The notes under the pieces were generated by a model. It was not told the DNA's origin, did not search any database, and worked only from the letters and a program-made list of their open reading frames with translations. A stretch of 64,000 nt of DNA from assembly GCF_000003815.2 (NCBI RefSeq), contig NC_049993.1, positions 2,010,645 through 2,074,644 of the forward strand, given 5' to 3'. Source of the stretch: Branchiostoma floridae. Taxonomy: Eukaryota > Chordata > Leptocardii > Amphioxiformes > Branchiostomatidae. The position numbers and the translations under genes were made by a program. Positions 1 to 64,000 of the stretch are shown here, one piece after another (position 1 is the first letter of the stretch; each line of letters opens with the position of its first letter).

Positions 1-473
1 TTTTTTTTCTTTCACACCTTGTACTCTTTGACAAGATTAAATTACTTTACCTTGTATCCTAAACTGCTTTTCCATGTAAATAATTACAATACGACAGACA
101 TTGAATAGTTGTAAAAGAGCAAGACTGGTCTTGGAAAAAGCAAAAGATTTGCATCATAGTCAGCGATTGTGCAAAACTTAGAAAACAGACGTTGCAGAAA
201 TTGTAATAATTTGATGGGAGAATTTTTTCAAGCCCTTCCTGCTTTATAACTTAAGAATAAAGACAATTGTTACCACAGTTCGTGTTTTTATGGTTATTAT
301 TGGTGCAACCCTTAGGAAGGAGATGGACCCGTTATAGCAACGGGCAACTAGATCAGTACCAACAATAAACCTACGTCACGTGCATTAGTAAAAAAAACGC
401 AGAAATGTTCATTCCTGACTCACATAACTGCTTCATTGTTTGACTGATTCTGAACGATGATAAGAATTTAATC
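1..473. other. AT-rich non-coding sequence
   Basis: Starts with a short T run and holds no open frame, splice pair or repeat that I can support. It ends where the minisatellite begins. Confidence 0.5.
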
Positions 474-1470
474 TTGTCATGTTTATGTGTGAATAGTATT
501 AAGTACCTAGGTCAGGTCATGTTTGTGTGGATAGTCTTCAGCATCAAGGAAAGGTTATGTCTATGTGTAGATAGTGTTCAGTACCAAGGGCAGGTCTTGT
601 TTGTGTGGATAGTGTTCAGTACCAAGGACAGGTTATGTCTGTGTGTAGATAGTGTTCAGTACCAAGGGCAGGTCTTGTTTGTGTGGATAGTGTTCAGTAC
701 CAAGGGCAGGTCTTGTTTGTGTGGATAGTGTTCAGTACCAAGGGCAGGTCATGTTTGTGTGTAGATAGTGTTCAGTACTAGGGACAGGTCATGTTTGTGT
801 GGATAGTTTTCAGTACCAAGGACAGGTTATGGTTGTGTGTGGATTGTGTTCAGTACCAGGTACAGGTCATGTTTGTGTGTGGATAGTGTTCAGTACCAGG
901 GACAGGCTATGTTTGTGTGTGGATAGTGTTCAGTACTAGGGACAGGTCATGTTTGTGTGGATAGTTTTCAGTACCAAGGACAGGTTATGGTTGTGTGTGG
1001 ATAGTGTTCAGTACCAAGGACAGGTTATGGTTGTGTGTGGATTGTGTTCAGTACCAGGTACAGGTCATGCTTGTGCGTGGATAGTGTTCAGTACCAGGTA
1101 CAGGTCATGTTTGTGCGTGGATAGTGTTCAGTGCCAGGGACAGGCTATGTTTGTGCGTGGATAGTGTTCAGTACCAGGTACAGGTAATGTTTGTGTGTGG
1201 ATAGTGTTCAGTACCAAGGGCAGGTCTTGTTTGTGTGGATAGTGTTCAGTACCAAAAACAGGTTATGGTTGTGTGTGGATTGTGTTCAGTACCAGGTACA
1301 GGTCATGTTTGTGTGTGGATAGTGTTCAGTACCAGGTACAGGTCATGTTTGTGTGTGGATAGGGTTCAGTACCAGGGACAGGCTATGTTTGTGTGTGGAA
1401 AGTGTTCAGTCCCAGGGTAAGGTTATATTTGTGTGTGTATAGTTTTTAGTACCAGGGACAGGTCATGTTT
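474..1470. repeat. Minisatellite, ~40-bp unit
   Basis: About 24 imperfect tandem copies of a unit reading GTTCAGTACCAGG, then ACAGGTCATG, then TTTGTGTGTGGATAGT. Adjacent units near 848 and 888 are exactly 40 bp apart, and others lose 2 bp of the TG run. Neighbouring units share point variants (for example AAGGGCAGGTCTTG near 590-720, CCAGGTACAGG near 850-1320), as expected from local unit exchange. The open frames across it are by-products of the repeat and are not genes. Confidence 0.9.
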
Positions 1471-2394
1471 GCTATGTGATGCTAGGTGGTCCAATCATAC
1501 ATCACATCTTCCTTACATCAAAATCTATCTGTCCAAAAAGTTATGACTGAAGTTCTGCTGCATTATTATCAAGGTCACATACTAGAGGGACCAAAGTTGA
1601 CCTTGACCGTCATCTTTACTACACCTACATAACTTCCGTGATAATCCATGACTTGAGTTAAGCTGTCTACAAAAATCTGAAAACACCAACACACACACAC
1701 ACACACACACACACAACATAATGCACATGCACAAAGCACAATATCTTCATTCTCAGATAGATAAAAATTATGCATAAATACAGCAACTCTACTACAACAA
1801 TCTTATAGAAGTGTCATGAAAAATATGTAGGGATATGTCCTCGCTTTTATTCATTTTCTTTGGGAAAACACATGATTGGGCTGTCAACAGTAGGAGTAAT
1901 TTGCAGCTGAATATTGATACAGTTAATAGATCCACTGCATTTAATGACAGGATCATTTGATCATGTAACCATATGTTGAAAAGGATATAGTCTAAAATCA
2001 ACTATGCACATACGGACCACATTCCTATCATCAACTGTCAACAGCATGATGCTGGCTTTTGAACAAAGACTCAATTGTGTTGTTACAATCTATAGTTGAG
2101 CTTTATTTTAACAAAAAGAAACACACCCAGCATGCATTTTCAGTTGGTCTTATCAGTCTTCATCAGATGACTGATACCTTGCACTGACTTTTTAGAAGTT
2201 TGAATTTTGCTGAACCATGACGTAAACCATGGTACATTCCTAAAACACCACCTTTGATTCACTCCTAACATCATCGCACACTCTAGGAAAAAGTCAGCAC
2301 AGTGAATCCGACATCTGACTGAAGGATGACAAAATTCATGGTGAGCGTTTTTCTTTCCTTTGAAATAAAGCTGAAACTTAACAATAATTATGTT
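1471..2394. other. Non-coding, with a dispersed repeat end and (CA)n
   Basis: The stretch near 1508-1600 (CTTACATCAAAATCTATCTG, then AGGTCACAT) recurs near 6875-6985, so it is part of a dispersed repeat. A (CA)n tract of about 26 bp lies at 1689-1714. No exon is supported here. Confidence 0.5.
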
Positions 2395-3100
2395 GCTGGC
2401 TTTACAGACTGACAAGAGTGTCTCTAAGTTGTTCCGTACTGTGCATGGCCGAGTGGTACCAAAAGTTGTAGACTCCTGTCTGTTTTTTGTTTTCTTACTG
2501 CCACTGCAAGGACTGTACAGAAGTCACTTCATTGCTCTGAATTTTCAGAAGAAGGCAGTGTGAGGAACAGTGACTGTGGTTGATTGCGTCTTCTCATCAC
2601 TTTTGATTCACTCTTGACATCATTAAACACTCCTGGAAAGTCAGCGCAGTGATTCAGAAATCTTAGAAAGGTTGGGCGAGATTAATTGAAAATTTATAGT
2701 GACTGTGAGCATTTGTCTTTGTGTTTGATAAAAAAAAGTACAACATTTATAATGCCAGCTTTACAGACTGACAAGAGTGTCTCTGAGTTGTTCTGTATTG
2801 TGCATGACTGAGTGGTACCAGAAGTTATAGACTCCGGCCTTCATTTTCTCGGCCACTAGCAGGACTGTAAAAAAGTTGATTCGGTGCTTTGAACTTTCAG
2901 AAACAGGCAGCGTGGTGAACTGTAACATTAGAAGATTCCATTTTCTTGCCACTTCTGATTCACTCTTGACATCATACACACTTCAGAAAGTCAGCGCAGT
3001 GAATCAGACATCTGACCAAAGGTTGACGAGACTGACCAAAAATTCACGATGACCGTTTTTCTTTGTGTTGGATAAAGCTAAAACAGTTATAGTGCCAGCT
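2395..3100 (-). pseudogene. Two decayed tandem copies of the neighbouring gene's last exon
   Basis: Two diverged copies of the terminal exon at 3101-3293 lie immediately downstream of it, starting near 2395 and 2755, about 350-360 bp apart. The copy at 2755 still encodes, on the minus strand, VAEKMKAGVYNFWYHS and the terminal DTLVSL plus stop, but has lost the upstream part of the exon. The copy near 2395 is more eroded and its frame is broken. Flanking 3' sequence (GTCAGCGCAGTGA and similar) is repeated too, so the unit is the exon end plus 3' flank. Confidence 0.7.
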
Positions 3101-6100
3101 TTATAGACTGACAAGAGTGTCTCCGAGTTGTTCGGTACTGTGCATGGCTGAGTGGTACCAGAAGTTGTAGACTCCGGCCTTCATCTTCTCGGCCACGGCG
3201 ATGACCGTACAGAAGTCCTCCTCAAGTTTGAGTGACTGGTCGTTCCTGATCCGCTTCAGACTGGGAATCTTCAGCGGCCGCTGCCCACCCTCCCTGCAAA
3301 GGCAGAGGGAAATACAATGCTTGCCGACAACTGTTTGCTATTATTCTCGAATGTAAGTTCATTAATAATAGTCATGCATGTACATCAGTGGCCGTTGCCA
3401 AGAGCCCAACATAGGTGAAATCGGACGTGCTCTCAAAACCAGGTTCACTTACGTCTCTGTTCCCAGGTACTTGATAAGTGCGAGGGCCTTACGCTCCAGC
3501 ATGCGACAGAAGTTCCCGATGTACGCCTCACGTACGCCACAGGATGGGTGGAGCTGGAACACCTGGGAAATAAAGGAACACATACATGAGCAAAACGCCT
3601 AAAAATAACAGAACACATACATGGGTGGAACATATATGAGTGGTACACCTAAGTGATAAAGGAACACATACATGAGTGGCAAACCTGGGAGATAAAGAAA
3701 TGCACACATGGGTAGAACACCTGAGAGATATCAGAACACATACGTGGGTGGAACATGTATGAGTGGAACAACTGAGCAATAAAGGAAAACATTAATGAGT
3801 GGCAAACCTGGAAGATAAATATACACACATGGGTAGAACACCTGAGAGATAACAGAACACAATCATACATGGGTGGAACATATATGAGTGGAACAACTGA
3901 GCAACAAAGGAGAACATAAATGAGTGGCAAACCTGGAAGATAAAGAACACGCACACACACCTGAGAGATAACAGAACACAACCACACATGGGTAGAACAT
4001 ACAGTATATGAGTGGAACACCTGAGAGATAAAGGAACACATGCACAAACCTGGAAGATAAAAAAAAATACACACATGAGAGATAACAAAACACTTACATG
4101 GGTAGAACATACATGAGTGGAACACCTGAGAGATAACGGAACACATACATGAGTGGCAAACCTGGGATATAGAGAAACATACATGGGTGGAACACCTGGC
4201 AGATAGTAGAACACATAAATGGGTGGAACATAGATGAACACCTGAGAGATAAAGAAAAACATACATGAGTGGCAAACCTGGAAGATAAAGATACAAACAT
4301 GGGAGAACACATATATGAGTGGAACACCTGAGATATAAAGGAACACATACATGGGTGGAACACATATAAGTGGAACACCTGAGAGATTAAGGAACAAATA
4401 CAAAGATGTTTTGACACACCTGGATAAAAGAACACATACTAGTGGATATGGAGCACTTTTTAGGGAACACATATTTGAATGCAAATGGAACACTTGGGAG
4501 ATACATTTAAAGATCAACAAACATATGTGACAATGTTTACTCTATTTCTACCATCAAATACAAGTATAAAAGGGCCTAGCCTTATGACTAATAATGACTT
4601 CTACACTGTGTTTTCCATGTTTAATTCGCCTAGAAATCCTATCAATTGTCAGCATAAGTCTTATTTTTGGAATCACTTGCATCCCCACTGAAAAAAAAAG
4701 AACGAGAGAAAACGAAAGTACGATCCATCAAGGAGGTTGAATAGGGGCTTTTTCAACCTCCTTGGATCCATAAACCATTACTTCCCTATGCTAGAAATGT
4801 TTGAACAAAGGCCTCGTTTTTATCCATAAGCTAAAATACACTCCTGTAAAAAAACATTGAAAAGGATGCAAGTTATAAAATAGAATCTGTCTATTCACAC
4901 ATCCTAGCCAGGCTCTGGCTTGGAAATATGACCATATATGGCATAAGGGGGCGTTTTGTTAGGGAAAGGGCTCAGAACCCTTGTTCCCGTCTTCCGAAAA
5001 AAGACCCGATTAAGACTTACAGTTACTCATTTGTATCTACAGTATATACCCATACTAAACTCGTGTGTAACACATAAAGGTATATTACCAGGCACAAGCA
5101 AGAAAACAAACAGGTAACGTCTCACATGTCAGGCAGCGGATTCTCCTCGCCATCTGTGTACATTTGTAACGTGAGGATCTCGTGGCGTTGGGCGGAATGG
5201 ACGTGAAACTGCGTCGTTTGTCGAACCTCAGCGTTGGTGAGGTTAATGAGGGGGATCGGGTAGCGACTGGTTAACACGTCAAACATAGGCAGGTCCAGTC
5301 CAGCACTTTTCTTGTCCTATTGTGAATAAGATGATTGATAAACAACTGCCCAGTTATATCACTTCATGGCATTAAATTTCCCCTCCTCCATATGCTATCT
5401 TCATCACTCCGTCTCTCTCCCTCCATTGACCGTCCACCCTCCCTTTATCTTATTTCATGACACGCCCTATCTCCATCAATACCTTTTCCAGCCGTCCCTC
5501 CATATCTGTTTCTTTCCTCCCCTCTCCATCAATCTAATATAACTGTACCTCTTCTCTCCATCACTACTTCTCCCTCCCTCAATTCTTTCTTCATTCCTTC
5601 CATCCCAAAACTCCAGCCTCCCTCAACCATAATCAATTCTCTCTCTCTCCATTAGTCCCTCTCCCTTCTGTTCCATCATTCCCTCCTCTCTCCATCACTC
5701 CTCCCTCCATCCCTCATCACTCCATCCTTTATCACTTCCAACTTTCTTCATCATTCCCTTTTGCCCTTCGTGCTTCATCTTTGCTCCATCACTCCCTTTA
5801 TACCCTCCTCCTTCTATCCTTCTCTCCTTTCTTCATCAGATGCCCCTTCCTGCCCCTTCTATCCCTTCTCCCTCCTTCTTTCCTTTCCTTCCCTCAATCC
5901 TTCCCTCCACCATAATCAATTCTCTGTACATTAGTCCCTCTCCCTCCTTCCCTTCTGATCCATTATTCCCTCCTCTCTCCATCTCTTCTCCCTTCCTCCT
6001 CAATTACATTTCTCTTCTCTTCATCACTCTCTTCCTCCCTCCCTCCCTCCTCCCCCCATTAGATGCTCCTTCCTTCCCTTTCCACCCCTTCTTCCTCCTT

Positions 6101-6297
6101 CTTTCCCTCCCTTAATCTTCAATCCTTCCCTCCTCCCTCCATCACTCTTTCTCCCCCTCCATCCTTTCCTCGCATACCTCTATGATTCCTTGTAGTAAGA
6201 GATCAGCTTCATACTGGTGCAGAGTTGCACTCTTTACACAAACACGTGATCTCTGTTTTTCTGTGGGACTCAGGAAAGTCGCTAGGGTGTGGATCAC
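3101..6297 (-). CDS. Unrecognised protein, four 3' exons of a longer minus-strand gene
   Basis: Exons on the minus strand: 6178-6297 (40 codons, opening VIHTLATFLSPTEKQ), 5126-5316 (opening DKKSAGLDLPMFDVL, with the segment FHVHSAQRHEILTLQMYTDG), 3453-3562 (VFQLHPSCGVREAY, then CRMLERKALALIKYL) and 3101-3293 (RPLKIPSLKRIRNDQ, then VAEKMKAGVYNFWYHS, ending DTLVSL-stop). All have AG acceptors and GT donors. Phases fit from 6178-6297 to 5126-5316 and from 3453-3562 to 3101-3293. They do not fit between 5126-5316 (exit phase 2) and 3453-3562 (entry phase 0), so a small exon in the 3563-5125 intron is missed or damaged. I do not recognise the family. The sequence has no signal peptide or membrane span and looks like the C-terminal part of a large soluble protein. 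Upstream exons were not found. Confidence 0.6.
3563..4500. repeat. Intronic minisatellite resembling the 3' splice site
   Basis: About 20 degenerate units. On the plus strand they read like GGAACACCTGAGAGATAA, then AGGAACACATACATGAGTGG, alternating with TGGCAAACCTGGAAGATAAA. Read on the minus strand, each unit carries a pyrimidine-rich stretch ending in CAG followed by GTGTTCCA or GTTTGCCA. That is almost the acceptor of the exon beginning at 3562 (TTTCCCAG/GTGTTCCAG). The array abuts this exon. Long minus-strand open frames across it are repeat artefacts. Confidence 0.85.
4729..4764. repeat. Short hairpin
   Basis: CAAGGAGGTTGAA at 4729-4741 is perfectly complementary to TTCAACCTCCTTG at 4752-4764, with a 10-base loop. 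A GATCC motif flanks each arm. It lies in the intron of the unrecognised minus-strand gene, and no function can be assigned. Confidence 0.7.
5380..6177. repeat. Pyrimidine-rich intronic tract
   Basis: Nearly 800 bp dominated by C and T, built from loose repeats of CCCTCC, CCATCACTCC and TTCCTTCC. A longer block (ACCATAATCAATTCTCT followed by TTAGTCCCTCTCCC) occurs near 5626 and again near 5909. The plus-strand open frame at 5840-6115 is low-complexity Pro/Ser/Phe and not a gene. Confidence 0.8.
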
Positions 6298-7354
6298 CTA
6301 GACAATGAAGTCTATCATGATCATATCTGTAAAAATTGAGAAGAAAAGATGGCTTTAAGAGTCCGATGACTGCAAGTTTGGTATTCTATCGGCAGCAAGC
6401 TACCAGGAATGATTAGACTGCTTGTAACGCAAACGCATAAGCAAAGATTATTATCCAACATAAATGTTTAACGTTGTACGACAATCTGTTTCTCCACATC
6501 TGTAGGTTCATGAATCGATAACCAGTTACTCATTTGGTGATTTCAAGTATAAAATACTGAACTACTTTACATTAAATAAATATAAAGATACTTTTTTAAG
6601 TTAGTCTGAATACGGATACAAGTCATCTTTTGTTGAAACCGTAGTGTTGTAACTGAGTCAACAACAGCTGTAAAATGAAAGAAATGCATCCAAAATAACA
6701 TGTCAGTGTTCTAATGATGTAAACGTTTAATACTTGGTGAAAAATAGGCAAAATGTAACATTGATACTGATGATGGCATGGTGCGGGCACTGTTGGGCCA
6801 TTGTTGGAGCGAGCTGCTATTCGGCGCCACTCAGGTGACCTCAAGTTTTAGAGGGGGCTGAACTACACAATTTTTTCCTTACATCAAAATCTATCTGCAA
6901 TCTGAACATTAAGACGATAGCATGTCTTAGCCAAAAGGTACAAAACCGAAAGCTCTTCTGCAGTTCAAAGGTCACATGCTACTTGGCCCCAAATTATCGA
7001 AGAACCTCAAGGGAAGGTTAAATAAATGTTAAAAAAGAAGCTCTTCACAATCAGTATCGAAACACCGAAATTTATCCAAAGTTTCAAATTTGACCCAAAC
7101 TATCCAAAGCAGACTGACACACCAAAATAACATCTCATTTTTGCATGAAGATAATAAAAATAACAATTTTAGCATAGCAAACATCATAATAAGCAAACTT
7201 TATAAGTTATAGCAGAAGCTTGCAATTCTCTATATATTAAAGAATGTGAAATATATAGAGAGGGGGGAGAGAAAAGATAGAGAGAAAGTGAAAGCTCTTT
7301 CATATCTTTTTCAAAATCAAATAAAAAAATTGCAAAAAGTAGAAATCTACTTAC
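6298..7354. other. Intergenic, AT-rich, with dispersed repeat
   Basis: Contains a second copy of the CTTACATCAAAATCTATCTG repeat at about 6875-6985. No further exon of the minus-strand gene could be defended here. Confidence 0.4.
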
Positions 7355-7533
7355 TGTCCCTCCTGTCTCTTTTCAAATTAGTTTTTCCACCACACATCCA
7401 ACTGCAGTTCACGGGACTGATGACCTTTGTCGTCGTAGAGGCGGATGTAGACGTTTGGATTTGTTCCACAGCCACGGTACTTCCCGGTCTTCGTTTTGAC
7501 CAATACGTCAATGTCACCAACATCATGTACTTC
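7355..7533 (-). pseudogene. Inverted, broken copy of the PLAT-domain first exon
   Basis: On the minus strand this encodes IDVLVKTKTGKYRGCGTNP, then VYIRLYDDKGHQSREL and LDVWWKN. It differs by a few substitutions from the PLAT exon of the CYP74-PLAT gene at 17262-17458. The acceptor (TTTCCCAG/GAAG) and the donor (GGGACA/GTAAGTAG) are both kept. A stop codon, TAA at 7378-7380, replaces the GAC codon after WWKN, so the exon cannot encode a whole PLAT domain. The 5' part differs (EVHDVGD in place of the LNKNPDDSDVAG segment) and is 18 bp shorter. No matching P450 exons or second PLAT exon were found on either side. It is an isolated duplicated exon about 9.7 kb from, and inverted to, the intact gene. 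Confidence 0.85.
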
Positions 7534-7693
7534 CTGGGAAATACAAGATTGTGAGGTAGTATCGTTATCTTAAAGAGTCTTACCCAGAAGTTCAGCTGCT
7601 CATATAAGAATTCCAGAAATCACACCCTATCTTTCTGGTATTGTGAAACCAGTAATGTGGTTTAGTGGTTTGGTAATTAGCTTATTTCCAAGT

Positions 7694-7907
7694 ACTCTCC
7701 AACCAGAGGTTAGGCTCCCGCTGTTTTTTGACGTTTTAGTCGTTTTTATCATGCTTTCTATTTTGTCATGTTTCGTGAAGTCCGCCGGCCAAATCAGGCT
7801 TTGACACAGCAAGATGCAATAAAAAATAGAAAGCCCGATACAAAATATAATAAAGTATAAAAATGGTTAAAAACAGCCAGAGCCTAACCTCTGCTTGGAG
7901 AGTAATT
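7694..7907. mobile_element. MITE, family with CTCCAAGCAGAGGTT ends
   Basis: Short inverted-repeat element. The left end reads TACTCTCCAACCAGAGGTTA, continuing GGCTC. The right end is its complement, GAGCCTAACCTCTGCTTGGA, continuing GAGTA. The inside is about 160 bp with no coding capacity. Relatives lie at 21414-21534 and 28079-28219, with a partial end near 19840. Confidence 0.75.
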
Positions 7908-7973
7908 TTCAAGCAGATATGGGTTATTTTTTTTTTTTTTATTATGTGCTTTCTAACGTACAACAGCTGTCGC

Positions 7974-8130
<157 letters not shown>

Positions 8131-9905
8131 TGACGTGCATGGGCAATTTCACCTGTTGGTCAAAGGACACTGACAGATATTTCGCCGTAGGCTATCGTTG
8201 GCTTCATTTGGTCCACAACCTGTCTGTTTACTCTGTGTACAGCAGACATATCTGTACGGTATCTTAACAGTAACTGCTGCAGACCAGTTCTATCTCAAGC
8301 AGCCAACAAACGTACGCGTGTTACAATACAGTACGGGCAATCAAGCAAGGTAAGCTGGACGTTCTATTACTAAGAGTCTATACCAGACTTCTTGCGCTGG
8401 CTTAGGAGAGTATATTGCAATGGCCGGAGGAGTTTGGCTACCGAAGGGTTAGACAAGGTCAGACGGGGGAGTGTTACCCTTCCCGTGGACTGACTCTCCT
8501 GGCCAAATACTCCTCTTTGTGCCGATTTGTATGATCCATACCCCTTTAAAAAGGCATAGTGAATGCTAACGGTCTATTCTGTGCTTGCCTGCACGCCAAA
8601 TACTCTGCTTGAGGAAAGTTTTTTTTCATTGTGAAAGGGGGAGGGAAGTGGCGTCTTGGGCACGTAAACTATGTGTATTTAAGGTCTTTGGAATGTTAAA
8701 AATACTTTCAAAGAGAGATAATTTAGTTGCAATAAAAATGAGCAGCTCATGAGGCTACATATTGACGGTCAAAAAGTGGTAAAAAAACACTGGTACCACA
8801 GGGCCAAGTTAAGCCAAAGCCGTTTTTAAGCTACACTGAATCAGTCTGGGTCTAAACAACTTGATTTATGGCAAATATGACCCTCCAGCCTCTTTTGCTG
8901 CGACAACCCCGCTAAAAACTCGCAAAGTTTGTCCTTGGCAGGGTTTTGTGATCAAGTCAAAGCTTACGGACAGGACGATTGAAGTAGATTTTATTTTGAG
9001 ATTTTTACCTTTTTAATTATATCGGAGATATCTGAAGCGGCACGGTCTGACATAGGTGTGTCCTTGTGCACACGTAACCTTTCTGACCCTTGCGACAGTC
9101 TGTTTAAGGTACCGCCCATGTGCCTTTTGTCTCTTTGAGAATGAGTCATGGCTCTGGAAGTTTTCTGTACCCTCTACACTGTCTGAACTTCTGAGGAAAA
9201 AATCTTGAGATCTTTTCCAAGAATCTTGAGACTTAATATGATGATCTCAAGATTCTCAGGAAAAAATGATTGGACAGTGTGTAATCTCATGACCATAAAT
9301 ATGATCAAAATATTATACATGTGACAATACTGGAGTTTGTAACGAAAGGGGATCTAGTAGGAGAATTCATTTTCAAACATGCTTCAAAACGTATCAGGCA
9401 ATTAAACTTCAGTTGACCTTAATATCAGTCATTGACCCCTAACAGCCCGTGTACACAGTTACTCCAATTCCATGGCGCCGGTGTGACAACGCCCGGGTTT
9501 TACTTTGCTACTAAAACCTTTGAATTTTTATTCGGGCTTCGATGTCATGATCACAAAATTAAATCATTAGTTTTAAACGTGTATGTATTAAACAGAAATT
9601 AGGTATTAAGTGATGAAAATGTATTCAAGGCTATAAAACATTAGAAATGGATTCATTTCGAGTGTTAAGTCTGTGTTATCTTCCTCTCTTTGCAGATAGT
9701 ATGCATAGTAATCATTAAAGCCTGGTTGACAATAGTGGTCTGTCTGCTAAGAGCTACACTATGACACTGGGGCACCAAACGAGCTGGAAGGAAAGTCTGC
9801 CTTGGGACGTCCGGTTCTGTGTGTTATTGTCTCTGTTCGGTTATGTAAGAACGAAGATGGCCCCGCGCGTGAAATCCGGACTGAAGCTTTCTGCCCCCAC
9901 CCCCA
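8131..9905. other. Intergenic, no supported gene
   Basis: I see no exon with coding-like content. There are short direct repeats of AAGAATCTTGAGA and GATCTCAAGATTCTC near 9205-9260 that could fold. A good donor-like site, AAGCAAG/GTAAGC, lies near 8349 on the plus strand, but no matching acceptor could be assigned. Confidence 0.4.
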
Positions 9906-9907
9906 GC

Positions 9908-9955
9908 CACACACACACACACACACACACGTACACACACACACACACACACACA

Positions 9956-9998
<43 letters not shown>
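9908..9998. repeat. (CA)n microsatellite
   Basis: About 85 bp of CA repeats interrupted twice by GTAC and once by GC. Open frames on both strands are repeat artefacts. Confidence 0.95.
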
Positions 9999-10001
<3 letters not shown>

Positions 10002-10727
10002 ATGTAAAAAAATGCTGTTTGAGAGACTAAATTTGCTTTACAATAGATTTTATCCTGTTTTTCTACTTGTCTGAGCAGGCTAGTTCAATATGGTGCGACC
10101 TGGCCGTGTCAAGGTAAGTGAGTTCAAGGACCTTAATGACGTCTCACTTCGGGGAAGGGCGGAAAGGGTCGTTTACATGCGGATTCAAAGAAATACTTTG
10201 GGATAGGCTGGAATCAATCGTAGTCTTTGTCTAATTCACCTCTCTAATCGAAAAGTCAAGCAGAAGGATGTCACGCGCGGGGTCATCTTCATGTGACCCC
10301 ATCTTACACTGTTCTTACTACCTCGATATGTGGAAAGGGGTAGAAAAGATCGTGTGAATTACGATTCAAAAAAAAAAAATTGTTAATCAACTGGATATGG
10401 TTTTGTCAGTGACACTGAAGTGACCTAGAATAAACAGTTCTTTTATACTCCGTCTTTGAATGAAGACAATTCCAGTCGTCCAATAGGAAACGTTTCAAGA
10501 CTATTCAGACTGAAGACAATTTGGATTCCAAAGGGAACAAAGGTGAGGCAAGGCTAAGACGCAGTTCATGCAAATGAGTCAATTAGCTCCTGTTGTTTTA
10601 GTTACAGGAGCTAAAGGTTTTGTTGCGGGGGTGGGAGTGGTGGTGTGTGTGCTATGTCCCAAGTGCCATAAAGTTCCATGCGTAGCCCCCCATTTCTGTT
10701 GAGGGTCGGATTGTACATTCTCTCATA
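9999..10727. other. Intergenic, no supported gene
   Basis: Mostly unique sequence. A possible short exon at about 10078-10118 is bordered by GCAG and by a good donor (GTCAAG/GTAAGTGAG). It contains an ATG, but joining it to the CYP74 first exon would meet a stop at once, so at most it is untranslated leader. Confidence 0.35.
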
Positions 10728-11307
10728 CGAGGGGCATTCAATAAGTAATGTCCCTGACCCATTTCCCATAGCAGGAGATTAATGAAACTTGGCACAGTTA
10801 TTAGTCTTTCTCTTCATAGGAACCACCCAGAGTTTTGCATTTCTCCCATCATTTGATGTAGCTCTGGACACCGTTCTTGTAGGACATCCCAGGTTGGTCC
10901 TCCGACAGATGCCTCATCAATGGCAGAAGAGGGACGACCAGGTCTGGGAGCTGTTTCCACAGACTTCCGACCTTGTTTGAATTCAGGATGCCAGCGTTTT
11001 ACAAGGTCATATGATGGGGCATCATCACCATAAGTTTTTTTTTCATTTCATCAAAAGTCCCCTTTGGTGTGCGTCCTTTCAAATACAAAAACCGGATCAC
11101 TGCGTGACACTCAACTGGTTCCATTTCACACCTGGTCCATTTCGCACCTGACTAAGTTCAAACACCAGTAAATCAGTAACCACAATTAGTTCAGAGCTGT
11201 TTTTTGCAACATTAGCCATAGAGATATGACTCATTACACATGCAAAATGTCATCTAGATCAAACAACTGGAAGTGGGTCAGGGACATTACTTATTGAATG
11301 CCCCTCG
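10728..11307 (-). mobile_element. Mariner-type transposon remnant with N-terminal transposase piece
   Basis: A 580-bp element bounded by long inverted repeats. The left begins CGAGGGGCATTCAATAAGTA and the right is its complement, TACTTATTGAATGCCCCTCG, each flanked by TA, the target site of Tc1/mariner elements. The minus strand from about 11124 encodes the N-terminal DNA-binding part of a transposase: VECHAVIRFLYLKGRTPKG, then, after a one-base slip in an A run near 11035-11045, GDDAPSYDLVKRWHPEFKQG and VETAPRPGRPSSAID. This matches the helix-turn-helix region of the mariner family. The catalytic part is missing, so this is an internally deleted, inactive copy. Confidence 0.9.
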
Positions 11308-11320
11308 TATATGGCCTCTC

Positions 11321-13774
11321 TTACTCCCGTTCAAACCAGCGGGCTTCACGGTCCAGGATGTCGGTGGATTGGAGGTTGAAGGAATGTCCTTGGTTGTATC
11401 CTAGGTGGTTGTAAATAGCAGAAGTGTTGCCGTTGGCCCTGGGTTTGCAATGTTATTGATACCTTGCCTTTAGTGGCCGGCTAGTCTCACCAATGTATGT
11501 GTTGTTACAGTTCGGTTCTTCGCATTTGAGTCTGTAGATTACATTGGCCTTAGTACCGTTTTGTGGTCTGTCTTTTGGATGTACCAGTTTGTGTCGGAGG
11601 GTTGAGTGAGGTTTGAAATTAGTGGCGATGTTGAAGTTTTGGAAGATCCGTCTGAGTTTTTCCGAAACTCCTTGAACATAGGGGATGGTAATGTTGGCTT
11701 TCTTTCTGTCGGTCAATGGTTGCACTTGGCTGTTTTCTTTTAGTGGTCCGAGGGTTTAAGAGGTTTGTTGAAGGTCCAGTTTTGGTAGCCAGATTTGGTC
11801 AATGCACTTCGGAGATGTTTGTGTTCCTCTGTTTTGGCTTTGTCCGAGGAAATAATGCTGTCTGCCCTGTGATACAGGTTTTTATCACTGCCAGTTTGTG
11901 TTTCAAAGGGTGGCGAGAGTCAAAGGCCAGATATCGGTCAGTGTGCGTCGGTTTCCTGTACACTTCGAACTGAAGGCTGCCCTCTTTCTCTATGATAGTT
12001 TTGGTGTCTAGGAAGGAGGGCATGTTGTCGTGACTTGACTCCTGTGTGAACTTGACGTTCTTATCTACTTGGTTGATGTGGTCAAAGAAGTCATCAGCTA
12101 CTCTCTGTTTTAGCTTGCAGTATGTGTCATCTACATAGCGAAACCAGTTGAGTGAGGGAGTGTCCTTGAAAGTACTGATAGCCTTCTCTTAAAAACTTCT
12201 CCATGTAGAGGTTTACAACGATGGGCGACACTGGTGATCCCATAGCACAGCCGTGCAGTTGTTGGTAGAACTGTCCTTTGAAAGTGAAATAGGTCCACAA
12301 TAGGCAAAGATCTAGCAGTTTGCACAGTTGTTCTGGAGATAGCTTGGTTCTGTCTGTTAGTGTGCTGTCAGCCTCCAGGGTTTCCTTGACTACCGAGACA
12401 ACGTCCTTAGGAGGTATGCAAGTGAAAAGCGAACAGACATCGTAAAAAGTGATGATTTCATCATCTTCTACCCGGAGATCTTTGATCTTGTTAACAAAGT
12501 CTGCACTTTTCTGAACATGGTATTGAGACTTTCCCACTAAAGGTCCTAGGATCTTAGCTAGAAATGTTGCTAACTCGTATGTGACTGATCCTATGCTGGA
12601 CACTATGGGGCGTAGGGGAACATCCTGTTTGTGGATTTTGGGAAGGCCGTAGAAGGTTGGGGATTGTTCCGAAGTGGGGTAAAGTTTTAGATAGGTGGCA
12701 CGGTCAATTTCTTCTTCCTTGTTTTGCAATCCCTTTAAACTGGGTGGTGGGGTCCTTTTTCAAAGGCGCGTAGGTGTTTTTGTCCCCTAATAGATCTTTT
12801 ACCTTTCTGTCGTACTGTTCCCTGTCTAAGACTACTGTGCATGTCCCCTTGTCTGCTGGCAGAATTGCTATGACTTGATTGGTAGCCAAATCTTTGAAAG
12901 CAGTTTGTTCTTCCCGAGTGATGTTGCTGGGAGGGGGGTTTGAAACTTTCAAAGTGGCAGCTTGTTTGGCGCGTAAGGCTTCAGTCTGTCTTTGTGGCAA
13001 CCGGGCACGGTGTATTGCTGACTCAGTTTCAGTGACAATGTCTATGCAGGGGATTTTGTTAGGTTTTACTGCAGAATTTAGGCACTTAGACAGCAGGGAT
13101 TTCTCTGGTTCTGTAACTGGGGTTTTAGAACTGTTTGATCTCCAATCGGGGGCCCTATCTGCACGACTGTTCCCTTCCTTTTGTAGTAGACGTTCAAATT
13201 TGGCCTTCTGTCTGGCTTCCCCCTCCTCATTTTGGGCTTGTTGTCCCCGTGTTACAAAAACTTCAGTGTCAGAAAAGGTGTTCTTTGATAGTTGTTCCCT
13301 CAGCAGTTTTTCAAGTTAAGTTTTCCTGTCATTGAGACCATCCAATTTGTAGTTCATATGGCTCACCATTTCGTTGATTAGCTTCCTTTCAGCGTTGCGA
13401 ATGATACTGTTGGCCTTGAATCCTTTGGTGGGGGTTTTTTGACGTAAACTGATAGGAGTAACATTTATCTTGAGGCTGCGCAAGTTGAAGCGAAGATGGT
13501 TCCTGTAGTCCGCAATCTTCCTGCTCGTCTTCTCCAGGTCTGTCACTGATTTCAGGCCAAACTTACCGTACTGATCCAAGCTACATCGATGTAGGTTAGA
13601 CATCCAGGTAATAAGATACGCCAAAAATAAGTTACTCGACTCACATGGCACAATCTGGATACGTGTTAGCCAATCGTGAGTCCAACATAGACTGAAACAA
13701 AACGCGAGGTCGACCCAAATATAGAAACATGAGGAAACATTGACGTGTATAATTACTGCTTTTGGTCCTGTCAA
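11321..13774 (-). mobile_element. Penelope-like retroelement, decayed (RT plus GIY-YIG)
   Basis: A nearly full-length ORF region on the minus strand, broken by frameshifts and stops. In order: an N-terminal region (13774 to about 12710) with NPPPSNITREEQTAFKDLA and ILPADKGTCTVVLDREQYD; reverse transcriptase (about 12729-11800) with TFYGLPKIHK, RPIVSSIG, the motif A aspartate in FYDVCSLFTCIP, GCAMGSPVSPIV and the YVDD active site in FRYVDDTYCKL near 12120-12150; then YRKPTHTDRYLAFDSRHP. The C-terminal GIY-YIG nuclease includes CNNTYIGETSRPLKARY near 11460-11515 and ILDREARWFERE ending at a stop at 11321. Frame breaks lie near 13318, 12715, 12135, 11725-11800 and 11455. It is a dead copy. It ends only 14 bp from the mariner remnant. 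Confidence 0.9.
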
Positions 13775-14250
13775 TCACGATTATTTACGGCATCGACAGT
13801 ACGCCAATGGGTATCCCGTTTGCGTCCTTGTTTCCGACGAAAAGGGGAAAGGCCGCTCTTGGGATACAGCAGGGATTTTTGGGTGGCGGATATCTTTTAG
13901 GTTAGAGAGCAAGTGTGACTTTATGCTCTCTCATTTTAACGGTGCCATAATCCATGATCGGTTTCTATAGCCACAGTTTGGTCACTCATTTGGTGGTAAT
14001 AGGAATCCACAATGATTTATGAAACTGTATACACACCAGAGTGGGTCATTAATCGTACTGTTATGTATACATTTTCATAAATGAATGTACCATGTACCAT
14101 CAGGCCCTAATAACACTTTTGCATGTAGCTATATATAGGTGTATTCAAGTCCTTATGAGTCCAAATCACTATCGATGTGTTCTGACAACGTTGATTGTTA
14201 CATCTAATAAAACACCATATCGTTTTTTTTTTCTTATAGGAGGAGTAATA
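13775..14250. promoter_or_regulatory. Upstream flank of the CYP74-PLAT gene
   Basis: No TATA box stands out. Immediately before the start codon is a strong 3' splice site: a run of T, then TTCTTATAG at 14231-14239, followed by GAGGAGTAATA and ATG. The coding exon therefore probably begins at 14240 and is preceded by at least one untranslated upstream exon, so the true promoter is likely further upstream. Which upstream sequence is spliced to it cannot be decided from this window. Confidence 0.4.
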
Positions 14251-17200
14251 ATGGGTAACGCATTTGGATATCTGAACTGGCTGAAGAGCAACAATCAGGC
14301 GTTCGCACCTGATCGCACTGAAGACTTCGTGGAGAAAAACATCGGATTTCCGTGTCACGTAGTGACCGGGAACAAGGCCGTGCAGTCCGTATTTGACATC
14401 GATCTTTTCAAAAAGGAGGAATTTTATTTTGGCCAAATAGAAGTCCGGAAGGACTTTACGGAAGGGGTCTGTCCAAGCATCACGTCCAACGGTAAAATCC
14501 ACGAGAGGAACAAGGCGCTTATGATGGACGTCATCGCTGGAGCTTACAAAGAGATCCCGACCTCAACAGCAAATGCCGTGCTGTCCAACATCGCCAGGTG
14601 GGGACGCAGACCGACCAAATTCGAATCAAAGTTGTTTGCAGTGTCAGCTGGAGCTCTCCTTCCCACCATCTTCGGGAAATCAGCACATTTCAATGCTGAG
14701 GGAATCGAGCTCTATATCACTGGTTCGACTGAATTAAGACCAGAATGCTTGGCAGCATTGTTGGAGGAAAATGACCTTATTGAGGGGCGTCCGGCAATGG
14801 CCTACATCCTCGAGAAAATGAAAACATCAGAGAGGTAGGTGTCGGAGACTTTGTCTTTATCAGATATTAAAATATCTATTTATGTTTGCAATAGGTAAAA
14901 CATATTACCCCTATTTGCTAGTATTCTACTCATTTTCTTCCTAGTTCGTTGTTCTTCTTTAGCCGTGATTTTTACGGGGAAGATACCATGCAGTTCTTGT
15001 CTAGTAGTACGTTCAAATACTTGGTAATATAGTTCTAACTTTCCTTAAAATGCTCATAATACATGTATAGCACAAAAATGCATAGACCAATAATGCTTTT
15101 TTTAATTGTATGGCTAAAATTATAACAAAATATGTTTATTATCGGAGTAATATAACAAAGCAATCCAGTGACATGAGTTATGTCAATGTCCCTAGTTTTT
15201 GGTGACGCCTCAGAGGCGAACCTAATAGTATAGTGTTGTGTGAAACTAGCTTGAGAAAAATCAAGAGGGAAACATCCTGCGCTTTCTCGAAAATGTTGCG
15301 CCCTTTTCAAGTCTTTTTTTGGACTTATAGGGATACAAATGACGACACGTACGTTCAAATCTTCTTCAATAGTTTTTTTTTTAATATTCAAAGGTACCAC
15401 CAGCTGATTGATCTTGGCAAATCTCATGGATTCGGGGAGGCAGAGACAACGGGGCAGCTGCTCTTTACAATAATGTTCAACGGTGTTGCCGGCATGGCAG
15501 TAAACCTGGTGCCGTCCTTCGCCCGCTTGGACACCATCAGCGCGGAAGACCGAGAGGAGCTACGGGAAGAGGCGCTTGCCGCCCTGAAGAAACATGGAGG
15601 CCTGACCCACGAGGCTCTGGCGGAGATGCCGAAAATAGAAAGCTTTGTGCTGGAAGTGCTGCGAGCTTGTCCAGCTCCGGACTTCTGGAGCACCATTGCT
15701 ACACGTCCAACGACTGTCAAGTACTCAACAGAGAGTGGACCGCAGGAGGTTGAGGTGAGTGACAAACGTTGTACTCACAGGTATAAGGCAAATAAGTATG
15801 AACACACCAAAGATTACAAATACGTATACACATACACACACGACTACAAACGTATGAACGAACGCGCACACACACAAACACACACACACACACAAACACA
15901 CACACTAGCATACATACCTTCACAAACACCAAACGGACACAAACACAGAGACGATCGCATTCAAACACACACAAACACACACAGAAACACGGACGTACGA
16001 ACGCAAACACACACAGGCAAGACGAAAGCGTGCACACGCACGGACGCACAGACACACACGCATGCACTGATTAGCCTAAGGGTGAAAAATACCCTTTTGG
16101 CCGAAAGCTATTTTTGTTATTTTTTTTTAAATAATGTATCGTCAAGCTATTACATGTTCTCTTGTCCTTATTTCAAGATAAAAGCAGGCGAACGTGTGTA
16201 TGCAAGTTCCTACTGGGCACTGAGGGACCCTGCTGTCTTTGACAAGCCAGACAACTTCATGTGGCGTAGGTTTCTCGGCCCTGAGGGTAAAGCTCGCAGG
16301 GAACACCACGTCACATTTCACGGCCGGCTCATCGACACACCCGCGGCCAACAACCACATGTGCCCGGGTAAAGACGTCGGACTTTCGGTCATCAAAGGCA
16401 GCATCGCCGTTCTCAACACCTTCTTTGGATGGGAGCTCGAGGAGCCGCCAGTGTGGACCGGGACGAAGGCAGCTCGTTTGGGGCAGCCTGACAACGAAGT
16501 CAACATCAATTCATTCTGGTTGCAACACCCCAATGACTTGAAAGCGGTTTTTCCATCCTACTTTGATGACATCATTGACGTAAGTTGTCAATTTTGATAT
16601 ATATTCTTTGGCTAGTAGCTTATGCTACGGTTACATATATACCTCTCTCCAAAATATTATTAAAAGTTTTATGCAAATTAACTTTTATTAAAATAACTTC
16701 TAACTGCTATTCACACTTAAGCCCAAAAATGAATCTTAGAAAATCCCGCCATGCAATGGTGGACTATTTCAGTGCACTCAATGTAGGAAAGTTTCAGACC
16801 AGTCGCCCAAAAAATTTTCGCTAAAAACGAATCATAACCCGTCCAAAGCTGAATGAAAAAAAAGATACGTGCAAAAATGGAATCTTCCTGTGGTATCCCT
16901 ATGAGGAGCAATCCAAAAATAATTCCGCTAAAATAGGACTCTGACATAATCACCAAAGTCACCAAAAATTAAATTTAAAAATACTCCCCCCCCCCCCCGG
17001 TGCAAGAATGGACTCTTCCAGCACATCTCATGTAAATCGATGCTTTGATGATTATATTACGGCGTCTATTTGTCGCCTTGTGCCTGGTTGATTTTAACTC
17101 CAGTTTTAAACAAATAACTTCTGGTTGACACTAGCTCCAGCTATATTCTAGATCCATATTTTTGCGGTCGTCTTCGTAGGTATTGACCATTTCATTTATA

Positions 17201-18145
17201 GATTAATACTAGTACTGGTGTATGATCTTATTTGACCGTCTTACCTTGTATTTGTGCACAGGGACTGAATAAAAACCCGGACGACAGTGATGTTGCAGGA
17301 ATTGACGTTCTCGTTAAAACGAAGACTGGGAAGTACCGTGGCTCTGGAACAAATTCAAACGTCTACATCCGCCTCTACGACGACAAAGGTCATCAGTCCC
17401 GTGAGCTGAAGTTGGATGTGTGGTGGAAAAACGACTTTGAAAAGGGACAGAAGGGACAGTAAGTAGATCTCTACATTCTGTAAGTTTCGAATGAAATAGG
17501 TAAACAAATATTAGAGTTGAAGGCATAGGCCTCTCTCATTCTTTCCCTTCCCTCTTTCTGTCTCTCCCCCTCCCTCGTCGGTCCCACTCACCCCCCCCCC
17601 CATATGCTATGGTCTTGATGTTTTGGTGGCAAATATATTTTTGATGTAAGGAATATATGTTGTACGGGCCTCCTTGCAGCCTACTCTGGAATTGCAGGGG
17701 GATTTCTGTAAAGAAAAAAGAAAAGTTTTGTAGTAGCAACTGCTGCTGAACTTCGTGGATCTAATAGACTACCACATTTACCTTTTCCAGGTACAAACTG
17801 AAGGATGTAAAAGTGGCTGCCCCAATTGTGAAGATAGAGCTGTTTCGGGATGGGTGCCACCCTGATGACGACTGGTACTGTGAGTCCGTCTCTGTCCAAC
17901 TCAACCCCGACAACAAAGGACCTACATACGACTTCCCTGTGAACCGTTGGATCAGGAAAAGTGCGTATCTTCGATATTTGAATAGATGAAAATGCATGCG
18001 TCCCTGTCTCTGATACAGTATTAGATCAATGAAGGTGCATGGATGTGTTCCTACATTTGTACACTACTTTTGTTTTGCCTGATATATAACCTATATATAT
18101 TGCGTGTGTTTGAGTGAATAAGAAATTGGTTTACCCGTTGTTTTG

Positions 18146-18179
<34 letters not shown>

Positions 18180-18347
18180 CATAGATTATGCTAAGATTCT
18201 TTATAAATGGAACATTATTTTTACTTATGCTGTTTGTTATTGTAGCTTATTAACTGTTTCCTATGTCCATCAACAGATGATCACGTGTGGCTGAGTCCCG
18301 GTGGATGTGAGTCTTCACAGGATGACGTGAAACCCAAAGATGGCTAG
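14251..18347 (+). CDS. CYP74-type P450 fused to a PLAT/LH2 domain
   Basis: Six coding exons with matching phases: 14251-14834, 15394-15754, 16178-16579, 17262-17458, 17791-17960 and 18277-18347 (stop TAG), giving 594 residues. Residues 1-449 are a complete CYP74-like P450. The I-helix segment FNGVAG has Asn224, where ordinary P450s have an oxygen-activating threonine; the K-helix ExxR is E282 to R285; the haem loop is NNHMCPGKD with Cys377 as ligand, and the extended spacing before the Cys is typical of CYP74. There is no N-terminal membrane anchor. Residues 463 to about 573 are a PLAT domain. Known CYP74 enzymes rearrange lipoxygenase-made fatty-acid hydroperoxides without O2 or a reductase, to allene oxides, aldehydes or epoxyalcohols. 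Which product is formed here cannot be read from the sequence. The N-terminus MGNAFG fits the loose N-myristoylation pattern. No frame damage is seen. Confidence 0.9.
15775..16070. repeat. Degenerate CA-rich microsatellite in CYP74-PLAT intron 2
   Basis: Roughly 300 bp of ACACAC-type repeats with interruptions, just after the donor at 15755. It keeps an open plus-strand frame that runs from exon 2 to exon 3. That frame is an intron artefact, because GT-AG borders at 15755 and 16177 give the conserved EVE-IKAGERVYA join. Confidence 0.8.
17262..18347 (+). CDS. PLAT/LH2 domain portion of the CYP74-PLAT gene
   Basis: Three exons (17262-17458, 17791-17960, 18277-18347) encode residues 450-594. 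After a short linker (LNKNPDDSDVAG) comes a canonical PLAT beta-sandwich: IDVLVKTKTGKYRGSGTNS, NVYIRLYDDKGHQSREL, KVAAPIVKIELFRDG, DDDWYCESVSVQL and the late hallmark FPVNRWI, then an acidic C-terminal tail with SQDDVKPKDG. PLAT domains of lipoxygenases and lipases bind membranes, often with calcium, or bind partner proteins. The preceding exon ends in phase 0 and runs straight into this one in frame, with no stop, polyadenylation signal or start codon between them, so the P450 and PLAT parts form one reading frame. Confidence 0.9.
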
Positions 18348-18549
18348 GATGAACTTCTGGTGATGAACAAAGCACCATCAAGTCTATAAATCAGACGAAT
18401 AACGAGACCCTTTTGACAAATACTTCATTTACACCGACATTTGGATGACCGCCTGTCACCTTCATGTGTGCAATTCTGAACTGTAGCGCTAGGTGTCACT
18501 GTTTACAATTGGAAATGCAAAATTGGGAATGCGATCACTAACGTAAAGA

Positions 18550-18555
18550 AATAAA
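18550..18555 (+). terminator. Polyadenylation signal for CYP74-PLAT
   Basis: AATAAA about 200 bp after the TAG stop, in AT-rich sequence. It is the first canonical signal downstream of the gene. Confidence 0.6.
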
Positions 18556-19148
18556 GCATTTACAAGTCACTGCGCGCGTAAAAATACTTTTGTTACGTCA
18601 GCTGGAACTATAAGCAGCTTCACATAGTACAATGTGAATCAGTCAGCATTCTCTGAGGAAGGTGACGGACGGTAACCAAAACGTCTGTGAAAATAAAGCA
18701 AGGGTTGTAAAAGGTCTTTTCTCAATATGCAACAGGTTCGAAATCATTGTTGTCATTTTTTTCCAGTTAACGCCTTTAGAATATCAAAAGGCAAATGGCG
18801 AGAAAAAACAAGGGTCCACTCTGATCAAAGCTTTATGGGTCGAGTTCATCATGCTACAGATTTTTTATATGTGTGATATGTTATACTATCTTTAATCCAC
18901 CTCATCTAATCATTTAATAGATATCACTTGCAAAGTAATGATCATAATTTTTCAATTTTCGGTAGATATTCGAGAGTAAGCGATATTAATCGAAAGCTAG
19001 AGTTATTTTTTTTTATTGACCAACCATAGTTTGTAACACTCTATATCATATATACGGGATTTGTTTCTTTCTAGCTGTTGATGAGCTACTCAGTAAGAAG
19101 CTCTATCATGTGGGGACTTTAGTGTGGTAAATTAGGCGTTTAGAGCGG
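18556..19148. other. Intergenic, no supported gene
   Basis: AT-rich and unique. The open frame 18662-18895 has no coding character that I recognise. Confidence 0.4.
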
Positions 19149-20313
19149 TCTCACTAAATACCGAAAACAACCGAAAACAACTTGACATCTACCGAAAACA
19201 ACCGAAAACAACCCGTAAAATACAGAAAACAATGAAAACAATTTGATATCTACCGAAACAACTCCATAAATACCGAAAACACCTTAATGAATACTGAAAC
19301 AACTCAATAAGTACCGAAAACAACTCAAAACATCCTAAAACACGCATGAGCAACCGATCAGAACTCCAAAACAGCCGGAAAATGACTCTTAAACAACTAC
19401 TTATTGCTATTTTATTTTCATCTACTCGTTACTATCCCTTGCATTCTTTTCTCCTTGGCCGAGGGAGAGAATGGGGTGATTCTGGAGGATATTTGCAGCA
19501 AAGGGGAAGTAGACTGTGGAAACACCTTTCTATCACACACTGTTTTATTTTGATCATTTAGTTTAATCCAGAATAAGGGGCCTCTGTGGCAATACACGTT
19601 TGCGGTTTGTCCATTTAAACCGATTTGTTGTGATAGCGGAATGCGTTAAAATTGAGCAAGAAATGTTCTAGATTGTTTTGGTTGATAGAAGAAAATGTAG
19701 TACACATGAGGTAAATGCGCAGCAGGCAGATTCAACAATAATTGATAAGCAAACCTATTTTCGAAGCAGTTTTGTCGGGGGATAGTAGTGACTGCGATTT
19801 CATGTTGGGGCCACTACTACACCCCCGCTCGACCGTAACCTCTGCTTGGAGTTACACAATAGATGCCAAGTAGTATAGATATCCATTGATGAGTTTGCGA
19901 GTTAACCAAGCAGTCCCCGTTTATAATATACAGAATACTTACAGGATCCGTGAATCTGAAATCGAACATTAATATTTTCCAAAAGGCAAAGGAGATCGTT
20001 GACTCTATTATTACTAATATTGTATTAATAACATTGGTCGTCCTAGCCTAACTTCTGTCCAAAATAAAATCAAAATTATTAAATAATAACCCATTGAAAT
20101 GATTGTCTGTTGTTTATGGTTGTGTCGAGTTGTTTTCGGTAGTTAAAAGTTGTTTTCGGTTGTTTTCGGTAGTTAAAAGTTGTTTTCGGTATTTAGTGAA
20201 AGTTGTTTTCGGTTGTTTTCGGTTGTTTTCGGTAATTAGTGAAAGTTGTTTTCGGTTGTTTTCGGTATTTAGTGAAAGTTGTTTTCGGTTGTTTTCGGTA
20301 TTTAGTGAGACCC
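19149..20313. mobile_element. Element with tandem-repeat inverted ends
   Basis: The left end begins GGTCTCACTAAATACCGAAA and continues as about 180 bp of repeated ACCGAAAACAA units. The right end at about 20103-20313 is the reverse complement: repeated GTTGTTTTCGGT units, then ATTTAGTGAGACC. The 0.75 kb between has no coding capacity. Matching inverted ends over 1.17 kb suggest a non-autonomous DNA transposon whose ends are built of short tandem repeats. The superfamily is not recognised, and a partial MITE end sits inside near 19800-19855. Confidence 0.75.
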
Positions 20314-21356
20314 GTTTAGAGTATGTTTTCGTATGAATTATACATGTGCATGTTAGAAATGGAGAATCGCGATCTAGACATTGGTGTGTTTTATTGGGAG
20401 GGGTGTCAGTTTTTCAATAGGTTCTATGATTTAAAGTTTGATACAAGTGTTGTTGGTGGAGTAGTAGGATAACTTGTTTACTTTATCTTGAGGGGTCTAT
20501 CATAGATTGTAACTTACATGTCTCTACTACTCGTACACGGTGAATTCAGTACCTCATTAGCAAAACAGCCTGTTATACTTTAGCTTTTACTAGGCCCCAC
20601 AACTGGCTGGAAAAATCGACTAAAATGTATGAATACACCATCCCTTTTGTATGCTGCATTCCGGTCTTTATTAAAAGAGGGTCTCTTTTAATTTGACACT
20701 TACTTCACGTTACTTGTATATATTACTGGCGAATGACGTATCTATATATCTCATTAGTTGAATAGCCTGTTCTGAATGCCATTGCCTCTACCAAATTCCA
20801 CAGGTCGCTGAAAAACAGTAGAAATTGACCAAACAGATAGGTAACATGCTAAAAGAGGTAGTAGGTCAGGGATTACAGTTAGCAAGAAATTGGCCAGGGG
20901 ACCAATACAATGCCAGGGTAGCAAGCTGTCGAGGGGGTTGGGGGGTGGGGCAGCTTCCAATTGGGTCCCTAGCTGTTGAGCTGTTCATTTAAGACAGCTA
21001 ACTCATCTGGTATTTTATTTGCTATTTTGTCAGCAATCCATGGAGCCTAGTAGAGGTACTGGAAGACAACCTACTGCATGTATATCTGCCTGGCAGGAAC
21101 GTAAAAAAATCGGTTGAATTGTCATAGTGCAAAAAATTAAGTAAGGGTATATAGTATCTCATGTATTATTCTTAGACTTTGGTGGCGGTAAACTGGCAGT
21201 ATATATCAGCAATTGTCATTAACCATTTCTTGTAAACGCAGTATTTACGGGTCAGCAAACTTAATAAATATGACAAAGTGGTGGAATCAAATACTTTGTT
21301 GGGTGTCACATACACACACACTCTTACACATACACAAACAAAAACACACACAACAA
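20314..21356. other. Intergenic, no supported gene
   Basis: No exon recognised. A short CA-rich tract lies at about 21308-21352. Confidence 0.4.
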
Positions 21357-21535
21357 TACTTAAGATATCTTGATTACTCTCAAAGCAGCACACCTATACT
21401 TAAGATATCGTGATTACTCTCCAAGCAGAGGTTGGTGGAAAAAGCGTGACCTTTTACTTTCATTCGTATTTTATCGAAAAAAAAACGGATGAAAGGAAAA
21501 TGTCACTTTTTTTTCACCAACCTCTGAAGAGTAAT
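21357..21535. mobile_element. MITE of the CTCCAAGCAGAGGTT family, with a short direct repeat
   Basis: The left end TACTCTCCAAGCAGAGGTTG at about 21414 matches the inverted right end CACCAACCTCTGAAGAGTAA at about 21515-21534. Just before it, TACTTAAGATATC followed by GTGATTACTCT is present twice, 42 bp apart (about 21357 and 21399). Confidence 0.65.
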
Positions 21536-24246
21536 ACTTTTAGAAATCCTCTCACTGTATTAGTCTATTTCGTAATCTCTAAAATGAAATGAAAATGGCA
21601 TGGAGCACAGAAACAACATTGCTTTTATGTTCAATGTAATGAAAGTCTTGAGTGTCTACATCATCATAAAATGTTTTTTTCATGTTTGCTGAGGGGACAC
21701 CAATCCCTTTGTTTTGTTATCAAATAAACGACAATTTGTTGAAATGGCCAATCAACATCGAAAAAAATAATAGTTATAGGTTCACACAATTTCAGAAACT
21801 TAAAATTGTTAACTCCTTTTCGCGGACAAATATTTTCATGTTGACCTTTTCCTGCAATTTTTTCTAAAATTCAGAGAAAAATTAATTGAAATGGTGTTTC
21901 CTAACATTTCGAAAACAGAAAGTTCATTATAAAACTCTTCGAGGAAAGTAATTCAAATTTCAAATTCAAATCTAGGCTTTGCCACGTCGATTAGATCATA
22001 TGAATTACATTATTGCCCGTAATTTTAGGTCACATTCTTTAACCATAATGTAAATCATACAAAGGAGCAGAAAAATTAGCCAATGCATGCTGTAGAATAC
22101 AAAAAAATAAAAAGACAAAAACATATGTCATAAAACTTTAATATCCATTCCAAGTACAAACAAAACCATGTGAAAGAACATAGATATCGAATCAATTGTT
22201 CAGTTGACCATAGATTGTGTGTTTAGTCATATGTTTAACCTTCCAAACAATTATATTTCATAGTTATGGCAGTTTGTTTAACAAACTTTTCTTTCGTTCG
22301 CTAGTTTGCATTAGTTTTTTTCTTATAAGAGGATATATTCATATAGTCAAATAAACGTTGCCTAAAATTGAAAAATTATTTTCTTTATGCTTGTATTATT
22401 CAAAATTTTAAATAGCTTGACTGGAAAAGATTCCTACAATTTTACAGCTTCTGCAGAAGCTTGTGTCTTTTTAGGATAATACCATATGATTGTTTGAACA
22501 TTTCTTGCCGTGATGTTTGCATACTAATAAACATCTATCATGTACCAAATATATTACACCAGGGATGATTATGGTTTGAATAAATAGAAATTAGGTCTAA
22601 GGGAAAATACTGTGATAACGGTTTGGTCCTGCAAAATTACGATCGGTAGTTTCGATCTTATTTTAGGTCAAAGTGTATCAAATTAAAATCATACAGATAT
22701 GCATTGTACAGGCACAAATATATTGATAAACTGCACAAAGTAGTGAAATGTTTACTACACTTTCCTCTGTGATCTGTTCAAACTACACGTCTGTTTATAT
22801 ATATCATAAAATATAAGAAGTCTGCTTTTAATCTTATTACTTATGATCAGATGACGAATGGAAAATTCCATATCCTGACAAGCGGCCAACCTCCAAAAAT
22901 GCTACGGTTGGAAGTTGTTCCTTCTGTTGGTTGAGTTATTGGAAACACAGCAATTTTACTAGGCCCGTGCATAGGCTTACATTTACTATGCTTTTAAAGG
23001 TAACCAGTCTTATTTTTTTTCGGTTACAAGTTCATTACTACTCAATATTCAGCAAGTTGTATCAATATCAGCTCTTCCGTAAATAGACTACACATGTGTC
23101 AGTTTGGATTTTTTTTCAATGCTTTACCACTTTTCTCCTTTGAACGCAACATGAGTTGTTAAACGTTTTACATTAATTCTATAACTGACAAAATTCTTAG
23201 GCCACAACAATTTATATCTTTGGTTTCTAGACATTTGAAAGCAATTCTATAGCAACAGGACATTGTAAAAAAGCTTTAACTTGTTAAATTGTATTTTCGA
23301 CTGCGCAAAAGCATATTCTTTAAATGGATTGGCTTTTGGATCTGTTCGCTTGGCATCGAGGTGCCACTGCAAAAGTTCATTCTTACAAAGACACACTGTT
23401 GGATATTCACTTTTCATTGAAGTGGTTCTGATAAAAACATAAACATGACAAAAATAAAATTGGAATCAATGAATGATACTTCATGTATGAATTGCATGTG
23501 TGGAAAAGTCCATTCTTGTGGTGGGAGTTAAATTGGTAAAGATATATTTCGTATTGCAATGTCATTTCGATAGATATCAGAATAAACAAATCAGAATAAA
23601 CAAATCTGCTATTACCATTAAAATATTTGCAATGAATCAAATTATGTCTGCTATTTAATATTATTGATATGATATCATAATAATAGAACTACTTTAATTG
23701 CATTCAATAAGCACAAAACAGCAAATATACCATTTAATTCAATTCTAAATCTGTAGTTAAAACCTCATCCGTTTTAGACCTTTGTAAGAGTAAACATTTT
23801 ATGTAATTTTTTGTCAACATTCTATTTTTAGTACTCGTAAATAGTAATGTATTCATAGATCTTCTTGAATATGTATATTTAATTACCCATTACAGTACTC
23901 ATTAGTAAATTAGTTTTGTCGTTAAAGATGTACAAATTGCTTTCAAATAGTTCCTGCTTCCAGAGTAAATACTTTAAGGTGTACTATGTGAAGAAGTAAA
24001 CTTTGCTGCCGTAAAAGCAAATACAGAAACAAGAATGGTGTTAAAAAACACCCTGGCGACGCGGCTTCTGATGGGTTTCAGAGTCTTCATATGAAAAAGA
24101 GGTTTATTTGCTAGCCATGCTCACAACACAGTCTTGCACACATGCAGTGAGTCTATCTTGGGAGAATCCTCGCAAACACAATTCAACGCTATAAAAAGTT
24201 AAGCTTGCCTAATTCTGGGTAAATTCTGAAAATCTATACATATGTA
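21536..24246. other. Long AT-rich intergenic stretch, no gene seen
   Basis: About 2.7 kb of AT-rich sequence with short A and T runs, no coding-like open frame above 80 codons and no clear repeat ends. I see nothing that can be annotated. Confidence 0.5.
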
Positions 24247-25088
24247 GAGTGGAAGCCGCTTAATTGCACACCCAATTTGCCAGCGAATTTCGTTCAATTA
24301 TCCGGCGTGTGCGATAATGCGGAGTTGGTCATTTGGACCGCATCACCACGGTCGGAGGGGCCGAGAGGTGGTATGGGAGGTAGTACAACGCACAGTTTAT
24401 TTACGTGTCACAGTAGTGCTGTACCTGTTGTGCTCCGGACGTCATATACATGTCTTCACGAAACATCGCACTGCAATGAACTTGAAATCGAAACCAAAAG
24501 TAAGTTAATGTATACGTTATGTAGCTTCCTGATAACGAAACTAAAGCATTTCACCGCCGAAGGCGAGTGTTATGTCCGTCTGTAGGACCTGAGTCGCTGT
24601 GTTGTTTCCAACTGGCTGCCAAGAACATAAAACCACTGCATAAGTATTTTCCCGCGACCCTAATTACGTAATTAGACAATGGACAGATAGAGAACATTTG
24701 TTATTGAGTATGTCATAGCAAGTTGTCTGCCAAATCGTAACGCCGGCTTTGACAACCTTAGCGGGCGGGCGTCTCTTCATGGTGCCGATCCCACAATATC
24801 GCTTTCGTTTGATCCCAATAACAATTTCATACATGTTGTCAGTATAGCGACTTCACAAAGGCAGTTATCGGCTTATTTGTCTGACGATTTTTAGCACGCA
24901 TTTTCAGTCAATTTTTCGACGATGTTTGACAAATTTCCGTGCAATTATCCGGCCGTGGTGATTTTTGTCGTGCAGATAAGCGAAGTCACTAACAATGGAG
25001 TGAATGGGAGACGGTTTGGGATTTTGGGATTCCGTGCAATTACCCGAAGTGTGCGTTTATCCGAGGTGCAATTAACTGGCTTCCACTG
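24247..25088. mobile_element. Pogo/Tigger-like non-autonomous element
   Basis: An 842-bp element. The left end reads GAGTGGAAGCCGCTTAATTG and the right end, reversed, CAGTGGAAGCCAGTTAATTG. The inner sequence repeats the idea (ATTATCCGG, GTGCAATTACCCGAAGTGTG). CAGTGGAAGCC-type termini beside a TA are typical of pogo/Tigger members of Tc1/mariner. No transposase is visible; the plus-strand open frame inside has no recognised motif. Confidence 0.7.
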
Positions 25089-26320
25089 ATTTACATTCGC
25101 CAAAAAGGTTATATTTGGGCGTGTTTAGTCGCCAGGTGACACCCTCTCTATTCAGAACCCCTTATACACATATCTGTGTGTGTGTCTGTGAACAGCATAA
25201 CTTGATAAGTCTTGGATGGATCTTTAATGGTATTTGGTAGGAAATCGAAGGTCAAAGTCGATAATGGATCCCCTATCTACTTCCTAAGGTACTGCAGCGG
25301 AACTACCATTTTTATATTTCCTATTCTGGACATGTCACGGTCTTATTTTATCTTAAAGTTGGGTAGCTCTTGGGACAGAGAGTTAGTGCTATAAGTTTGG
25401 GTCCCCTGGCACTTTTTTTTCGGAAATTGTTTCGAAGTTTAGAGGAGAATAAATCAAGGACGTTTTGACGGATCGTCATGCTGTTTTAGGTTTTGTAGGT
25501 CTAAGTGGAGCACACGTCATAAGATAATTATCATGTAAATCAATGTCTAATTCGCGTAAGTAATGTAATGAGGAAATTTTATAAATCCCTACATTCCATG
25601 ACACTTGTCACATATGTAACTGAGAAAGACAGATTTTTTTAGGATATTGATTATGCAAATAGATACCTCATTTGCATAATTAATGACAGGATACTACAAT
25701 TCTATAGTAGTAAATGATGGAAATTTTATATTTGAGGCATTACGATGCAAACTAAAGTGAAAAGTATTGAACATAAATCATTCAAACCGGCAGGGTACAT
25801 CACATCTAATTTATGAGGAAACGCTACAAGAGCCTTATTTCCTAAGAAATAAGCAGTTGTAATAAACTAAAAACCTATTCCCAAATCAAAAGTCACTTCA
25901 TACTTGAAAAATACCTTTCGTCAGTTCGTAATAAAGCTTTTGCTGTTAACATAACCAAATTAAGAACCAGTTCACATTGCTTGGAAATAGAAAAAGGTCG
26001 TTACCGTAATATAGCAGTCAACCAGAGGCTGTTGAAGATGAGTATCATTTCTAATGACACGCCCTACATATAGCGTAGATAGACAAAAAATAATGGATAT
26101 GATCACATGTAAATCTAACACACCTTTACCAACACATGTACTTTCAATCAACTTATGTCATGTCCAGACTACATATCTTCGTATTTAGGCCAATACACAT
26201 GTAATGCTCTAAAAAAGAGAGAATCTATTGTACAGTAACAGACCGACTTGTTTAACTTGCATATTACACTATGTCAATGCGCCATTTATGTTCACATCCC
26301 TAAACTATACATGTATCTAG
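25089..26320. other. Intergenic, no supported gene
   Basis: AT-rich. Segments such as TTTGCATAATTAATGACA (near 25670) recur near 41005 and 50130, so parts are old dispersed repeat. No exon supported. Confidence 0.4.
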
Positions 26321-26450
26321 TTATAGACCTTAGACGAGTCATTGTATTGATTGACTTATCACCATTGCCTTACAATTGTACCATGTAGAAATGTCGTGCA
26401 ATAAAGTACATTCATTCATTCATTCATTCATTTATTCATTTATAAGATAA
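26321..26450 (+). mobile_element. LINE 3' tail with (ATTC)n
   Basis: ATGTAGAAATGTCGTGCAAT, then AAAGTACATTC and a run of ATTC units at about 26410-26440. This form, a conserved 3' UTR ending in a short simple repeat, is how CR1/L2-type LINEs end. Only the tail is present. Confidence 0.6.
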
Positions 26451-26796
26451 GATTTTCATACTAAGATAAGATTTTCATAATTTAGACATTTCACACCTTT
26501 TGTTCATCGGTACATATTTTTTCTAAAGCTACAAAATTCATCTTAGACTTGCGAGTCTTGACCATAGCATGGCCAGATCACTAGATATGGAAACCGAAAG
26601 TTCACTGCAGTACGGTGGGAAACCGATAGGCGGAACCATTTTAGAACTTGACCTTTATTTTCACGACCCTACCCACATTCAATGATAATTAGAATCCATA
26701 CTTTGCTTGTCAATCTATGCAGGCTACAAACAGACACACAGGCAGATAAACGGCACCGAACACATAACCTTTAATGGGCGATATTACGTTTTAACG

Positions 26797-26940
26797 TACT
26801 GTAAATGCATTTAAGTTCGCGGGGATTTAATTTCGCGGTAGCGGAAAAAGGGACTTTTCGCGGTGGTTTTAATCGGTGAAATGGCCAACGCGAAAACCGC
26901 GAACATAAATCCACCGCGAACATTTCTGCATTTATAGTAT
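26797..26940. mobile_element. Palindromic MITE, copy 1 (TACTGTAAATGCATTTA ends)
   Basis: 144 bp. The left end TACTGTAAATGCATTTAAGT is followed by TCGCGGGGATTTAA. The right end is its complement, GCGAACATTTCTGCATTTAT, then AGTA. The whole unit can fold into a long hairpin with GCGG/CCGC stems. A second copy lies at 28220-28415. Confidence 0.85.
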
Positions 26941-28078
26941 TACGCTTGGGTTCTGTACATGTATTCGGTGTCAAGCTTTGTTGGCACTCCCCCACTCCAA
27001 AAGAGATATCCAAATGATAGCTAATTATCAACTATGCACTCTGACAATTTTTTGTTTTAGTGCTTTACCTTTATAACCCTAGCGCGGCAATACAGGTAGA
27101 ATAATGCTAGGCATTATAAACATTTAGATCTCTCTCGTATTGATCATTAATTGTTTATTCTGTGATCTATGCTGTACGCTTCATGTACTATACCAGCCAA
27201 GTCTATACGATAGTCTACGTAAGTCTAATCACGTCTTTTGTCTCAGTTAGATTGTAGATACACTGTTGACAGACGGAATTACGGGCAGTATAAACAGTTA
27301 CTATGTAACACAACATGTCTACTGTATATCATTAAACCTCAGAGAATCGGCAGTGTTTGAGCAGTTCAAACTTGGCGCTCTACCAATTACTCATAGCTCA
27401 TCTCACCAGCTATTGGTCGATACCACATTTAAATGAACTTCCAAATATGGTCAAGTCACATGTCCTATTCCTAAAATAGCCTAGGGGCCTGGTAACACCC
27501 AAATATGACCCAAATAAAATGCGCCATTTGGTCTATCCTTAGTATCTGTTTCAAATCGTTTCAGTGTCTTCTTTCCAGTGTCCGGCAAAGTAATAACCGA
27601 CTGAAAGAATATCGAGGCCGGATGGACTCGACTTAAGCAAGTAAGTAAGCAGGAAAGAATAGCTTAACGTGACCACCTTTTCATTAGGCATTTTGCAGTA
27701 CACAAAAGAGGCGACTACAACCGATTTTAGATTGAAGACATTTGGAGAAAGAACATTTGTGGGTTCCTGCGAACTTGCGAAAAAGTCTACAAAAGAATGA
27801 CACGAACAAACTATATTTCAATACACAGTATATTTTGCTGCGCGCGGGTAGCTGTGAACTTGAGAATATAGCTACCCAAGAACAATCAAGAATGTCTTAT
27901 TCTACGGTCACAATTCCCCCGGGCTCTGTCAGGAAGTTACCGGAAACAAAAGTAAAGCTGTTTATCAAGGAATACGCTCAAACTTAACTCATCATGGCTT
28001 ATTTGATGTTTTTTTTTGTGTGTTCTTTGGCCCCTTTATGACTATATCATACTTTTAGGGTTCGTTCCAAGGTCTGCT
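26941..28078. other. Intergenic, no supported gene
   Basis: The open frame at 27742-27987 (81 codons) shows no recognisable motif and no splice context. I leave this stretch unannotated. Confidence 0.4.
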
Positions 28079-28219
28079 TTACTATTCTCCAAGTAGAGGT
28101 TTGGTCGCGGAGATAGTTGTGATCTTGTGGAGTACCGGGAGTTTTACTTGCTCCCCCCGTAAAAATTCCGACTTCTACCATGATACGACTACTCCGCGAC
28201 CCAACCTCTGCTTGGAGAA
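28079..28219. mobile_element. MITE of the CTCCAAGCAGAGGTT family
   Basis: Ends: CTATTCTCCAAGTAGAGGTT, then TGGTCGCGG, and the inverted CCGCGACCCAACCTCTGCTT, then GGAGAATAC. About 140 bp, no coding capacity. It lies directly against the next MITE. Confidence 0.75.
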
Positions 28220-28415
28220 TACTGTAATGCATTTAGGTTCGCGGGGATTTAAAATTCTCTGGTAGCAGGAAAAATGACTTTTCGCGGTAGATTTAATTTC
28301 GCGGTAACACCATAGACTGCAGTCTAATACTATAATAGAAAAATGTTCGCGGTGGTTTTAAGTTTGCGGTGAAGTGGTAACCGCGAAAACCGCGAACATT
28401 TCTGCATTTACAGTA
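28220..28415. mobile_element. Palindromic MITE, copy 2
   Basis: Same family as 26797-26940. The left end TACTGTAATGCATTTAGGTT and the right end GCGAACATTTCTGCATTTAC plus AGTA are complementary. A central segment without a counterpart in copy 1 (about 28307-28342) makes it roughly 50 bp longer. Confidence 0.85.
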
Positions 28416-30402
28416 TGTGTCACGAGATAACATCGTGATAGTCAGGATCAGATCTCCCCTGTGATGATAACCATATGGACAGGGGTCATACAGCCACGCC
28501 ACGGTGGCAGTCAGGAGAGGACACGACGTGGGAGAGGACAGAGTAAAGTAGAGTAGAGTACTAGAGGACTGATGAACAGAATGAAGTTGAATTTATCAAC
28601 TATATGGCTGTCACCTGTATTTGAACGTGCACGTGACATTCTGGTAGTGCAGCTGGGGTGGAGATGAGGCAAGTTCAACCAAGATAGAGATGGGAACCTG
28701 GGAGATCGAGAGAACTGAGGACGTGGCAAGGCTACTGGGCCTGTGAAGTGTGATGGGTGACGCGCAGGGCAGGGAGGCAGAAAGAACACATATAAAGATG
28801 CCTGCCGATCCCTGACTCTGAAGAGATCGCCAGCCCGGAGTAAATCTTCCATGACCACTGTATTGACACTCGGGGAGCGAGGCAAGATGCGGCGGGTACG
28901 GGCGGTGGAGGGCTTAGTGGGAAAGACATCTCAAACTACTCGTCAGAAGGAAAGGTAGGTGGACCGTGTTGTGGATACCTGTATTGTACTGTTGTGTACT
29001 TTAACGTTACTTTACTTCATTGTAGTCTTAAATTTTTCGACACTTAGTTATGTGATTGTGACCCGGAGGTCTGAATATCGGGCAGCGATCCACCATTTTG
29101 AAAACAGGTTTAAGTTACGTAACGTTTGCGTTAACTTTTTTGTACTTCCATAGATTATGTTCAAGTTCATGTTTATGTATCTGTTCACCACGTAAACGGT
29201 TGTGTAGTTTTCTTCCTGCCACATGTCTTCTTCGGATTGTTTTGGTGACTTATAGTGAGAGAGAAATCCGCATGGTGTAGAGCTATATTTGTCGCAGCGG
29301 AATTCCGAGAAGTCTATATAAAATGAATTCCAGATGTGGCACAGCGTAGGGAAACGTGATGCATTCTGATTGGCCCAGGCAACGTGGTCCGAGACGAGAC
29401 TCATCGTAAACTTTCTACTTTCTAATGTTGTCCGTTTGAGGAGATCGGTACACCTATATCTCAACTATTTCATCCACCCGTTCCTTCCCAGATATTTGTG
29501 CCCACATGCTTCCTAACAATGCAACAATTAGACTACTTATTCATGTTGAATAGCATTGTCAAGTGTGAATCAAACCAAGGTTAGGAGGTTAAAATAATGT
29601 TAATCTTCTTGGTAAAACCTGATAAATCTATGTAACAAAGCGTTTGGGGTGACGCCTAAGCTTACTTGGTGTTGCCTGGAAAGTAATAACCACAATGGTT
29701 TGAAGTTTGGCTGACATTCATAAAAGGTTTTACATGCCCAGAAATTCGAGCTGTACATTCCTGCGTGAGGCATCGAACTTATTGATCACCCCTTAATATT
29801 TATTGATGAGTTCGATCAGTATAAGTGCCGTCTATCCTGGTTCGTTGTGCGAACTAGTTTGTTAATTGTAAAAGTGTGATAAAAAAATGATAATGACTTA
29901 CTAAGAAAAATTTACAATTTACGTTGCTCTTTTTGGTTATCATATCTGTTATGTTGCTAATGTGCAAGAGGACGCCGAAAATTTGGTTAACGTTTCATCC
30001 ACCTGCCTTCATGTTCCGCCGGGTTTCCCGGCCTCTCCAAATATTCTCTGCAAATGTTCTCTCTCATCCATGCTATGCTGGCCCATATTCATAGGATATT
30101 AAATCTTATTCTATACCTCTATTTTTGTAGTCGTTAACATTGTAATGTGCTGATTTTCCAGCTTTTCCAAATATACTCCAGTTGAATATTCCAGTAACGG
30201 TCAGCTGTTCCCTCTTCGTCCCTATTCGCAGTTACAGTGCCGCAGGGATACGTACTTGACGATTACGTCAGACGTTGGCGATTCCAGTAGGTCAATCTTC
30301 GAAGCAGCTGCGGGTCAACGTCTTTCGGTATGTCGTCAAGGTAAGTAAGCACGATGTTCCAATGCGTCGAGTAACCAGAGTTCAACTTAGCACAACTTTA
30401 AG
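28416..30402. other. Intergenic, weak exon-like pieces only
   Basis: An ATG-led open piece at 28851-28951 ends in AAG/GTAGGT, and a piece near 30231-30340 sits between TTCGCAG and CAAG/GTAAGTAAG. Their phases do not join into one frame and no family is recognised, so no gene is called. Confidence 0.35.
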
Positions 30403-30733
30403 CCTGGGGCACAACCCACCGTACGTGCAATTTGTCCATACGTTTTTTTGTGGAGGCCACGTCCGCCACGTATTCCTGAAAACGCTGAGGCTGTACAGAG
30501 CAGGTGCGTCGCCCGTACTGGCACGTACGGAGGGCGAATCCGCAGCCCGAACGCAGAGTTAAAGTTCTGCATGAACTTAAATTTCTACGGCGTGTCTGCG
30601 TGATCCAAAATCCGTCGGATTCCCTACGAGCTCGTACGGAGACGGTACTTACCACTTACGGACACCAAAAGATTGCCCACGTTTTGGCACGTAGACAGCA
30701 CGTATTTGCACGTACGGCGGGTTGTGCCCCATG
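30403..30733. mobile_element. GC-rich MITE with GGGGCACAACCC ends
   Basis: The left end CTGGGGCACAACCCACCGTA, then CGTGCAA, matches the inverted right end TTGCACGTACGGCGGGTTGT, then GCCCCA. The interior is rich in ACGTACG, and the flanks are TTAAGC and GCTTAA. The overlapping open frames on both strands (30275-30791) are by-products of this unit. Confidence 0.8.
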
Positions 30734-32389
30734 CTTAAGGGAGCTAAGTCAAAATCTGTACACTACATTTCGGCTGACAAGGCATAAATAAGCTTACCTC
30801 ACTCATGAATACCGAAGACAAATTTCAATTTCTGGTTGTTACGAATTGACAAGAAAGAGAAGAGAATTGTTTTTGTACTTCAATTTTAACCTTTGTTCTT
30901 TGCGTGCGCATGCGTTCTCTCTACGTACAGCAGCTCCTGAGATTAACATTAGCTAACTGTGACGACCATCCATGTGGTGACTTAATCCATGTAGAACACA
31001 CACCAACAGACGTACAGCGATAGTAGCAAATTTATGAGGGTGATTTTACAATAATCCATTATTGCTAGCATCACTATTATATTACTATAGTATAAAACTA
31101 TTACATAAAACGGGTAAAACTGTGTTCTCTCGTGATCTAATGCACAGGCCAACCTGCCGGACAAGAGCGAAGACGACGAGGTGTTCCTGACAGACGTATA
31201 TCATGTCCATCAGGACGACACATTCCCGCCACACCCAACATAGAGACTCTTACCGCCACAAGGGAAGTAGGTCGAGTCCTTTCACGAGAAGTGGCCATCG
31301 CTGAGAGGAGCCAGAATAAACGTTTGTGCGGCTTGAAAATTTTGAACAGAGGGGGGCACATAACATCCAGAACAGCGCCATCGACAGAAGGAAGGCAACA
31401 TGAGGGAAGTAGAAGCCAGTAGCAGAGCCAAGACGTGTAGCCGATAGATTTCGATCATACTTGTACATGTATAGAAAACCTGACATGACACCAGTTATAG
31501 AATTCACGGATTGACTGATTGATTGACTGTTTGTATATCACAAATATGTATTTTAGTGTATACATTGTAGTAGTTTATTTTATATGTATATCAATGGGCA
31601 TTAGATGAAATAACCGTTGTTTCGCGGAGTGACCTGTCTGTTTGAAACACAAAAATTTGAACACGAGATGTAATGTATTTGTATCACAGAGGGTCAGAGA
31701 GTACAGTTCAGAAGAGAAAAACCGAGGTTAGCGAGGTCAGCATTACCAATATAGTAACGTCAAACTACCTTATATCAACAGTCTCCCGTGCCCAGTGTAC
31801 GGAAAACCTTGTTACTGCGTCCTTCCTTTTCCTTTATTCTACCTGTACTAGCTGCCCTAGTCTTCAAAGCAGAATCTAAACAACATGAAATCCATTGGTT
31901 TCATGTCTTGTTTGAAACATGTGACTTTTTAACCTTTCAAAATCAGGCTTTACTTAGTCTGTATCTATATAGCCGGTATAACAGCCTTTCGGCGTAACAC
32001 ACCAGCTTCAATTCCAAAGGACAACCACCTTCATATTTTATAAAAAGATATTGACAAAAATCTGTGACACATTGGTCTTCATTATTTTTTGACCTCGTGA
32101 AAGCATATCATCCCACCTTGTAAAAAGCAAAGCTCGAAAGATATTGGCAAAAGCTGTGCTATATTGGTCTTCATTGTCTTCTTTAAATCACTTTAATTTT
32201 CTACCACTCAAAACCAGGCTCACTATAACTTCAAACGATAACCAATTCACAGCATTCCATTCCGTAATGTAACAAGAAAGCTTTTAAAAAAAGCTGGCCG
32301 GGGCGCATTTGGAAGGACTACCTCAAAATTTCATGTTGTGTTCCAGTAAAATGTGCATCATTATTAAACTAGAAGTTTATATCTAAAAT
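30734..32389. other. Intergenic, no supported gene
   Basis: An open piece following CTAATGCACAG near 31148 encodes LPDKSEDDEVFLTDVYHVHQ and stops at about 31243. It could be a terminal exon, but no partner exon with a fitting phase is convincing. The rest is AT-rich. Confidence 0.35.
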
Positions 32390-33664
32390 CTATGGGAAGT
32401 TGGCTGGAAACCTTTGTTCACTGGTATAATTGGATTTTCCGGCGTACTTTTGTGGGCGGAATTGTATCCCTTGTGTGCGCTGTGTGCCGGATATAAAAAT
32501 CGTAAAAGAAACTCCGGTGCGAGACCACAGCCAAAGGCGGGAAGAGGTCCCGGATGTGCATTGTCGTTCTTTCTTCTGCTCACAGGTCTCATTTGCTTTC
32601 TTTGCTTTGTATGATGTTCTTTGTTCTGCAAGACTCTCTGTCTTCTGTTGATAGGTTTGTTTTTCTTGTTTGTCCTTGCATATTGCGCTTTGGATTGCAA
32701 GACCTTGCACTTTTTTATCATTTAAATTTGATGCTGCATTTGGTGACATTACTAATTGATTCAAGAGGCCTTCATTCCTGTTCTCTGGCATAGCACTTGG
32801 ATGTTTGCTTGTGGTGCATGGCACAATGTTTTTCCCAGTACTTTGGTTACAATGTGGTGCAAATGGAAATGCTGTGTTTGGTTGTTGTAGGTTCTCTTTC
32901 GTAGATACAAACTCTGGTTTAACCAAGGTGTATGTGTGTTGTTGTTGAACTTGAAAGCAGTTTTCTGACTCAATCATAGAAGAAACATTGCTAGTCAGAT
33001 TGATAATGTGTATACCAGTAGGTTCAACTGATAAGAAAACATTTTCTGCTTGTACTGGGACAACCTCAAAATTGCATGTTGTGTTCCAGTTAAGTTGTTG
33101 CAAGAATGAAACTAGATTGCTGTTTGAACTGTGCATGCTTAAAGTAGAAGTGCCATGGCTATCTGGCAATGCTGTTATGGGACTTCTGGCATGTGAGTCA
33201 TAAACAAAATACTTGTTATCAGCGTGCAACAATGCTACTGTTGAACCAGTTATTCCATGTGCTGTTATGAAAAGACAAGTGTTGGATTCAGCAAATGCTG
33301 CTTCTAGGGCTTTCTTTAAGGTGTAATAAGGATAGACTGCTTCTGTGGCAAATATGTCTCCAGTGTAAGACTCTTTTATTGATACACGTACAGTATTGTT
33401 GTAAAGTTGCAAATAGTCTGGAATATCATCAACGGAGAGGAACTCCACACCAGATCTTAGTGATGGTTTTATGTAGGTGTATAGTGCATCTCCTTGAAAA
33501 AGTACACCATCAAGGTCTGTACTTGTCCAGGTAATTGCTTGTCTGCAAGTACTGTGGTTAACAACTGCCATTAAAGCATTTGCAGTGCATTGTTTGCCTC
33601 TATTATCTCCACTGAAAATGATGTCACCTTGGTGGTATTTTCCCGATAAAATAGATTCACACAT
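32390..33664 (-). CDS. OTU/C76-like cysteine protease ORF, probably transposon-derived
   Basis: Single-exon ORF of 424 codons. Residues 1 to about 230 have the features of the OTU/peptidase C76-like cysteine protease domain carried by some large animal transposons: GDIIFSGDNRGKQCTANAL with candidate nucleophile Cys26, LDGVLFQGDALYTYI, FLSVDDIPDYL, and YFVYDSHARSP with candidate catalytic His158. After a Ser/Thr/Asn-rich linker, residues about 340-395 form a Lys/Gln-rich segment (TYQQKTESLAEQRTSYKAKK) like the basic repeats found ahead of replicase or helicase domains in Helitron-type proteins. In the last ~50 codons the better frame seems to shift, since the -1 frame carries a different continuation to 32383, so the C-terminus is probably broken. 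No helicase or transposase follows in the window. It could be a fragment of a larger element or a stand-alone relic. Confidence 0.6.
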   Translation of the reverse strand: MCESILSGKYHQGDIIFSGDNRGKQCTANALMAVVNHSTCRQAITWTSTDLDGVLFQGDALYTYIKPSLRSGVEFLSVDDIPDYLQLYNNTVRVSIKESYTGDIFATEAVYPYYTLKKALEAAFAESNTCLFITAHGITGSTVALLHADNKYFVYDSHARSPITALPDSHGTSTLSMHSSNSNLVSFLQQLNWNTTCNFEVVPVQAENVFLSVEPTGIHIINLTSNVSSMIESENCFQVQQQHTYTLVKPEFVSTKENLQQPNTAFPFAPHCNQSTGKNIVPCTTSKHPSAMPENRNEGLLNQLVMSPNAASNLNDKKVQGLAIQSAICKDKQEKQTYQQKTESLAEQRTSYKAKKANETCEQKKERQCTSGTSSRLWLWSRTGVSFTIFISGTQRTQGIQFRPQKYAGKSNYTSEQRFPANFP

Positions 33665-33696
33665 TGTTCACAATATATGTGTTCTTTGCTTGACTT

Positions 33697-34015
33697 TATT
33701 TGCACAATGCACAGTGCTCAGTGGCACGATTGAGTCTGGTGTGTGCAAAATGCACAGTGCTCAATGGCACGATTGGTCTGGTGTGTGCAAAATGCACAGT
33801 GCTCAATGGCACGATTGGTCTGGTGTGTGCAAAATGCACAGTGCTCAATGGCACGATAGGTCTGGTGTGTGCAAAATGCACAGTGCTCAATGGCACGATA
33901 GGTCTGGTGTGTGCAAAATGCACAGTGCTCAGTGGCACAATTGGTCTGGTGTGTGCAAAATGCAGTGCTCAGTGGCACGATTGAGTCTGGTATGTGCAAA
34001 ATGCACAGTGATCAA
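33697..34015. repeat. Minisatellite, 42-bp unit
   Basis: About seven and a half copies of GCAAAATGCACAGTGCTCA, then TGGCACGATTGGTCTGGTGTGT. Adjacent copies at 33787 and 33829 are exactly 42 bp apart. Because 42 is a multiple of three, frames stay open on both strands across the array. It begins just upstream of the start codon of the protease-like ORF. Confidence 0.95.
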
Positions 34016-34900
34016 TGATCTGTTAATAGGTCTCAAGGTCTAATTTGGTTGGATCAAGGACTCTCTTTCAAACCTCTTTGGTTGGATGCAAAATGTAATG
34101 CGTAGATTTCAGCAGAAGAAGTATAAATGTGTACTGTGTAAAATCTTATTGAGTACAGACTTTTGCTAGCTGTAAGTTTCTGTATATTACTGTGTCACTT
34201 GTATATATAGCAGAGAACAGTCTAAGGCGTCACTGAAACAGAAAGAAAATATTGTCTTGATCACATAACATCTTACTAGTACCAACAAAAAGCAAAAATC
34301 TACAAAAGTTCAGGTGTGACATCTTGCCAACTGCTTTGCTGATTGTTTAACAGTTAGCTACAATCCGTTGTTTTCTACTATTCTTTGGAAATGTATGTTT
34401 TAATGTATTAGAATCCGATCCATCTTTTCAACTTGTACGATATTTTTACAATCAAAAATGCCCTGCATAATGCCTCGCATCGGCTCAAGCACAGTGCACC
34501 ATTAAACTATCTAAATTCTCGTCAATCCCCACACACTGGTTTTACTAAAAAAACTATATACCGTTCCTTGGAAATATGTTTCAATGTGTCCGAATTCATG
34601 ATCACTATCTTTTCAAATTGTACGTTACTCTTACGATCGAAAATGTCCTGCAGGACCTCCTGCAGCTGCATATATAGACGCACGCCCCCCTCCCACCCGC
34701 ACGTAAACTGTTCCAATCGTTGCACAATAAACTTGACTGTATACCCTCCACAAAATCTTTCGTCAAATGTCGTGCTCATTTTACTCACATGACACTACGC
34801 CTTAGAATGTAATGTTATATTTTAATACATCCGAATTCCAGAAAGATAACTTTACAAACTGTACCAATTTCTGTACGATAAAAATCTCACCTCCTCCGCA
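34016..34900. other. Non-coding, no supported gene
   Basis: AT-rich. The sequence near 34340-34420 and near 34545-34640 is similar (GGAAATATGTTT, CGAATTC and related words), suggesting an old local duplication. Confidence 0.4.
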
Positions 34901-34910
34901 CCGTCAACGC

Positions 34911-35135
34911 CCGTGAGGGTATTTACCGGAATAACCCGAAATGACCCGGAATAACCCGGAATAACCGTAATATTTCTTGTTCCCATGGCCATATATACAT
35001 TATTTTATGCCAAAATATTGCATTCTGCGATCTTAACTTATCAAAGCACACTGTATTTCGGTAGCTTTCATCCTTTATTAAGGTTATTCCGGGTTATTCC
35101 GGGTTATTCCGGGTTATTCCGCTAAATACCCGGAC
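34911..35135. mobile_element. 225-bp MITE with a 10-bp target duplication
   Basis: Flanked on both sides by CCGTCAACGC (34901-34910 and 35136-35145). The left end GAGGGTATTTACCGGAATAA, then CCC, is the inverse of the right end GGGTTATTCCGCTAAATACC, then CGGAC. Subterminal copies of GGAATAACCC are repeated at each side. The exact 10-bp direct repeats make this a clean insertion. Confidence 0.85.
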
Positions 35136-35307
35136 CCGTCAACGCTATCGCAAAATGAACCGTGCGATTTAACGACAACTCCTCAAATGTTACATGACCA
35201 GTGTTTTACTGCAAATCAAGAAACATTTTCCTTTCCTAGACTTTGCTAATGAGCGCTGCAATGTTTTCTGTACGAGTAGAGGTCATGGATAAACAGTATT
35301 CTTACAA

Positions 35308-35424
35308 CGTTTATTTGAAGGGCTAAGAAGGGCTGAGAATTGTCGTAAAAACGCACGGTACATTGCGTTTATTTGAAGGGCTGAGAAGGGCTGAGAATTG
35401 TCGTAAAAACGCACGGTACATTTT
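35308..35424. repeat. 58-bp tandem duplication
   Basis: GTTTATTTGAAGGGCT, then AAGAAGGGCTGAGAATTGTC and GTAAAAACGCACGGTACATT, occurs twice in a row with one or two differences (starts near 35309 and 35367). Confidence 0.9.
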
Positions 35425-36131
35425 GCGACCATAGCAGACCCATCCAAGGACGAACCATTAAACCGGGGACAAAGCCGGGCGCCTGCGGCGCCCCGGCAAA
35501 AAGCACAAGCTTATATAAGAAATAACGGCAAAAATCTGGGACATATTGGTGTTCATTACAACATTCATAAAGCATGCGAAACATCATAATGATCTGTATG
35601 TGCAGCTTATGATATGCAGTCATTCCCGGCTATGTGAAAAGACCGCTCCCTTAAACCATTAATCCTGACGCAAAGAATGCACAGCTAGAATAGTCATCAA
35701 TTACCACTGTATGAACTATACCCTTGAGGTTTAGCCAAAAATCAATTCCCAAGGGAATGCATTCGTGCAATTTTCTAAATTCTTTCAAAGCGATCGTAAT
35801 ACTGTAGAAAATGCCTCCGCCCCTGAGTCGTCGCCAAAAAAAATTTAAAAACAATCTGTAGTGTTATTTATTGATTTTGTTGGGCAACAATATCAAGTGA
35901 ACTAAATGTGAAACTTACCTTTGAAATGCTCAAGGACGCTTGGTAATTGTTGTACATTGTGATTTTGTAATGTTTGATCTGTTTCTGTGCTATTATATTA
36001 ATTTGCAAATGTACGTAATTTTCAAATTCGATGCAGTTTACGCAAAGACCAATTTTTTTTGGGGGGGGGGTGTACTTTTGGACTTGTTCACTGGGCACTC
36101 AGTGAATTGTCCCGGATGGATTTTCTAATTA

Positions 36132-36961
36132 CAGTCAAACCTGCCCAAGACGACCACCCGGGGACCGGAAAAAAGCGGTCGATTTGGACAGGTGGTCGCT
36201 GAGAAGAGTATAGACTCAAAACATGCCCGATGCGACGTGTTTAATGGCAAATAGCAAGCACACTGCACGCACGCAAAGAAGCGAGGTCTTTAAGTTAATG
36301 TCAAATACAACACGAACACTGTAAATTGTAAATTTAACCACAAGCTTTCATCGAACTTTTATACGATACAGTGTTTTAAAGCTCAAGTATGTGCACACTA
36401 ACGTTTTAGACTGTAAGGGAACTTTGATGCTGCCAGTAACCATACAAGCCTTTATGCGTCGCTATGTTCTTGACCTTAAATAACTACGGTTCACCTTTCA
36501 AATTCGATGCTCGGTACGTCCCGATAGCGTGCTTACCCACGGGTGAATGTACAGTACAGTTAGACAAAAGCACTCACACGTATAGATTTTTCTTAAAAAG
36601 GTATGAGCTACACAGATCTTTCTTTAAAACGTATGAGGCTATTTACGTTTCAGCATTCGTTTACTTTATAACGATATAGAAAAAAAACTTCTGTTACAAC
36701 TAAATTTGGTTTTTTTACAACGATTTCGGCGCAAAACCGCGCTAGTTATCATCTAAAATCAATGAAAACCTAAATTTTGAAAATGATGCGGTCGTTATGG
36801 GTCCCAATTCGGGCTGGTCGCGGTCGCGTTGGACAGGTGGTCGTTGAGTTAAGGTCACTTAATGCTTACGTCATTGGGGAAAAAAATCGGGACCGAGAAA
36901 AAGTGGTCAAAATGGCCAGGTGGTCGCTGAGAAGAGGTGGTCGATCGGGCAGGTTTGACTG
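36132..36961. mobile_element. Pogo/Tigger-like element with CAGTCAAACCTGCCC ends
   Basis: 830 bp, flanked by TA on each side. The left end CAGTCAAACCTGCCCAAGAC, then GACCACC, and the right end GGTCGATCGGGCAGGTTTGA, then CTG, are inverted copies. GGACAGGTGGTCG(C/T)TGAG motifs repeat near both ends. Non-autonomous: no transposase frame is visible. Confidence 0.8.
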
Positions 36962-37016
36962 TATGTGGCGAGAACGTTTGGGCAAGAGACACGTGGTCAT
37001 GTCAGAATTTCAATGA

Positions 37017-37410
37017 GTTCCAAGTCGCAAGCCCAAAATGGAAGTTATACGTTTATGTCTTATTTTCCCAGCGATGTAATGTAGAGTATATAGGTCACAA
37101 GTGGTAATTAACATAAGCGCGTCATTTGTACTGATATGTCGCGAGAACGATTAGGTGAGAGACACGCACGGGGTCATGTCAAAATTACCATGAGTCACAA
37201 GTCGCAAGCCCAGATGGATAGTTCTACTTTGGTGTCTTGATTTCTCTGCAATTTAATCTAGGGTAGGTCGCAAGTGCTAGTTAGCAGATTCATGTCAGTT
37301 GTACCGATAGGTTATTAAAACGATTGGGTAAGAGACAAGGGGTCATCTGAAAAGTTCCATGAGTTCCAAGTCGCAAGCCCAAAATGGAAATTATACTTTT
37401 ATGTACCTGA
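37017..37410. repeat. ~175-bp tandem repeat, 2.3 copies
   Basis: CAAGTCGCAAGCCCAAAATG and the sequence around it recurs starting near 37021, 37198 and 37367 (spacings about 177 and 169 bp). Each unit also carries GAGAACGATT-type and GAGACACG-type words. Confidence 0.85.
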
Positions 37411-37748
37411 GGAGGAGCATTCCGTGACGACACCAGCCATCACATTTTGGAGGTGTTCGCTGGGGATGTGAAGATCATTTATGTGGATCTCACCAATGAC
37501 GGCGTTGATGTGGTCAACGTTATTGTTTTATGTGTTATCTTATTGATATTTTGATGCAACAGTCGATTTTAGCCCAGTCAATATAAGTCTTTTTTTAACT
37601 GAAGACCATGAAAGGTATTTTCTTTGTCCATGGAAATGAATGGACAGGGACAGTTTGTGTCATGTGCACAGACAAGAAAGGATGGATGATAGAATACTTT
37701 GAAAATACAGCCTACTTCCTAAATCCTTTTTTTTTCGGCGCACCTCAC

Positions 37749-38904
37749 CAAACACATCAAAATCCATGTATAATTCCAACAACATAAACACTGTTAAGCT
37801 AGCCAATGACACGTCTACAAATAAACCCTGCACCACCGCGCCATCACCCATTTCACGAAGGTTGAGTTCTGCGAACGCTTGTTTTGAACTTTCGGTCACT
37901 CTGTCAATAACCAGCTGCCTAAAATAAGAATCCCCTTTATGTACACAGTTGTTTTACTAAATTTATTACATAATTCACTTGAATCCCTTCATGCCAAAGG
38001 CCCTCATGAGGCCTCTTGCAACCTTCAGTCCCCTGAAGACTTTTTAAATGTTATCAGGGGCATTGTCTATGTCAGCCAATGTGGGGCACCTACGGTTGTT
38101 CTGATACACGAAGTCTCTCTCCCACTCCTCCATTTTGAGCTTTAAAGTAGTACGGTGCTTACTGCCTTTGGTTTGCAGAGTTGCTTCTCAGACGGTCAAA
38201 AGTCTCGACCACAGGGACGTCTCCAAGCAGACTACGCAGATTTTGCGACCATGCAGACTTCCCTCCATTACTTGGATCAGGTGTTTGACAGTGAGGATGA
38301 CGACTGCTTACTCCGTCCCTGTAGGCACATTTAGAATCATAAATGCAATTAAGGACTATGGAGTTTTGAATTACTCTAATTACTGTCATGATATAACTGG
38401 CATCAATACTCTGTTAATCAAACATGTATCATTTGTAGTATTCAAAGTGCTCTGTGTCTGTAACATACCTTGTCGATGGAACTAAAGTCTTCTTTAATGA
38501 TTAACATTTGAGCATCAAATCAAGTTTCTGTTGGATTAATCCTTGAAGTAAATTCAGGACATACAAAAAGTACTGTATATGCATGAGCAAAATTTAAAAC
38601 AAAAGCACAATATTATCCTTCAACTAAACTGAGATGCTATCATGGGAATTAATGTTAGGCATAATTCATGTAAAAATTGCCTCCTGTGTGATAGTGCATC
38701 CATGGGGCTTATACAATATAATATTGGTATAATATGATTATCATTGTAATTCTTTCAAAGTCACAATAATATAAGACAAACATTTTGAATAGAAATATGA
38801 GGTACCTTGACTCAATGGCATTCTCACATGGATGTGGCATGGGGATTTGGTTCTCCTTCCCCAGAGGAGCGGTCAGGCCAGACTCCATCATGTGTGTTTG
38901 GTCA
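37749..38904 (-). CDS. Unrecognised protein, three internal exons
   Basis: Minus-strand exons 38806-38904, 38163-38318 and 37749-37918 have good AG/GT borders and exactly matching phases (2+1, then 2+1), which is unlikely by chance. They encode HMMESGLTAPLGKENQIPMP, GKSAWSQNLRSLLGDVPVVE, TFDRLRSN, QLVIDRVTESSKQAFAELNL and GLFVDVSLASLTVFMLLELY. The last stretch is hydrophobic enough to be a buried helix or possibly a membrane segment. The first exon would need a preceding exon ending in phase 2. Downstream, an acceptor near 37461 (CATCCCCAG) would add six codons and a stop. An alternative exon-like frame there (INDLHIPSEHLQNVMAG) does not fit the phase. The family is not recognised. Confidence 0.55.
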
Positions 38905-40717
38905 CTGAAATACGATAAAGGCAAAAAATACCGGTTATAGTTAGTTGCCCACATTGGCATAAATCCTACAGGTTTCAATAATCAGGTTTCAGTGGCCACT
39001 TATGATATGTATGATAAGGATGCTAAATTAAAATAAAGTATCATTCATTTTCAGACAATAGCATTTAAGCTTTATCTTTGTACATGAGTTCATACAGAAA
39101 ATTTGCATGTACAGGCACCTTGTGGACAGTTTTGTAGTTTTGCGTGCCAAAGCCGGAGTCTCGTTTTTTCGTGCGAGCTCACACATGTTTAAGCCAGGAT
39201 CTGAGCTCTCGCCGGTTCGCCGAGGACGCAACCCATTCGCTGTGAGCACACAGCTCCTTCGCCGAGCGCACAACCCCTTCGCTGTGAGCACAGAGCTCCT
39301 TTGCTGAAACAGGTTTTGTCTCAATGATCCTTCGTAGAAAATCAGTTGTTCCTCAAGTTATAGGGATATCGTCTGTTTCCATACTTTTTTGTCTGAATCA
39401 TACGTCTTTTCTAGAAGAGGCGGTGCTTGAAGCCTCAAATTGAAACTTTAAAATAATGGGGTGTGTAACCGTAAGCTTATCCCCCATTAACACTCAAACC
39501 AACGTATGGGATCAAAACTTAACCCAGACGTATATCAATATGTGCTATGGTGACATTTCTGGTCGAAAACAAAATTCCATTAGTTTGTTTGTATACATAC
39601 TTGTAACTTCATAGTTTTTTTACGTTCTTAACTCATTGTTGATTAAGTTATTTTAGGAAGTTTAGGCATGGTCCAGAGGGGTCAAAACTGGCATTTTTAA
39701 AAACTTTTGTGCCATTATTATGTTATATGACGACATTATGACTTCATATTTCTAAGTAATATGGACCGCCACCTTGGATTTTGACCAATGACGTCATCAA
39801 ATATAACTAAATTATGAATATAGAATCATAAGACTTACGATGAATGTCACAAAATGTCGTGAACAAGTGCTTGTTGCCAAGTAAACCCTTAAACGTCATT
39901 GCTTAAATCTAAATTGGTAAATTTAGTAAAGTATTTGTCTGTCCGAATTCCATTGCAATGGCAACATAAAATGACGAACTTACTTAATTCAATTAAATGT
40001 TTGCTATCAACATTTTATGAAAATATACCAAGTTAGCTAACCCCGTTCAGAAGCTATCCGATATTTTAGTTGGTAGGGGTATCAAAAACCTTATCCCCGG
40101 TCTGAATAGGGTTAGTGCAAAAATGGTCCTTATGAACTTTTGCATAAATTATGATAATGACCTGGAACTATTCGCATACAATCTTGTCAAACGGTCCCAA
40201 ATAGATTGAATAATTATACATGTATACAAATCACAAAAAGAGTGACAAAAATGTATTTGAACAAAACGTTATGGGGTCGGTTTTGATTACATACGGTAAG
40301 TTTAGTCGAAAATAAGCTACGGTGGTTTGAGGATTAACCAGGATGCCTAATAATCTACTAGAATAGAGTTATTTTAGTTTCTTACAAATAAAAGGATATT
40401 TTGCGTTACACCTCATATCATTCCACGTTCCTCTTCTCTTCCTCGCCCTTAACAATCTATACTGTGTAAATATAAATGAAAAAAAAAGTTTCATTTCAGT
40501 ACCGAAGTCCACATTGTAATTTTACAGTCTCACATGACTTAGAGAACACTATATCTATTGTTAAGCTATTAATTGTTGTTTTCAATTATCCGAGAACGGT
40601 TATTTCATCAATGACTATATAAGTGAGAAGTACATCGCAAACAAATACAATGTGTGCTGTACTGATGTTTAGGGACTATAGTTAATGTTTTTTAATGGAA
40701 TAAAAGAGGATACTCAC
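38905..40717. other. Intergenic, dispersed repeat
   Basis: 39176-39300 has repeated words such as TTCGC(C/T)GTGAGCACA and CTCCTT. Near 39760-39800 (TTTTGACC, then GACGTCAT) and 40097-40118 (CCGGTCTGAATAGGGTTAG) are pieces like those of the element at 41336-42256. No terminal C-type lectin exon was found here. Confidence 0.45.
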
Positions 40718-43700
40718 GTTGAGGGTAATGCGAACGCAATTTTCTCGGTTACGGTAGTTGTTGGGCTCACCAGGTGACCAGTTCCTATAGGTGACTGGTG
40801 CCCCTCCAATCCACTTCCAAGACTTGTCAATTTTATGAAGTCCGATCCACGCCCGATGTTTGTTTGTAGAAGACCAGAATAACTCGAGAAGGCCTGAATG
40901 CCGAGAGTAAGTAGCCGAGAGTAAGTAGTGTTACATAGATTGCGTGCGTCTGTTATTTGGTGGAGGACATGATCAAGTAATATGTTTTATGAAAATGAGA
41001 GCCTTATTTGCATAATTAATGACAAATCCAATCGATACAGCATGAAATATTGAATCAATTGGCAAAGTTATGGGGTCTTGGAACATCAGTTTTTGTTTAA
41101 ATTAGGCCATGTTGAATATATGGATGGCATTCTCGCGCGCATCATTTTTCGGCAGCTACCAGAAATGATAAAAATCTATGCTTTAAATTGAACAAAGCAG
41201 TTGAAAAAAGGAGCAAATGTGAGCCCAAAAAACACGTCGAAAAACATATACGCAGACCTCGGATTATGTCCATGTCAGTTTTAGGGTCAAAGAAGTAGAG
41301 TGTATAAACAAAATGAATAATTTGTTGTTTGCTATTTAACCCTATCTAGATCCCCCCCCGGGGGGGGGGGGGCTAAAAGTGCCCGCGATAAATTTGACGT
41401 CGGATAACTGCCGAACGACGTATACTAGGACTACGAAACTTGGTGACTTTTCCTAAAATATTGTTGGCAACAATTCAACGAACAAAAAATTCGTTTGTAA
41501 TTTTTCCTGTTGCCTTGGCAACCGGTTTCTGCATATTTTACCAAATTTACTAATTTCAGTTTGAATTATGGGATTTCAAGGTTTTATTGCTAGACCAAAC
41601 TTTTTTATCTATATCATTAACATCCTGTGTAAGTTTAAGTTACATATCTGATTATAATCTGATTAAATATACATAATTTATGCTAATTTGATGACGTCAT
41701 GGGTCAAAATCCAAGATGGCGGACAGTGACATTTTCAATAATAAATACATGTTATTTTTACTCAAATACCGTCAAAATATTTTCTTTTCTAACAAACACA
41801 ATTACTTGAAGCTTTTTAGTTCAGTTTTTTGGGTTTGGGGGTTATATGTGAAAAAAAATCGTATTTTAGAAAATTCGAGCTTGTTGATCCAAGATGGTGG
41901 ACAAATGACATCATTTTCTGACGCCATATAGCCGTCAGTGTCGTCGTGATTGGCAACAAAAGACTTTTCAGACTTAGACACCAATAATGTAACCTTTACA
42001 GTCATCGTTTTGTTTAATACCTGTAAGTATACCTGAAATTTAATATTTAGACGAGTTTAGCCCAAAATATGGCATTATGACGTCATAATTACGTAATTTT
42101 ACGTCATAGTCATACAGACATTACTAGCACATCATTCCTCGAAATTTGGTGATCGTAACCCAAGCCGTTTTGAAATTACGAAGGGGGTTCAAAAGAGCAC
42201 CCCCCCCCCCCCTCCGTCCCAGGTATGCCAAAAAAGCCCGGTCTAGATAGTGTTAATGCTCAATGTCTGTTATTTGTTCAACCTTCCAAATCACGTATTT
42301 TTCATAATGACGTCGACATTTTTTTTATTCCCAGACTTGCATCAGTTTTGGGATTTTCAGGCTATTTCAACCATGTAAATAAATCATCAGGCCTTTCCTA
42401 CCTTTTGAGAATTGTCCTGTAATGAAGATGTTCTCCTGACGTCCCATGATGGATGTCAGAACTGCACCTTCCTGTCGACACCTTGATACCGCCGTATACC
42501 AAGTTACAGCGCTTTTCACAAGGCTGTAGCAGTGGCTGTTGTATTCCTTCCAGCCACTTTGGCATCCTTTCATTGTAACAAATAGCACATATGTGTATAG
42601 AGTTGTATATAACCTATAGAAGCTTATTGTAGGAGTTTAAATAATTTTTTTTGTCCACTCCGTCCACTAAAACGGGATTGAGGTTCAATGAATTATATTT
42701 TTTATTGTTCAAAGTTTGGTATTTTTGCATTCGCCTGTTACCAGTATAACCCCCAAAAAGATGGGAATGGACCATTAATATATATTATGATATTCTGGAA
42801 TGTGGGTAGGAGTCAGGAAAAAAAGGTCAAATTCGGCTTTTAATGATATTGCAACTGCAATTTTTTCATAGCTTGTGTTCTAGAAATGATATGGTTGCGG
42901 TTCTATGAGATAGGTCAGAAAACAAGAAGTATAGGTTTGGTCCCCTAGAGACATTTTTAAACAAAAAAGTCAATTTTGTTTAATAAAAAAGTAGCTGAAG
43001 AAGGAGCCCAGTCCATCCAAGCAAGCAGGTAAATTTTGGTATCCGCCATCATAAGACAACATGTAGGTGCTTAATTAATGTTACTTTAACTACATCATCT
43101 TAATGAGCAACATTCATATAGATATTTAAACAAACAAATGAATACGTTTTTAAAAAATCCAGAATCACCCATTCACACAGCTAGTTTTTTCATGAACTTT
43201 ACTTGCCTGCTGCATTCGTTATCAAGGTCACATTGGCAGGTGACAAGGTCATGGTTGGTTGCAAGGTCACACTGGTGGAAGGCAAGGTCACAGCTGTTCC
43301 AATCGTAGTTAATAATTCTGTTGTCCCCATCCACGGAATACCTGATGTATTTAGGTTCGTCCCTGTCATCTCCTATAAATATAACAGACACAGACCTTTC
43401 AAAGAAAAGAGCACCTAGAAAACTGAAAACTTATTTTTTCTAATCATTCAACTATTAGCAATGACTTTGATAGTTGTGTTGCCCCCAACCATAGAATACC
43501 CGATGTATTCAACTTCGTCCCTGTCATCTCCTATAAACACGACAGACACAGACCTGTTAAAGAAGGAATCAGCTAGAAAACTGAAAACTAAACAATTATT
43601 TTTCAAATCATTAAACTATTAGCAATGACACTGATTTTTTTCTAACTTAAAGGAGATTAAATGACATACCTTACCACCGGCTACGAGTATTGGAAACAGT

Positions 43701-44726
43701 ATTGCAGCTGAAACTATCGCCAGTAGTCCGAAACCCAGTGTGAGCTGACAAACTTTGCTGGATTTTGCTATAGTCCACATTTCTATGGCACGTTCTAAAA
43801 TGAATAAAAAGGACACGATTAATTTAGATGCTGCAAAATTCTAATGGACAAAAATGCAATTATCAATTTAGAAGACGTTACCATGTTTGCATGTTCTGTT
43901 TAATAAAAAGCAGCTCATTTTTGTTTATTAATTGATTGATTGATTAACCTTAATTTGTATCAGTTTGTTAATAAATGGTGTTTCAATGGGGCGCACTGTA
44001 TCGTCAAAAGTAAAACATTCATACAAGTGGCATAACATATATGGAGCAACTAGCTACCCACAGGACCGCCAAACGTTGCAGTTATGATCATGGCATTTAC
44101 TAAATGCCAAAACAAAGAAAATGGCACGTCGTTTCTAAAGTTTTACAAATATAACTTTGGCTGAATTGAAAACAACCTGTAATATCAAATATTTGCTTTC
44201 TATTTATTTGTTACTTCAAATCCAGATCTCCCTTTACCTTTACATCTGTACGCAACAAGTAAGTACGACTCAAGTCAGTGAAGTAGAAAAGGTAAGCTGC
44301 TGCAGCTGGCTATTTTGGTGTTTATATTTCAAATCTAATTTTTATGTTCATATTTCATTATCTTCATCAACTGCGAGTAAAACATAAACCACGAGTAAAA
44401 TAAGATTCGACAAGGAACATTGACTTACCTATTACATTGTGACCAATGCTGACGTCATCGGGTTGCTTGTATTCGTACGGATCCTCTGGTTGGTCGTTGC
44501 TCACAGAGCACGACTCCAGGGTTTCCGGAGGAACGACCACCACGTGGTCATCCACACGCAGGTATGAACGAAACGTAGCCCCATCTTTATTAAGCTCCAG
44601 ATACGTGTGAGGGTCAGAACTGACCGAGGCAGCATCGTGGTGGTCACCAGAGGCGGCACCATCGGGGACATCAGCCGTCTCGTCACTGGTAGGGGACTCA
44701 GATTTTTGTTGGTATTTGTCTGCCAT
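40718..44726 (-). CDS. Type II membrane C-type lectin, last lectin exon not found
   Basis: Five minus-strand exons in phase: 44429-44726 (cytoplasmic), 43670-43794 (membrane span), 43207-43372 (stalk), 42402-42566 and 40718-40893 (lectin). Residues 1-99 are acidic and carry DPHTYLELNKD and SNDQPEDPYEYKQP. Exon 2 encodes a span of about 25 residues (LTLGFGLLAIVSAAILFPIL). Exon 3 is a Thr/Pro stalk (VTLPSTSVTLQP). Exons 4 and 5 are a C-type lectin fold: CQSGWKEYNSHCYSL, C-R-Q-E-G, RAWIGLHK, WKWIGG, NWSPGEPNN and ENCVRITLN. EPN is the motif linked to mannose-type sugar binding, but the WND motif and last two cysteines that should follow 40718 were not found. The stalk-to-lectin intron needs a GC donor (CAG/GCAAGT at 43206) for the phase to fit. 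The gene is either incomplete in this haplotype or its last exon was missed. Its paralog is at 60489. Confidence 0.75.
41336..42256. mobile_element. ~0.9-kb repeat with CCCTATCTAGA ends, inside a lectin intron
   Basis: The left end AACCCTATCTAGATCC and the right end GGTCTAGATAGTGTT are inverted copies, next to long C and G runs at about 41353-41372 and 42199-42212. AAAAAAGCCCGGTCTA-type ends recur near 61200, CCCGATCTAGATAGGGTTAA near 57427 and CCGGTCTGAATAGGG near 40097. The element lies in the intron between the two C-type lectin exons. The class is not recognised. Confidence 0.55.
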
Positions 44727-44881
44727 TCCTACTCTTTAGCAACAGAAATTGACTGTTATTACAAATTCATGTTATCTCACATTCTATCAACAAGAATTGA
44801 AAAAAAAAGAATGCTCAGAATTATTGACTGACTAATAAAGTAATTGAGGTGTTCATTCAAGAGGTTTTAAAGAACTGCTTT

Positions 44882-44999
44882 TTTTTTCAAACGGGAGGGA
44901 TACTCTTGAGTTTTAACAATGGGTGGTCACTTTAGCTTTTGCTTACGTTGCTTTCTAAGCAATTTTCGTCAAAATGCCTATCAACGACCGGTAAAGATA

Positions 45000-45090
<91 letters not shown>
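44882..45090. repeat. (TC)n(TA)n compound microsatellite
   Basis: About 50 bp of TC followed by about 40 bp of TA at 45002-45090. The open frames across it are artefacts. Confidence 0.9.
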
Positions 45091-46920
45091 GTAAAAAATT
45101 TAGTAAAAAAACATTTGTTGCTGTCTTATAAGCTTTTAGAAGCCCATTAAGCGTCCTCTCTGTGTTGGTTGATGAATATCCCAAAGTCATCAGAAACTAG
45201 AAAGGCCGACATTTGCTTGAGAGCAAATACAGCATATTTCAGCCATACCCGTTCCCATGCAAAATTGAACTGTTCCAAATCACTCCTGCGCAAAAATAGA
45301 ACATTCTAACAGTAACTTCTCGAAATGAACTACTACCAAGGCCGACATCTACTTATGAGCAAATGCACCATTTTCACTCCGCCCCTCTGCCCATGCAACA
45401 ATGCTATTCCACAATCACATATATGGACAAAAAATCAAACATTCCATAATGGAGATTTCTGTGGTCTCGTATTACAACAGAATAACATGGAATTTTCTAT
45501 AAGGGTGCCCTCGACATATGAAAGGTAGAACTTTAACATTTTTGGCATATATCACTTCAAGATGATGAATTTATGACCATTTTTATTATCATGTTTGGTC
45601 CCTCTGTATTGCCATGGTATTGGAACAAAATTTTGTATGGAAATGCCTTTGATATATACCTCCAGGGCCTTTGCAATTTTGGTATACACGTCTTGACAAC
45701 GATGAAGTCTCTGGTCTTCTTGTATTAAAAAATGGTGATGGCATGTTGGATAGCAAGTGGGATGAAGTTCAGAATGATTACTAGTATCTCATCTCTCTCT
45801 TACAAACACACGCGCATACACATACACACAGACAAGAACAAAAAGAATGAAAAAAACTTCAGTCTTTACAGTTTTACTTTCACAAAATGGCAATTTTACA
45901 CTTGTCTGCTCTCACAACCTGATTGTCTTAATGTAAATACATGTAATTTGAGGTAAAGTTTTTACATTGTTATAAGTTAATCTGCAGAATCGCAGAAAAT
46001 TTACAATTCCGTCAAAATATAATTTTTTATACATCTTTTCAGAATCGGTTGCAATCTATATCTGCGTGTCCTTTTCTGGCTGGTTGGGATCAAGTCTGTC
46101 TGCTTCTTCCACATACAGTTTGTCATGGACCAAGCTCTGCTTCTCTTCTGTAGAGGGGTATGGAGGACAGAAACAGGGAAGTTAGAATATCAATGCAAAG
46201 CAGAGACATCAAACTATAGACAGTACACATTTCCACAATTACTTACAATCTGCCATCAATCTGTTGCTGCTTGGGACAAGATCTGTGTGCCTCCTCCTAC
46301 GTACAGCTTCTCATGGACCAATTGTTTTCTTCTCTAGAGGTCCCATCTGAATGATACAAACAGGAGAGTGAGATTTGGCATTTCAAGGCAGACATCAATC
46401 AAATATTTGAATAATTATACCATTGATTTGGAAAGAATACATATTGTTGTCAGGAGATAACAGTGTGTTTGTGTTACACATAATCTTCTCGTCGATCCCA
46501 ATGCTGCACCTGTCTCTACAGTCTACACCTACATGTACATGCAAGTCTAGCGACAAAAGACAACAGGCCCTACCTGCTGTGTGTCATGAGCACAATCTTC
46601 TTACTGCTGAAAAAACAAACATAGAGACATGTCAATCATTGTTTTACACATTTGTGGACACCTCAAAATGTTAATGCACAATGCTTTTGAATGATAAAGG
46701 AATATGGCAACAGAGGTACAATAAATACATATACACAAGCTGTACTTGCAAATGAAAAAGTACAACTGACAGGATCAAAAAGGATTGACATGAATGAAAT
46801 TAAAGCCATCATATAGAAGTCAAACGAGTGACATTTGGTATAACATCTACACAAATCACAGTCCAAAGGATGAATTAATATTAACAAAATTATAAATTAA
46901 AAAACAGAAAGAAACAAACA
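45091..46920. other. Intergenic, no supported gene
   Basis: Two similar pieces near 46080-46140 and 46265-46325 (TTC(C/T)ACATACAGTTTGTCATGG and CTACGTACAGCTTCTCATGG, then ACCAA) indicate a ~187-bp duplication. No exon recognised. Confidence 0.45.
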
Positions 46921-46922
46921 TG

Positions 46923-46998
46923 CCTATACCGGGGATCGACCCCTGGTCGGCGGATTACAAATCCAACGTGCAAACCACAACACCAAAAGCTCTAGAGC
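46923..46998 (-). ncRNA. tRNA-Thr(TGT)-like sequence, probably a pseudogene or SINE head
   Basis: The minus strand reads TGGTGTTGTGGTTTGCACG, TTGGATTTGTAATCC and AGGGGTCGATCCCCGG in tRNA order: D-arm region with A-box-like bases, an anticodon loop TTTGTAA giving TGT, and a T-arm with a B-box-like GGTCGATCC. The 3' strand of an acceptor stem (TATAGGCA) is present, but the 5' strand (CTCTAGAGC) does not pair with it. A working tRNA is therefore unlikely. Confidence 0.5.
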
Positions 46999-48055
46999 AA
47001 CTGGCGTGGTCAGTTTGGCAGCGCTTAAACCCCACTGTTACAAAATAAGCAGCATAATATATTTGACCCCCCCCCCCCCTCACCACAGAAAAATACTAGT
47101 ATGTACGTGGACGTCGTCACGATCAAAATAAAGATAACTAGTTACCGTCAAAAAACAGAAATGATGCAGAAAACACCATGACATCTCGTGTGGAAGTATC
47201 TTTAGCCCGTTCCCAAGGAAAACTGATTTCGACTACTAACGTTATCAGTTCATGCATGTTTTTGACAACAAACAGAGATACACAACGACGGCAGTGGCTT
47301 GTCAGCACTTGCCTGCGGTACCAGCGTTCCACAGTTCTCATATAACGTTGTTTTGACGAATTTCACAAACGAAAACACCTTTCAATGTAAATTAACAACG
47401 GAGTGAACAATGTAAGGATAGCCATTTCTTACCTAAAGATGTTCTGCTACCGATGACAACCGAAACTGGGTAGAAGCTGACGTAAAATGCGCAGAAAACT
47501 GCAGACTTGGGCGCACAGTTGCAGTTGCTGCGGGAGTCTGTGACGTAATGTAAAATTAAAAATGGACGAGTCCGGGGTGGAATCTTCAAGAAGGTCTGCA
47601 TAAAAATCTCAAACCTAAAAGTTTCTTTCCGTATATATATTTTGTGTATATTTATAATTGCTGTTTTCAAAATAATGCTCACATATTATATTCCTATTTT
47701 CTTTGCAGTAACCTTTTATGGAGTAACATAAATTACAAAATCCTCTCAAATATGAATGGTTCCGTCTACATATAAACATGACATTCAAATGTTGCGTCAT
47801 TGCCGACGAAGTGTTCCTTTCTCTTCGCTGATTGGCTGGCGGCACAATTCAATTAATTAGCAGACTGAAACCTGTCACCTGTCGCCCAGGGCGGGAGTTA
47901 TTGCTTTGTTTGCCATATATGGAACGCACTAAACGTCGAGAATGGCCAAAACACGTCCCGTAAAACCCCGAAATGGGTCATTTTGAAGTGATATACGCCA
48001 AAAATTAAAATTGGGTTCTTTAGATAAATACTCCATGCACGCCTGTACTAAACTT
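46999..48055. other. Intergenic, no supported gene
   Basis: Contains a 14-bp C run near 47070. No exon or element ends are supported. Confidence 0.4.
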
Positions 48056-49135
48056 TTAGGTATTGGTCCACTCTACCATAAGCATTGTGCCAAATTTCAG
48101 GTCATTCGGTCCAGGAACGACGGAGATGATTCGCTTTGAAAAATTGACAGGAGAAAGAAAGAAAGAAGAAGAAACACAAGTTAGGAATGTTTGTAAGCAT
48201 AAGTCCGTGAGATTTCTGAAACAACAGCAGTTCCGTGATAAACGGAACCTTCTAAAAACGTACGGAGCTAACAGTGCAGCGAAAATACCATCGATAGCGA
48301 TTCAACTTCGGATGGCAAACCAGACAAAAGTTATAAGTACTGTTGAAGTCATTAACGTTAAAGTTTGTTTTTAGTTTTCTTTGACGGTTTGACCTGAAAT
48401 ACTGTTACGCTAAACTCCTGAAGAGAAGTTAAGTGACTGCTGTGATTATTACAGAAATTCCCCTAAAAACTGATACAATAAGCCTTCTGAATAGCCTAAA
48501 GTGCAAGAGTTTCAGGCGGGCTTCGCCCCCCTGGGACCCCCAACGGGGCTCAGTGCCCCTGGACCCTGCCGGGCCGGGGCCTTCGGCGGCCCCCGAAAAA
48601 AAATTCTGGCGGGAACACTGCAGTATATACGGAATCGTGGGGCCCCGCTTATGAATATTAATTAGCCTTCGCCGTCTTCGCGCACAGGTGTGGGCTCTGT
48701 GCGGGGTCACGGAAGGTCACGCCAGGAGGCCAAAAGAAAACAAATTACCCCTCAGAAAAGTGCCAAAATTAATTATTTTAAAGTAGTTTATGTCAAAACT
48801 TTTACTTGGATCATTTTACCAACTATCTAATGCCTATCTACACCAAATTTCAGGCCATTCCATTGTAAGACCAGGGTACAGGGGGACAATATGTTTTATT
48901 TTGGTCAAAACATGACCTTTAAACCTCAATGAAATCATTTTAGAGGCAGATATGAAAAAATGAGAAAAATGCATCAAGGTATTGGCCCATTCTATCCCTG
49001 TGCCAAATTATAGGTCATTCGGTCCAGGAACGACGGAGATGAATCGATTTGAAGATTTGACAGGAGAAAGAAACATTACGAATACAATATATTTCACCAT
49101 ACCATATATGGTATGGCTGAAATATAATAAACAAA
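48056..49135. repeat. Dispersed repeat, two direct copies
   Basis: GGTCATTCGGTCCAGGAACG, then ACGGAGATGA, and about 50 bp on each side occur at about 48062-48165 and again at about 48978-49075. Between them is a GC-rich piece (about 48515-48600, GGGCTTCGCCCCCCTGGGAC) in otherwise AT-rich surroundings. This probably reflects two copies of one transposon family, or an element with an inserted segment. Confidence 0.65.
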
Positions 49136-50709
49136 GAATGGCACCAAACATACTAATACTTAGCTGAGTGTTAGTTCATTGACAAATTTGGAACATTAGA
49201 CTTGGAAGGCAAGATGACATGACAAGAAATAGAGCAGGCAGATGTAATTTACAAGAAGCTTTATCGTTGACAAAAGCGCTATTCAAAGGGCTAAACAATA
49301 TCTAATAGGCCTGTAGTCCGGAAAAAGAAAGGCAATCTACATACAATTGTCACCTAATCAAACTACACTTAATTTTCACTTCGTCATTGAATGCCCAATG
49401 TATGATAAGTTTTTTTTCTTTATTCAAAAACACATAACAAGGACAATGTGGCGCTGCACTCAAGTTTAACAACTTATTTTAACAGCGCCAAATAACAAAA
49501 TACAAATGAACTAGAATTCGGCGACCTCATACCTCCATGAAAATTTAGAGCTTTCGTAAATATCAGGCAATTGACCAACACATCAACATAATTCATGCAT
49601 GGTGTTGTTCATCATTGACTAACGTACACATGTCACAATTATAAAATTCCCATTATTGATCATAAAGCGGTTTTGAATTTTTACATAAATTATGCAAATA
49701 AGTTCCTCATTACCATATTTGGTATCTGCTTATATTCCACCTATCATAATTAACATGTGTTACGTGTATTGAGGTCCAGTTATTGAAAACAATGGAACTA
49801 TACAATTTCCTCATTAATTATGCAAGTTAAGTCCTCATTTGCATAGCATGCATATCATTTTGAACATCTTTGCCTAAGCTACCTGCATACCTAAAATGCA
49901 GGCAATCCGTCGTTCCTTTCTGCAGTTATCCGCTTTGGAGTGTCTTGACAAAAACGCCCCTGCAGTTCCACAATTAAATGTCAGGGGACTGAAACTTGCC
50001 CCACATTTTTGTGTAGCTAAAAGCTATCTACCACTTAAATGTCACGACCATATCACGTCAGTGACAAGAGATACATTTAAAAAACTGCTATGATAGAATA
50101 TTCTCATTAATTATGCAAATGTATTCCTGATTTGCATAATTAGTATCTTATCTTGTACAACATTGTCTAAGGTACCTACATACTAAAAATCATGAAAATC
50201 CGTTGTTCCCTTCTTGAGTTATCCTCGTCAGAAGTTTTTGACAAAAATACCCCTGCTATCCCCAAACTAGACGCTAGGGGGCCCAAACTTATGTCATTTC
50301 TTCCTGAGCACAAGAGCTATCTAACACTTAAAAATCGTGACCATAGCATGTTCAGAACACCGAGATAGCAAAACCGGAATTTGCGCTGCAGCACCAAGGG
50401 GAGTTGCTAGGGGGCCAAAAATCTAATCATTTCCAGCTTTTGTCACACACTACCAACACACCAAGTATGAAACCAATCCACCCAGCCGTTCTTGAGTTAT
50501 CTTGTTTACACACACACAAACACACAGACACACAAACGCGGGGTAAAATATAACCTCCATGACATTTCATGGAGTAATTAATAAAATTAGGTTACTTATG
50601 TCATCATAACTGTGCGCCATTTCCCACCACCCCGAGACATATAGTAGTATCAATTAACCTAATTGAGTACATATGAAAAAGAGAATTAACAAAAGTAGAG
50701 TTGGGACTT
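49136..50709. repeat. Dispersed repeat region
   Basis: Three roughly similar segments (about 49680-49960, 49800-50060 and 50095-50340) share TTAATTATGCAAAT, CCTCATTTGCATA and CAATCCGTCGTTCC-type words, followed near 50460-50545 by AACCAATCCACCCAGCCGTT, then CTTGAGTTATC and a short CA tract. They look like tandem or nested copies of one old transposon family. No gene. Confidence 0.6.
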
Positions 50710-51063
50710 CTATATGTACTTGACTGATACAGTCATGTAGAGCCTAGTATCCTCAATGTAAGTTTGCGTGAGTTGCATCGTTTTAAAGTTGTACACAGCA
50801 GGTAACAATGCGGAACCTCTGAGAATACATGTAAAATATAATTTGGCATTGTCTGACATAGTATTTAGGTTTACACGATGACTCAGTAAATCTGCAAGAT
50901 TGCCAAAAAATTCCGAATGATGAATTTGATGAATATATAATGGCCAATGCAGCATAAAATGTAATACAGATTCGCATCGCTGATATGTTAATAATAACAA
51001 TAACAATATGTTATTCGAATTTCTATGTCTAAATACTTCATGTTCTAAGATACTACACACCAC
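50710..51063 (-). pseudogene. C-terminal LINE ORF2 fragment (tentative)
   Basis: The minus-strand open frame contains RCESVLHFMLHWPLY, resembling the C-x-E-x-x-x-H-F-x-x-x-C-x-x-Y pattern at the C-terminus of LINE reverse-transcriptase proteins, although the second cysteine is replaced by Trp. The rest shows no clear motif. It appears to be a short, 5'-truncated remnant. Confidence 0.45.
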
Positions 51064-51092
51064 ACACCAGAAGTAGATTTGACTATCTATAT

Positions 51093-51425
51093 CTTAAACC
51101 TGGGGATTTCCTGCCCAGGGTAAGAACAATAAGGAAGTGCTCCCACTGTGACTTGTCCAGCAGTTTAAATGGTGGATTGACCAACATAACCACATAAACT
51201 CATAAACATCCCAGACTGTCTACCAGCTAGAAACAATGGTCAGAGACAGATTAGCATATTACTGGTCACTGATTCAAATATTCTTTAATGGTTTTCTTAA
51301 GAACATTATCAAATCATACTGAGAATGACCCAAAGTAAGTACGGTAACAAAGTTACATAATGCTTGCAAGGTTTCAATTAGATAAGATCATGTGATAATA
51401 ACTTTAAGATAATATGATAGGTCAG
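51093..51425. repeat. Left arm of a 5.7-kb inverted repeat
   Basis: This ~330-bp sequence (TTCCTGCCCAGGGTAAGAAC, then AATAAGGAAGTGCTCCC, to ATAAGATCATGTGATAATAA) is present in reverse complement at about 56525-56830. About 5.1 kb with LINE sequence lies between the arms. Confidence 0.85.
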
Positions 51426-53094
51426 GACATAATTTCACTCACTGATAGAAGGAGAAGCCAGACAATAATTGGCTATCATTTCCCAGCATTTTCTTATCAC
51501 TTGAATAGGCATCAGTATAGGGGTGGGGAGGGGGGCTCATTTGTTGTGGGTGAAAGTTTGTATATAAACACGGACCATATGACATCATCATCGGTCGACG
51601 TGTAAAATTATGCTTTTAGATTTAGTTTTCAGTTATTGTAACAGCATAAATGCATTGTATACATATTGTTGCGTATTTCTGTAGAGTTTTATCATAATTG
51701 ACAAGCATTTTTGCCCCTGGCCAGCTCTGCCCCTTTTTTGAAACTCTTTGTTTCAGGACTTTTGCAAATGTGTCTGAGTAATTTTTATGACAGTTGCTGT
51801 CCTTAGATAGATGGCAAAATATTAATTCTACTTTTAATGTTGAGTTCAACTTGTGAGCTTTCCAAAAATATATAGTTTTCCTAGTCTACTCTTTACATTA
51901 GAGCTACAAAAGTAATAAACACAAAGTACCCGTTGACTACTGTAAAGTGTGGAATCATAGCAAGTGTTCTGGAATACATAAAAATGTCTTTGCAGTGTAA
52001 AGAGGGTTAAGATCCAACAGCTATGATAATGCTAATATAGGTAAATGCATAACAGATTTCTTTGTAATTTTTAAAAGAGAGTGACACCCACGTTTAGCTC
52101 CACTTGATTGTATGGAGGTTTTCTTATTATCCTCTATTGTCAAATTAGTAATTTTTTTTTAGTATCCTCTATTGTTTAATTAGTAGAATTTTAACCATGG
52201 TCGGTCACATCATGATACGGAGACGGGCAAGAATACTATTATTGTAAATGAAATGTTCCTCCATGTATTACTACATGCAGACCTCGGGATACGGCTTATT
52301 TTATTACCCTGATGAATCAGATAAAGAAAAAACGATGCGTTGTATTTGAGATAGAAACGCAAACAGAAATACCTTTTAGCTAGTAGCCCTTCTGTCGACA
52401 GCCAAAGCGTTAAGATATAAATCTTATATGCCCGCAAGGAAAATAAATGTCAGAGTGTGTTTGATTCGTTGCCTTATTACAACACCAGACTAATTTCAAA
52501 TGTGATGAAAATTCACAACCTGACATCTACATGGTATTATTTGGTGACACAAACGGCACAATGCAAAACCAGTGAGCCAATGACATACACGTTACAAGAA
52601 AATGCTGTTTAGAATAACATCCATAGTCAGCTCGGGGAGTCGTGATTTGTTTGGTTGGTAGAAAAAATAACTGTTACTGACAGACTACTACGCATGCGTC
52701 AGTGTATAAATATTTAATTTTTGGGTCCTTCCCCGCATGTAGAGTTGGGCACTTACAGTTGGGTGAAGTGAAAGTATGTTCAACTTGTCTTTCTAATCAC
52801 AAGACGACAAAAGCAAATGAGAAAACGTCATTTTTTTATTCCTTACTGTTGATATCATGTTTGGTTTTTTAGTAGTAGGTGTTAAAATGTGTAGGAAACA
52901 TTGTTAATGTGTAGTAAACATTGTTACATTTCTTTCAATGTTATATTCTTATTACATCATTTCATTCATTTTGCCGTTATGATATTGCATTAGTTATCAA
53001 TTATTGAACTATTATGATTTATTTCCATTTTGTTAATTGATATAATTCTTTTGGTTACATCATTGTCTAATGTATAATTTTTACACGTCTATTC
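51426..53094. other. Between inverted arms, no supported gene
   Basis: AT-rich. A short direct duplication (TATCCTCTATTGT, then AATTAGTA) lies at about 52127-52187. Confidence 0.4.
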
Positions 53095-53240
53095 AATCTT
53101 GTGACTTTGGAGGAAGACTTTGTACAAGCCACGAGGCTTTTTTCTTCCCCCCTGCACGTACTTGCTTGCTTTAACTTGTTTTATGTTAACTTTTTAAAGA
53201 TTGTGCAAAATAAATAAAGTCAATAAAGTCAAGTCAAACA
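53095..53240 (+). mobile_element. LINE 3' tail
   Basis: GACTTTGTACAAGCCACGAG, then GCTTTTTTCTTCCCCCC, and further on ATAAATAAAGTCAATAAAGT, then CAAGTC. A short repeated terminus (AATAAAGTC) after a polyadenylation-like signal is typical for CR1-type LINE ends. Only the 3' UTR is present, on the strand opposite to the LINE at 54165. Confidence 0.55.
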
Positions 53241-54164
53241 TCGATTTTTTTTCTAGTTTAGAAATATTATTGCCCTCATTCAATCTATATCTATATACTC
53301 ACAATATAATGTTAAGATTAACCGTGTCATGACGCATTAATACTCATATTGCTAAACTACATGTGATTCTTTGCTCATTTTGGAGTTGCACAATTGTTAG
53401 AGCGCTAGGCTCAGAACAAATATTTCCTCGTTTTCCCACACTACACATTTTACGTATACCCCTGAGAAAAGCACAAAAAATGACATACCCCATAACGGTT
53501 GAGTAATGTCAAACAAGCCTATCGGCTATTAATTTGTCTACAGTGTCAAAAAAAAATCACGTGTTTGGTGCGTGATAGATTCCAACACTTGCGCATTTGC
53601 TACCAAAAGCAATAATTCTTTTTTGCATGTATTCACAAACAGTATGACTTCGTATTTCATCTACACTATGAAATCATTGCTTTTGCAAATACGTGGTAAA
53701 GCATGTGCACTGAGATGTCTGTCAAGGCCCATAAGCAAGAAAATAATAGCTCAATAAAAGGCCTGACGTAATAGGCAAGGTATGCTGTTATTTGTGCTCA
53801 TGATATACTGGTTTAACTTCAAATAGCACAATACAGCTGAGGCAACATTCTCGATAGTTTACATAGTATGGTTTATTTCTTCTTCATCACTTTACACGGT
53901 ACAGAATGGCAGGGCCATGGCCCTGAATTGCACTGTCGTGTTACATTTATTAAAATCGAAGACAGTTATTAAAGACGATGTTCGTACATCATCGAATATT
54001 GCACGTTAGCGAATATTGCACATAGTATTTACATATATTGCACACAGTTGATTAACAGTGACAAATTTGGCTTAAATACAACAAATTTGACTTCGAATGT
54101 GATGGATAGTTAGTCAAAGTTCTCTTACAAAACAGACTGTCACATCTAGAGCAGATTCAGGTAT
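53241..54164. other. Non-coding, partly LINE 3' flank
   Basis: The part from about 53900 to 54164 probably belongs to the 3' UTR of the LINE that follows on the minus strand, with repeated GAATATTGCAC words near 53993-54045. Nothing else is supported. Confidence 0.4.
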
Positions 54165-56210
54165 TTACATGTTCAACATGCGCACCATGTAGGGTATAGC
54201 ACTCGATCTGTATCTTTCCGTTCTACAATGAACAATGTCGAGTTTGTGTGATGAACGAGTCACCCTGCCACTGATATCCACACGTGAGAGTGAAAGTAGG
54301 TGTCTGTACAGCTTCGACTGTTCAAGTGATTTGGTGATGTTAACAGTTAATTGTTCACGACGTGACTTGAATGTAGGTAGGCCCAGCCAAATACATGCTT
54401 TGGAGTAGGATGTGTAGTTGGTGCCCAAGATGATTCGAAGTGCTCGGCGTTGGACGTTCTCGATTTTGTTGCTGAGAGTTGTGGATTGTCCGGAGTGCCA
54501 AACGGGCGACGCATACTCCAGAATCGGGTGGATATAACAGGTGTAAACCGTAACTAGATCATCAGCAGGAACGCGGAAGTGCTTCAGTTTGATGAGTAAG
54601 TACAGACGTTGGCATGACTTCGTGCACATGGAGTCAACGTGCGTATTCCATTTCAAGTCTTCTTGGAGGTGAAGACCCAAAATCTTCATGACTTTCACAT
54701 GTTGAAGTTCAATGTTACTTATCATGAGTGGTGGTGGCACGAACGACGTCTTACTAAACTGGATGTGAAGGACGTTGCATTTGCGAGGGTGTAACACCAT
54801 GTCGCTTTCACGGGACCAGTTCTCCAGATCCGAAAGGTCTTCTTGGAGCTTCGTTGACACTACAGTCGGATTTCTGACTTCTAGGAAGTTGAGGTCGTCA
54901 ACAAACTTCCACCGCCTAGATGCGGCTAGGGTTGTGGCACTGTTGATGTAGACTATAAATACCAATGGTCCGAGGAGAGAACCTTTAGGTAGGCCACAGG
55001 TAAAGGTGATGTTCTCGGAAAGCGCACCATGGTACCGAACTGTCTGTTGTCTGTTTCTGAGAAAGTCGACTATCCAGGATGTAAGCGAGGGTCTCAAGCC
55101 TAGGTCGATCAGACGTTGAATGGCAACGTTGTGGTTCACGTGATCAAACGCTTTACTAAAATATGTTGATACTAAGGAACACAGTATACCCGTCTTGTCA
55201 GTAGCCTTGAAGATCTCGTTGGTAAGGTCCAAAAGACAGTGTGTTGTTGATCTGCCTTTTAAACACCCAAATTGCTATGGGTCGAGTTGGGGAAGGATAT
55301 CAGATAGAGCCCACTGTGCAAAGAAACTCTCTGCGACTTTGCTCAACGGCAAAGATGTCAAGGAAATAGGACGGAGTTCACCGATGGTTGGTGGCTTGGT
55401 CTTTGGAATGGGGACGACAACAGCTGATTTCCACTCTTCCGGTACCATGCCTTGGCTGAGCGATGTGTTAAAAATGTCTGACAATGGGCGGCTCAGTTCA
55501 TATGCAAATTCCTTAATGATTTTACCTGAGATCAGATCAGGTCCGGCTGCATTTCGAGTTTTAACACTCTGTAGCTTCCGGTAAACCTCCCAAGGTTGCA
55601 CAACCGGAGGCAAGAGGGATGGAAGGTAGGAAGGAAGCGTTGATGGTTCTAGTGGCGGCAGAGAGGTAGTCACAGAGGATAACGAGTTGTTAATTGCATT
55701 TGCTATCCCCACGGTGTCACTGGGCGCTACGTCACTGGTGTGGATGACAGGTTCCGCTCTTCTTGAGTTAGCCGTGGTTTTGATTTGTTGGTACCACCGA
55801 GCAGGGTCTTCTTTCTTAAAGTCTTTAATCTTCTTGTTGAAGTATGTTGCTTTGGCGATCGAGATCACACGCTGAACTTTGTTTCTGAGCTGTTTCCAGG
55901 ACTTAACGTCATCATTAGCAAAGGCCTGTTGACGTTGGTGAATCAGGGTTTTGATAGCAGGTGTGATTCAATGTTTGTCCTGGTGGTGAATGTGAATGTA
56001 TTTTAATGGAAATAAGTAATTTAGTTGGGCTTGAAGGGTGGCGTATAATGCCCGAAACTTCTACACTGCAGTGCGGGCGGAGAACACTTCGGTCCAATCG
56101 TGGGAAGTAAGCCATTGCCCGAAACAGCGAAGATCGGAATCCCGTAAGGGTCGACATGAGCGTTTGGTCGTCTTGTTGACCGGTCAGGTTAACAATACCT
56201 TGGTTCAAAC
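54165..56210 (-). mobile_element. CR1/Jockey-like LINE, 5'-truncated reverse transcriptase
   Basis: A minus-strand non-LTR reverse transcriptase. From about 55868: ARWYQQIKTTANSRRAEP, RNAAGPDLISGKIIKEFAYE, VPEEWKSAVVVPIPKTKPP and LRPISLTSLPLSKVAESFF. After an in-frame TAG at about 55275: FSKAFDHVNHNVAIQRL, GLPKGSLLGPLVFIVYIN, the active site as FVDDLNFLE, and the thumb region with ILGLHLQEDLKWNTHVD and HPILEYASPVWHSGQ. It ends in a proper C-terminus at 54165. Sequence from 55870 to about 56210 keeps pieces of the region between endonuclease and RT, with frame breaks (IKTLIHQRQQAFAND). The endonuclease domain itself is absent. One stop and a few frameshifts mean it is a fairly young but dead copy. 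Confidence 0.85.
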
Positions 56211-56524
56211 AGAACAAAGACGTTTATGTTGATGCATCAGTTATCTTGATTGTACTTATTCTTCTAATTACCTTTGTAAAGAAGGTTGTGTTATCGGCGG
56301 TTTTTGTATGTATGCGCGTATGTGTGAATGTATGTATGCGAATGAACAGCATAACTAGATAGTCATGTCATTAATTACAAGTCATGTTTATACAAACACA
56401 ACTCATTAGAGCTATAACGTGTGAGGAAAATATTTTCATGTTCGAAATAAAGATGCGCTTTGATACAATTTTTACAAGGCTGATTTGAAATTTGAAGAAA
56501 GTTGTTTTCCCAGGAACTGCCGAT

Positions 56525-56830
56525 AGTATTATCTTATTATCACATGATCTTATCTGATTGAAACCTTGCATTATGTAACTTTGTTACTTACTTTGGGTCA
56601 TTCTGTATGATTTGATAATTTTCCTATGAAAACCAGTACTTTGAACCAATGCAGTATTTAAATCTGTGACCAGCAATATGCTAATCTGTCTCTGACCATT
56701 GTTACTAGCTGGTAGACAGTCTGGGATGTTTATGATTTTATGTGATTATGGGGGTCAATCCACTATTCAAGTCACTGGGGGAGCACTTCCTTATTGTTCT
56801 TGCCCTGGGCAAGAAATCCACATGTTTAAA
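56525..56830. repeat. Right arm of the 5.7-kb inverted repeat
   Basis: Reverse complement of 51093-51425, including TTATCACATGATCTTATCTG, AATATGCTAATCTGTCTCTG and GAGCACTTCCTTATTGTTCT. The arms are clearly alike but not identical, so the duplication is not recent. Confidence 0.85.
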
Positions 56831-59800
56831 GTTCCAGAAAATTCTTAGGTGTGAAAATCTTTCAGAAAAAATTTCTTCTCCAAAGAAGAATAAGAAAATT
56901 GTTCTTCGCGTGAAAATTAAGTTTTTTTGTAGTTTCTTGTTTTGCTTGAATTTTATTCTACATTTTCTTCTTGCAATTTTTTTTCTTTATATAAGTATTG
57001 TCCATGGGGTAAGCAAAACAAGCAAAAATCATTTTTGGCAGTGTGCAGCTGTAATCTGAGGTCCGTCCTGTTTGTCGCTAAACCCCTACTGGGGAGTTTC
57101 CTTATTTATCACTTTATTTGTCCCAGACAACGATATATTACGACAGCTATTTTTGTATAATTGTTAATATGGCCACGAGGAGAGGCCTATTATCATCTGT
57201 TTTACGATATGTTTATTGAGGTAAGACTATCGGTAAACAACTTTTGAAGGCAAATGTAGCTTCCTTCGCTGACTTTTTTCGGGCTTTGCGTAATTTGTTC
57301 GGGGAGGAGCATATTCGTGGTTTTTTTTTTTTTTTTATCGCGGTCAGGGTTTATGCCGGGAATGTTCCATATGTCGTGGAGGGAATATACGGGGAGGTAT
57401 TGTGTCAGCAAATCGGACACCCCGAACCCCAAGTAAGCCCGATCTAGATAGGGTTAAAACTAATATATTTGTCTGTACAGAAGCTGTAAATAAATATTGA
57501 TAGTAATGCATATCAACCAGAAAAAAAGTAAATTTAGTACGTGGAAATAATATTTGATAATGCACCTTCAATCAACTTTGTACGGTACTGCATCATCATC
57601 GCTCGACGTGCTTACACATGGCGGGGTTATACCGCCCCTAACTACAGGGGAACTGAATGTTTTTGAGTTTAATTTCAGGAAGTGTCATGATTTTGGATTG
57701 GTGATGTTGCCTTTGTGGCATAGATTATGCGGTGTAATGTTGTTGATGTTGTGCACATTTACACTTCCAGATGGAGAGGGAAATCGGAATGTGCCATTCA
57801 GGTATTATTCTAACAGACGACCGTATAAAGTATTAAATTTTCTTCTTTGCCAGCTACATGAATCACAAGACACAAATAAGTATAATCATAAGCTAGAGCA
57901 ATTATAACGGCGATCAGATCAAACACAGCTGTGTTCTGTTTGAATCAAAGCATTGCCGACCTACCCGGAATGTTGACTCAGCTGCGATGCGTTATTTGAA
58001 ATTTAACGAGTCTATAGTCAATCACGAGTCAGAGCATACCTTGCAGGTTATGTCAGTCCTTTTTTTTAATTATTATTTTCTAACTTATGGGCAACTGCCT
58101 CTCATTGCGTGTGCTTCGCAGTGTATTTGCCAAAGCGACAATTTTATCTTGTTGTTGGAATGCGAAGCAATATTTCATATCAATACATAATAAAGGATTA
58201 TGACTATTTGTAACAATTGCGCAGGACATGGCATCTATAGCACACCAAATCCCGTGTTTGCTTTTGGCATAGTTGTGACAGATTGTCCGTGAGTCTTAGC
58301 GGGGTTTATTCCCCCGTCATAGTGGGTATACTGCATAAAGTACTTTTCCTGAAGGCACGATGTCAGTAAAAGACGAATATCCAAATTGGGACCTGTTGGT
58401 TCTGAGTCTAATGATTGTACCGTTACACCAACCAAAGGGATTCAAGATAAATAAAATGAGAATGGTACCCACCATGTCACTTGTAATTCTGACATCACTG
58501 TGTAATTATACAGAAATATATTGTTTAGCAATATAAGACCAATGATATTTTCTAAACTGAACAAAGTACGATGTTTACAGTAAAGGTTAATAATAACTAT
58601 TCAAAGCTTAAACACATAGACAGATTTGTGAAAAAGTCTGCTTAAATCTTATCACTCAGGTATTAGGTCTTATATTTAACTTATCCGCTCAGCGGTCGAA
58701 TCAAATTACTAGACTAGTACCGATCTGCAAGACACGACAGTTTCCCTAGGCCTTAGCAAGTACCCTGGTTGTGACCCCCCGAAAATGAATATGAAGGGCA
58801 CTGACGCTGTGTTGCTGGTTATCATACAAATCACAACTTTTTAAAATGACTATGCATATCAATCTGCAACGAATTCGTACCGTCCATTGACATTTATTTT
58901 CGCTATGCCGATTAAACACGTCTACTGTCGACGCGAGAGCAAGATGACAGAAGGTAGTTCTCCTTACATACTATTAGATATGTTTTGTTTTGTATGTGTC
59001 TGTATGACTTTGTTTCTGAAGGAAACATAACTCAAGAACTTGTTAGGAAGACGATGGTCAGTACTAATTTTAGCTGATATTTTGATGTAAGGAAAAACGG
59101 ATTTTTTTTATCCCCTAGCAGCTTGCTAGTGAACTGCAGGGACACTTTGGTGAAAATCTCAACGCATAATCAGTCTCCAAGCAGATCTATCCAGAGAAAA
59201 AGGTTATTTGAAACATGATCGTACCTATTGTCTTCAAGACGGACATAGCCGGTAACCTTGGGCCCCTCCTAATGGCATGTAAATACGTAGGAGTGTCCAC
59301 ATTGGAAGGTTAAACCGGCGATTCTATCTTTATCTTGCACAAATTTATCAATGTCCCGGAACCCCCCAGTTTGAGGTTAGCACAAAATAGGACAGAATGT
59401 ATTCAAAACTAACATGGCAAGCACACTTTAGCCTTTCTTATTTTTGACCGCATGCAGATCTTGGGATCAAATCGGATATTGTTTAGCTCTTTGAATACTG
59501 ACTTTACCGATATAGATCTCATTAGCTACTATATCTCTTTTTTTCTGCGATGCCTTATTGCAATCTCGTCTTTTTTTTTTCAAATTTGTCACTGAATTTA
59601 ACCTTATATGTATACTTAATAGTATAAATTGTTACAAAGACTGTATATTTAAAAAAAAATTCATTGTCATAAACGTTTCACATCTGATAAACCTTAGTTA
59701 TTTATGAACTAACATATAGCATACAGTTAATGCATCTATTAGTTTTATCTTGGTACATTTGCAATCTAGCGGAAAACAGATTTTACGTACTGCGAAAACT

Positions 59801-60488
59801 AATCAGTCTGGTGAGGTGTATGGGTGTGATCTAAGATGCGACTCTCAAAACAACCGTTATTAGAATCATGTTATTTGCGAGTTACTTACAAATGAACATC
59901 AGGTAAAGGTCAATCTGTTGAAGTAAGGAAATTTGAAAAAAAAAAATTACAATTCAGTTTTTCTTACTCTATTTATCAGGTCCTACGCACTTGTGTTATG
60001 TTTGGTTTAGTAATCATATGCATGCCACTGGAAATATTGCTTTGAAAACTGTCTCGAAAACAATCTTGAAATGACTTCTCGACGCTTTAATTAGTCCGAT
60101 TGATATTTCAAATGTATTGTCTCACTAAACACTGTTAGGAGAATGTAAGATGACGTGTATTTTATATGTAGAAGAGTAAGAATCGACTTCTAAATCATAG
60201 TAACAGAAAGAATTTGACAATAATAACTCAATTATGATTCTATTTATAATGGTTACATGATTTTCTTGGTAATAATGATTATCAACTTTATATAATTATC
60301 TTTTGTTCTTTATATATCTATTGTTCCTTTTCTTGCTTTAGTTTCATTGATTCTTTTGTATCACATAATTTTTGATTTCAATCAGGATCCGTTGTATCCG
60401 TGGTTTCTCTTTGTAGCTTTTTTTGTTGCATGAATAAATAGTTTTTTAAGAATTAAAAAAAATCGACTTTTGTTGGTTAAAAGCAGAA
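56831..60488. other. Intergenic, no supported gene
   Basis: A repeat end, CCCGATCTAGATAGGGTTAA, lies at 57439-57458. The open frame 57554-57907 ends in NRRPYKVLNFLLCQLHES and could be transposon-derived, but no diagnostic motif is present. The remainder is AT-rich, with no exon supported up to the start of the kringle gene. Confidence 0.4.
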
Positions 60489-63400
60489 ATGGCGGAAAAA
60501 GACAAACGGAAATCTGAGACCTCCACCAGTGACGAGACGGCTGCTGTCCCCGAAGGTGCCGCCTCTGGTGAGGATGACCAGGAGGTGGTCGTTCTCCCGG
60601 ATACGGCGGAGTCATCCTCTGAGAGCAACGACCAACCAGAGGACCCGTACGCATACAAAAAACCCGAGGACGTCACATTTCGTTACAGGGCAAGAGGTTG
60701 GTAAATATATGGGATTGAATGTAAATTATTGTTGCACACGCGACCTGATTTAAAATACAAACTCTTAAATCCACGTCATAGTCACACGTGTATCAGCTTA
60801 CCTTGGCTACACCTTAGTTAAGTTGTATGTGTTGGCGGCTAACAGATCTGTTGACGTGCTAATATGTCTTGATTTCGTACCAAATGAATAGAAAACAATC
60901 CTTTGATATTACAGCCTGTCGGGTAGACAAAGGGAGGTCGCCAAAGCTATTGTGTAAAAAACGATTTATCGTTTTTGTTGTTGTTGCTGTCATTAGAATG
61001 GTGAGCATATAACTGGGATGTTTGACTATCCTGAGGGTGGGCTCAGCAGTATATATGTTGTACTATACTATTTGTATCGATTTTTTTTTCAAAAATATTT
61101 TGTCTACATCTTTCTCAGAAAATTTAGTATATAAGTCGTTTAAAAGTTAGAGGAGTTAGAAGGGGCGGGCCTCAAAAACCACCCCCACCAGATTGACCGA
61201 AAAAAGCCCGGTCTAAATAGGGTTAAGGTTAATCGATCAATAAAAAATCAAGGAAAAACAAATTATAAGTTGCTGTTTGTTTTAAAACAAAATATGCAAA
61301 AGTGGCAACGTCTTCTTAATTTATTTGCAATCGTATTTTGATCCAGTTGAGATTTTGTTTAAAGTATTGAATCGTCACATTTCTACTTATTTTAGAAATG
61401 TGGACAAAGGCAAAATCCAGTGCAGTCTGTTGGCTCACACTGGCTTTGGTATTCCTGATGATAACGTCATACTGGCCCCTTTTGTCTGGCAAAGGTGTAA
61501 TAATAAGTTTATTGCCAATACATGCCAGTTGGCTGACGGCAAGTGCAAGAAAAACATTACATGTAACAATGAAAAATGGCATTCATGGCAAGAAATAATG
61601 TTACATATAGTAACAATCTATATTATACATGTTGCTATTTTTGATGGTTTAGACTTCATTACCTTCGCCAAAATTGCAGAATGTTATGGAAACGGTTAGG
61701 CCAGGAATTTTGGGGTCTATATGTAGGTCAAAGGCATGTAACTCAGAAAATTGTGAATGGATCTTGATGATATATGGTAGGTGTGTAGCGGTTGTGGAAG
61801 GGAATGTCGAGTTCTAAAATAGTATATACCTGGTGTTTTCATACTGATCTGCAGCGAGCTTTGTACGTAACTGCATTTGGCTGTGAACAAGATAACTCTA
61901 GATGTTGTTGATTGATATCAATGATATTTGATTGGTAGGTGGGGTCACAAAAAGAAAGGTCAAGTTCGACAATGGTCCCCTAGCGGCTTGCTGTGTTCGT
62001 GATTTTTGATTTGTAGATAGCCTTTATGTGCATAGAGTAATTGCAAAAAATTTGGCCCCCCTAGCGGCTTTTTGGAACTGCAGTTGCCGGTTTCCTTTCA
62101 AACTTTGGACTTAAATAACTCGAGAACGTGTCGACGGATCATTGCTAGGATCATTGCTAAGAGTTGAGTAGTCAGGTAATGGTCGTTTTTTTATCATGTG
62201 CCTGCTGCCTTCTTTGAAAGATATTAGTCTGTTCAACTTTGTATTAGGTACATGGATCAACAGGTCAGGTCCTCGTGGTGGCAGGAGCGATCCAGTATAT
62301 ATCAAACAAGGAAAACAAGTCGGTATTACAATCGCCCTCTTCTGGATCCCTAACTACAATAGTAACCACTATGACCTTACTGCCAACTACTGTGACCTTG
62401 AAACCAACCACTGTGACCTTGCCACCAACCACGTGCACTGTGACCTTACCACCCACCGCCATGACATTACCCCCGACCTTTGTGACCTTGCCACCAACCA
62501 CCATGACCTTGAAACCAACCCATGTGACCTTTCTGCCGCGATTTGTTCATTACATGCCTGATGTTTTTGATAAATTTTTGATAAATTTAGCTCATCGGGA
62601 CGTTGTAGATAAAATAAACCACAAAAAAAACAATAATTATTTAATAATTAATTAATTAGGGCTATGTAGCTCAAGATATGTATCAAAATATTTTTCACAG
62701 ATGTCAATGAGTGCACTAAGAACCCTTGCCGACAAGGACGCTGTGTAAACAAAGATGGCGGATACATCTGCATATGCTACAAAGGGTGGAGCGGACAGAA
62801 CTGTGATCTGGGTGAGTTGTTTAAATTCTGTAATTATGTTCGGTCGTTCTTTTGGCTACTAGGCCCTTCGACGCAACAACAAAACATATATGTTAAAATG
62901 ATGCAAATACGACTGCAATGCTGCAAACGTTTTGGGTTGGCGACAGTGTTCTATGGAGGCTGACTATTCTTATACAGGAATCCAGCCGTGTTGTGCTTCG
63001 GTCGCTCCCAGAGGTATGCTTACTGCCAACACGTCTGGTGTTCGATACCATTGGAACGATCGGCATTTGCATATTCGCAGAGATTTCTGATTGGCTGGTT
63101 CAAGCGCTCGTTCGAACAGGCATTCCATTACCATCAACGACCCATCTTCTTCGAGACTATTGGAACGATCTGATAAATCAAACTCTTGCCATACTAGGTT
63201 GACAAGAGCGCTATTCAAACATCCTTTCCGTTGAGAAAAGCCTCTAAGGTCTTTGTTTGCTCGTTTTAGGGAAGAAGTTCCGGGTATTCGCTGGAATGTT
63301 CAGGCATTAGGAACGTCTGACGCGGCGGCCATGTTGATGATAATTAATTATAACACGTTGATTATCATGCGAATCTGTCATTTCTTCACAAAGTATTAAA

Positions 63401-63858
63401 CAGAATTCATCCAAAATTGTTTTCGTACATGTCACAAGGGGACATTAAATATACTTCGTCCATTGTCGTACAGGGCTTTAATTGAAACAAAAAAATACAA
63501 GCATAGCATTGTTTTATTTTCTGAAATCAGGCGCAAATTAATGAGCGCTCGGATGTCATCCATAATATTTACTTGCTGTGGCCTAACTATCTTTTCCATC
63601 TACCAGAATCATGCCAGCTGAAGGCGGGACTTGGGGCGTCCTATCGCGGAAACATCTCTGTGACCAAGACAGGCAAGACCTGTCAGCGTTGGGACAGTCA
63701 GACACCACATCGGCACCGCAAGGCACCTGCTAGTCATCCGTCATCAGGACTGGAGGAGAACTACTGCCGGAACCCTGACGGGGAACCGGGAGGAGTTTGG
63801 TGTTACACCATGGATCCCGGCTCGAGATGGGAGTCTTGTGACGTACCAGTCTGCGCTG
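60489..63858 (+). CDS. Type II membrane protein with EGF and kringle domains, continues past the window
   Basis: Exons: 60489-60696 (cytoplasmic tail, acidic, SNDQPEDPYAYKKPEDV), 61396-61496 (membrane span LTLALVFLMITSYWPLL), 62248 to about 62555 (stalk with repeated VTLPPTT-like units), 62701-62811 (EGF, six cysteines, DVNEC start and CVNKDGGYICIC, which fits the calcium-binding and Asp/Asn hydroxylation pattern) and 63607-63858 (a whole kringle: GKTCQRWDSQTPH, LEENYCRNPDGE, GVWCYTMDP, RWESCDVPVCA). The first three exons match those of the lectin gene at 44726 in sequence and phase. Exon 1 uses a weak donor (GAG/GTTGGT), and the stalk exon's 3' border in phase 1 could not be found. The gene may therefore be imperfectly modelled or partly damaged. 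The last exon ends in phase 1, so more domains lie beyond the window. Confidence 0.75.
62340..62540. repeat. 21-bp-type coding repeat of the stalk exon
   Basis: Units of GTGACCTTGCCACCAACCAC and variants, multiples of about 21 bp, encode (V/M)TLPPTT on the plus strand. The same unit type, more degenerate, is in the stalk exon of the lectin gene at about 43215-43300 on the minus strand. The other frame reads CDLATNHHDLETN and is also open. Confidence 0.75.
62812..63606. other. Intron between EGF and kringle exons
   Basis: No coding content. Two pieces, GATACCATTGGAACGATCGG near 63043 and GAGACTATTGGAACGATCTG near 63153, are a short local duplication. Confidence 0.4.
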
Positions 63859-64000
63859 GTAAGGCGACAATGAAGTAGGGACGTAATAGCTGAATGTACT
63901 GTACTTGCAGTGTACTGTCAAACTTGCGTCTCTGAGGGGTTCTTCTTCTTCTTCTTTTTCTTCCATATACTCGTCCAACTTCATGTGATTGATGACTCCG
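63859..64000. other. Start of intron after the kringle exon
   Basis: Begins with the donor GTAAGG. It contains a TTC-rich tract (about 63940-63962) and runs to the window edge. Confidence 0.5.

Follow-up and report, generated by a model that had tools for sequence, protein, structure and literature searches.

A lancelet CYP74-clan P450 with a C-terminal lipoxygenase-type PLAT domain, and its probable descent from a P450-PLAT-lipoxygenase protein

In the coral AOS-LOX and HPL-LOX proteins (catalase-related domain, PLAT and 8R-LOX; PDB 3dy5) a hydroperoxide-using heme domain lies N-terminal to a PLAT domain that is the lipoxygenase's (LOX) own. The fungal DOX-CYP fusions have a heme-containing dioxygenase instead of a LOX; their domain order is the reverse of the one reported here, and they are not known to carry a PLAT. 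In them, according to the accessible part of PMC11719350, a dioxygenase and a hydroperoxide-rearranging P450 share one chain. In lancelets, CYP440A18 (BbEAS/AOS, Branchiostoma belcheri) is an enzyme of the CYP74 clan whose 458 residues are too few for a PLAT; it is a fast enzyme, so that a PLAT is unnecessary for its catalysis, and it shares 71% identity at 76% coverage with the B. floridae enzyme BfEAS (accessible part of PMC8124189). Searches of an open-licence library turned up no description of a P450-lipoxygenase or CYP74-PLAT fusion, and neither fusion is mentioned in the accessible parts of PMC8124189, PMC10813956, PMC5793058, PMC11719350, PMC5617202, PMC11507377, PMC9409215 and PMC8508710.

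The window analysed here is a 64,000-nucleotide stretch of Branchiostoma floridae DNA. Between positions 14251 and 18347 of its forward strand, six exons separated by GT-AG introns join in phase into a single frame of 594 residues, confirming the exon structure of the original prediction. Exon 1 (14251..14834, ending in phase 2) encodes the N-terminal part of the P450, residues 1-194, and was recovered by tblastn with 13 lancelet CYP74 relatives (P0001-P0013) as well as from the spliced frame. Exon 2 (15394..15754) carries the I-helix motif FNGVAG with N224 and the ExxR motif with E282 and R285, while exon 3 (16178..16579) encodes the heme-binding part NNHMCPGKD with C377 and ends in IID, directly before a GTAAGT donor that is common to all four CYP74-PLAT copies inspected (the window and the loci C7, C15:3.13 and C15:15.74). 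If the junction intron (16580..17261) were retained, the frame would add VSCQF and stop, and the protein would be a P450 without PLAT. Exon 4 (17262..17458), which we call PLAT exon A, is a homolog of the first coding exon of lipoxygenase genes; exon 5 (17791..17960), PLAT exon B, codes for FPVNRWIRK at its 3' end, and both were located by tblastn as well as by the spliced frame. Exon 6 (18277..18347), found in the spliced frame, corresponds to the 5' part of the exon that encodes the linker between PLAT and catalytic domain in lipoxygenases, and includes the stop codon TAG. The first AATAAA 3' of the stop is at 18550..18555 and the second at 18692. A chance assembly of this frame is excluded, since a database relative of 634 residues spans 100% of the query at 94% identity. 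No in-frame ATG was found when the window's PLAT exons were scanned (exon A has CTG where the paralog C15:3.13 has ATG), and the P450 frame is therefore the only evident route to their translation.

The window gene thus encodes a CYP74-clan (CYP440-type) P450 fused to a lipoxygenase PLAT domain. Pfam places p450 (PF00067) at residues 220-358, above the curated cut-off (E 5.5e-12). N224 of FNGVAG stands where monooxygenases have the I-helix Thr, and the heme-ligand C377 lies in a CYP74-type NxxC.GK context; CYP440A18 shares the I-helix Asn and the heme Cys. Positions matching N224, E282/R285 and C377, the marks on which the original prediction relied, are invariant in all 11 lancelet relatives of an alignment that did not have the window protein as a row. 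E282 and R285 would be two members of the ERR triad, and the Arg of WRRFLG, its putative third member, is conserved in the same alignment. The closest solved structures by sequence were 2rch, 2rcm and 3dam, at the top of 14 matches, and in a fold search with the predicted model of P0001 (mean pLDDT 70) ranks 1-6 of 1470 structural matches were CYP74A allene oxide synthases. The P450 probably rearranges lipoxygenase-made fatty-acid hydroperoxides, and the products would be mainly epoxyalcohols. A catalase-related heme domain was found neither by Pfam nor among the structure-sequence matches, the P450 taking its place; the heme domain of the coral fusions is catalase-like.

The PLAT is complete, as had been proposed: PF01477 covers residues 466-573 (E 1.7e-21; 77.6 bits against a cut-off of 23), with FPVNRWI at residue 563. 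PF01477 and PF00067 were the only Pfam domains found in the protein, and no LOX catalytic domain was among them, unlike in the coral proteins. The domain matches the coral structures 2fnq and 3dy5 (E 3e-11), and its NDFE aligns with the Asn-Asp-Phe-Glu of the coral LOX calcium loop in 2fnq, 3dy5 and 3vf1, residues that we assume to bind calcium. The window PLAT lacks the Trp that human 5-LOX has at one insertion loop, a point against the explanation favoured below. The PLAT of CYP74-PLAT genes is under purifying selection, dN/dS being 0.02-0.17 for exon A in all ten pairs of five B. floridae copies and 0.05-0.12 for exon B in five of the six pairs among four copies (C15:15.74, missed by the search pattern, is left out); the remaining pair, which differs by a total of six changes, gave 0.52. 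Exons A and B, and C as far as the common stop, are open in 5/5 copies. We infer that the PLAT likely serves the calcium-dependent docking of an epoxyalcohol synthase on membranes.

The fusion is not confined to the window, and the novelty suggested by the original prediction is not supported. Among the best candidates scored, five CYP74-PLAT loci were found in the B. floridae genome: the window, C7:24.46 Mb, C15:3.07, C15:3.13 and C15:15.74. The B. floridae protein P0003 (B4YIJ3, 588 aa), whose record is named for the P450 74 family, has the same P450-then-PLAT layout. Because the identity and coverage of P0003 against P0008 (71% and 76%) equal the figures in the accessible part of PMC8124189 for CYP440A18 against BfEAS, we take P0003 as BfEAS; by these matching figures, rather than by accession, P0003 is very probably the epoxyalcohol synthase BfEAS (CYP440A1), and the assayed enzyme therefore very probably carries a PLAT of the window type. 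Its best genomic match is the C7:24.46 Mb locus, where the copy is not identical (77-100% by segment). The order of P450 and PLAT, the PLAT intron positions and the linker codon at which the frame stops are the same in P0003 and in the window protein, but P0003 is a paralog encoded by a different gene, and the two proteins fall into different groups by their P450 parts. The naming convention asks CYP440 members for roughly 40% identity or more to CYP440A1; P0003, taken as CYP440A1, is 73% identical to the window protein, which it covers to 100%. P450-PLAT proteins are in the database for both B. floridae and B. lanceolatum, next to paralogs without PLAT (P0006-P0013). Of the 18 hits to the window protein, 17 were from lancelets and the other was a bean P450, and a query with the 11-row alignment returned 16 hits, all from lancelets; in each case about 8000 word-matched candidates were scored, so that distant animals may have been missed. 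The suggested proteome search has thus turned up lancelet proteins that combine a P450 with a PLAT, and none from outside the lancelets among those candidates.

The database also holds six full-length lancelet proteins of 1118-1122 aa (P0019, P0020, P0021, P0023, P0024 and P0026), named "polyunsaturated fatty acid 5-lipoxygenase-like", and a shorter seventh (P0002, 1032 aa), all seven being database gene models, in which CYP74 and PLAT parts homologous throughout to the window protein run on into a complete lipoxygenase, whereas the frame of the window gene ends within the linker. The window P450 shares its group with P0019-P0021 and P0026. Key active-site residues are kept in 7/7: Asn, ExxR and Cys on the P450 side, HxxxxH, HAAVN and the C-terminal Ile on the LOX side. 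All three domains scored above the Pfam cut-off in the five that were scanned. These full-length relatives are laid out like the coral proteins, except that a P450 stands where those have the catalase-like domain, which weakens the contrast that had been drawn with corals.

The PLAT exons of the window gene are lipoxygenase PLAT exons, which form the 5' end of such a gene. In tblastn and genome comparisons, exons A-C match LOX PLAT exons with identical intron positions. What is more, the LOX linker continues in frame for eight codons past the stop (18348..18371, DELLVMNK against DELLLMKK in LOX); 0/50,000 shuffles were as good, and the other two frames scored below zero. At the other loci the number of shuffles as good per 50,000 was 0 for C15:3.07, 97 for the BfEAS locus and 208 for C15:3.13, and no such signal was found in one of the five copies, C15:15.74 (11,876). 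A search for LOX core remnants in the window with 12 LOX cores was negative (tblastn, best E 0.09). The contigs with the five loci, C7 and C15, yielded no LOX catalytic exon among the best candidates scored, and consequently no local remnant of a LOX core is known. Nor did these candidates place LOX core exons and CYP74 exons together anywhere in the B. floridae genome as a CYP74-LOX gene; both occur on contigs C10 and C12, more than 4 Mb apart. Exon A begins with GLNKNPDD.DVAGIDV, which is closer to GMDE.PDVDGIDV or GV of the LOX-bearing P0002 and P0019-P0021 than to the start of the C19 lipoxygenase, MCDRPTTEGIDV.

The two halves of the gene have different nearest relatives. In the P450 tree the window P450 is placed among CYP74-LOX proteins, its group of 11 rows having five LOX-bearing members (support 100/99), while in the PLAT tree (46 rows, P0054 dropped as too short) its PLAT clusters with those of P0003, P0005 and P0001 (100/99). 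In the P450 half, the window and BfEAS genes align at exons only; in the PLAT half they also align in the intron at 17961-18096 and in the 3' UTR at 18372-18518, segments that, among the sequences searched, match CYP74-PLAT loci only. The recent duplicate C15:3.13 lacks the 17961-18096 likeness beyond 17987. Between window and BfEAS, dS was 0.52 and 0.61 for P450 exons 2 and 3, and 0.34 and 0.24 for PLAT exons A and B. The value for P450 exon 1 (1.08) is inflated by a one-codon shift and was not used, and an intron likeness at 17604-17749 was set aside as a dispersed repeat that is present at C19 LOX loci too.

We consider it probable that the CYP74-PLAT genes descend from a CYP74-PLAT-LOX gene, with the LOX part lost, the PLAT kept and the PLAT end exchanged among paralogs. 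The ancestral layout would be a fusion such as lancelets still have, in which a donor just before the P450 end joins the first coding exon of a lipoxygenase beside its start codon. The lipoxygenase catalytic part would then have been cut off by a stop codon within the linker exon, and the P450-PLAT form would have been retained and duplicated, its PLAT end being swapped between paralogs later. As the PLAT exons are LOX 5' exons and CYP74-PLAT-LOX proteins exist, loss of a LOX is likelier than the gain of a targeting domain that the original prediction put forward. The opposite course, in which a CYP74 gene acquired at its 3' side a duplicate of the 5' (PLAT) exons alone of a lipoxygenase, with the three-domain proteins of separate origin and no LOX ever lost from this lineage, seems unlikely to us. 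LOX sequence past the stop is equally expected if the 5' exons alone were copied, and together with the common exon C it fits a partial copy just as well; the apparent absence of LOX core exons near the five loci among the best candidates scored and the single PLAT clade of the window, P0001, P0003 and P0005 point the same way. Recurrent fusion is also possible, as shown by P0026, whose PLAT belongs to a different LOX clade, so that the formation or exchange of fusions must have happened repeatedly. However, a partial copy accounts poorly for the position of the window P450 in a group with five LOX-bearing proteins and for an exon A start that resembles theirs rather than that of the C19 lipoxygenase. 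The sequence of events cannot be read from the labels on the P450 tree: the LOX label needs five changes and the PLAT label three, and the root of that tree is weak (73/79). A single truncation is likewise not proven, because B. lanceolatum P0004, which ends at the same place, groups by its P450 with the LOX-bearing P0024 (100/96) and its PLAT placement has support of 37/74.

Whether the PLAT is made, and matters, bears on the remaining explanations. It is rather improbable that the main product is a P450 ending soon after exon 3 by intron retention, with the PLAT form a minor isoform: the read-through tail VSCQF does resemble the tails of solo paralogs (LITCD in P0006, MTTCG in P0010), and "isoform X1" in the name of P0001, the closest record, means that other isoforms are annotated, but the strong GTAAGT donor recurs in 4/4 copies inspected and the database proteins of the close relatives P0001, P0003 and P0005 include the PLAT. 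We regard as very unlikely a functionless tail left by the fusion, an idea to which the PLAT-less paralogs and the activity of CYP440A18 (accessible part of PMC8124189) lend something; against it stand the low dN/dS in ten of ten exon A and five of six exon B pairs, the open PLAT exons of all five copies and the presence of P450-PLAT proteins in two lancelet species. That two neighbouring genes were merged by eye or by gene predictors is hardly credible. The layout is known here from genome sequence and database models, but P450-then-PLAT exons recur at five loci, with a common donor in the four inspected, database proteins from several species show the same junction, an in-frame ATG is missing from the PLAT exons of the window gene, and P0003, a named member of the P450 74 family, contains the PLAT.

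In the explanation favoured here, the PLAT, although probably dispensable for catalysis, would dock the P450, with calcium, on membranes where the hydroperoxide is made or stored; these may be the membranes that hold a lipoxygenase, as the original prediction supposed. We lean towards a broader reading as well, that lancelets evolved a one-chain CYP74-PLAT-LOX synthase independently of the coral and fungal fusions, that BfEAS and the window gene, like the other CYP74-PLAT enzymes, dropped the LOX and kept the PLAT as a means of remaining at the same membrane, and that exchange of 3' modules interconverts the forms. If this is true, lancelets, chordates near the vertebrate line, would have combined the maker and the user of a hydroperoxide in a single chain along a path of their own, distinct from those of corals and fungi, and BfEAS would need reinterpretation as an enzyme of two domains. 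Natural sets of proteins that have or lack the LOX, and have or lack the PLAT, can then probe what a PLAT does for a hydroperoxide-using enzyme.

The six exons of the window gene (14251-14834, 15394-15754, 16178-16579, 17262-17458, 17791-17960 and 18277-18347) bore out the original prediction of a single frame: all introns are GT-AG, phases match, and the joined frame has 594 residues. Both its P450 and its PLAT domain exceeded the Pfam cut-off, and Asn224, Glu282, Arg285 and Cys377 were found at the positions claimed for them; the matching residues are invariant in all 11 aligned lancelet relatives. Among proteins of solved structure, plant allene oxide synthases come closest to the P450 part. 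CYP74A structures take ranks 1-6 among 1470 structural matches to the AlphaFold model of P0001 (a database protein 94% identical to the window protein; mean pLDDT 70).

Lancelet proteins account for 17 of the 18 database matches of the window protein. P0001, P0003, P0004 and P0005 have the P450-PLAT layout, P0006-P0013 are P450s without PLAT, and P0002 carries a lipoxygenase (LOX) besides both domains. In the 513-Mb B. floridae genome, where the window is C15:2010645-2074644, CYP74 exons are followed by PLAT exons on the same strand at five loci: C7:24.46 Mb, the window, C15:3.13 Mb, C15:15.74 Mb and C15:3.07-3.10 Mb, the last a candidate with putative splicing across a 22.6-kb gap. The C15:3.13 copy, 95% identical to the window over 2.7 kb, is by its sequence a recent duplicate. 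A solitary first PLAT exon (exon A; B and C follow it in the complete genes, as window exons 4-6) lies at 7354-7542 on the minus strand, with a good donor and 81-86% identity to P0003 and P0005; no match to P450 exons or to exons B and C was found near it, and we infer that it is the remnant of a further CYP74-PLAT copy. Five more P450 matches in the same genome (C16:9886121, C9:24302228, C1:1922431, C8:3629456 and C1:8705078), 25-31% identical to P0003 and all having the N-terminal half within a single open stretch, perhaps represent a distant second CYP74-like group.

The best genomic match of P0003 (B4YIJ3, 588 aa, B. floridae) is the C7 copy, with identities of 98, 98, 91 and 86% in four P450 segments (the 86% segment extends into the intron; a separate search gave 95% over residues 346-451) and 100, 89 and 77% in three PLAT segments; at 77-100%, this copy is near but not identical to the P0003 record. 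The B. belcheri enzyme CYP440A18 (458 aa) is described as 71% identical to the assayed B. floridae epoxyalcohol synthase BfEAS (CYP440A1) over 76% of the latter (PMC8124189). P0008 and P0003 give the same 71% identity and 76% coverage, and the P450 part alone makes up 76% of the 588 residues of P0003. Because these figures agree, P0003 is very probably BfEAS, so that the enzyme of 2008 would itself be a P450-PLAT protein. No statement of a PLAT domain in BfEAS was found in the available part of PMC8124189 or in the other open-licence literature examined. The length of CYP440A18 leaves no room for PLAT; since it is nevertheless fast on 9- and 13-hydroperoxides (PMC8124189), PLAT is dispensable for its catalysis.

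We searched the protein database with residues 440-700 of P0002 (PLAT plus linker) for the origin of the PLAT module. The 46 proteins retrieved comprise 7 with P450, PLAT and LOX, 4 with P450 and PLAT, and 35 LOX without P450 (33 from lancelets). Six triple-domain proteins are full-length (1118-1122 aa): P0019, P0020 and P0026 (B. floridae x B. belcheri records), P0021 and P0024 (B. lanceolatum) and P0023 (a B. floridae hybrid record); the seventh, P0002 from B. belcheri, is a model of 1032 aa. The long proteins are database gene models. Pfam found all three domains in each of the five scanned, and all seven keep the key P450 residues and the LOX metal-site residues. Lipoxygenases were the first matches of the P0024 model and coral AOS-LOX (3dy5) ranked 34; with a mean pLDDT of 76 and a pTM of 0.59, domain placement in this model is unsure. 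Separately, B. lanceolatum P0022 lists PF01582 (TIR) alongside PLAT and lipoxygenase, and the N-terminus of the lipoxygenase P0051 from the same species looks GTPase-like by eye; fusions with domains of immune type may also exist among lancelet lipoxygenases.

The window gene could have arisen by loss of LOX from a CYP74-PLAT-LOX fusion or by capture of LOX PLAT exons behind a P450. Its sixth exon is the 5' portion of the LOX exon that links PLAT to the catalytic domain, and LOX sequence continues in frame past the stop codon (DELLVMNK vs DELLLMKK in LOX), none of 50,000 shuffles being as good. The same likeness was seen at C15:3.07 (0 of 50,000), the BfEAS locus (97) and C15:3.13 (208); C15:15.74 gave no signal (11,876). 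The stop codon position is identical in all five copies, and B. lanceolatum P0004, judged from protein length, ends at the same codon. On the P450 side, a GTAAGT donor is common to the four copies inspected. Exon A starts next to a probable former LOX start codon (GGA-ATG in C15:3.13, GGA-CTG in the window); a plain LOX gene at C19 has an ATG 3 bases past a probable acceptor, and the 7.8 kb upstream contain no P450 match. The order of events, LOX loss or PLAT capture, is not proven, as P0004 is only weakly placed in the PLAT tree (37/74).

The two halves of the gene probably have different histories. In the P450 tree, whose root is weak, the window protein groups with P0001 and the solo P450 P0006 (100/99), apart from BfEAS and within an 11-row group that holds five LOX-bearing proteins (100/99). 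In the PLAT tree it groups with P0001, P0005 and P0003 (100/99). When window and BfEAS locus DNA are compared, exons alone align in the P450 half, whereas in the PLAT half intron 17961-18096 and 3' UTR 18372-18518 also align; among the sequences searched, these two stretches match CYP74-PLAT loci only. Between the same genes dS drops from 0.52-0.61 (exons 2 and 3) to 0.24-0.34 (PLAT). Together, the trees, the alignments and the drop in dS point to a probable exchange of the 3' module, later than the divergence of the P450s. The PLAT of P0026 belongs to a different LOX clade and so reflects a separate fusion or exchange. Intron stretch 17604-17749, between exons A and B, was rejected as a sign of exchange: it is a dispersed repeat, present also in four other CYP74-PLAT loci and both C19 lipoxygenase loci, and is uninformative.

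Several other elements lie in the window. Directly upstream of the gene, 11453-13774 (minus strand) holds broken retroelement frames with a GIY-YIG-like end and a weak RVT_1 match below the Pfam cut-off; we take this element to be Penelope-like. An element at ~10728-11310, recognised by eye, has a mariner-like transposase fragment between two terminal inverted repeats, one reading GAGGGGCATTCAATAAGTAATGTCCCTGACCCA and the other its reverse complement. At 19150-20320, mutually inverted short-repeat clusters (CCGAAAACAA / TTGTTTTCGG) flank an intervening stretch. Farther downstream, both on the minus strand, are a 425-aa open frame with Herpes_teg_N above the Pfam cut-off (32390-33667) and reverse transcriptase frames (54165-55967; RVT_1 59 bits in 54165-55274).

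The PLAT exons are under constraint. For exon A, dN/dS is 0.02-0.17 in all 10 pairs, indicating strong purifying selection; for exon B, covering four of the five copies, it is 0.05-0.12 in five of six pairs and 0.52 in the sixth. The window PLAT exons lack an in-frame ATG, so translation is expected to occur together with the P450. The PLAT of coral AOS-LOX is said (Gilbert, in 2008) to bring the linked complex to membranes, and the NDFE loop of the calcium-activated coral LOX is kept in the window PLAT. We infer that this domain would anchor an epoxyalcohol synthase on membranes.
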